A DNA stretch of 34,554 bases from Planctomycetota bacterium (GCA_016873165.1 VGXV01000033.1:1-34554), one strand, 5' to 3'; positions 1 through 34,554 are shown, counted from the first letter of the stretch. Notes: generated by a model not told the origin, from the letters alone. Program-made: numbers and translations.

Positions 1-146
1 GTATTTTGTTACTACTAACAGGCAAGCAAGGAAATACAGGGTATAGACTATTTTGTAATATACCTTTACAAGGTAAGGGCAAGATAAATTCGCCGCTTTT
101 TGCAACCTTCAAACACAGACGACTTTAAGGGTGCATTATGATGGTT

Positions 147-262
147 TCAGTGTGTGTGAAAATCGGTGTTAAATGTCCTGGCGCTTATCATCCCCCGGTC
201 TGCAACCACGCAAAACTGTCCAATAGAAAACCGGCCACGTATACGGTCTACCACTGGAATAC
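147..262 (-). pseudogene. IS1634-type transposase fragment
   Basis: Read in the minus frame that ends at the TGA at 147-149, this stretch encodes about 37 residues containing IPVVDRIRGRFSIGQF followed by CVVADRGMISA. The VADRGMxS block is the hallmark around the second catalytic Asp of IS1634/IS4-family DDE transposases. Nothing of the first Asp or the catalytic Glu region is present, so this is an internal relic. It is fused directly, in another frame, to the truncated toxin gene. The family assignment rests on a short but distinctive motif. Confidence 0.72.
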
Positions 263-375
263 GGATGAAATGGATTTTTTCTCCATGTTTCGTAAGTTTT
301 CTTCACCTGGTGTTTAATATCTTTGGTAAGCCTTCTATATACTTTCCAGAAGGAAGGCAATGTTTTTGAATTCAT
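262..375 (-). pseudogene. Truncated RelE/ParE-like toxin gene
   Basis: The first 38 codons (MNSKTLPSFWKVYRRLTKDI, then a KTYETWRKNPFHP block) resemble the N-terminal helices of small RelE/ParE-like toxins, which normally run to about 85-95 residues and finish with beta strands carrying the catalytic residues. After codon 38 the reading frame continues out of frame into a transposase fragment and stops at 169, giving a 68-residue chimera. The start overlaps the antitoxin stop as ATGA, typical of a coupled toxin-antitoxin pair. The catalytic half is missing, so the toxin is very probably inactive. The toxin family name is inferred from motif memory. Confidence 0.65.
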
Positions 376-602
376 AATTTCTCGTAATTAAATTCTTGCG
401 TTTTACCTTCGGATATTTCTTTTCTAATCCCTTTTGCTATTTTTGATAATTTTGATTGTGTGTCTCTGAATTTATTATCCCACCCAATTTCATCTTCTAA
501 GTCCGCAATATATTCTCTCAAATGCGCTGCTATGTTTTCCTGCTGATTTTCTGGTAATAATTCAATCATTTTGATTATTGTGGCCATTGTTGAAGATGGC
601 AT
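372..602 (-). CDS. Putative antitoxin (orphaned)
   Basis: This is a 76-residue acidic, helical protein starting MPSSTMATIIKMIELLPENQ. The start is preceded by GGAGG at suitable spacing; the longer reading frame back to 722 has no such site. The pattern (Leu-Pro-Glu repeat region, central IADLEDEIGWDNKF, C-terminal KEISEGKTQEF) resembles small antitoxins paired with RelE/ParE-like toxins. Its stop overlaps the ATG of the truncated toxin by four bases (ATGA), implying original translational coupling. Because the toxin is broken, the antitoxin is probably a surviving orphan. It could still repress its own promoter or cross-neutralise related toxins elsewhere. No DNA-binding fold can be recognised with certainty. 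Confidence 0.6.
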   Translation of the reverse strand: MPSSTMATIIKMIELLPENQQENIAAHLREYIADLEDEIGWDNKFRDTQSKLSKIAKGIRKEISEGKTQEFNYEKL

Positions 603-747
603 GGTAAAAATCCTCCATTTTGTATTTTGGCTCGATAGTAAAATCAACTGTAGTTTAAACATTTCATGCAATTTAATCAACACTGTTTTCTCTTTACATG
701 GCACGTTTGCAGCACAACGCAAAGCCTGTTGAATAGACTGAGTGGTA

Positions 748-814
748 ATGGAATATCACAAATCAAAAAGCGGGGGCAACCTTATTCTTTATGGTGGTTG
801 TTTGTCGGAGAAAT
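748..814 (+). repeat. Inverted copy of RAYT 5' end
   Basis: This plus-strand segment starts ATGGAATATCACAAATCAAA and aligns over about 65 bases with the first codons of the minus-strand RAYT fragment (954 down to about 888), at roughly 80 per cent identity with a small indel that shifts the frame. The two arms form a large imperfect palindrome head-to-head with an inner segment of about 75 bases. It is a relic of two opposed RAYT copies or of a fold-back duplication. Confidence 0.7.
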
Positions 815-954
815 GGATGGTGGGTGGTCACATGCAGAAAGGCCTCCTTTATCAGCGCCACATTTGCTTCGTGACACAGAATCTTATTCCGCCGATACGT
901 CACCACCGTAAAAAAGAAGGTTGCCCCCGGTGTTTTTGATCTGCGATATTGCAT
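800..954 (-). pseudogene. RAYT (TnpA_REP, IS200-like) fragment
   Basis: The minus-strand reading frame opens MQYRRSKTPGATFFFTVVTY and continues through EAFLHVTTHHPF. This is the typical N-terminus of REP-associated tyrosine transposases (Y1, IS200/IS605-like). Only about 48 residues remain. The HUH catalytic motif and the Tyr are absent, because an inverted copy of the gene's own 5' end follows directly. REP-like palindromes lie close by (1037, 1237, 3138), the expected targets of such enzymes. It is non-functional as it stands. Confidence 0.75.
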
Positions 955-1036
955 TGCTTTCCTGCTGGTTCCATAAGGTTGAGTAAGGTAAGTGGAAATC
1001 CAACGTTAGCCATTTGTGGCATTGTACAGGTATAAA

Positions 1037-1067
1037 GTAGGTTGGGTTGAGTGAAGCGAAACCCAAC
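1037..1067 (+). repeat. REP-like palindromic repeat, left copy
   Basis: This 31-base unit begins GTAGGTTGGGTTGAGTGAAG and ends CGAAACCCAAC. It can fold by pairing GTTGGGTTand AACCCAAC. It is perfectly complementary to 1237-1267. Units of this GGTTGGGTTT...CTCAACCCAACC type are widespread intergenic REP elements associated with RAYT transposases, and a RAYT relic sits about 80 bases away. Confidence 0.8.
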
Positions 1068-1091
1068 GGCAACCTCAAACCAACCAGGTTA

Positions 1092-1175
1092 GAGGCATGG
1101 CCAGCATCGGGGCGACGTGGGTTGAGAGGCCGTTGTTGCCCAAGATGTGGCATTTTCACATCTTGGCAAACGCTT
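1092..1175 (-). pseudogene. Relic of an Fe-S flavoprotein gene 3' region
   Basis: On the minus strand this segment reads VCQDVK, then after a 2-base frameshift KCHILGNNGLSTHVAPML. The complete gene at 3228-5309 has ACDEIK and KCHILGNVGRGFSTRIAPMM at the corresponding place, in its C-terminal ferredoxin domain. The similarity covers some 25 codons and includes one frameshift and a deletion, so this is a decayed fragment of a paralogous gene. It lies between two inverted REP-like repeats. Confidence 0.7.
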
Positions 1176-1236
1176 AGCGTCAGTTGGGTTGTGCAAGGAG
1201 ACATTCAACAATAACAGTTTGTTGCATTCAAACAAT

Positions 1237-1267
1237 GTTGGGTTTCGCTTCACTCAACCCAACCTAC
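1237..1267 (-). repeat. REP-like palindromic repeat, right copy
   Basis: This is the exact reverse complement of the 31-base unit at 1037-1067. The pair flanks about 170 bases that contain the ferredoxin-domain gene relic. Together with the RAYT fragment upstream this looks like a REP doublet (BIME-like) structure. Confidence 0.8.
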
Positions 1268-1320
1268 CCGGCTATCCGGCTGCGGGATTGTCGTTAAAAA
1301 TCACCCTCGTGGCAGAGGGT

Positions 1321-2256
1321 TTACAAGAAATTGGGATGTACTCCTTGCGATTGCGGCAGACGATACACGGTAGTCCCAACAGTCCAAAGATGGTTGAAAT
1401 AGCCTTCGAAGATGTGAGACAAATCTGCAATGGAAGAATCAGCAGGAACACCTTTGATTTTGTGGTATTTCCCTTCTCCCCATTGATAATCATCGTACTT
1501 CAGCCCTCCCCAGCGACAAAATCCTACGTAATAAACCACATGTGGTTTGTTTGCCTTGAATCCATGAACAAAAGGAAGTTCATTATAGGTCTTGATTTCT
1601 ATTTCCAACCCTTTCAACTGCGTTTTCATATTGGTCAGAATAGTTTTGATTTTGTCCAAAGAAATCTTGGCACTCGAACACATTCCTTGTATTTCGTTTA
1701 CAGCACCCTCTGCCAGATTTCTCATTTCCGTAAATTCACCAGTCAACATAAGTAAACGGTACTTTATCTTTTTGTTTGTTCCATACGGTTCCAAAATTTT
1801 GCCACGGATATATTCCCAAGCGACTTGCATATCAAGACCGAGGTGATCAATCTCAACGAACTGTATTGAAGAAACGTTGCTCAACTCCCGTTGGTATTCT
1901 GTCATGCAGTCCAACAAATAAAATGGGCGATCGAGGTTAGCAACAAGGCCACCGACTTGGTCTTGCAGTTCTCGACCTTCGCGGCGTACCTGTAGAAGGG
2001 CTTCATCGAGTTCGATCTTGATTTCCTTATTTTGTTCGGACAGGATCAAAATAAGTGCTGTTACCAAAACTAGGGCTGGAAGCTGTTCCACGGGGGGAAT
2101 GAAGTGATCCAGAAAGGAAACAAACGCACAAACAATCCAAAAGGCAATAGCGACATAAGCTCCGAATGTAGAAACAAAATTTCGAATTTTTCTCTTTGCA
2201 TTTTCAAATCTACTTAGTGGTTTCTGGGGAGTTAGTTCACGGGGGGACATACTCAT
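1321..2256 (-). CDS. Unknown two-TM, coiled-coil protein
   Basis: I do not recognise a family for this 311-residue protein. After a short basic N-terminus there are two hydrophobic segments at about residues 30-50 and 58-75 with a brief loop between, so both ends probably face the cytoplasm. A charged helical stretch follows (about 76-105). Then comes a mixed domain including QFVEIDHLGLDMQVAWEY, a second amphipathic helical stretch (about 175-220), and a Tyr/Trp-rich C-terminus ending near HLWTVGTTVYRLP. The start codon overlaps the stop of the upstream glycerophosphodiesterase gene (ATGA), so the two are co-translated and may work on the same membrane-related substrate. It is bounded downstream by REP-like repeats. 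Its placement in a repeat-rich region suggests accessory status. Confidence 0.7.
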   Translation of the reverse strand: MSMSPRELTPQKPLSRFENAKRKIRNFVSTFGAYVAIAFWIVCAFVSFLDHFIPPVEQLPALVLVTALILILSEQNKEIKIELDEALLQVRREGRELQDQVGGLVANLDRPFYLLDCMTEYQRELSNVSSIQFVEIDHLGLDMQVAWEYIRGKILEPYGTNKKIKYRLLMLTGEFTEMRNLAEGAVNEIQGMCSSAKISLDKIKTILTNMKTQLKGLEIEIKTYNELPFVHGFKANKPHVVYYVGFCRWGGLKYDDYQWGEGKYHKIKGVPADSSIADLSHIFEGYFNHLWTVGTTVYRLPQSQGVHPNFL

Positions 2257-2927
2257 GACATTCTTCTAATTAAGTATTCAGGACTATCGGTGATGATACC
2301 ATCGACTTTCCACCCGACCAGACACCGATGTTCACTGGGAGTCGTTGCCCCATAGACAAAATTACGCAGACCGCAGGCCGTGCTTTGCGCGACTAAGTCG
2401 GCATCTAAGGTTTCCCAGCACCATACGATAGTGTTCACATGAGGATCGTTTGGTATCCAGTTCGAACGCGAGCGCAGGTCTAAAGGCCGATGTGCCACCA
2501 GAATTCCGCAGTCCACAGCAATACGCCGACCGACTTCTGCTATCACCGGATGCCAGAATGATGTTATTAGTAAACGTCTTGTCGAAAGATACTTGCCCAA
2601 AATGGTTATAGTTACATCCAGTGCTGAGGGCGTTTTGATCTCCAGATTCCACAGGATACTCTTTTTGCCTGGCAGTGGAAGCTGCAAGGCTTCTTCCAAA
2701 GTAGGAACCGGGTAACCCATAACAGTACTTAACTCGGCATTACTGAGACACGACACCTCTCTACCATCCGGCGTTAAGCGGTCATGAAACAGAATGGGTA
2801 CCTTATCAGCACTCAGACGGATATCAGTCTCAATGCCATCTACCCCCATGATAATCGCCTCTCGAAAAGCTTCCAAGGTGTTTTCTGGAGCACGACTGTG
2901 GTAACCACGATGACTCAAAATAAGCAT
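2253..2927 (-). CDS. Glycerophosphodiester phosphodiesterase family protein
   Basis: This 224-residue protein is of the GDPD/UgpQ family, which hydrolyses glycerophosphodiesters to glycerol-3-phosphate and an alcohol. The metal and catalytic signatures are visible: His6-Arg7 in LSHRGYH, Glu15 in APENT, Glu33 and Asp35 in GIETDIRLS, His48-Asp49 in ILFHD, a Glu-x-Lys pair in NLEIKTP, and the closing VDGIITDSPEYL motif. There is no signal peptide, so it acts in the cytoplasm. Length fits compact bacterial GDPDs. The ribosome site before the ATG is weak. Its last codons overlap the start of an unknown membrane protein, forming a two-gene unit. The exact substrate cannot be told. Confidence 0.9.
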   Translation of the reverse strand: MLILSHRGYHSRAPENTLEAFREAIIMGVDGIETDIRLSADKVPILFHDRLTPDGREVSCLSNAELSTVMGYPVPTLEEALQLPLPGKKSILWNLEIKTPSALDVTITILGKYLSTRRLLITSFWHPVIAEVGRRIAVDCGILVAHRPLDLRSRSNWIPNDPHVNTIVWCWETLDADLVAQSTACGLRNFVYGATTPSEHRCLVGWKVDGIITDSPEYLIRRMS

Positions 2928-3227
2928 ACAGAATCACTCTCAGTCAGCATTGTCCGGTTAGGAAATTGCTTAATAGTGGTATCAGAAAAAAAATAACGTA
3001 AGGTACATCTTGGCTTTGACATCAACAATCTATCCCATCTAAAATATTTTTCACTGATGGCAAAACGGATTAACATCCCTTTGCCATCCAGATACTCTCA
3101 CCAGGCCAAACCGGAGTTATGTACCGCATTACCACCCAGGTTGGGTGGGTGGAGCGAAACGAAACCCAACCCTTTTTGAATACCACGAACAATTGGTGTT
3201 GAATTTCGCCTTGCTCCATCCAAACTT
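2928..3227. other. Intergenic spacer with one REP-like unit
   Basis: No gene is visible in these 300 bases. The spacer lies upstream of the glycerophosphodiesterase gene and downstream of the Fe-S flavoprotein gene, both on the minus strand. It should therefore hold the promoter of the former, but I could not pick a convincing -35/-10 pair. A REP-like palindrome occupies 3138-3173. Confidence 0.6.
3138..3173 (+). repeat. REP-like palindrome
   Basis: Arms GGTTGGGT (3139-3146) and ACCCAACC (3164-3171) enclose GGGTGGAGCGAAACGAA. It is a degenerate relative of the perfect units at 1037 and 1237. It lies about 55 bases beyond the stop of the Fe-S flavoprotein gene, where it could act as a transcript-end hairpin. 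Confidence 0.65.
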
Positions 3228-5309
3228 CTACCCATGCACCTTCATCAAATAAACCTCCCTATTCAACCTCACCCCCGCCGTTGGGCAAACGTTGACGCAT
3301 TCTTCACAGCCATCACAGTGGGTTTGGGCTAATGGGATGTTCATCATCGGAGCAATACGGGTGGAGAAACCACGCCCGACGTTGCCAAGGATGTGGCATT
3401 TCTTGATCTCGTCGCAGGCGCGCACACAAGCATTGCAATTGATGCATTTGTGGGTTTCTATCTTTATCTTTTCGTGAGAAAAATCGGTTTTGAAGGTGCG
3501 CATTGCGCCCTCGTATAGTTTCTGATCAGCATTGTATTTCTGAGAATGCTTTTTGAGCAGACAAATATCGGCTACGTTGCAGCCGCATTCCAGACAGCGG
3601 TTAGCTTCTGTGGCCATCTCGTTTTGTGTAAATCCTTGTTCTACTTCTTCAAAATTGCCTTCTCGTTTATTAACCGGCAGTAAATCGATCTCTCTGCGTG
3701 CGCCTGTTTTAAATGCTTTAAACATTTCCGGAGGTAAAGTATCCAGATCGCCCGGATAGGAACTAAAGCGTACTTCTTCACCAACAACCGCTGCCCCTGC
3801 AAATAACTGGTTAATGGACTGGGCAACCTTTCTCCCATCGGCCACGGCGCGCACGGCGAGATCTGGGCCATTGTAACAGTCTCCGGCAACAAAGATTTTT
3901 GGATTGCCAACGGTTTGATAGGTCTTTCCTTTTATATCAAATAAGCCCCATTTATTTACAGAAATGCTTTTTACAAAAGAAAAATCCGTCTTCTGGCCGA
4001 TGGCCATAATGATTGAGTCTGCTTCAATGGAAAATTCGCTGCCTTCTTTAACTACAGGTCGCCTTCTCCCGCTTTCGTCTGGTTCGCTCAACTCCATTCT
4101 TACGCAGGTAATTTTTAGTCCCTTACCTGATTTTTCTATCTTTGTAGGATTGGTCAATACCTGAATATCCACCCCTTCGTCTTTTGCATCGCGGACTTCG
4201 GCATGGTGCGCAGGCATTTCTTTTTCTGTTCGCCGGTATACTATCGTTGCTTTTGCTCCGAGTCTTACAGAAGCCCTGGCGGCATCCATCGCAGTGCTTC
4301 CTCCCCCTGCTACTACAACCCGCTTCCCGACATTTACCGTTTCATATTTCGCCAGTTTTTCCAGCAAATCGATACCGGAGAGAACTCCCGGCAAATCTTC
4401 GCCTTCTATTTTCATTGACGATGCTTTGGAAGCCCCTACCGCCAGGAGCACGGCATCGGAATTTTTCATAATTGTGTCAAAATCAATATCTTTCCCCACT
4501 TCCGTATTGTATTGAACGTTTATGCCCAATTGTTCTATTATGGCATCGCCTTCTAAGTCCATAACATTTTCAGGAAGCCGGTAGTATGGGATTCCGTAAC
4601 GGAGCATTCCTCCGTGTTTCGGGTGCCGTTCATATATCGTTACTTCATGCCCCTGTAATCTAAGATAGTATGCCGCGGAAAGTCCGGCAGGTCCAGCGCC
4701 TATAATCGTCACCTTTTTGCCGGTAGATTTTTGCGGAGGTTTCGGCAGGAAAGGACCGCCCTGTTTTTCTTCCATTTCAGCGATAAAACGTTTTTGTATG
4801 CCAATTAATACTGCCTTGTCAACCTTTTGACGGCGACAGACTGTTTCGCACGGCCTCGGACAGACACGGCCCAAAACGTTTGGAAAGGGAACCTTTTCCC
4901 TTATAAGATTTGCGGCTTCTTTGTAAAGTCCCCTAGCTTCCAAAAAGAGGAAACCCTGTATATCGATATTTGCGGGGCATCCCTTTTGATTACACGGGGC
5001 GTAACAATCCCCAAAATGATCGGAAAGCAGCAGGTCTAATGATGCCTTCCGCGATTCACTGACTTTATTATTTTCCAGTTCCACCACCATGCCATTTTCA
5101 AGTTTTGTGGAGCAGGCAGGAACCATTCCCCCGCGCCCACTTTTCAGTTCTACGGTACAAACCCAACAACCGGCATAATGTGATAATTTATCGTTATGGC
5201 AAAGTGTCGGAATTTCCACACCAAGTTTTTTCGCGGCATCCAAAATAGTTGTGCCCGTATCGAACTGGTGCGGCTTTCCATCAATGGTCACATTAACTTT
5301 ATTTGACAT
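3228..5309 (-). CDS. NfnB/GltD-like flavoprotein with NuoG-type and ferredoxin domains
   Basis: This is a 693-residue fusion. Residues 1-75 form a [2Fe-2S] ferredoxin (Cys37, 48, 51, 66). Residues 95-175 carry the GltD/NfnB N-terminal cluster cysteines (102, 106, 111, 150, 154, 158). Residues 198-530 are the two-dinucleotide flavoprotein core, with FAD motif GAGPAGLSAAYY, NADPH-type motif GGGSTAMDAARAS and the closing FAD motif GDCYNGPDLAVRA. The C-terminus has CLECGC and two [4Fe-4S] motifs (CINCNACVRAC, CDGCEECVNVCP). With the NuoE- and NuoF-like genes upstream, this matches the layout of Bfu/Stn-type transhydrogenases, where the NfnB-like subunit handles NADP(H) and the NuoF-like subunit NAD(H). 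The complex would be cytoplasmic. The gene follows the NuoF-like gene by 2 bases. Alternatives are a formate-dehydrogenase-linked module or a stand-alone NAD(P) oxidoreductase. Domain calls are firm; the bifurcating role is inferred. Confidence 0.9.
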   Translation of the reverse strand: MSNKVNVTIDGKPHQFDTGTTILDAAKKLGVEIPTLCHNDKLSHYAGCWVCTVELKSGRGGMVPACSTKLENGMVVELENNKVSESRKASLDLLLSDHFGDCYAPCNQKGCPANIDIQGFLFLEARGLYKEAANLIREKVPFPNVLGRVCPRPCETVCRRQKVDKAVLIGIQKRFIAEMEEKQGGPFLPKPPQKSTGKKVTIIGAGPAGLSAAYYLRLQGHEVTIYERHPKHGGMLRYGIPYYRLPENVMDLEGDAIIEQLGINVQYNTEVGKDIDFDTIMKNSDAVLLAVGASKASSMKIEGEDLPGVLSGIDLLEKLAKYETVNVGKRVVVAGGGSTAMDAARASVRLGAKATIVYRRTEKEMPAHHAEVRDAKDEGVDIQVLTNPTKIEKSGKGLKITCVRMELSEPDESGRRRPVVKEGSEFSIEADSIIMAIGQKTDFSFVKSISVNKWGLFDIKGKTYQTVGNPKIFVAGDCYNGPDLAVRAVADGRKVAQSINQLFAGAAVVGEEVRFSSYPGDLDTLPPEMFKAFKTGARREIDLLPVNKREGNFEEVEQGFTQNEMATEANRCLECGCNVADICLLKKHSQKYNADQKLYEGAMRTFKTDFSHEKIKIETHKCINCNACVRACDEIKKCHILGNVGRGFSTRIAPMMNIPLAQTHCDGCEECVNVCPTAGVRLNREVYLMKVHG

Positions 5310-5311
5310 GG

Positions 5312-7096
5312 TTATCCCTTAAAAATAGCATTAAATTTACAAACTTCATAACACATTCCACACTTAATACAGAGTTTCTGATCAATATGATGTACCTTTT
5401 TAGTCTCTCCCGATATGGCATTAACAGGACAGTTTTTAAAGCATAGGTGGCAGCCAGTACAATCTTTTTCAATAACAGAAAAGTTAATCAAATCTTTACA
5501 GACAGCCGCCCTGCATTTTTTATCTTTAATATGTTCTTCGTATTCGTCTCTGAAATATTTGATCGTTGTAACGATGGGATTTGGGGCTGTTTTGCCAAGC
5601 CCGCAGAGAGAAAGGTCTTTTACTTTCGCCGAAAGATCCTCCAATTCCTTTAAGTCATCCATACTGCCTTTTCCGGCGCTGATTTTTTCTAGTATTTCCA
5701 GTAATCGCATCGTTCCGACACGGCAGAAGGTACATTTCCCGCAAGATTCTTTTTGCGTAAAAGTCAGGAAAAATTTTGCCACATCCACGATACAGGTATC
5801 TTCATCCATGACCACCATGCCACCAGAACCCATAATTGCGCCTGTCGCGGCAATGCTTTCATAATCTACCGGTGTATCAAGCAAATTTTCCGGAACACAA
5901 CCACCGGAAGGTCCGCCCAATTGAACAGCCTTAAATGGTTTTCCTGAAGAGGTGCCTCCCCCTATGGTATAGATAATATCGCGCAAAGGAATACCCATAT
6001 CCACTTCGACGAGGCCGCCCTTGGCAATCTTTCCCGCTACGGAAAATACCTTTGTACCTTTACTTTTTGCGGTACCGTAAGAGGCATAAGCCGCGGAGCC
6101 ATTATTAATGATCCATGGGACTGAGGCCAGGGTTTCTACGTTATTAATATTTGTAGGATATTTCCAGAGTCCCGATACGGCGGGGAATGGAGGTCTTAAC
6201 CGGGGATTTCCCCGTTCTCCTTCAATGGAAGCAATAAGCGCAGTTTCTTCGCCGCATACAAATGCGCCTGCACCTTCTTTGATTTTCAGATGAAATGAAA
6301 AATCGGTATTGAGTATCTTATCTCCCAGAAAATTTCTTTCCGTTGCCTGGGCAATAGCTATTTTCAGACGCTTTATCGCCAGCGGATACTCGGCGCGCAC
6401 ATAAATATAACCATAGTGTGCTCCAATTGCATAACCCCCTATAATTAACCCTTCAATCACCCTGTGCGGGTCGCTTTCCAGCACCGCGCGATCCATAAAC
6501 GCGCCAGGGTCTCCCTCATCGGCATTGCAAATCATATATTTCTTTTCCGCCTGACTGTTTCTGGCAAATTGCCATTTGGTGCCTGTTGGAAATCCAGCGC
6601 CGCCGCGACCTCTCAGGCCAGATGCCTTCATTTCCTCGATTACCTGCTCGGGTGTCATTGAGGTTAAAACCTTTTTAATAGCCATGTAGCCTCCCTTTTC
6701 TAAATAGGGAGCAATGTCATCAGGGTCAATAACCCCGCAATTTTCAAGAACTATCTTGTGTTGTTTTAAACGAAAACTTTCCTTTTTGTCCGGTTTACGG
6801 GAATCTTCAATAACAAATTTTTCGTCTATTGATTTCCGGGTCAGGAGCGGCTCAAGCACTTTGTCTACATCTTTTTTATGGATGTTTCCCAGCATCAGGT
6901 GATCGCCGTCCGGGTAAAATACTTCCATGATAGGTTCTTTAAAACACATGCCGTTGCATGATGTATGGCTTAATTTGGTATTGGCGTGACTTTTTGTTTT
7001 TGCGGCCAATTCTTCATAGAGGTCTTTGGCACCGGCCGCTATGCCACAGCTTCCCAAACCCACTACGAGTCGGATATGCCCATTATTCTTTCCCAT
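5312..7096 (-). CDS. NuoF/HydB-like NADH-binding subunit
   Basis: The protein has 594 residues. The N-terminal thioredoxin-like [2Fe-2S] domain has Cys17, 47 and 51 (GSCGIAAGA, TSCNGMC). The NuoF core shows the NADH loop GRGGAGFPTGTKW and the FMN motif CNADEGDPGAFMDR, then an SLBB domain. Its [4Fe-4S] site is ESCGKCTFCRVGT plus a distal Cys in SLCGLG. A CRAAVC motif matches the extra zinc-like site of BfuB/HydB subunits. The C-terminal 2x[4Fe-4S] ferredoxin reads CTGCHLCFKNCP and CIKCGMCYEVC. These last two elements separate it from plain complex I NuoF and point to the bifurcating HydABC/Stn family. It overlaps the NuoE-like gene by 14 bases and is followed at 2 bases by the NfnB-like gene. 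Confidence 0.92.
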   Translation of the reverse strand: MGKNNGHIRLVVGLGSCGIAAGAKDLYEELAAKTKSHANTKLSHTSCNGMCFKEPIMEVFYPDGDHLMLGNIHKKDVDKVLEPLLTRKSIDEKFVIEDSRKPDKKESFRLKQHKIVLENCGVIDPDDIAPYLEKGGYMAIKKVLTSMTPEQVIEEMKASGLRGRGGAGFPTGTKWQFARNSQAEKKYMICNADEGDPGAFMDRAVLESDPHRVIEGLIIGGYAIGAHYGYIYVRAEYPLAIKRLKIAIAQATERNFLGDKILNTDFSFHLKIKEGAGAFVCGEETALIASIEGERGNPRLRPPFPAVSGLWKYPTNINNVETLASVPWIINNGSAAYASYGTAKSKGTKVFSVAGKIAKGGLVEVDMGIPLRDIIYTIGGGTSSGKPFKAVQLGGPSGGCVPENLLDTPVDYESIAATGAIMGSGGMVVMDEDTCIVDVAKFFLTFTQKESCGKCTFCRVGTMRLLEILEKISAGKGSMDDLKELEDLSAKVKDLSLCGLGKTAPNPIVTTIKYFRDEYEEHIKDKKCRAAVCKDLINFSVIEKDCTGCHLCFKNCPVNAISGETKKVHHIDQKLCIKCGMCYEVCKFNAIFKG

Positions 7097-7541
7097 ATTT
7101 TTTCAACATGCTCCTTACTTTTGATGATGACAGGCTGCCATAAACGTCCTCATTGATCATAACTACGGGGGCAAGAGAGCAACAACCAAGGCATGCCACC
7201 GTTTCCATGGAAAACTCTCCATCTTCTGTTGTCTGATCCATATTAATACTCAGTTGATCTTTAAGCGCTACAATAGTAATATCAGCGCCCTTCACATGAC
7301 ATGCAGTGCCTTTGCAGACCTTAATGGCATTTTTCCCTTTGGGAGTTAGTTTGAACTGTGAATAAAAGGTGGCTACGCCGAAAAGATGTGATTTCGTTAT
7401 TTCCGACTCTTCGCAGACCTTGCTCAGAACGTCCAGAGGAAGGTATCCATAGTCATTTTGGATGGCCTGTAAAATAGGAATAGCTGCTTCCTTTGTGCTG
7501 CCGTAATTTTTTAAATATTTTTGTACGTTAGATTGAGACAT
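7083..7541 (-). CDS. NuoE/HydC-like [2Fe-2S] subunit
   Basis: This 152-residue protein has the standard length and fold signature of the 24-kDa NuoE family: an N-terminal helical part with LQAIQNDYGYLP and SHLFGVATFYSQF, then a thioredoxin-like domain binding one [2Fe-2S] through Cys76, 81, 117 and 121 (CKGTAC, CLGCC). It is the first gene of the three-gene minus-strand operon and overlaps the NuoF-like gene by 14 bases. In this family the subunit relays electrons to or from the FMN-bearing NuoF-like partner. It is transcribed divergently from dnaG, and the 222-base gap holds promoters for both. The ribosome site is weak (GGTG, 5-6 bases before the ATG). Confidence 0.92.
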   Translation of the reverse strand: MSQSNVQKYLKNYGSTKEAAIPILQAIQNDYGYLPLDVLSKVCEESEITKSHLFGVATFYSQFKLTPKGKNAIKVCKGTACHVKGADITIVALKDQLSINMDQTTEDGEFSMETVACLGCCSLAPVVMINEDVYGSLSSSKVRSMLKKYGKE

Positions 7542-7680
7542 TTTTTACACCGTATATGTTTTGACTGTATGGTTAGAAAAATGATTTTCTCATTAAAAGA
7601 ATTCATATTAAAACATAAAATTACAAAATTACAAGTTTTTTACTGTTTTTTAATTCCATTGACAATTATGCCTCAATATA

Positions 7681-7708
7681 TTGACATTATTCAGTATGGT
7701 GATATAAT
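7681..7708 (+). promoter_or_regulatory. Consensus sigma70-type promoter for dnaG-rpoD
   Basis: TTGACA at 7681-7686 and TATAAT at 7703-7708 are both perfect consensus hexamers separated by 16 bases. The predicted start near 7715 gives a leader of about 50 bases to the dnaG ATG at 7764. It is well placed for the dnaG-rpoD cluster. Confidence 0.8.
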
Positions 7709-7763
7709 TCGGTTTTCAAAAGGGCAATATTTATTTCATTTATCTTCCCTGTTACCAATCTTA

Positions 7764-9557
7764 ATGGTAAATTTTATCCCACAAGAAAAGATTGCAGAAA
7801 TTCAGCTTGCCACAGATATCGTCCAGATCATTTCAGAATACATCCAGTTAAAGCAAAGCGGGAAAAATTTCATCGGACTGTGCCCCTTCCATGCAGAAAA
7901 GACCCCTTCTTTTATTGTTACTCCGGATAAGAAAATTTTCAAATGCTTTGGGTGCGGAGAGGGAGGAACCGTTTTCCAGTTTGTTATGAAGCAGGAAGGG
8001 GTGGATTTTGTAGAAGCGGTAAAGCTGGTTGCCGCAAAATCACATGTTGATCTTTCTCATCTGTATGCAAAAAATACATCTCTTTCTGTTGCAAAAAAAA
8101 CGGGTCTTTATGATGTTACCAGGTTTGCTGCAACCTTTTACCAGAATATATTACAGGATAAAATAAAAGGAAAAAAGGCACAAGACTATTTGCTGAAACG
8201 TAAAATAAATAGCCAGTCGGTTAAAAATTTTTGCATGGGTTATGCGCCCGCAGAGTGGGATTCATTAATAAAGGCATGTAAAGGGAAGCATGTTTCGATA
8301 AACCAGTTACAGGAGACGGGATTAATAATACAAAAAGGGGATGGCGCTTCTTATTATGATCGCTTCCGGGACAGGCTGATATTTCCGATTGTAGACGTGA
8401 GAAAACAAGTGGTAGGTTTTGGCGGAAGATCGCTGGATGATTCACTGCCAAAATATCTGAATTCCCCGGAAACGGTTCTTTTTAATAAAAGTAACGTCTT
8501 ATATGGCATTGATATTGCCAAAAGCGCCATAGTTAAGCAACAGAGAGCAATACTTATGGAGGGATACACCGATGTAATAATGGCACACCAACATGGAATA
8601 GACTGGGCTGTTGCGGTGCTCGGGACTGCCATCTCAAAACAACACCTAAGGCTTTTGAGACAATATTGTAATCAGGTAATACTTCTCATGGACTCAGATA
8701 CCGCCGGGCAAAAATCTTCAGACAGAAACCTGGATATCTTTATAGAGGAAGAATTCGATGTAAAAATTGCCCAATTACCGAAAGGATATGACCCTTGTGA
8801 TTTTTTACTGGCGGAAGGCCATGAAAAGTTCTTATCATATATTAATAGATCTAAGGACTTTTTCCATTTTAAGATCGAATATGCATCCTCCAAATGGGAT
8901 ATGTCCACCGTTCACGGGAAAGCGAGCGCTCTTAATAATATACTTGCAACGGCTATGAAAATGCCGGATGCTATAAAACGCAACTTGCTTATCAAAATGA
9001 TTTCGGAAGAAATGTCCGTTGACGAAGCAACATTGCGGACACATATAAAAAACTCTAAAAAACCTCTTTCTGTTCCGGGTGATCATAAGATAAAAAAACT
9101 GCGGCTGGATGCTTCCTCGATGGCGGAACGGGAAATTTTATATTTGATGTTGTATTGCAACAGTCTTATACCAAGGATAATAGACGAAGCAGTTTTGGAA
9201 CAGTTTGACAACAGGGACTTTCATGCGATAGCAAAAAAAATAGTGCAAATATATCAGGAAAATTCCGTTGTAAGAGAGGAAGACGCACTGCACTTAGTTG
9301 ATGATGTGCGGCTTAATAAATTACTGATGGATATTGTAACAACCAGTGAATTTCAAGGAAATACTGATTACAGTGAAAGATTTGAGGCATGTCTTCTTTT
9401 TTTTCAGAAACGAAACAGCAAAAGGGATATCCGTCATACAAAGAAAAAGATGCTGGAGACCACGCAGTCATGTCATAAAGAAGAAGATATTGTTATGTTG
9501 CTGGAAGAGTTTCACAAAAAGAGCAGAAGTATTCACGCGTTAAAAAATAAAAATTAG
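7764..9557 (+). CDS. dnaG: DNA primase DnaG
   Basis: The 597-residue bacterial primase makes RNA primers at the replication fork together with DnaB helicase. The CHC2-type zinc finger is visible near residues 35-60 (LCPFHAEKTPSF, FKCFGCGEGG). The TOPRIM catalytic core carries Glu266 in EGYTDV and Asp310/Asp312 in MDSDTAG. The C-terminal 150 residues form the less conserved helicase-interacting domain. I start it at 7764 (MVNFIPQEKIAEIQLATDIV) because homologues begin there and because the perfect promoter at 7681-7708 lies inside the longer open frame from 7521, which excludes the upstream starts. The ribosome site is poor. It is followed by rpoD after 111 bases, the classic macromolecular-synthesis arrangement without rpsU. 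Confidence 0.95.
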   Translation: MVNFIPQEKIAEIQLATDIVQIISEYIQLKQSGKNFIGLCPFHAEKTPSFIVTPDKKIFKCFGCGEGGTVFQFVMKQEGVDFVEAVKLVAAKSHVDLSHLYAKNTSLSVAKKTGLYDVTRFAATFYQNILQDKIKGKKAQDYLLKRKINSQSVKNFCMGYAPAEWDSLIKACKGKHVSINQLQETGLIIQKGDGASYYDRFRDRLIFPIVDVRKQVVGFGGRSLDDSLPKYLNSPETVLFNKSNVLYGIDIAKSAIVKQQRAILMEGYTDVIMAHQHGIDWAVAVLGTAISKQHLRLLRQYCNQVILLMDSDTAGQKSSDRNLDIFIEEEFDVKIAQLPKGYDPCDFLLAEGHEKFLSYINRSKDFFHFKIEYASSKWDMSTVHGKASALNNILATAMKMPDAIKRNLLIKMISEEMSVDEATLRTHIKNSKKPLSVPGDHKIKKLRLDASSMAEREILYLMLYCNSLIPRIIDEAVLEQFDNRDFHAIAKKIVQIYQENSVVREEDALHLVDDVRLNKLLMDIVTTSEFQGNTDYSERFEACLLFFQKRNSKRDIRHTKKKMLETTQSCHKEEDIVMLLEEFHKKSRSIHALKNKN

Positions 9558-9668
9558 TGCCATTTGATGTTGTATTAAATATGAAATAAAGTTTAAGGGG
9601 ACGGCAAAATGAATATTTTTCCTGCTTTATTTTATAGGATGAATAGTAAAGGGAGGTTTAATCTCTGA

Positions 9669-11324
9669 ATGGAAAATTTGAATCAAAAAATCAAACAACT
9701 CACTCAAAAAGGCAAAGAAAAGGGGTATTTGACCTATGAAGAACTCAACGATATGTTGCCTGATGACACGGAAATTTCACCGGAAAAAATAGATGACATC
9801 CTGATGATGCTGGATGAACTGGGAATCGATCTCATCGACGAGGCGGAGATCGAAAGCCGTGAAATTGTTGACTCCGAAGATTCCGAGGGTTATCAGGAAG
9901 GGGAATTCGGATTTGGCGAAGTTCCCTCCGTCACAGAAAAAATTGATGACCCCGTTCGGATGTATTTGACTCAGATGGGGGAGATTCCTTTATTAACGCG
10001 GGATGAAGAAATCATGCTCGCAAAAAAAATAGAAATTACACGACGGGGGTTTTTGAAAAAAGTTTTGCATTCCGATCTTTCTTTGCAGACTTGTTTGAAA
10101 ATAGTGGAGGATGTAAACAATGGGGAACTTTCTTTTGACCGTACGCTAAAGGTCGATGCAATGGTAGAAAATTACAAAGATGAAATATTGGAGGAGTTTC
10201 CCAAGAGCGCGAGGTTTTTACGGTCAATTATACAGAAAAACAAAGAGGATTATCAGCGTCTGAAGCGAAAGCAAACTTCTGAGAAAGAAAAAATAAGACT
10301 CCTCAGAACAATCAGAAACAGAAGAAGGAAGGGCATCAGCCGCCTTGAGGAAATTAATATACGGACAAAAAGAATACAGCCAATGATGAAACGACTCCAG
10401 GAAATCGCGCTCGAAATGGAACAAATTGAGCAAGAGATTGGCGATAAAAAGGGGCGTTCCAAATCCAATAATCGCCATAAAGAATTAGAAGAACAATATA
10501 TGGCTTTGGAAAATACCGTTTTGGAAACCGGTGAACGCTTGAAACGCCGCTTGCTTTCAATCGAAGCTATTTACAAGGAACATGAGGCCGCAAAAAGAAA
10601 ACTTTCCGGAGCAAATCTGCGGTTGGTGGTGAGTATCGCGAAAAAATACAGAAATCGCGGTCTGAGCTTCCTCGACCTTATTCAGGAGGGAAATACGGGA
10701 CTTATGCGCGCGGTGGACAAGTATGAATACCGGCGCGGATATAAATTCAGCACGTATGCCACATGGTGGATACGGCAGGCAATCACACGCTCCATTGCGG
10801 ACCAGGCCAGAACGATCCGCATTCCTGTACATATGATTGAAACTATGAGTAAGATACGGAATATTTCAAAAAAACTGTTACAGGATAAAGGCCGTGAGCC
10901 GACAATTGAAGAAATCGCGAGAGAGGTAAAAATTTCTGTGGCAGAGGCGCGAAGGGTGCTGAAAATATCGCGGCACCAGATTTCTCTCGACCGCCCCGTT
11001 GGCGAGAGTGAAGACAGCTCTTTCGGAGATTTTATTGAAGATGAAAAAGCGGAATCCCCGGTTGCCGCAGCAACACAGGAAATGCTGAAGGATAAGATCG
11101 AATCAGTGCTGGAAACGTTGACATACCGGGAAAGAGAAATCATAAAGCTTCGTTACGGCATCGGAGACGGCTATACCTATACGCTGGAAGAAGTAGGAAA
11201 AATTTTTAAAGTAACAAGAGAAAGAGTACGACAAATAGAAGCAAAGGCCGTGCGAAAATTGCAGCATCCGATCAGAAGCAGGAAGTTGGAAGGATTTTTG
11301 GATGGTATTGGCAGTACTCTATAG
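9669..11324 (+). CDS. rpoD: Primary sigma factor RpoD (sigma70)
   Basis: This is a 551-residue housekeeping sigma factor. Region 1.1 is the acidic N-terminus. Region 1.2 is [20 protein letters not shown], followed by a charged non-conserved insert (about residues 120-305). Region 2 has the core-binding and -10 recognition stretch ([50 protein letters not shown]). Region 3 starts [13 protein letters not shown]. Region 4 has [16 protein letters not shown] and the -35 helix-turn-helix ([19 protein letters not shown]). GGGAGG lies 12-13 bases upstream of the ATG. Its presence with full regions 1-4 agrees with the consensus TTGACA/TATAAT promoters seen in this window. It is co-directional with dnaG and the zinc-ribbon gene. 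Confidence 0.96.
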
Positions 11325-11376
11325 AATGTGATGTATCATATCCGATAGGGGTGTTTCATAAAGTGATGGGAAATCA

Positions 11377-12105
11377 ATGACTGAAAAAATAGAAGTGCTT
11401 CGCAGATTACAATCAATAGACACCAAACTGAGAAGGCTGGAAGGCGATAAGCTTTACATATCCCATGATGTCGAGAAAAAGAGGGATGATATAAAGCGAA
11501 AGCGGGATGTATTGGCAGGTATCGTTGCCGAGACAAAAAATTCTCAAAAGAATGCCGGCCTGAAAGAACTTGAACTGAAAACAAAAGAACAAGAAATTAA
11601 CAAATTAAGCGTACAGATGAATCAGGCAAAAACGAATAAAGAGTTTAGCGCATTCAAGACGGAGATCGGGGGTAAGGAAGCGGATAAATCGGTAATAGAA
11701 GATGCCATACTTGGTTTGATAACAAAATATGAGGAGATGCAGCAAAGACAGAGGGCATTTGAAAAAGAAATCGAACAGGAAGAAGGTTTTTTAAAAGAAC
11801 TGCAAAAGAAGGTAGAAGACAGCATTAAAGAGATAGATACAAAAATCGCCGCATTCAGGGAAAAACGTAATAAATACACATCCCTCCTCGATGATAATAC
11901 GTTGCAACAATATAGCAGATTGGTAAGCAACAAGGATGGCATTGCCGTAGCCGGCATTATCAACAAAGTGTGTCAGAGTTGTTTCATGTCCGTAACCTCT
12001 CAAACAATCAATCAGCTTATGTCTAAGAAAGATATTACCTTTTGTCACAGTTGCGGCCGTATTTTGTATTTGGATGACGGAAGCGATGAGTCGGAAGAAT
12101 TATAG
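11377..12105 (+). CDS. C4 zinc-ribbon coiled-coil protein (COG1579 type)
   Basis: The protein has 242 residues. About the first 190 form a long charged coiled coil (heptad-like KLRRLEGDK, KELELKTKEQEINKLSVQM, EEMQQRQRAFEKEIEQE), and the C-terminus is a zinc ribbon with paired KVCQSCF and TFCHSCG motifs. This is the COG1579/CdsZ-like family, sometimes annotated as a nucleic-acid-binding zinc-ribbon protein; its biochemical role is poorly defined. The gene starts 52 bases after rpoD and ends only 9 bases before the 5' helix of RNase P RNA, so it is probably in the same transcript as both. The initiation region (GATGGGAAATCA) has a weak ribosome site. Confidence 0.88.
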   Translation: MTEKIEVLRRLQSIDTKLRRLEGDKLYISHDVEKKRDDIKRKRDVLAGIVAETKNSQKNAGLKELELKTKEQEINKLSVQMNQAKTNKEFSAFKTEIGGKEADKSVIEDAILGLITKYEEMQQRQRAFEKEIEQEEGFLKELQKKVEDSIKEIDTKIAAFREKRNKYTSLLDDNTLQQYSRLVSNKDGIAVAGIINKVCQSCFMSVTSQTINQLMSKKDITFCHSCGRILYLDDGSDESEEL

Positions 12106-12114
12106 AAACGAATA

Positions 12115-12494
12115 AAAGTAGGCGAGGTGATCGCCGGTTGTAATGAATCTTCGGATTTGTTATTCAACGGGAGGAAAGTCCGAGCTCCACAGGGCGCAGT
12201 GCTCCGTAACGCGGAGTCCCGGTGACGGGAAGGAAAGTGCAACAGAAAATATACCGTCTCATCTTTACTGATGGGATAAGGGTGAAATGGCGGGGCCGGA
12301 AGGCTTAATGTAAGAGCCCACCGCTTCGGTGGTGACACCGAAGGCATGGCAAACCCCACTGGGAGAAAGGCCAAATAGAGAGGGATGAAGCGGCCCGCTT
12401 CGCTAGACCTCCGGGTAGGCCGTTTGATCTCGCTGGCAACAGCGAGACTAGATGAATGATCACCCAAGACAAAACTCGGCTTATTGTCTACTTT
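12115..12494 (+). ncRNA. rnpB: RNase P RNA (bacterial type A)
   Basis: This is the catalytic RNA of RNase P, which removes 5' leaders from pre-tRNA. Conserved blocks are present in order: GAGGAAAGTCCGAGCTCC at 12171, AGAGCCCACCG at 12314, GGCAAACCCC near 12348, and AGACAAAACTCGGCTTAT at 12467. The ends are set by helix P1: AAAGTAGGC (12115-12123) pairs with GTCTACTTT (12486-12494). A TTCG-capped P3-like hairpin lies at about 12136-12168. About 380 nt is the normal size for type A. It begins 9 bases after the zinc-ribbon gene stop, so the 5' end is either processed from a read-through transcript or made from a promoter inside that gene. An intrinsic terminator follows at once. Confidence 0.96.
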
Positions 12495-12501
12495 CTCACA
12501 C

Positions 12502-12542
12502 AAAATCCCCTGCGATAATTTCATGTCGCAGGGGATTTTTTT
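12502..12542 (+). terminator. Intrinsic terminator of rnpB
   Basis: A 12-bp perfect stem AATCCCCTGCGA (12504-12515) / TCGCAGGGGATT (12526-12537) with a 10-base loop runs into a tract of T. It ends the dnaG-rpoD-rnpB unit. Confidence 0.92.
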
Positions 12543-12681
12543 GTTGAACACATACTTTGAAAAAACGGTGATTTGTTAATAATTTGAAGTTTCGCGAAAG
12601 TTGTTTATTATCTGAATATGTACATTTCACTTTATAATAATATCTCTATTGTTTGCAGCCTCAGATGAAGGAAGGGTAACT

Positions 12682-13473
12682 ATGTTTGTACTGAAAAAAC
12701 TTATTGCCCAATTGCTGTTTCCAGTTCCGCTTTGTTTTGAAGTGTTGATTGTCGGCATTGTGCTGATGTTCTTTTCACGAAGGCAAAGACTTGGGAAGTA
12801 TATTGTTTTGTCCGGCATTCTGTTGTTTGTCTTTTTCTGTTACTCCTATCCTGTCGCAAAAATATTTATCAAACGTTTGGAATATAAATATCCTCCTCTT
12901 TTATCAACGAAATCAGCCGATGAAACGGCATGGAATATCACTTCCGGGGTAAAATGGATTGTTATTCTTGCCGGAGGACACATTTCCGATCATGAAGTGC
13001 CTGTTACCAGCAGGGTTTCAGAAGAGACGCTTGTTCGCCTTGTTGAAGGAATACGACTGCACCGGTTATTTCCGGAAAGCAGAATTGTTTTATCGGGAGG
13101 TCGCGTTTTTGATCCCGTCTCCGGTGCGGAAACTATGGCAGAATTGGCAATGTCGCTGGGAGTAAAAAAGGAAGATTTGGTATTGCAATCCGAATCGAAA
13201 GATACGCATGATGAGGCAAAGTTTGTAAAACCGATTATAGGCAATGACACTTTTATTCTGGTCACATCGGCAAATCATATGACGCGTGCAATGGGAATGT
13301 TTGAAAAATCCGGAATGAGTCCCATACCTGCCCCTGCGGGACACACTATTTTAAAATCACAAGGAACCGTTCCTGCTGATTTTTTCCCCAGTTCATACGG
13401 TATTGATAAAGCGGAACAGGTTTTTTACGAATACCTTGGAATACTCTGGGCTTTGTTACGGGGGCAGATATAG
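12682..13473 (+). CDS. DUF218 / ElyC-SanA-like membrane protein
   Basis: The 263-residue protein has two N-terminal membrane helices (about residues 10-30 and 38-58) followed by a periplasmic DUF218 domain. The domain shows WIVILAGGHI, the ESRIVLSGG strand, SKDTHDEAKF (the conserved Asn/Asp-Thr-x-Glu-Ala position) and ILVTSANHMTRAMGMFEKSG. ElyC/SanA/YdcF proteins of this family affect envelope integrity and peptidoglycan lipid-carrier metabolism in enterobacteria; the chemistry is unclear. I start at 12682, preceded by AAGGAAGG with 7-8 bases spacing, rather than at the upstream 12649 codon. It is convergent with hflC and follows the rnpB terminator, so it has its own promoter; only a TATAAT at 12633 without a good -35 is visible. 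Confidence 0.85.
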   Translation: MFVLKKLIAQLLFPVPLCFEVLIVGIVLMFFSRRQRLGKYIVLSGILLFVFFCYSYPVAKIFIKRLEYKYPPLLSTKSADETAWNITSGVKWIVILAGGHISDHEVPVTSRVSEETLVRLVEGIRLHRLFPESRIVLSGGRVFDPVSGAETMAELAMSLGVKKEDLVLQSESKDTHDEAKFVKPIIGNDTFILVTSANHMTRAMGMFEKSGMSPIPAPAGHTILKSQGTVPADFFPSSYGIDKAEQVFYEYLGILWALLRGQI

Positions 13474-13492
13474 CAGGTCTTGATGAAACCCA

Positions 13493-14473
13493 CTATTGTT
13501 TTTGTTCAAGAGACCACTCCTCATGCGCTTCTTCATCTTTTTTAAAATTCTTAAGATACTTGAAATATTCCCCGTCCGTGTTGAGAATAAGCCGTGACTG
13601 GCTGCTTATCGTGGATTTATATGTTTCCAGTGTTTTGAGAAAAGAATACAATTCGGGAGCTTTTGTGTACGCTTCGGCGTAAATCTTAATGGCCTCTGCG
13701 TCAGCCTGTCCCCTTATTTCTTCTGCCGTACGATATCCTTCCGACTCGATTTTTTCCAGTTCCCGTTTCATGGAACCGAGAATTTCGGCTTCTTCCCGCC
13801 GGCCTTCCGATTCATATTTATTCGCGATGCGGATACGTTCCGAGCGCATACGATCATAAATTTTCGGGATGACCTCTTCTACGTAATTGATGTATTTTAT
13901 TCGCACGTCCACCAGTTCGATTCCATAGCGGTCTTCCAGGGCGCGCCTTGCCATGTCCAGAATTTCTTTTATGATTTCATCGCGCCCCTTTTTTATAATT
14001 ACTTTCTTTGTCTCCTCAGCCTCTTCAAGTTCTTTTGTCGTGTATTCCAGTTTACGATTGGTGTTTCTTAATACCTCTTTCAACGGATACGCGCTCACAA
14101 CGTTTTTCACCGCTGACTCGATAACTTCATCAAGCAATCCCTGCCCGCGTGCTTCTATACCCAGGGAGGTATAAAACTTGAGAGGATCAACAATCTTCCA
14201 TCGTCCCCAGGAGCCAACGCCTATGTTTTCCTTATCTCTGGTAAGAATATCGCTGATCTCTCCATCCCAGTTCAGCAGGCGTTTGTTAAAAAATCTGATA
14301 TCCTGAATAAACGGGGTTTTAACATGGAAGCCAGGATCTCTCACCGTTCGAACGGGTTTTCCGAATTGGGTGATAACGGCCTGCAATCGCTCATCAACGG
14401 CATAAAAAGAGCTTTTAAGAACTATTGCTAGGATTCCCACTATAATCAATATAATGATAACGGTCTTTTTCAT
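13493..14473 (-). CDS. hflC: HflC, SPFH-domain partner of HflK
   Basis: This 326-residue protein has a single N-terminal membrane anchor (about residues 4-22) followed by a band-7/SPFH domain (FYAVDERLQAVITQFGKPVR, DPGFHVKTPFIQDI) and a long charged helix with the QADAEAIKIYAEAY signature. HflC and HflK form a large membrane cage around the FtsH protease and modulate its activity on membrane substrates. The start overlaps the hflK stop by four bases (ATGA), fixing both gene ends. Helix charge and length are normal for the family. The C-terminal tail (EEAHEEWSLEQKQ) is acidic and unremarkable. Confidence 0.94.
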   Translation of the reverse strand: MKKTVIIILIIVGILAIVLKSSFYAVDERLQAVITQFGKPVRTVRDPGFHVKTPFIQDIRFFNKRLLNWDGEISDILTRDKENIGVGSWGRWKIVDPLKFYTSLGIEARGQGLLDEVIESAVKNVVSAYPLKEVLRNTNRKLEYTTKELEEAEETKKVIIKKGRDEIIKEILDMARRALEDRYGIELVDVRIKYINYVEEVIPKIYDRMRSERIRIANKYESEGRREEAEILGSMKRELEKIESEGYRTAEEIRGQADAEAIKIYAEAYTKAPELYSFLKTLETYKSTISSQSRLILNTDGEYFKYLKNFKKDEEAHEEWSLEQKQ

Positions 14474-15474
14474 TTCTTTATTCCCTCCTCGTTGAGACCA
14501 AGGATCGGCAGCAACCCTTTTAAATCTTTATCGATAATATACAATTTTTCACATTTTGGAATTACCTCCGCCATCGTCTCGAGAAAGAGTCTTCGCCTTG
14601 TAACGTCTTCTGCCTTTTTGTATTCTTCATATACGGCGAGAAATGCCTTTACATCTCCTGTTGCTCTGTTAACCCTTCTTACCTGATATCCTTCCGCTTC
14701 CATGATAGCCTGTTCCTTTTTCCCTTCCGCCGCGGGCAGTAATTTGTTTTTTTGCCCTTCGGCCTCATTAATAATCCTGTCTTTGTTTTGTATTGCCTGG
14801 TTTACCGCATTAAAGGCGTCTTTAACGGCAAGGGGAGGGTCGACTCCTTTGAGCAAAACCGATTGAATGCTGATGCCGCAATTATAATCATCCAGACCGC
14901 TTTGTATATCTTCCTTTGCCTTCTGCTCTATTTCAGTCCTGCCGATGGTTAATACTTCATCGATAGAGCGGTCACCCACCAGCGTTCTCATGACGGATTG
15001 CGAAATGCCGCGAATGGTTTCGTGAACATCCCTTACATTGAAAAAATAGTCTTCCAGGGTTCTGATTTTGTAACGAATAACCCAATGCACTTCCGCACAG
15101 TTAAGATCGGCGGTGAGCATGAGTTTTTCTTCCTGTGCCGCGGGGAATTCATAATCCACAACATTTGTAGCGCCGCGTTGCCTTGTCCTGAAGCCAAATT
15201 CCTCGTTATAGATCGTTTTTACCTCTCCTTTCAGTATTTTATCAATGCCGTAAGGAATCTTGGTATGCAGCCCCGGCCCCACGGTTTCTTTATATTTTCC
15301 AAACCGCAAAACTACCGCTTCTTCATTCGCCTTTATCGTGTAAAAGGCAGAATAACCGGTAATTATTACAAATAATATTATAAGGACGGGGGGAAGAAAT
15401 TTTTTGAATGGCTGCAGGGATATTTGTTCGATATTGATATTTGGCTGTTTTCTGTGTGGGCCGTAATCGGGCAT
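14470..15474 (-). CDS. hflK: HflK, SPFH-domain modulator of FtsH
   Basis: The protein has 334 residues. A short polar N-terminus (MPDYGPHRKQPNINIEQ) lacks the long Gly-rich stretch of enterobacterial HflK. The membrane helix is at about 28-48, then the SPFH domain (IKANEEAVVLRFGKYKETVG, GPGLHTKIPYGIDK) and the helical region with AEGQKNKLLPAAEGKKEQAI and AEGYQVRRVNRATGD. A good GGAGG site precedes the ATG. It is translationally coupled to hflC. The gene follows the AIR-synthase-like gene after 84 bases on the same strand, so it may share a transcript with it. Confidence 0.93.
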   Translation of the reverse strand: MPDYGPHRKQPNINIEQISLQPFKKFLPPVLIILFVIITGYSAFYTIKANEEAVVLRFGKYKETVGPGLHTKIPYGIDKILKGEVKTIYNEEFGFRTRQRGATNVVDYEFPAAQEEKLMLTADLNCAEVHWVIRYKIRTLEDYFFNVRDVHETIRGISQSVMRTLVGDRSIDEVLTIGRTEIEQKAKEDIQSGLDDYNCGISIQSVLLKGVDPPLAVKDAFNAVNQAIQNKDRIINEAEGQKNKLLPAAEGKKEQAIMEAEGYQVRRVNRATGDVKAFLAVYEEYKKAEDVTRRRLFLETMAEVIPKCEKLYIIDKDLKGLLPILGLNEEGIKK

Positions 15475-15558
15475 GAGGAACCTCCTTTTCTCTAATCACT
15501 CACATGGGTAGCACAGCATTGTGCGTTACAGTTTCAGCGCTTCTTTGTCATCGCTTTC

Positions 15559-16566
15559 TTACAAAATCTTCGTGATCTCATCTCTCTTAAATACGGGCAT
15601 TTTTACCAACTTTCCTTTTTTAAGCAGCTTTAAGCCCGCGGATTTCCCGGTAAATTTTCCTATCACAGCACATACTATATCATTTTCTTTAAGGTTATCA
15701 ATAACTTCTTGTGTGTATTTTGAAGGCAATGCTATCAATAACGCTCCGGAAGCGAGAAGGCCGGCGGGATGAATATTAAACATTTTGCAAATATGCTCCG
15801 TTTCTTTGTAACAGGGAATATTTTCTTCGTAAACAAGAACCCCTGTGCCGGAGGCCTTCGCAAGTTCAGCTATTCCCGTAAACAAACCTCCTTCCGTTGG
15901 GTCATGCATGGCATGGATTTCTCCTGCCTGATTGGCCAGCAAAGCGTCTTGTACCACGCTCAGACCGGGCTTTCTGATAAATGCCTGTGCCTTTCTGACG
16001 AATGCTGCCCCAAAATTTTTTCCGATAGCAGCGGCCTTTTCTTTCGCAATAATTGCCGTGCCTTCAATGGCAATGCCTTTTGTAAGCAATAGATCGTCAC
16101 CGGGGCGTGCATTTGCATTTACCACAAGTTTCTCTTTTTCCACTTCTCCAAGCATGTGTCCTATAACTATCGGACGGTCGATTTTGTGAGAAATTTCCGT
16201 ATGGCCGCCGCACAAAGTAATGTTCAGTTCTTTTGTCGCGCGAAGAATATCGCGGAAAATATCTGTAGCCAGTTTTGCGTTCGTTTTTCCTTCCGGAAGC
16301 AAAAGTGTCGCTAAAAACCATTTCGGAGTGGCTCCCATGGTGACAATATCGTTTGCATTTATGTTTACGGCATACCAGCCGATACGGTGTGTGGTAAAGG
16401 TGATAGGATCGGTTTTCGCGACAAGATACTTTTTCCCATAATCAATAACGGCTGCGTCTTCGCCGATTTGCGGCCCAACAATAACCCTGGGGTCATTGAT
16501 GGAATTTTCCTTTAACAATTTTTCCAAAAGCCGTGAATCAAGTTTTCCAACGGGGAAATATTTCAT
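15559..16566 (-). CDS. AIR synthase-related protein (HypE-like fold)
   Basis: The 335-residue protein belongs to the PurM/ThiL/HypE/SelD ATP-binding superfamily. Signatures are GPQIGEDAAVIDYG (nucleotide-binding Asp-Ala-Ala), TDPITFTTHRIGWYAVNINA, NDIVTMGATPKWFLATLLLP, and the C-domain glycine-rich MHDPTEGGLFTGIAELAKAS. It lacks the C-terminal Pro-Arg-x-Cys tail that carries the thiocarbamate in true HypE, ending instead in FKRDEITKIL. No hydrogenase maturation genes are nearby. It is therefore better described as an AIR-synthase-like protein of unknown substrate, as found widely beside metabolic genes in anaerobes, than as HypE or ThiL. It ends the run of the LmbE-like and polyferredoxin genes with 33- and 32-base gaps. 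Confidence 0.82.
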   Translation of the reverse strand: MKYFPVGKLDSRLLEKLLKENSINDPRVIVGPQIGEDAAVIDYGKKYLVAKTDPITFTTHRIGWYAVNINANDIVTMGATPKWFLATLLLPEGKTNAKLATDIFRDILRATKELNITLCGGHTEISHKIDRPIVIGHMLGEVEKEKLVVNANARPGDDLLLTKGIAIEGTAIIAKEKAAAIGKNFGAAFVRKAQAFIRKPGLSVVQDALLANQAGEIHAMHDPTEGGLFTGIAELAKASGTGVLVYEENIPCYKETEHICKMFNIHPAGLLASGALLIALPSKYTQEVIDNLKENDIVCAVIGKFTGKSAGLKLLKKGKLVKMPVFKRDEITKIL

Positions 16567-16599
16567 GGAGAAATTTTGTGAAAATAAGTATCGGAAAAT

Positions 16600-17286
16600 T
16601 TACAGAATATCCCGTATATCCTTCAGACCTATTGGTTCATGGCTCGTAAATGGCTCCCCGTAGTCAACATGAACAAGGCTGCCGTAATAACAATTCCTTG
16701 CCGTAATCATATTGCTGATATATTTCCACCGGGAAGAATCGTACGCAAACTGTGACTTATACACGCGGATAATATCGAGCTTCCGTTCAAATTCACTGCT
16801 TATATCCAAGATAAATGACGGGGCAATATGTGTATTTAAGTGGTAGCAGAAATAATAAAAGACATGTGAGGGATAAAACGGTTCGCCTGCAATTTCCGAT
16901 TTTGTTAATTTTGAGTAAAAACGGGACGCCTCCCCGATTTTCGACGCCTGAACGTGGTCGGGATGGGCGTCCACCCAATAAGGCAAAAACAACACCTGCG
17001 GGCGTATTTTTCGGATCATCTCAGCGACTTTCTTGCGCACTTCGATATCATCCATGAGATAGCGATTCGGAAATTCCAATACCGTTCTGCTCTTTATTCC
17101 GAGCAACTTTGAGGAACGTTCCCATTCTTCCTTTCGTATTTCAATACTGCCATGAGGAGTGGGTTCGCCGTTTGTCAGGTCAACAATGTGAACGTCGTAT
17201 CCAAGCGAAACAAACCTGAGAATACTTCCTCCCATACTTATCTCTACATCATCAGGATGTGGCCCAATTGCAAGAATCGTAAGCAT
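16600..17286 (-). CDS. bshB1: PIG-L/LmbE deacetylase, BshB1-like
   Basis: This 228-residue zinc-dependent N-deacetylase carries the family signature LAIGPHPDDVEISMGG (His10, Asp12-Asp13) and the second metal motif DAHPDHVQA (His108-His111). The VDLTNGEPTPHGSIEIRKEE and SRTVLEFPNRYL segments match BshB1, which removes acetate from GlcNAc-malate in bacillithiol synthesis. No bshA or bshC is present in the window, so the pathway assignment is by sequence resemblance only. Another PIG-L substrate is possible. There is no signal peptide, so it is cytoplasmic. It sits between the polyferredoxin gene and the AIR-synthase-like gene, all on the minus strand with short gaps. Confidence 0.82.
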   Translation of the reverse strand: MLTILAIGPHPDDVEISMGGSILRFVSLGYDVHIVDLTNGEPTPHGSIEIRKEEWERSSKLLGIKSRTVLEFPNRYLMDDIEVRKKVAEMIRKIRPQVLFLPYWVDAHPDHVQASKIGEASRFYSKLTKSEIAGEPFYPSHVFYYFCYHLNTHIAPSFILDISSEFERKLDIIRVYKSQFAYDSSRWKYISNMITARNCYYGSLVHVDYGEPFTSHEPIGLKDIRDIL

Positions 17287-17318
17287 ACATTATCCTTAAT
17301 AATAATCAGGAAAGGCAA

Positions 17319-18641
17319 TTATTCCATTTCAAACTTTCCTTCTTTATGTTTGTATTTCGGGTGATCGAGTTCCGATACTCTGAGAACAAATTCGGCATCT
17401 GAAATTTTAGTGTACCAGTGTCCCGTTACGCGGGCAGTGTTGGTTACAATAACAAAAAAACCCACCAGCATTGCCGCATACAATCCATAGTGAATCTTTT
17501 TTCTTTTTCCCGCTAGTTTCATGTCCAATGCCCCGTTTACCGGGCAGGCATTGACACAATCGTAACAGGCAAGGCACTCATGCGTGAGAACATGATTCTT
17601 CTTTTCAACGATAATATATGACGGGCATGCCTTTGTGCATTTTCCGCAGTCGATACATTTTTCTTTGTCCCGTGTAATCGTGAAAGGGCTCACATATGCA
17701 AGGATTCCCAGCATGGCGCCATAAGGGCAGAAGAATCTGCACCAGAAATTTTTGTTTACGATAGAGATAATTAAAAAGGTAAGAACGACAACAAGGCCTA
17801 CACCGGACAGATTGACAAAAAACTGTAACATCTTTATATCGGCAACCCGCATAAAAGGCGCGCGTTCGTATAAAACTTGCAGTTGTTCAACGGGCATTTT
17901 TATCACAACCATCTGGAGGAAAAAGGCGAGGATGGAATATTTCCATGCCCTTGCAATGCAGTCGTTCGCTTTATCCGGCCAGAATCTTCCTGGAACGGCA
18001 AACGGCAGTATCATCGCAACAATAAAAGCAGGCACCAATTTCCTGAATACAGGGGATTTAAATGAGTCCATGGTAACGATTTCCAGGAGCATTAAAATAA
18101 TAATGGGGGTAAAAACGAGACTCAATCCCGCCGTAAATCGGGTAGGGATGTTACGGATTATGTAACTTACCCGCTTGGGAAGTTTATTCATAAATAAGTC
18201 ACCAAGTTTCCACTCCCATTCGGAAATAGTGCCAACGGGGCATATCCAACTGCAAAAACCCCTCCTGAAAAAAACAGCCGTCAGCAACAGCGTCCCGAAA
18301 ATAACAAACCCCGCAGGGTGGATGTAATTAATTTTCCCCGTTCCGAAAAAGTACTTTGTGCCCATAAGGGCGCTTATCGGCAGAAATGATTCAACGCCTG
18401 GCGGCCTTGGCAGATAAAATCCTTTCCCGCCCGCCTCGCAATATTTGACAAAGGTATAAAACTGCCAGCCAATGACAAGCACAAGGATAAAAAATGCAAT
18501 CTGAACAGACCAACGCAGTTTTTTGGAAGTAAATTTTTTATTTTTTCGCCGTACCTTTTTTGTCGTATCAAGAAAAATATCAGCATGTTTCGCTGCTTTT
18601 ATTGTTTCAGTGGTTAAATATGATTGTTTTGCATCTTCCAA
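17319..18641 (-). CDS. NapH/NosR-like membrane polyferredoxin
   Basis: The 440-residue protein has a charged cytoplasmic N-terminus (about 45 residues, many Lys/Thr) and some six hydrophobic segments. It has two Cys motifs at membrane boundaries (FCSWICPVG near 135, FWCRFFCPYG near 305) that replace each other in NapH, NosR and CcoG-like proteins. Two [4Fe-4S] motifs follow (CIDCGKCTKACPSYI, CLACYDCVNACPVNGAL), then a last membrane segment and a soluble tail. Such proteins carry electrons between a quinol or flavin donor and periplasmic or membrane acceptors. Without an FMN-binding domain it is closer to NapH than to NosR. It leads the minus-strand series. Its upstream region is a repeat-filled block with no obvious promoter. 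The partner is not evident in this window. Confidence 0.86.
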   Translation of the reverse strand: MEDAKQSYLTTETIKAAKHADIFLDTTKKVRRKNKKFTSKKLRWSVQIAFFILVLVIGWQFYTFVKYCEAGGKGFYLPRPPGVESFLPISALMGTKYFFGTGKINYIHPAGFVIFGTLLLTAVFFRRGFCSWICPVGTISEWEWKLGDLFMNKLPKRVSYIIRNIPTRFTAGLSLVFTPIIILMLLEIVTMDSFKSPVFRKLVPAFIVAMILPFAVPGRFWPDKANDCIARAWKYSILAFFLQMVVIKMPVEQLQVLYERAPFMRVADIKMLQFFVNLSGVGLVVVLTFLIISIVNKNFWCRFFCPYGAMLGILAYVSPFTITRDKEKCIDCGKCTKACPSYIIVEKKNHVLTHECLACYDCVNACPVNGALDMKLAGKRKKIHYGLYAAMLVGFFVIVTNTARVTGHWYTKISDAEFVLRVSELDHPKYKHKEGKFEME

Positions 18642-18663
18642 GCAACAAGCCTCCTTTAATTAG

Positions 18664-18692
18664 GTTGGGTTTTTAAAAGACAAAAACCCAAC
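18664..18692 (+). repeat. REP-like hairpin
   Basis: The 11-bp arms GTTGGGTTTTT and AAAAACCCAAC enclose a 7-base loop. It shares the GGTTGGGTTT core with the elements at 1037, 1237 and 3138. It lies just 23 bases upstream of the polyferredoxin start codon, within its leader or promoter. Confidence 0.7.
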
Positions 18693-18700
18693 GACTTTTT

Positions 18701-18771
18701 ACCCACCCCTAAATCCCCTCCCAAGAGGGGACTTCTACAATTCCCCTCCTGAGAGGGGTTAGGGGTGTGTT
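18701..18771 (+). repeat. CCCCTCCxxxGAGGGG dispersed palindrome
   Basis: The outer arms ACCCACCCCTAAATCCCCTC and GAGGGGTTAGGGGTGTGTT pair with minor mismatches, and each arm also has its own CCCCTCxxxxGAGGGG hairpin. It is a known type of intergenic MITE-like repeat in bacteria. The copy is complete on both sides. Confidence 0.75.
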
Positions 18772-19057
18772 AAGGGCATAATGAAAAACTTTGAAATTCC
18801 TTAACATTAAATTATGGTGATCTTTTATAGAAAAATAGCAAAAATTATGATAATCGAAATTAACCGTTGTATGCAAGCATTTTGATGGTAAAAAATTTTC
18901 GGAACCATGGTATTTTAACAAATTTTATAAGTGACTGGCAAAGTGTTTGATATAGCAGTAATTTGATGTGATTTGGTCAATTATTTAACGAAACGTTATG
19001 CCATGTATTCCGGGAGCATTCCCAAATTTTTGCAAAATTCCAAAAGAGACCATAGCT

Positions 19058-19168
19058 CGTTCCAAAGCTCCGGCTTTGGAACGTAATTGCCTGAGAAGCT
19101 TCGCTTCTCATAACAGGAAGCATGAGCTTCCTTCACAATTGTGTTCCCCCAGGCAGGAACTTGGGAAC
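19058..19168 (+). repeat. Multi-hairpin dispersed repeat
   Basis: There are four successive small hairpins: CGTTCCAAAGC/GCTTTGGAACG (19058-19083), GAGAAGC/GCTTCTC (19093-19108), GGAAGC/GCTTCC (about 19117-19131) and GTTCCC/GGGAAC (19142-19167). The regular alternation suggests a structured, mobile intergenic element rather than four independent sites. Confidence 0.65.
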
Positions 19169-19183
19169 AAGAATGAATTTATG

Positions 19184-19234
19184 CTTCGACTCCGCTCAGC
19201 ATGACATTCACGGTCACCCTGAGCGGAGTCGAAG
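19184..19234 (+). repeat. 16-bp perfect inverted repeat (dispersed element)
   Basis: CTTCGACTCCGCTCAG at 19184-19199 and its exact complement at 19219-19234 enclose 19 bases. The unit is a familiar dispersed bacterial repeat; the minus-strand frame through it gives the well-known spurious peptide DSAQGD...CHAERSRS. Confidence 0.8.
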
Positions 19235-19284
19235 GGCTGCGTTTTCCTGTAAATTGAAGATGTTTTCATATCCGGCATGATATA

Positions 19285-19300
19285 CGGTAATCGATTACCG
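19285..19300. other. Perfect 16-base palindrome
   Basis: CGGTAATCGATTACCG is fully self-complementary without a loop and lies 11 bases past the stop of the protease gene. It could be a protein-binding site or part of a weak transcript-end structure. No function can be assigned. Confidence 0.5.
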
Positions 19301-19310
19301 AAAGAAAGCA

Positions 19311-20414
19311 TTAATTATTAATAGGCTCCAGTTTGATTCTTTTTTCTATTATGTTAGTATCGCGTAAAATCTTTAGCGAGATTGTATCCCCAACCTCATA
19401 GCGTGACAACTCTCTTATGAAATCATCGGAATTACTTATTCTGTGTCCCTCTGCTTCAATGATAACATCTCCGAGGATGATGCTGCCCATTCTGTTTCTT
19501 TTCGTTCCGTTCAAACCCGCCTTGTCCGCAGCCCCGCTGGGGATCACGTCAAGAATACAGGCTCCCTGTATTTCAAGCCGTTTTGTGATGTTGTTGGGAA
19601 CAAGGGTAATGCCCAAGCCGGGTCTTTCGACTTTTCCCGTCGCGATTAATTGAGATACATTGCGATTTATTGTATCTATGGGGACGGCAAATCCAATGCC
19701 TGTGCTTGCTCCGCTCGGACTCATGATAGAGGTATTCATGCCGATTACCCTTCCGAAAGAATCGAGCAAAGGGCCGCCCGAGTTTCCGGGATTAATCGCT
19801 GCATCTGTCTGAATAACATCAAAAATAGTTCTTCCCGTCATTGCCTCAATTGTTCTTCCCAGCGCGCTGATAATCCCCGTTGTCAGGCTCAAATCCAGGC
19901 CAAAAGGATTCCCCAGCGCCAATACCTTCTGTCCTACCTGCAGATCGGAAGAAGTGCCGATAAGGACGGGTTTTAACTTTGATTTTGGCGCATCAATTTT
20001 CAGCGCCGCAATATCATGGTCAGGGTCAACTCCCACAAGCCTGGCATCCCATACGGAACCGTCGTTCAGAGTCACTTCTATTTCACTCGCATTGTAGATT
20101 ACATGAAAATTGGTAACGATATGGCCTTTTTCATCCCAGATAAATCCTGAGCCGGTACCCTGAGGAATCTTAAAAATATCCAGTGAAAATAAATCTCTTC
20201 GCACTTGTTTATTGGTAATATAGACCACGGAAGGAGATGTCATTTTAAAAACGTCTATGGTTGCCTGCTCCTCTTTATCAAATTTGCCGGATGAAGGCGT
20301 TACCGGGCGGAGTTCTGTTTTCTCTCGCGATAAAGACCCTGTTGAATGGTAAAAAAACAATCCGGCAATAATTAAAAAAAAGTAGGGGAGAAATTTTGTG
20401 TATTTTCTGTTCAT
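19311..20414 (-). CDS. HtrA/Deg-type serine protease, membrane-anchored
   Basis: The 367-residue S1C protease begins with an N-terminal hydrophobic anchor (about residues 8-24) that places the enzyme in the periplasm-equivalent space. The catalytic triad is visible: His104 in TNFHVIYN, Asp134 in DPDHDIAALKI, Ser212 in INPGNSGGPLLDSFG. A single PDZ domain occupies about residues 265-365, making it DegS/HtrA-like in layout rather than two-PDZ DegP. It should degrade or process misfolded envelope proteins or act as a regulatory site-1 protease. The start is supported by an AAGGA site 7 bases upstream and by a promoter at 20505-20534. It is monocistronic. Confidence 0.93.
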   Translation of the reverse strand: MNRKYTKFLPYFFLIIAGLFFYHSTGSLSREKTELRPVTPSSGKFDKEEQATIDVFKMTSPSVVYITNKQVRRDLFSLDIFKIPQGTGSGFIWDEKGHIVTNFHVIYNASEIEVTLNDGSVWDARLVGVDPDHDIAALKIDAPKSKLKPVLIGTSSDLQVGQKVLALGNPFGLDLSLTTGIISALGRTIEAMTGRTIFDVIQTDAAINPGNSGGPLLDSFGRVIGMNTSIMSPSGASTGIGFAVPIDTINRNVSQLIATGKVERPGLGITLVPNNITKRLEIQGACILDVIPSGAADKAGLNGTKRNRMGSIILGDVIIEAEGHRISNSDDFIRELSRYEVGDTISLKILRDTNIIEKRIKLEPINN

Positions 20415-20504
20415 ATCGCTTCCTTTTCCGGGATGGGAGAAATTATTTTAATCGGTTTATGTATTATGATGGTACTGCAGAAAATATGTAATCTTTACTA
20501 CTCT

Positions 20505-20534
20505 ATTATTTATGAACGTATACTGGTTTGTCAA
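20505..20534 (-). promoter_or_regulatory. Sigma70-type promoter of the protease gene
   Basis: On the minus strand TTGACA (20534-20529) and AATAAT (20510-20505) are separated by 18 bases. The predicted start near 20498 gives a leader of about 85 bases to the protease ATG. Confidence 0.6.
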
Positions 20535-20694
20535 GAATCGGTTTGCTGTGATTACATTATTCTCCTATTACTAACGTTCCAATATCATAGTTATATTGCA
20601 TGGTTTACACTACCGATCTGATGTATAATAAACAGAAAACTGTAGCCTTAAAGACGCCGGCTTTGCAAAATTGAATTAATTTCAGGAACACACC

Positions 20695-20769
20695 ATGGTA
20701 AACGTTGAAAAGTTAAAGAACGTCAGTAAATTGTTGGTTGAAAAATATGGAAAATCAGGAAAAAACTAA
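20695..20769 (+). CDS. Possible 24-residue leader peptide
   Basis: ATG at 20695 opens a 24-codon frame (MVNVEKLKNVSKLLVEKYGK and four more residues), with AGGA 8 bases upstream, a better ribosome site than that of the NTPase gene behind it. It stops at 20767-20769, 19 bases before the preferred NTPase start at 20789, so re-initiation or coupling is possible. The peptide is lysine-rich and helical. It may equally be a decayed gene start or chance. I recognise no family. Confidence 0.35.
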   Translation: MVNVEKLKNVSKLLVEKYGKSGKN

Positions 20770-20788
20770 CGTATTACGAAATATTTTT

Positions 20789-21319
20789 ATGAGCATAAAG
20801 AAGAACATTTTTTTGACCGGCGCCCCTTCTTCTGGAAAGACGACGGTCATAAAAAAGATAATTGCCAGACTGGATTTTCCTGCCAACGGGTTTTATACGG
20901 AAGAAGAGAGGATAGAAGGGAAAAGGGTTGGGTTTTTAATGAAGACCCTTGATGGGAAAAAGGGATATCTTGCGCATCAGGATATTGTTTCGGGTTTCCA
21001 TATAAGGAGATATGGAGTGAGCATTGAGAATATTGAAACCATTGCGGTTCCCTCAATTGCTCCGGTAAAGAATCATTGTGTTATACTTGATGAAATAGGA
21101 AAGATGGAATGTTTTTCCGGCGTATTTAAGCAGGCTGCCCTTCACGCCCTTGACTCTCCAAATATTGTTATCGGCACAATTACCTTCGGAGGAGATGAAT
21201 TTATTCAGGAAATTAAAAAAAGAAATGATATAGAAATAATCGAAGTAACAATGGAGAACCGGGATTCATTGCCGGAGATAATAGTGCAGAAAATTTTATC
21301 TGTCCGCCGTTTTCAATAG
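20789..21319 (+). CDS. THEP1-type nucleoside-triphosphatase
   Basis: This is a 176-residue P-loop NTPase of the THEP1/NTPase_1 family, found mainly in archaea and thermophilic bacteria and shown to hydrolyse ATP, GTP and other NTPs. Walker A is LTGAPSSGKTTVIKK at the N-terminus. Walker B is the family hallmark VILDEIGKMECF. The FYTEEERIEGKRVGF strand pair also fits. The start at 20789 (MSIKKNIFLTG) gives the usual family length; in-frame TTG at 20738 or ATG at 20747 would add 14-17 residues. None has a good ribosome site. A TATAAT at 20624-20629 may be its -10 but lacks a clear -35. It converges on the methyltransferase gene with an 11-base gap. Confidence 0.88.
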   Translation: MSIKKNIFLTGAPSSGKTTVIKKIIARLDFPANGFYTEEERIEGKRVGFLMKTLDGKKGYLAHQDIVSGFHIRRYGVSIENIETIAVPSIAPVKNHCVILDEIGKMECFSGVFKQAALHALDSPNIVIGTITFGGDEFIQEIKKRNDIEIIEVTMENRDSLPEIIVQKILSVRRFQ

Positions 21320-21330
21320 GCGCGGAGTGA

Positions 21331-22182
21331 TTAAGAATAAATCCAGATGATTTTTGAAGAGTCAATTTCGAATTTGTGCGCTCTTTTCTTTATTTCTGCT
21401 GTCACAATTTCAATATATTCCGGCAGTATGGCATCAAACTTTTTATGCATGAAAAATGAAATAAAATTTTTGGAGAGGTCGCTTAACCCATTATTTCCGA
21501 ACAATTCTTCCTGTGGCGTAATGGAATGCGCTTCATCAAAATCGTAGGGAATATTAAATTTCTGTAACACCTGGAAAATTTCCTCCGCGCAGATTGTTGA
21601 GTCAATAATGCCGATATAGTCCTTAAACCTGTTTTGAATAAAATGAGAAATATTGTTTTTATCCCTGATAATAATACAGGCCAGTCCTTTAGGCGCAAGC
21701 AGCCTTCTTATTTTTACAAGAGAATTTTTGTCAGCATCGTCACTATTCCAATCTATGCATCCGTATAAGGTATGAATACACAAAATAAAATGGTACGTTT
21801 TGTTGATATCTATTGTGTCGAAATCTCCCAAAAAAACCTCATTCAGATTTTCTGAAAGCACCGATTGATATTTTCTATATTGATATTTTGATATGTCGTT
21901 GTAATCTATTCTGATTTGATTTGGTTGTTCGAGAAGTGATTGTAAGATAAATTCCGATCTCTTCCCGTTTCCTCCGCCAATATCCAGCAGGGTAAATTGT
22001 TTGCTGTAAAATTCTTTTCCGAAATGTTCCGGTAATTTTGCTGCAATTTTTTCCCTGTAGATTATGGTATTTGCGATGGTATTTCTTTCAAAAAGATCAT
22101 GAACGGAAGAAAACCATTGCCCTTCAGTATAAAGTTCTCTGTATTGTTTAGGATAATTTTCCTTGGATACGTGAGAAAACAT
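21331..22182 (-). CDS. SAM-dependent methyltransferase
   Basis: The protein has 283 residues, with a class I methyltransferase core at about residues 60-180. Motif I is FTLLDIGGGNGKRSEFIL, an acidic residue follows in RIDYNDIS, and FLGDFDTIDI and YHFILCIHTLYGCIDW mark motifs II-IV. The C-terminal 100 residues are specific and not recognised. The early part (ELYTEGQWFSSVHDLFERN) resembles small-molecule methyltransferases, but no substrate can be named. There is no signal peptide. The gene lies 84 bases downstream of the RNA ligase gene on the same strand, so the two may be co-transcribed. That would make an RNA substrate conceivable, though this is speculation. Confidence 0.8.
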   Translation of the reverse strand: MFSHVSKENYPKQYRELYTEGQWFSSVHDLFERNTIANTIIYREKIAAKLPEHFGKEFYSKQFTLLDIGGGNGKRSEFILQSLLEQPNQIRIDYNDISKYQYRKYQSVLSENLNEVFLGDFDTIDINKTYHFILCIHTLYGCIDWNSDDADKNSLVKIRRLLAPKGLACIIIRDKNNISHFIQNRFKDYIGIIDSTICAEEIFQVLQKFNIPYDFDEAHSITPQEELFGNNGLSDLSKNFISFFMHKKFDAILPEYIEIVTAEIKKRAHKFEIDSSKIIWIYS

Positions 22183-22266
22183 TTTTTTATTCAGTCCTTC
22201 ATTACGATTTCAGACTTGAAATAGACGGGGGTTTTGCGTTCATGGGCGGTTCCAATTAATAAAAAT

Positions 22267-23391
22267 TCAATCCACATGGGATGTTCCCCCTAAATGGCTT
22301 TGAAGGATTTCGTATGAGGCATAACACTTCCTGGCAAAACGCACATGCCAGTAAGAATTTATTTTTTCCTGAGAGAGCACTTCGAAGTTTACCTTGCATC
22401 TTTGCAGGTGACCAATCATCCGCTGCACGTTTTCTTCTTTACGAAAACGCAGGAGAAACGTTTCTCTGATAAGTTCTCCCCGCGCTGCCTTTGAAACGCT
22501 TTCGTAAATGGGCTTTAACAATACTTCGCCAAGGGCAGTAAAATTTTTATGGTTTAATTCATGGAGTTGTTCGTAACTATATATAGCCGCCCGTATTATA
22601 CGGTGGGTAAAGTATTCGGAGGGTAGCTCCGCCATGAGTGGCGCGGTGACACGAATGTCGCGCAGACAGGAACCAAAGGTGACATATTTCAGTGTCTTTT
22701 CCTCTCTGCGTGTAGGCTTGAATACGATGCCCTCGCTGCCCGCATCGTTTAATTCTTTGATAATCTCTTTTAAGGAGGAGATATCTGAAGACGAAAAACA
22801 CCCGAATCTCCTTACGGTGGGCATGGAGTACTTATCGAAGATTCGTAAGCGTTCTTCGATGGGAATGTTTTCCGGGGTATTTTTCACCATTAAATCAAAG
22901 GTAAAAAAGCGGATATCTTCCTGAACGTACGGGGGATGTTCGATGTTGTACGGATTATCCGGTCCGGCAAACTCCCCGCAAACGATCAGATCGGGATATT
23001 CGTCGAATATTTTTTGTACGTCCAGAAAATCAGCGATCCTGTCCGTAGAAAACGGACATACATAGGCGCCGCGGGAAAAGGCAATCACTTTTCCCTGAAT
23101 GCGCACGATTCTCACATTATACCCATCAACTTTTTCCTCGACATAGAATGGTTGTGTATACGCATTCTTTAATCCATTTTCCAGATGCAAAATCCTCGCA
23201 ATCCTTGGAAAATCAAAAAGAATACCATCTTCGGTGACTATTGACCCTTTCCCAAGGGGGCCGATCTTACGCATTACCCGATAATAGAAGACACCATCGT
23301 ATTCTTCCCTGGCAACATCATGGTTATCAACAGATTCCTGCCATCGGTCTTCTGTAATGCCTGCTTTTTTTATAATTTCGGGTAAGGACAT
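22267..23391 (-). CDS. ATP-dependent RNA ligase, Rnl3/Pab1020 type
   Basis: This 374-residue nucleotidyltransferase joins RNA 5'-phosphate and 3'-hydroxyl ends through a ligase-adenylate. The nucleophile is Lys87 in motif I, EEKVDGYNVRI. Further ligase motifs are VIAFSRGAYVCPF, VCGEFAG (motif III), IRFFTFDLM (IIIa), AGSEGIVFKPT (motif IV) and KYVTFGS (motif V). The long helical C-terminus (LRDIRVTAPLMAELP...YFTHRIIRAA) is typical of the archaeal Pab1020/MTH1221 homodimeric family, not of T4 Rnl1/2 or DNA ligases. Length is right for the family. Such enzymes are uncommon in bacteria, pointing to transfer from archaea or a thermophile. A methyltransferase gene follows; the THEP1 gene is convergent beyond it. 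Confidence 0.88.
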   Translation of the reverse strand: MSLPEIIKKAGITEDRWQESVDNHDVAREEYDGVFYYRVMRKIGPLGKGSIVTEDGILFDFPRIARILHLENGLKNAYTQPFYVEEKVDGYNVRIVRIQGKVIAFSRGAYVCPFSTDRIADFLDVQKIFDEYPDLIVCGEFAGPDNPYNIEHPPYVQEDIRFFTFDLMVKNTPENIPIEERLRIFDKYSMPTVRRFGCFSSSDISSLKEIIKELNDAGSEGIVFKPTRREEKTLKYVTFGSCLRDIRVTAPLMAELPSEYFTHRIIRAAIYSYEQLHELNHKNFTALGEVLLKPIYESVSKAARGELIRETFLLRFRKEENVQRMIGHLQRCKVNFEVLSQEKINSYWHVRFARKCYASYEILQSHLGGTSHVD

Positions 23392-23794
23392 GGCACAATA
23401 TCCTGGAAAAAAGACTCAAAAAAAATATTGATGACGCCGATAAGAGCAATGTTACTTAACGCCGGGCACTTTATTCAAGGCAAAACTACAGTATACGGCA
23501 AAAGAAACAGGTATCATTTTATTGTAACTTCAATGTTTGCGGAAGGTTAAATTTAGGGTACTTTTGTTTTTACTGTTGACTTAAAAAAAGCATAATCGTA
23601 TAATTACCCGACATTTTGTTTGATTATCAGAGCATCATCCGTAAAAAGACTTTTTGAACAAGGTATAGCAAATTTTTTAATCCCCCCTTTGATTTCCTCT
23701 TGCTCATCGGAGGCAGGTTTTGTTAATGGGTGTATTTGGTTGTTGTTTACTGCACTTTAAAATACGATTCCATCTTTTAAGGATATAAAAATTT
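23392..23794. other. Divergent intergenic region
   Basis: About 400 bases separate the RNA ligase and the DHH protein genes. No gene or tRNA is visible. It contains the promoter at 23576-23604; the leader downstream of it is about 185 bases and includes a CCCCCCTTTGATTT stretch and an AAGGAT ribosome site 11 bases before the DHH protein start. No riboswitch family is recognised in this leader. Confidence 0.6.
23576..23604 (+). promoter_or_regulatory. Sigma70-type promoter for the DHH gene
   Basis: TTGACT (23576-23581) and a perfect TATAAT (23599-23604) lie 17 bases apart. The predicted start is near 23611, giving a long leader of about 185 bases before the gene at 23795. Confidence 0.75.
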
Positions 23795-25270
23795 ATGTAT
23801 ATCATCCTTGGTTGCGATTATGTTGCTAAGGCATTGGTGAAAAATTTAAGCAAATCCGGTGAAGAGGAAATACTCGTAATGGATAAGGACGAGAATGCCT
23901 TAAATGCCTTAAAAGAGTTCAACGTCACCACCATTACGGCGGATATTTATACCTGTGATTTGCGCTCTTTACCTGGGAAAGATCCGGTAGCTTTTATTTG
24001 TTTACAAAAAAACTTTAAAGAAAACCTTGCATTAATAAAACGCATCAGGAAATTATATCCTGATCAATTTGTCTTAACGCAGGTTGCAGATGAAAAGGAA
24101 GCCTCTGAATCACTGGCGAATGGGGCGGATTGTGCAGTAGAATCCGTCAGGATTGTATCGAATGCCATTCTTACTGAAATAGAGACCGCAAAACTAAAAA
24201 GATCCGTGTCAAATCTGGTGAAAGTTATCAGGAAGGCCACGAATAACGGATTGGCTATTTTCTTACAGGACAATCCCGATCCTGATGCCATTGCTTCCGG
24301 ACTTGCGCTCAAACGTATTGCTGAGGAATATGGCATTAAATCAAGAATTTATTATGGTGGGAACATTGGTCATCAGAAAAATAGGGCGCTTGTCAATCTG
24401 CTGCAAACCGATCTTATACGGATAAATTCCCCCGAAGAATCATTAAGTGTTATCGATTCTGTTGATAAAGTAGCGTTAATAGAGGCTTCTATTCCTTCAA
24501 AGAACAATATATTGCCCCCCGATACACAAGTGCATATCATTATTGACCATCACCAGACGGACTTTAGCCTTGTAAAAGGGGAATTTGTTGAAGTGTTGCC
24601 GGGGATCGGCGCCGCTTCTTCCATTATGACACGGTACTTAAGATATTTGGGAATAGCGCCCGACGTTTCACTTGCTACCGCGCTTCGCTATGGCATAAGG
24701 GTTGATACCGGCGGATTTACCAGAAATACAACGACTGAGGATCTTGACGCGGCAGCGTATCTTTCTCCAATAGTGGACGTTGGACTTTTAAATCAAATAG
24801 AAAATCCGCCCATGAGTGAAGAAACGATAGATATTATCGGAAGGGCGATAAGAAACCGTGAGATAAGGGGATCATATTTAACATCCTTCGTAGAATTCAT
24901 AAACGATCGCGATGCGCTGCCCCAGGCAGCCGAGTTGATGCTGCAGATGGAGGGAGTTTCCACGGTGCTTGTCTTTGGTATCGACAGAGACAAGGTTCAA
25001 TTGTCCGCAAGGAGTGTGGATTCCAGGATTAATCTGGCGTCTTTATTGGAAAAGGCATTTGGTTTTATGAATGCGGGGGGACATGCCACTATGGCTGCAG
25101 GAAGCATTGAACTCGGAATTTTTGGCGATGTGACTGATAAAAGATCGCTCTCAAAGATCACGTTTGATACCGTTCGGAAAAAGTTTTTCTCCGCTGCCGG
25201 TGTGGATATAGAGAAAAAAGAGATACCGGATGATTTGGAATCGATGATGAATTATAGCGTAAAAGAGTAG
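23795..25270 (+). CDS. RCK_N-DHH-DHHA1 phosphoesterase
   Basis: The 491-residue fusion has at residues 1-130 a TrkA-N/RCK-like Rossmann domain (MYIILGCDYVAKALVKNL, VLVMD-type acidic end at Asp30), although its Gly-rich loop is reduced. Residues 150-300 form a DHH domain: Asp162/Asp164 in DNPDPDAIASG, the IIDHHQTD signature at 251-253 and Asp304 in RVDTGGF. The C-terminal DHHA1 domain has NAGGHATMAAGS (His430). DHH-DHHA1 proteins of this kind hydrolyse small phosphodiesters such as cyclic dinucleotides, oligonucleotides or pAp. The RCK fusion is best known in archaea and deep-branching bacteria and suggests gating by a nucleotide ligand. It is cytoplasmic with no membrane segments. It is followed after 58 bases by the Cys/His lipoprotein. 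Confidence 0.85.
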   Translation: MYIILGCDYVAKALVKNLSKSGEEEILVMDKDENALNALKEFNVTTITADIYTCDLRSLPGKDPVAFICLQKNFKENLALIKRIRKLYPDQFVLTQVADEKEASESLANGADCAVESVRIVSNAILTEIETAKLKRSVSNLVKVIRKATNNGLAIFLQDNPDPDAIASGLALKRIAEEYGIKSRIYYGGNIGHQKNRALVNLLQTDLIRINSPEESLSVIDSVDKVALIEASIPSKNNILPPDTQVHIIIDHHQTDFSLVKGEFVEVLPGIGAASSIMTRYLRYLGIAPDVSLATALRYGIRVDTGGFTRNTTTEDLDAAAYLSPIVDVGLLNQIENPPMSEETIDIIGRAIRNREIRGSYLTSFVEFINDRDALPQAAELMLQMEGVSTVLVFGIDRDKVQLSARSVDSRINLASLLEKAFGFMNAGGHATMAAGSIELGIFGDVTDKRSLSKITFDTVRKKFFSAAGVDIEKKEIPDDLESMMNYSVKE

Positions 25271-25328
25271 TTATCTTTGATTTGTTAAAAAGAATTCAAT
25301 CATTCTTTTTGACAGAAATGGAGGGTAT

Positions 25329-26237
25329 ATGAAAAAAGGGTATGTAGCCATTGCCGGTTTAATAGGGATGTCATTTTTTCTGGTCTCTTGTGTTAGTACA
25401 CAAACACAGGTAGATGAACAAGTGCCGGAAATAAAAGTAGAAGTTGTTCCGCAAAAAGCGCCTGCGGCAGAAGCAGCAGCGCCTGTTACCAAAACAGCGG
25501 AGCCTGAAATATTAGAAGAAGTTGTTCGGGAGGAAGAAATAGAGGAAGCGATTCCTGCGGAAGAAGCGGCAGAAGCCATCCTTGAAGCGGTAAAACCTGA
25601 AACAACGCAGGAAGTAGTTGCTGAGACTGAGGAAACAACAAAACCAGCGGAGCCGGTAGAGACGAAGATACCGGAGAAAGAGGCTGCTCCGGAAAAGAAA
25701 GAAGAAGTTGTAACAGAGAAGAAGGCGGAAGTAACGCAGGAAATATCCCCTGCCGCAAAAACGGAAGCGCCTGCGGTAAAAACAAGCACCTGTTCCATAT
25801 GTAATAAGGAAATGGGAGATCAGCATGTTTGCGGCATTACCAGCTATTGCAGCCAATGCAATAAGGAAGTAGGAGCCGGACATATTTGCGGCACCACGAA
25901 ATTTTGCCACGAATGTGTTGAAGAATCAGGACCCAATCATATCTGTGATTTGACCTTTTTTTGTCATGATTGCAAAAAAGAGGTGGGCGACGGGCATATT
26001 TGCAATGTCACAACGCTGTGCATGAACTGCGAGGAAGAAGTAGGGGCAGGCCATATTTGCGATTTGACATACTATTGTTACGAATGCGAAAAAGAAGTAG
26101 GAGATGAACATATTTGCGGCCTTACCCATTTTTGCTATGCGTGCAAAGAGGAAGTAGGTGAAGGACATAAATGCGGCGAAACGTTTTTCTGTTTTGAATG
26201 CGAAAAAGAAGTGAACAAAGATCACAGGCACGAATAA
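25329..26237 (+). CDS. Lipoprotein with eight CxxC-x7-HxC repeats
   Basis: The 302-residue protein is of an architecture I do not recognise. The N-terminal signal ends in a lipobox (FFLVSC, Cys near 24), so it is a lipoprotein. Residues 30-154 are a low-complexity Glu/Ala/Pro/Lys/Val spacer with no hydrophobic core. From Cys155 to the end run seven full 19-residue units of pattern CxxCxxExGxxHxCxxTxx, and an eighth, ending EKEVNKDHRHE, in which the last Cys is replaced by His. Each unit offers three Cys and one His, the usual ligand set of a small zinc site. CxxC here is never followed by His, so these are not heme c motifs. A GGAGG site 7-8 bases before the ATG supports the start. A role in metal storage, sensing or envelope binding is a guess. 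Confidence 0.85.
   Translation: MKKGYVAIAGLIGMSFFLVSCVSTQTQVDEQVPEIKVEVVPQKAPAAEAAAPVTKTAEPEILEEVVREEEIEEAIPAEEAAEAILEAVKPETTQEVVAETEETTKPAEPVETKIPEKEAAPEKKEEVVTEKKAEVTQEISPAAKTEAPAVKTSTCSICNKEMGDQHVCGITSYCSQCNKEVGAGHICGTTKFCHECVEESGPNHICDLTFFCHDCKKEVGDGHICNVTTLCMNCEEEVGAGHICDLTYYCYECEKEVGDEHICGLTHFCYACKEEVGEGHKCGETFFCFECEKEVNKDHRHE
25791..26234 (+). repeat. 57-bp in-frame tandem repeat (Cys/His units)
   Basis: There are eight tandem units of 57 bases (the last 45) encoding the CxxCxxExGxxHxC modules. Units keep the period exactly but differ at many third positions and at the x residues. The array is therefore old and held by selection on the ligands, not a recent slippage product. Confidence 0.85.
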
Positions 26238-26280
26238 CACGAAAAACATTGGATATCGGAGTTGCCGTATTACACCTGAC

Positions 26281-27291
26281 ATGAAAAAAATTATTGAATG
26301 TGTGCCGAATTTCAGTGAAGGAAAAGATCCCCGGAAAATTGAAAAAATCGCGGATGCGGTTCAAAAAGTCAAGGGGGTAAAATTGCTGAATGTCGAATCT
26401 GATGTGGATTATAACCGAACAGTGATCACTTTTGCGGGCGAGCCGGCTGTGGTAAAAGACGCTGCATTTTCCGCCATAGAAACGGCTGCTGCCGTAATCG
26501 ATATGTCGCGGCAAAAAGGGGAACATCCGCGTATTGGCGCAACGGATGTCTGCCCTTTTGTTCCTGTGGCGAATGTTACCATGGATGAATGCATAACAAT
26601 AGCGCATGCATTGGGCAGGGAGGTCGGTGAAAGAACAGGCATTCCCGTTTATCTTTATGCGGAAGCGGCTCATACGCCTCAACGCCGTTTGCTTCCGGAC
26701 ATACGGAAAGGAGAGTATGAGGGGCTTCCGGAAAAAATGAGTGATCCTGAATGGAAGCCTGACTACGGTCCTTCGGAGTTTAATAGCCGCGTCAGAAAAA
26801 CAGGCGCAACGGTTATCGGCGCGCGGGAGTTTTTAATTGCTTACAATGTGAATCTGAACACTTCCGACATTTCGGTTGCCAATGCTATTGCAGGAATGAT
26901 ACGTTCATCGGGAAGAGTGAAAATAAATGAAAAAGGAGAAAAGGAACGCATTGCAGGCATACTGAAATTTGTTCAGGCCATGGGGGTCGATTTAAGGGAA
27001 TACAAAATCACCCAGGTATCTACCAATATATTGAATTACAAAGTAACTCCTCCGCATGTTGTTTTTGAAGAAATTAAAAAACTGGCAAATGTTTATGGAG
27101 TAAATGCCAGCGGCAGCGAGGTTATTGGCCTTATACCAAAAGGCGCGTTAATTGCCGCAGGGCGTTATTATTCTACGGAAGAGAAGGAACAAGACATTAT
27201 CAGCATTGCGGTAGAACGATTAGGTTTAAGCCATCTCAACAAATTTGTGCCAGAAAAAAAGGTCGTGGAATATCTGCTTGGTTTGAAATAA
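26281..27291 (+). CDS. ftcD: Glutamate formimidoyltransferase
   Basis: The 336-residue protein corresponds to the formiminotransferase half (N- and C-subdomains) of FTCD, without the cyclodeaminase domain. It transfers the formimino group from formiminoglutamate to tetrahydrofolate. Signatures are CVPNFSEGKDPRKI at the N-terminus, NVESDVDYNRTVITF, and GEHPRIGATDVCPFVPV with His82, the catalytic His of the family. AREFLIAYNVNLNT and YKVTPPHVVFEEIKKLA follow. Stand-alone short forms are common in bacteria that channel one-carbon units into folate. It starts 43 bases after the lipoprotein gene. No histidine-degradation genes are near, so the physiological donor is uncertain. Confidence 0.92.
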   Translation: MKKIIECVPNFSEGKDPRKIEKIADAVQKVKGVKLLNVESDVDYNRTVITFAGEPAVVKDAAFSAIETAAAVIDMSRQKGEHPRIGATDVCPFVPVANVTMDECITIAHALGREVGERTGIPVYLYAEAAHTPQRRLLPDIRKGEYEGLPEKMSDPEWKPDYGPSEFNSRVRKTGATVIGAREFLIAYNVNLNTSDISVANAIAGMIRSSGRVKINEKGEKERIAGILKFVQAMGVDLREYKITQVSTNILNYKVTPPHVVFEEIKKLANVYGVNASGSEVIGLIPKGALIAAGRYYSTEEKEQDIISIAVERLGLSHLNKFVPEKKVVEYLLGLK

Positions 27292-27364
27292 TATTGCAGG
27301 CAGAGACATTATTCTACAAAAAAACAAAAAGGCAGTTTGTTTTATGTAAGAATGTTGGGAACGA

Positions 27365-27622
27365 TCAGGTGAGATAAGCATCTATTTCTTTTTTGTTAAA
27401 ACCATATAAAACCTTTTCTTCATTAACCACAACAATGGGCAGCTTATCCAAAGATTCTATATCATCCGTTCCTGCAATTTTTATGGCGTCTTTCCTTGCA
27501 TCATCATCTTTGTCGATATCAAAGGAAATATAATCTGCTTTTCTTTGATTCAAGTAAGCAAGTAATTGATTGCATTTCGGGCAAAACGGAGTGCAGAATA
27601 CTTTAAACTTATTTTTAGCCAT
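27365..27622 (-). CDS. Glutaredoxin-like thioltransferase
   Basis: This small 85-residue thioredoxin-fold protein has redox motif CPKC (Cys14-Cys17), preceded by Cys10 (VFCTPFCPKCNQL), and the cis-Pro strand KLPIVVVNEEKVLYGF. The segment ISFDIDKDDDARKDA matches glutaredoxin helix 2. It reduces disulfides or handles low-molecular-weight thiols. The charged CPKC centre resembles glutaredoxin-like proteins of anaerobes more than classical CPYC forms. GAGGAGAG lies about 8-12 bases before the ATG. It is a single-gene unit, convergent with ftcD and divergent from the MFS transporter. Confidence 0.85.
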   Translation of the reverse strand: MAKNKFKVFCTPFCPKCNQLLAYLNQRKADYISFDIDKDDDARKDAIKIAGTDDIESLDKLPIVVVNEEKVLYGFNKKEIDAYLT

Positions 27623-27755
27623 GTTTTCCCTCTCTCCTCATAAGAAAATAGTAGTAATTAACGCGTCCCATAGCGGTCATTACCTGCCAACAGGACATTT
27701 CTATAAGTAAAAATTCAAACATAAATAATGTTATCAGTCAACGAAAAAACCATGC

Positions 27756-27783
27756 TTGCCCCGATTATATATGAATATATTAT
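27756..27783 (+). promoter_or_regulatory. Possible promoter of the MFS gene
   Basis: TTGCCC (27756-27761) and TATTAT (27778-27783) are 16 bases apart, leaving a leader of about 100 bases. The hexamers are imperfect and the area is AT-rich, so chance is a real possibility. Confidence 0.3.
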
Positions 27784-27887
27784 GCTATCTGGAAAAAGCG
27801 GAACTAAATGGCAAAACAAGTGTGTCATTGAGGAAAGCAGGAGTTATATTTATGAAACACCGGTTACATAACGAGACATAAAAAATT

Positions 27888-29204
27888 ATGCTGAAATTTA
27901 AAAACAAACAGGAATTGGGATGGTGTCTTTATGATTGGGCGAATTCGGCATTCGCCACAACCATAATGGCAGGTTTCTTTCCGGTATTTTTTAAAAAATA
28001 TTGGTGTCAGGGAGTTGAAGTAACAAAAAGCACGGCGATTTTAGGATTGGCAAATTCATTGTCGGGTCTTCTGGTGGCGGTAATTGCCCCAGTTATCGGA
28101 GCTATTGCCGATCGCGGATGTTACAAAAAAAAGTTCTTGATTTTTTTTGCGTACCTTGGAGTTTTGTCCACAACGGCGCTTTTTATGGTACAAAAAGGAC
28201 ATTGGCTGCTCGCAGCGGTTGCCTACGCAGTTGGCGCTATTGGATTTTCAGGCAGTGTTATTTTTTATGATTCCCTTCTTCCTTCGATTGCAGAGAGAAA
28301 AAGGATTGACTATGTATCGGCGTTGGGATTTGCGACGGGGTATCTTGGCGGCGGGATACTCTTTGCCTTTCATATTTGGATGATATTCAATCCGTCATTT
28401 TTCGGTCTGCAAGACGCAAACCAGGCAATACGAGTTTCATTTTTAACCGTTGGAGTATGGTGGGGAGTCTTCACATTGCCCATTATCTTCTTTGTGCGTG
28501 AACCGGGCAAGATAAACGGTATCCCTTCGGCGAATGCATTCCGAAGCGGATTGAAGCAGTTAGCCAATACTTTTCATAAGCTGCAGCATATGAAAACGGT
28601 ATTTCTTTTTTTGATCTCCTATTGGCTTTATATTGATGGCGTCGATACCATTGTGAGAATGGGGGTGGATTATGGATTGTCAATAGGTTTCGAATATAAG
28701 GATTTGCTGCTGGCATTGCTTATCACTCAGTTTGTGAGCTTTCCCTGCGCAATAATATTCGGAAAGGCGGGAGAAAGGATCGGGGCAAAACCGGCAATCT
28801 TTATTGCCATTGGAATATATATTTTTGCGGTAATGTGGGCAATGAGAATGAAAGTAAAATATGAGTTTTACGGACTCGCCATGATTATCGGGCTTATTCA
28901 GGGCGGCATTCAGGCAATGAGCCGTTCCTTTTATTCACGTATTGTTCCTCATGATCAATTGGCTGAGTTTTACGGTTTCTACAATATGGTGGGTAAATTT
29001 GCCGTTATCCTTGGTCCTGTTTTGATTGGCGTTACGGGAGTTTTTTTTGAGAGTTCACGAGCAGGCATCGCATCGATAGTAATTCTTTTTATAACAGGAG
29101 GAATACTGCTTTTTTTCGTGGATGAAAAAAAAGGCGATGAACAGAGAAAATATCTTTCTTTACGTGAAAACGGGCATGTTTTAAAATTTGGAAATAAGGA
29201 ATAA
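27888..29204 (+). CDS. MFS transporter, UMF1/Atg22-like family
   Basis: The 438-residue integral membrane protein has about twelve hydrophobic segments. The N-terminus KNKQELGWCLYDWANSAFAT is the hallmark of the UMF1 (Atg22-like) branch of the major facilitator superfamily, supported by an acidic and Arg-bearing cytoplasmic loop (GAIADRGCYKKK) and IGLIQGGIQAMSRSFYSR in the second half. Yeast Atg22 exports amino acids from the vacuole. Substrates of bacterial members are mostly unknown. The ribosome site is weak. It is followed after 31 bases by the triheme cytochrome gene, perhaps in one transcript. Confidence 0.88.
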   Translation: MLKFKNKQELGWCLYDWANSAFATTIMAGFFPVFFKKYWCQGVEVTKSTAILGLANSLSGLLVAVIAPVIGAIADRGCYKKKFLIFFAYLGVLSTTALFMVQKGHWLLAAVAYAVGAIGFSGSVIFYDSLLPSIAERKRIDYVSALGFATGYLGGGILFAFHIWMIFNPSFFGLQDANQAIRVSFLTVGVWWGVFTLPIIFFVREPGKINGIPSANAFRSGLKQLANTFHKLQHMKTVFLFLISYWLYIDGVDTIVRMGVDYGLSIGFEYKDLLLALLITQFVSFPCAIIFGKAGERIGAKPAIFIAIGIYIFAVMWAMRMKVKYEFYGLAMIIGLIQGGIQAMSRSFYSRIVPHDQLAEFYGFYNMVGKFAVILGPVLIGVTGVFFESSRAGIASIVILFITGGILLFFVDEKKGDEQRKYLSLRENGHVLKFGNKE

Positions 29205-29235
29205 TCCGTTTTGAGAATTGATGGAGGCGTAAAGA

Positions 29236-29979
29236 ATGAAAAAATATGTATTCATTATACTGGCAATAGCACTCCAAACACACATTATGTCTCCGCTGTT
29301 AGCGGGAGATAGTCCGGAATCTGGTACAGAAACTTTTTTAGTAGATGCAAAGTGTTCGAAGTGCCATACGATTAAACGTATCTTTATTCACGCCCGAACG
29401 GAAGAAGAATGGCACAGCATTATTCAGAAAATGATGGATAAAGTTCCGGAATGGATTAAACAGGAAGAAGCAAAGCAGATTTTTCATGAAATCGTGACTC
29501 ACTGGCAGGAACGTGTTCGGAATATGATTGCGGAGAGAAAGGATTACGATGACAACCGGCTGTTATTTATCGATCGCTGCACAATGTGCCATACCGTTAA
29601 CCGGATTTTAAAAAATAACAAGTCCCCTGATGAATGGAAGGAAACAGTAGAACGGATGCGTCTGGAAGCGGGCGAAGAGTATATCACAAAAGAAGACGCA
29701 AGCCGCATAGCAACCTTTCTTTCCGAGAGGTCGGAAATGTTAACGGAAGATGCCGGAAGTGCGTTGTTTGTCGCCAAGTGCCTTGTCTGCCACCCTCCGG
29801 GTGAAAAGATTCTCTTGGAACGACACAACAGAAAGGAATGGGAAGACATTGTGAGAGACAGGCAGCAATATGCAAGAAACTCAACACAGAAGATAATTAT
29901 CGGAAATGAAGAGGCAGAGTTGATTGTGGAGTTATTGACAAAAACTCAGGGGATAGATACTGACAAGGGAGTCCCTTGA
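29236..29979 (+). CDS. Periplasmic triheme cytochrome c
   Basis: The 247-residue protein has a signal peptide (residues 1-23, ending LLAG). Three heme c motifs stand at Cys40 (CSKCH), Cys115 (CTMCH) and Cys182 (CLVCH). Each starts a similar module of about 70 residues with a CxxCHx6-7 region, then a Glu/Asp-Glu-Trp helix (EEEWHSII, PDEWKETV, RKEWEDIV). The first two continue to a Met-rich spot suitable as distal ligand (KMMD, ERMR). The repeat plan resembles tandem small class I-like domains as in quinohemoprotein amine dehydrogenase alpha subunits. GGAGG precedes the start by about 9 bases. Its partner is unknown; the neighbouring minus-strand operon is rich in multiheme cytochromes. Confidence 0.87.
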   Translation: MKKYVFIILAIALQTHIMSPLLAGDSPESGTETFLVDAKCSKCHTIKRIFIHARTEEEWHSIIQKMMDKVPEWIKQEEAKQIFHEIVTHWQERVRNMIAERKDYDDNRLLFIDRCTMCHTVNRILKNNKSPDEWKETVERMRLEAGEEYITKEDASRIATFLSERSEMLTEDAGSALFVAKCLVCHPPGEKILLERHNRKEWEDIVRDRQQYARNSTQKIIIGNEEAELIVELLTKTQGIDTDKGVP

Positions 29980-30014
29980 ACTCACTGTTGATTTTTGTGT
30001 AATGAAGGCAGGTG

Positions 30015-30704
30015 TCAACATGAAACACTGTTAAAAAAATTATACACCTTCTGTGAAACAACATCCTCTTTTCCCCTGTAGAAATGGTCGCTGTTTTCTA
30101 TTAACTCTATTGTCTTTGGCTGGGGTATTTTTTCCAGACCTTGCAGCGTATCCTCCTCTGTTGTTGCGAAATCATTTTGGTTATAGATGAATAATTTTGG
30201 TTTTTTACATCCTTTTAAAAAATTGAGATCGTACTTTCCAAAAGGTGTGGAAACTGAGGCGAATGCCTGCACGTTACCATGTGCTGCCGCCACTCTCATG
30301 CCGATGATACCTCCGAATGAATATCCGGCAATGAAATACATAGTTTGTCTGCCTGTTTGTGCCGTTAAATAATTGAATGCCGAACAGGCGTCCGTTACCG
30401 CATCAGTATAATTTTCACTGCTCATTGTTTTTTCCCAGTAGTGAAATTTTTCAGCAATGTCTTTTGCCTCGCACTCACTGTTACCAACACCGCGGTAATT
30501 GAAACGAAGCGAGATAAAACCGGCATCTGCCGAAACACGGGCAAGGTTTGTTATGATGTTATTTTCCATGTCGCCTCCGAGAGTCGGGTGGGGAGAACAC
30601 AAAAGGATTGCTTTGGAAGGAGACAAATCTTCATTGTATGCCAATACTCCTTCCAGAGAAACCTTGCCGGAGGCAAAACACACATGTTCTTCTGTTATAT
30701 TCAT
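30015..30704 (-). CDS. Alpha/beta hydrolase
   Basis: The 229-residue protein is of the COG2945-like small alpha/beta-hydrolase group. The nucleophile elbow is IAGYSFGGIIGM. The catalytic acid is likely the Asp in YNQNDFATTEE. The catalytic His lies in IENSDHFYRGKED. The oxyanion-side motif is LLCSPHPTLGGDMEN, with the typical HPxxGG sequence. No signal peptide is seen, so it is cytoplasmic. It overlaps the hexaheme cytochrome gene by four bases (ATGA), making it the last cistron of the cytochrome operon, an unexpected partner. Substrate is unknown; an esterase or thioesterase activity is the default guess. Confidence 0.88.
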   Translation of the reverse strand: MNITEEHVCFASGKVSLEGVLAYNEDLSPSKAILLCSPHPTLGGDMENNIITNLARVSADAGFISLRFNYRGVGNSECEAKDIAEKFHYWEKTMSSENYTDAVTDACSAFNYLTAQTGRQTMYFIAGYSFGGIIGMRVAAAHGNVQAFASVSTPFGKYDLNFLKGCKKPKLFIYNQNDFATTEEDTLQGLEKIPQPKTIELIENSDHFYRGKEDVVSQKVYNFFNSVSC

Positions 30705-31408
30705 TCTTTTGCGGAAATGCCCTTTTCTTTTTTAACTCGTTCCAGGAGTGTCCGTGATAAACGGATATTATGAATGCCGTACTGCTGCAACTGTTTCAGA
30801 TGCGATTGCATTTTTGAGTTTTTCTTGTTTTCATGCATCATCGCTTGTGTTTCTTCCTGCAATACTTCTTTCCATTTGTCATAAAGTAAACCATAATCGC
30901 TGTTGTGACACTCTATGCAAACATTGCGAATATCCTGAAAAAGAAAAGCATCTTTCGCCTGTTTATGACAATCCGTGCACTGCACTGCTTTATACATCCA
31001 ATCGGGTATTTTCGTGCCGGAACAATTCATATCAATCTGAAATGTGCCGTTTCTGTAGTCGTTTATTTCGAAATGACATTTCATACACGCTTCATTGTCT
31101 GCTTCTTTATGATGGCATTTTTTACAGTCGTTTTCTTCAATTATTAAACCGCCATGCGCTTTCGTATTTACCGGATCGTTATTATGGCATTCGCAGCACT
31201 CCATATTTTGTGAGGACGAATGGCTCTTATGCCAAAAAACTTCTTCTTTATATTTTGTCCGGTAATTCAGGTAGTTTACGTGGCATCTGTCAATGCACGA
31301 TCCGGAAGGATATACGATTGAAGCCTGTGGCGTTAACAGGTTCTCTTTGCCAGATACAAGCGAAGTGAACAAAAAGACTAAAAAACAAGTGAATATAAAT
31401 TTCTTCAT
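30701..31408 (-). CDS. Hexaheme cytochrome c with a CX3CH motif
   Basis: The 235-residue exported protein has a signal peptide (about residues 1-20, LVSG). Five canonical motifs start at Cys71 (CCECH), Cys95 (CKKCH), Cys108 (CMKCH), Cys144 (CTDCH) and Cys164 (CIECH). A sixth, expanded site is CIDRCH at Cys38-His43, a CX3CH arrangement. Extra His residues (H60, H63, H85, H100) can serve as distal ligands. The C-terminal 65 residues are helical and heme-free (QSHLKQLQQYGIHNIRLSRT). It overlaps the undecaheme gene upstream and the hydrolase gene downstream by 4 bases each. It is likely a periplasmic (or anammoxosome-lumen) electron carrier paired with the undecaheme protein. Whether the CX3CH site binds heme cannot be told from sequence. 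Confidence 0.88.
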   Translation of the reverse strand: MKKFIFTCFLVFLFTSLVSGKENLLTPQASIVYPSGSCIDRCHVNYLNYRTKYKEEVFWHKSHSSSQNMECCECHNNDPVNTKAHGGLIIEENDCKKCHHKEADNEACMKCHFEINDYRNGTFQIDMNCSGTKIPDWMYKAVQCTDCHKQAKDAFLFQDIRNVCIECHNSDYGLLYDKWKEVLQEETQAMMHENKKNSKMQSHLKQLQQYGIHNIRLSRTLLERVKKEKGISAKE

Positions 31409-32661
31409 GTATTTTCTTGCAAAATCAATGTAAGTTTCGTGATGCTGTATTCCAGCAGATCCTTTATGTATTTAATGTTGTGCGCGCCGTTACTGCCGTC
31501 TTCCCGGATAAAATAATAATTCGATTCCGCTTCTGCAATAAACGGGTTTACCTCAGGAAGAGAGAGCTTTTTTGCCTTCTTCAAAAGAATCTTCAATAAT
31601 CTCATCTGTTTCGCAACAAAGGACATTTGTTCTGATAGTATTTTATCGAATCCTTTGTCATGGCAATTGTTGCATACCACAGGCTCTACTCTTGATAACA
31701 ATTCGTTCTTATGGCATGCCGAGCAATTGAGTGTTGCGATATACATGGGATCTGGTTCTCCCTCTATGCCTTTGCCGCCAGTTCCCGCCATGATCATATA
31801 TTGCGTTTTGTAAAGAGAGAGGTCGAAGGTGAGATGTTGAATATGAGAAAGGACAAAACCGTCCTTTTTTATCGAAGTGTGTGCAATGCTGTTGTGGCAT
31901 GGGACACACGATGTTTTATGCTTAATAATATGAGTCTCATGCATATCCTGCGCAGCGTAATTCTCCGGGATAGTTTGATGGCATGCATGGCAATTTTTCC
32001 TTACAACGGTTCCTTTTCCCAGAACAACAGCAAAATGGCATTCAGAGCAACTTACGCTCTCCTTTTTTTCATAACCCAGATGGTCAAACATGTTGTTGTA
32101 TATTTGAATGGTTTTTTTTACGGAATCGTGACACAAGGAACATTCGGAAATAGGGCGTTTCTCCTTTGTGAGCAACTGCGGCGTATCGGTAAAATGACAT
32201 ATATTACAGGTATCGACATCTGTCTCAAAATGCTTTTCGCCATGAAGATTTGAATGGCAGGAAATACAACGCAGGGTAAGATTGTCCGGATAATCTTTCC
32301 TATGTGTGGTATGCCGGAAATCCTTTGTTCCTTTAAACTGAATTGATTTTTCTGCAAGTTTGTGTGGAGGATGGCACTGCTCCGACGTGCAATGTTCATC
32401 AGTCATATCGACTGCCATTATTTTCATGCTCCCGGAATTTTCATGGGTATGGCAGTCGATGCAGGTAATATTTCCTGTAAAAATATTTCTGCAGGCATTG
32501 TTGAAAGCAACATCGGAATGGCACTTGCCGCAATATTGCACGTCCTTCACCTTTGTAACAGTAAAAAACAATGCGCCCGTAGCAATTGCAATGGCAATGA
32601 TTGCAGATATTGCCAGCCGGATTGCCAGTCCTTTATTTAATTTTTTTACTTCTTCAAACAT
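31405..32661 (-). CDS. Membrane-anchored undecaheme cytochrome, NapC/NirT-like N-terminus
   Basis: The protein has 418 residues. A single uncleaved N-terminal membrane helix (about 13-36) is followed directly by the first heme motif (YCGKCH), the layout of NapC/NirT/NrfH quinol dehydrogenases. Ten CXXCH motifs start at Cys44, 67, 132, 152, 174, 205, 224, 252, 313 and 330. An eleventh, CTSEQCH (Cys91-His97), is a CX4CH site. About 85 C-terminal residues have no heme and are helical (KQMRLLKILLKKAKKLSLPE). It probably takes electrons from the quinol pool or the cytochrome b-like partner and passes them outward along the heme chain. It lies 18 bases after the pentaheme gene and overlaps the hexaheme gene by four. 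Confidence 0.9.
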   Translation of the reverse strand: MFEEVKKLNKGLAIRLAISAIIAIAIATGALFFTVTKVKDVQYCGKCHSDVAFNNACRNIFTGNITCIDCHTHENSGSMKIMAVDMTDEHCTSEQCHPPHKLAEKSIQFKGTKDFRHTTHRKDYPDNLTLRCISCHSNLHGEKHFETDVDTCNICHFTDTPQLLTKEKRPISECSLCHDSVKKTIQIYNNMFDHLGYEKKESVSCSECHFAVVLGKGTVVRKNCHACHQTIPENYAAQDMHETHIIKHKTSCVPCHNSIAHTSIKKDGFVLSHIQHLTFDLSLYKTQYMIMAGTGGKGIEGEPDPMYIATLNCSACHKNELLSRVEPVVCNNCHDKGFDKILSEQMSFVAKQMRLLKILLKKAKKLSLPEVNPFIAEAESNYYFIREDGSNGAHNIKYIKDLLEYSITKLTLILQENT

Positions 32662-32679
32662 AATGGATTCTTTGTAATG

Positions 32680-33651
32680 CTATAAATGACCATATATCTT
32701 TTCCGCCAGGATGAAAGAAGTGTCCCGTTCGAGCGATGTTCGTAACATTTGTGCCCTGATGGAGGAAACATTCTCTTTGAGTATAAAATCGAATTGAATA
32801 ATTCTTTTTTCCCCATAGTTCAGCGCGGTTTTCAATTCGACAAAAAGGCTCGTCTCTCTTGCATCTACCACTTGCCCCGTTTTATTTAACAACTCTATCT
32901 TTACAAGTACTTCCCGGTATCCGTAGTCGCCTGTCGGAATACTGTGCGGGATACCGGCATTGGTAATTTCAAGCGCGCCTTCGATAGTACTTTCCGATTG
33001 AACTATGTTGGCAAAAGAAAGCAATAAATGATCTTCGTCAACCGGAATTAAATCCTGATACGAAAAGAGATGCCGTTTGCCTTCTCTCTTTGGATATATC
33101 TTTTGCCATGGTTCATCCTGAATCAGTTTCCGAAAGATTTTTGGCATGTGGCAATCCTGGCAGGTCTTTTTCTCATCCATGCCTTTTATTTCCTGCCATG
33201 TGGTATATGTGCCAATGTGGCATTTTCCGCAGAGTTCGCTGGTCTTATAGAACATATCCTTTTCGGCAAACGGATGCGGGGCGCGGGCAGGAGTCGGCCC
33301 GGCAAGGGTACAGTCGTTTAAATGACAGCCGTTGCAGTTGACTCCCTCTTCCACATGGATATCTCTCGGTTCGATGTTTCCATTCGTAAAAATAGTTTTC
33401 GGCGAGTGGCAGCCGATACAAAAAGTAAAGGAATAATCAAATGTTTCTTCCTTAAAGGAATTGCTGGTATAACTGCCGGCGTGGGGCGAATTGTTCCACT
33501 CTTTGTAGATATCAATATGACAATCGCCGCATTTTTCTGTTTTTGGCGACTTCATGCCCGTTTCTACCAACTCAGGATAGATAATACACCCGTTGATAAG
33601 GAATATCACCGGAAGGAAAAAAACAAAAATAACGAGATGGTTTATTTTCAT
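32680..33651 (-). CDS. Pentaheme cytochrome c lipoprotein
   Basis: I start this gene at 33651 (MKINHLVIFVFFLPVIF) because it opens with a proper signal sequence and lipobox-like INGC22; the longer frame from 33741 overlaps the upstream gene and gives no signal. It has 323 residues. Heme motifs are at Cys41 (CGDCH), 78 (CIGCH), 106 (CNGCH), 141 (CGKCH) and 164 (CQDCH). The CGDCHIDIYKEWNNSPHAGSY opening is typical of cytochrome c554-like multiheme proteins. Residues 190-323 form a beta-rich domain without heme (GALEITNAGIPHSIPTGDYG), seen in decaheme-like relatives. It starts 10 bases after the stop of the cytochrome b-like gene. Confidence 0.87.
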   Translation of the reverse strand: MKINHLVIFVFFLPVIFLINGCIIYPELVETGMKSPKTEKCGDCHIDIYKEWNNSPHAGSYTSNSFKEETFDYSFTFCIGCHSPKTIFTNGNIEPRDIHVEEGVNCNGCHLNDCTLAGPTPARAPHPFAEKDMFYKTSELCGKCHIGTYTTWQEIKGMDEKKTCQDCHMPKIFRKLIQDEPWQKIYPKREGKRHLFSYQDLIPVDEDHLLLSFANIVQSESTIEGALEITNAGIPHSIPTGDYGYREVLVKIELLNKTGQVVDARETSLFVELKTALNYGEKRIIQFDFILKENVSSIRAQMLRTSLERDTSFILAEKIYGHL

Positions 33652-33661
33652 CGCACTGTTC

Positions 33662-33976
33662 TCAGGACCGGTTCGAATCCTGCCTGCGTTTCCAGCGGAA
33701 AATAAAAGGGATGAAGACAAAGAACAAAGAACCTGCCACAAGGATAAAGATAAAGAGACCCTCGTTCTGAACGGCCTTCTTTAACAGATAACCGGGATAG
33801 AAAAACCAAGGAATATGTTCCGGTTTGTTTACAGGATGAAAAGGTAGCGGAAAAAACAGAACGGCAGCGAAATCCAGGACAACAAGGAAGCAGCCGACAA
33901 TAATGTACCGGAACATTTCGTTCGGGAAAAAAGGTTCCAGCATTTCCGGTCGTTTGTTTTTTGTGTAATCTTTCAT
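33662..33976 (-). CDS. Cytochrome b subunit IV-like small membrane protein
   Basis: The 104-residue protein has two hydrophobic helices (about residues 27-46 and 76-96). The stretch from LEPFFPNEMFRYIIVG through FFPLPFHPVNKPEHIPWFFY resembles the C-terminal half of cytochrome b (subunit IV, PetD-like), where FFPxx opens the first helix and a P-x-x-I-x-P-W/E-W-Y-F motif sits in the loop. No heme-ligating His pair is expected in subunit IV. No cytochrome b N-terminal half or Rieske protein gene lies next to it here, so it is an orphan. The start at 33976 (MKDYTKNKRPEM) suits the predicted transcript start but lacks a ribosome site; a TTG at 34033 is too close to the promoter. Confidence 0.6.
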   Translation of the reverse strand: MKDYTKNKRPEMLEPFFPNEMFRYIIVGCFLVVLDFAAVLFFPLPFHPVNKPEHIPWFFYPGYLLKKAVQNEGLFIFILVAGSLFFVFIPFIFRWKRRQDSNRS

Positions 33977-34053
33977 AACGGTAAGTATTGTATATCTTTT
34001 TGAAAACAAGAGAACTGCTGTGCCAATTTTCAATTTCTGAATTGTAATAGTTT

Positions 34054-34069
34054 AGCAATAGATGTGCCA
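34054..34069 (-). promoter_or_regulatory. Sigma54 (-24/-12) promoter of the cytochrome operon
   Basis: On the minus strand the sequence is TGGCACATCTATTGCT (34069 to 34054). It matches the sigma54 consensus TGGCAC-N5-TTGCW exactly, with ten bases between the GG and GC elements. Transcription would start near 34043, leaving a leader of about 65 bases to the first gene at 33976. A second TTGGCACA lies at 34018-34025 without a -12 element. Confidence 0.75.
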
Positions 34070-34156
34070 AGTATTTTTTATGTGGTGTGATTATGGCAAA
34101 AATGGAGGTAATACAATGATTAACATAATATAGTGTATACGATATTGCGAAAATTT

Positions 34157-34203
34157 TTACATTCTTATGTAATATTTACAATCCCTCTCTGTAAAAATTA
34201 CAT
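34157..34203. promoter_or_regulatory. TGTAA half-site array, candidate enhancer (UAS)
   Basis: Five half-sites of the type TTACAT/ATGTAA/TTTACA/TGTAAA occur within 47 bases: TTACAT-N4-ATGTAA at 34157-34172, TTTACA-N9-TGTAAA at 34175-34195, and a further TTACAT at 34198-34203. They lie about 90-150 bases upstream of the sigma54 promoter, the usual distance for an enhancer-binding activator. The protein that binds is unknown, and the region is AT-rich, so some half-sites could be chance. Confidence 0.45.
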
Positions 34204-34554
34204 GTTCTTCCTATTTTAGTGCATAGGCTAGTTTTACAAAATAGATGGGGCAATTAAATCCAGACAAGAAATCCTCCGAGAGTTTTTCGTCACTATGATA
34301 GTAAGGTAGGCAAAGCATTTTCTACATAAATTTTAACTGACGGCGGGCGGATTCAGATTTGCAATCTGAATCCGCCGCGTATATGGAAAAACGCTCCCTT
34401 ATTCCGTCCCAATTTGGGACTACTAATCCTAAAACAAGCGTGATTTAACAATCTACACACAATGGGATAATATTTTGGACTATTATGCGTCTCTAAATGT
34501 ATTTTTTGTTTGTTTTGTTGCAAAAATACCTTACTAAAAAGAAAAACATTGTTA
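34204..34554. other. Window-end spacer without genes
   Basis: No open frame of note, RNA gene or terminator with a T-tract is visible in the last 350 bases. It holds one strong hairpin (34346-34376) and a short GTCCCAATTTGGGAC palindrome near 34407-34421. Confidence 0.6.
34346..34376. repeat. Perfect 14-bp hairpin
   Basis: GGCGGATTCAGATT and its exact complement are separated by TGC. It is GC-rich at the base and not followed by a T-run in either direction, which suggests a REP-type repeat or a structured transcript end more than a classic terminator. Confidence 0.6.

Follow-up and report, generated by a model that had tools for sequence, protein, structure and literature searches.

In K. 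stuttgartiensis, the Rieske/cytochrome b complexes encoded by Kuste4569-4574 and Kustd1480-1485 have been described (PMC12954380). For the electron transfer module of the hydrazine synthase cluster, kuste2854-2856, the use of menaquinol has been proposed, and a gene for a sigma54 regulator, kuste2857, is part of the same cluster (PMC12053348). In Geobacter, menaquinol is oxidized at the inner membrane by the bc-type multiheme systems CbcL and CbcBA, the latter of which is conditionally induced (PMC12307469). Anammox Rieske/cytochrome b complexes with multiheme cytochromes and bc-type multiheme quinol oxidation in Geobacter are already known. A b6 complex devoid of a Rieske protein, the operon treated here and a sigma54 regulon of anammox bacteria were not described in the literature searched, with subscription papers mostly outside its reach. 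Here, we analyze a window of 34554 bases, the whole of contig C33 from a 4.05-Mb anammox genome of the genus Candidatus Kuenenia (G000), for which gene order, heme motifs, motif loss, the enhancer and sigma54 architecture and the proximity of a regulator gene were computed. Our preferred reading, to which we assign a probability of about 0.6, is that five genes near the end of the window encode the subunit IV and c-type half of an anammox b6-multiheme complex that has lost its Rieske protein and its Qo site, and that a sigma54 regulator switches on their expression on demand.

Operon Structure and Conservation

The five genes, g1 to g5, are all located on the minus strand and are as tightly packed as the first-pass annotation had reported, with successive gaps of 10, 18, -4, and -4 bp, where the negative values stand for ATGA overlaps. 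The total of 22 heme sites (5 in g2, 11 in g3, and 6 in g4) likewise agrees with that annotation.

g1, 33662-33976, minus strand: subunit IV-like membrane protein of 104 aa with two predicted helices
g2, 32680-33651, minus strand: pentaheme c-type cytochrome of 323 aa with 5 CXXCH motifs, probable lipoprotein with a C-terminal beta-sandwich
g3, 31405-32661, minus strand: 11-heme cytochrome of 418 aa with 10 CXXCH and 1 CX4CH motifs and one N-terminal membrane helix
g4, 30701-31408, minus strand: hexaheme cytochrome of 235 aa with 5 CXXCH and 1 CX3CH motifs and a signal sequence
g5, 30015-30704, minus strand: alpha/beta hydrolase of 229 aa, Hydrolase_4 and Abhydrolase_1 matches above cut-off

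The likeness of g1 to subunit IV of cytochrome b, noted early on, stands but is weak: the Pfam match to subunit IV and the cytochrome b C-terminal region scores 16.9 bits, under the cut-off of 20.7, and comprises only two helices. This sub-threshold match counts against our preferred reading. The N-terminus of g1 carries the shared motif LEPFFPNE. The g2 protein is a probable lipoprotein, judging from a lipobox-like Cys22 that is invariant in six orthologs. AlphaFold2 models were poor, with a mean pLDDT of 46 for g2 (6 sequences) and 43 for g3 (7 sequences), and the beta strands at residues 209-321 of g2 are the sole confident part of its model. In profile searches, the N-terminus of g3 matches NrfH (NrfH residues 13-74, 5.8e-5), while its C-terminus matches MccA and 6i5b, which we take to be the surface cytochrome OcwA, with the signature DGSxGxH in common. 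A Pfam search did not report PF03264 for g3, but does so for its homolog in the planctomycete genome G322. The methionine that follows the first heme motif in NrfH-type proteins (CXXCHxM) is absent from g3 of the window, which reads CGKCHSD, and the Scalindua orthologs read CHSMQP or CHSMEP at this position. A search for a plasmid origin of the contig gave no match.

The order of subunit IV, 5-heme, 11-heme, 6-heme and hydrolase genes is largely conserved over the Brocadiales, so that the comparison of gene order does not refute the operon as a unit. Named relatives are K. hertensis (L003, 82% identity), Jettenia, Loosdrechtia, and Scalindua. The operon is not unique to Kuenenia, and the earlier view that it has no known counterpart falls with these orthologous operons of further anammox genera and with a homologous, Rieske-containing cluster in another planctomycete, although no identical operon that has been characterized was found in the literature searched. 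Full-length g3 orthologs occur throughout the family of the window and the Scalindua-like families, though not in every near-complete genome. The idea of a universal quinone reductase taking up electrons from hydrazine was dropped, as two near-complete genomes of the anammox family (G006, G017) gave no match. Heme counts are near-invariant among orthologs (5 in g2, 10+1 in g3, and 5+1 in g4), and g4 is enlarged to 11+1 heme motifs in Scalindua-like genomes. In one genome (G010), g4 is displaced and preceded by a duplicated g2. The hydrolase gene g5 is the last operon gene in most anammox type I loci and is absent or distant in a few. Loci of a second type are without g2, or an octaheme protein substitutes for it. 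A single ORF of 671 aa in Loosdrechtia combines g3 and g4, which suggests that the two are physically associated.

The first-pass annotation also saw in the 22 hemes a path from the membrane outward, that is, a conduit to extracellular acceptors. The number of hemes, the probable lipoprotein among the carriers and the resemblance of the g3 C-terminus to 6i5b would suit such a function. However, the operon genes at the loci examined, as assessed from their sizes and numbers of hemes, include no evident porin or large outer-surface cytochrome, which leaves the outward path unsupported and makes the conduit very unlikely.

The Cytochrome b6 Partner

In anammox genera outside Kuenenia, a cytochrome b6 gene of about 190 aa is usually located directly upstream of g1. 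The Kuenenia ortholog (77% identity) is found at a separate locus (G000:C18:14913-15446), beyond the segment delimited by the first-pass annotation, where its neighbors are reductase, SCP2, MMPL exporter, AMP-ligase-like, U32, and aminotransferase genes. The aminotransferase gene was suspected to be broken, but its alignment continues unbroken across 396 residues. The same biosynthesis and export genes precede b6 in the unbroken clusters of Jettenia and Loosdrechtia, and this arrangement is most simply explained by the division of an ancestral cluster in Kuenenia; that the products of the split parts still assemble jointly is assumed here. At the head of the b6 locus of Kuenenia are a sigma54 box and a palindrome pair like those of the g1-g5 operon (see below). 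Together with its multiheme partners, b6 is a fourth cytochrome b system, apparently one without a Rieske protein.

The NrfH match at the N-terminus of g3 and the distance between b6 and the operon in Kuenenia could also indicate that g3 is an ordinary quinol dehydrogenase of the NapC/NrfH type that feeds g2 and g4, with g1 being a remnant and the distant b6 being uninvolved. However, b6 adjoins the operon in most other genera and is controlled by the same enhancer-type promoter in Kuenenia, g1 orthologs within the genus are still 81-83% identical, and in Kuenenia no NrfH-type methionine follows the first g3 heme motif. This makes an ordinary dehydrogenase a doubtful explanation, and we retain the b6-multiheme complex as the preferred one.

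Rieske Protein and Qo Site

All b6 orthologs share four heme histidines, which form two bis-His sites, and the heme-ci cysteine has been retained. The cd1 segment of b6 is deleted in the Brocadiaceae, the family of the window, and degraded in Scalindua-like genomes; this segment, with the residues WDQ, is present in all three other cytochromes b of Kuenenia. Subunit IV of the b6f complex carries a PEWY motif, and at this position g1 reads PWFF or similar. Loss of PEWY alone proves little, because the subunit IV proteins of the Rieske complexes of Kuenenia itself also lack a strict PEWY and read PWYF. Caution is therefore needed with this motif, and the argument for lost bifurcation rests on the deletion of cd1 together with the absence of a Rieske protein.

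A motif scan that detected four positive controls found no Rieske motif at the anammox operon loci examined. The operon was also considered as a part of one of the known Rieske complexes (Kustd1480 or Kuste4569 type), and this was rejected since the Rieske-bearing loci are located elsewhere. Three Rieske proteins are encoded at other loci of Kuenenia, and it is conceivable that the complex still bifurcates electrons with a Rieske protein borrowed from one of them. Given that the Brocadiaceae have lost the cd1 part of the Qo site, that PEWY is gone, and that the anammox operon loci examined are all devoid of a Rieske gene, we consider such borrowing highly improbable.

Relatives of g3 outside the Brocadiales are found in other Planctomycetota. 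The Rieske-bearing outside comparison rests on one fully examined cluster, that of G322 (L231), which encodes a Rieske protein, a b6 with the sequence LPWTQLSYW, a fusion of subunit IV (KPEWYF) with a five-heme domain, a 10-heme protein, an 11-heme homolog of g3, and two 13-heme proteins, and which thereby keeps Rieske, cd1, and PEWY alike. From this cluster we infer that the anammox complex probably descends from a G322-like Rieske complex of which the Qo half was lost.

Promoter and Candidate Regulator

The sigma54 site that the first-pass annotation placed at the head of a single packed operon is supported as a box read from 34070 to 34054. Upstream of it are two palindromes, which at 34168-34202 fall outside the segment that this annotation had considered.

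34054-34070, minus strand: sigma54 -24/-12 promoter box TTGGCACATCTATTGCT, with GG-N10-GC spacing
34168-34180, no strand: proximal palindrome TGTAA-N3-TTACA, exact match, 97 bp from the sigma54 box
34190-34202, no strand: distal palindrome TGTAA-N3-TTACA, exact match

K. hertensis has a nearly identical box, TTGGCATATCTATTGCT, and also keeps the palindrome pair (22 bp apart) upstream of it. The pattern TTGGCAC-N5-TTGCW has 6 exact sites in the genome, compared to about 0.8 expected by a hand estimate from base composition, and its reversed form has none. A gene for RpoN is present, as are 23 strong matches to the sigma54-activator domain. When at most one mismatch was tolerated, the palindrome pair was found in 19 of 39 genomes, at 1-4 per genome, while the reversed control gave no pair in any of the 39. 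A sigma54 box is located 90-130 bp away from 34 of the 43 pairs in the fetched loci, versus 1.7% of random positions, where the 43 pairs come partly from close relatives and are not independent, and the sigma54 matrix had been built manually on the general consensus. The gaps between pair and box cluster at 96-97, 106-112, and 120-125 bp, with a single gap of 130 bp; groups spaced by about one helical turn would follow from a requirement that the activator be on the side of the DNA facing the polymerase. In the genome of the window, the pair is found at the head of three loci: the g1-g5 operon, the locus of b6 and the biosynthesis genes, and one further operon. Counting against our preferred reading, the region upstream of g1 in one genome (G001) has no recognizable sigma54 box and retains a single palindrome. 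Taken together, the promoter sequences strongly support sigma54 control of the operon.

A candidate for the activator is an NtrC-type response regulator (G000:C18:29739-31082), whose gene adjoins that of a histidine kinase. Orthologs of the regulator (E<=1e-150) are present in 22 of 39 genomes. The G001 ortholog has 86% identity. Its gene is located within about 6 kb of the pair in nine of them (G000, G020, G022, G013, G010, G021, G011, G026, and G030) and near looser pairs in G012, G018, G007, G014, G005, and G037. Pair and regulator occur together in 15 genomes, the pair alone in 4, the regulator alone in 7 and neither in 13, an association with a Fisher p of about 0.01 when phylogeny is ignored. 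A sigma54 regulatory system dedicated to this purpose probably turns on the operon. In the most likely arrangement predicted from these sequences, the kinase and the NtrC-type regulator would bind at the tandem palindromes and activate sigma54-RNA polymerase jointly at the operon and the b6 locus.

Proposed Function of the Complex

Under our preferred reading, we infer that b6 and the g1-g4 products form one complex. Menaquinone or menaquinol would react at the negative-side face of the membrane (Qn, heme ci), and the two b hemes would carry electrons across it. On the positive side, these could be exchanged with the 11-heme anchor g3 and then with g2 and g4, or the flow could be the reverse; no electron bifurcation would take place. 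Such a complex is likely to be a special-purpose electron route that is used on demand.

The demand itself had been suggested to be a change of electron acceptor, which was a guess: the genes found under the same promoter type are those of a locus for lipid-like biosynthesis and export and those of signaling-type proteins. This raises the question of whether the complex serves the adjoining biosynthesis and export locus by supplying or removing electrons for a lipid-like product. In Jettenia and Loosdrechtia, the two sets of genes are joined in an uninterrupted cluster, and both loci have the same promoter type in Kuenenia. Nevertheless, second-type loci have b6 and multiheme genes without the biosynthetic genes, which argues for a more general redox role, and three genomes (G019, G021, and G023) have the regulated reductase but not g3, which renders this service to the biosynthetic locus unlikely. 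A broader formulation, in which a bc-type complex that lost Rieske and Qo was recruited as a redox machine for lipid-like biosynthesis and export under two-component and sigma54 control, is tentative and in our judgment rather unlikely as well.

For anammox bacteria, the preferred b6-multiheme reading defines a concrete regulon whose operator sequence and candidate regulator gene are amenable to in vitro tests.

Comparison With Known Systems

Expression of CbcBA in Geobacter requires a sigma54-type regulator. CbcL and CbcBA differ from the system described here in gene content and organism, and are set apart by description and not by sequence. The kuste2854-2856 module resembles it in consisting of anammox multiheme proteins, in its proposed menaquinol source and in the sigma54 regulator gene of its cluster, but is linked to hydrazine synthase and has a different gene content, a distinction that again is drawn from description and not from sequence. 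With NapC, NirT, and NrfH, g3 shares a single N-terminal helix followed by heme motifs, as well as the NrfH match at its N-terminus; unlike these proteins, it has 11 hemes and an extra C-terminal region, and is accompanied by b6 and a subunit IV. The complexes encoded by Kuste4569-4574 and Kustd1480-1485 likewise combine a b6-type cytochrome b that has the heme cn/ci cysteine with a subunit IV-like protein and multiheme c-type cytochromes. However, their subunit IV has five helices, and a Rieske protein and an NAD(P) oxidoreductase are among their components, whereas g1-g5 and b6 have no Rieske gene at their loci, a two-helix subunit IV and no NAD(P) subunit, and are split over separate loci. 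The G322 cluster also unites a homologous b6, a g1-like subunit IV and the 11-heme g3, but differs in the retention of Rieske, cd1, and PEWY and in the 10- and 13-heme partners that replace g2 and g4. As a relative that has kept its Rieske protein, it allows the loss of bifurcation to be traced.

Operons headed by the palindrome pair

The separate Kuenenia locus that contains a cytochrome b6 gene, and is headed by the two TGTAA-N3-TTACA palindromes and a sigma54 box, carries a gene set that may be a cluster for lipid-like biosynthesis and export. A third pair-headed operon is found in the genome under study.

L135:687-2920 and L079:9644-17828, b6 locus: reductase (NAD_binding_4), SCP2, DUF5666, MMPL exporter, AMP-binding-like, double U32 and class III aminotransferase genes
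L136:6178-7961, third pair-headed operon: CarboxypepD_reg protein and Reeler-domain protein

In the third operon, the CarboxypepD_reg protein has one CXXCH motif and the Reeler-domain protein a CX4CH motif. The CarboxypepD_reg gene that comes first in a pair-headed operon of G001, a genome of the same genus, is interrupted (L039:9836-13007); one fragment covers residues 1-114 and the other residues 113-383, and the roughly 2 kb that separate them hold a 627-aa ORF on the opposite strand. At L039 of G001, no recognisable sigma54 box was found ahead of g1, the gene for the cytochrome b subunit IV-like protein.

At the second-type loci, where b6 and multiheme genes occur without the biosynthetic genes, the position of the pentaheme gene g2 is taken by an eight-CXXCH protein with a beta-domain-like region at its N-terminus (L042:5542-7467; L050:5702-7567). 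The enhancer/sigma54 arrangement also occurs in G016, G019, G021 and G023 (L195-L205), most of which lack the 11-heme gene g3, and there it heads the reductase seen at the b6 locus with an 801-aa protein, as well as large sensor-like proteins.

Other genes in the window

Convergent to the g1-g5 multiheme operon lies a gene (29236-29979) whose 247-aa product carries three CXXCH motifs and matches the heme domain of quinohemoprotein amine dehydrogenase in tandem; K. hertensis has a three-motif gene of equal length at the matching position. NuoE/NuoF-like genes and a flavoprotein/ferredoxin gene (3228-7541), a set that falls short of a full complex I, adjoin dnaG and a sigma70-family gene. Closely spaced genes at 20738-23391 match NTPase_1 and the Pab1020-type RNA ligase, families associated mainly with archaea.
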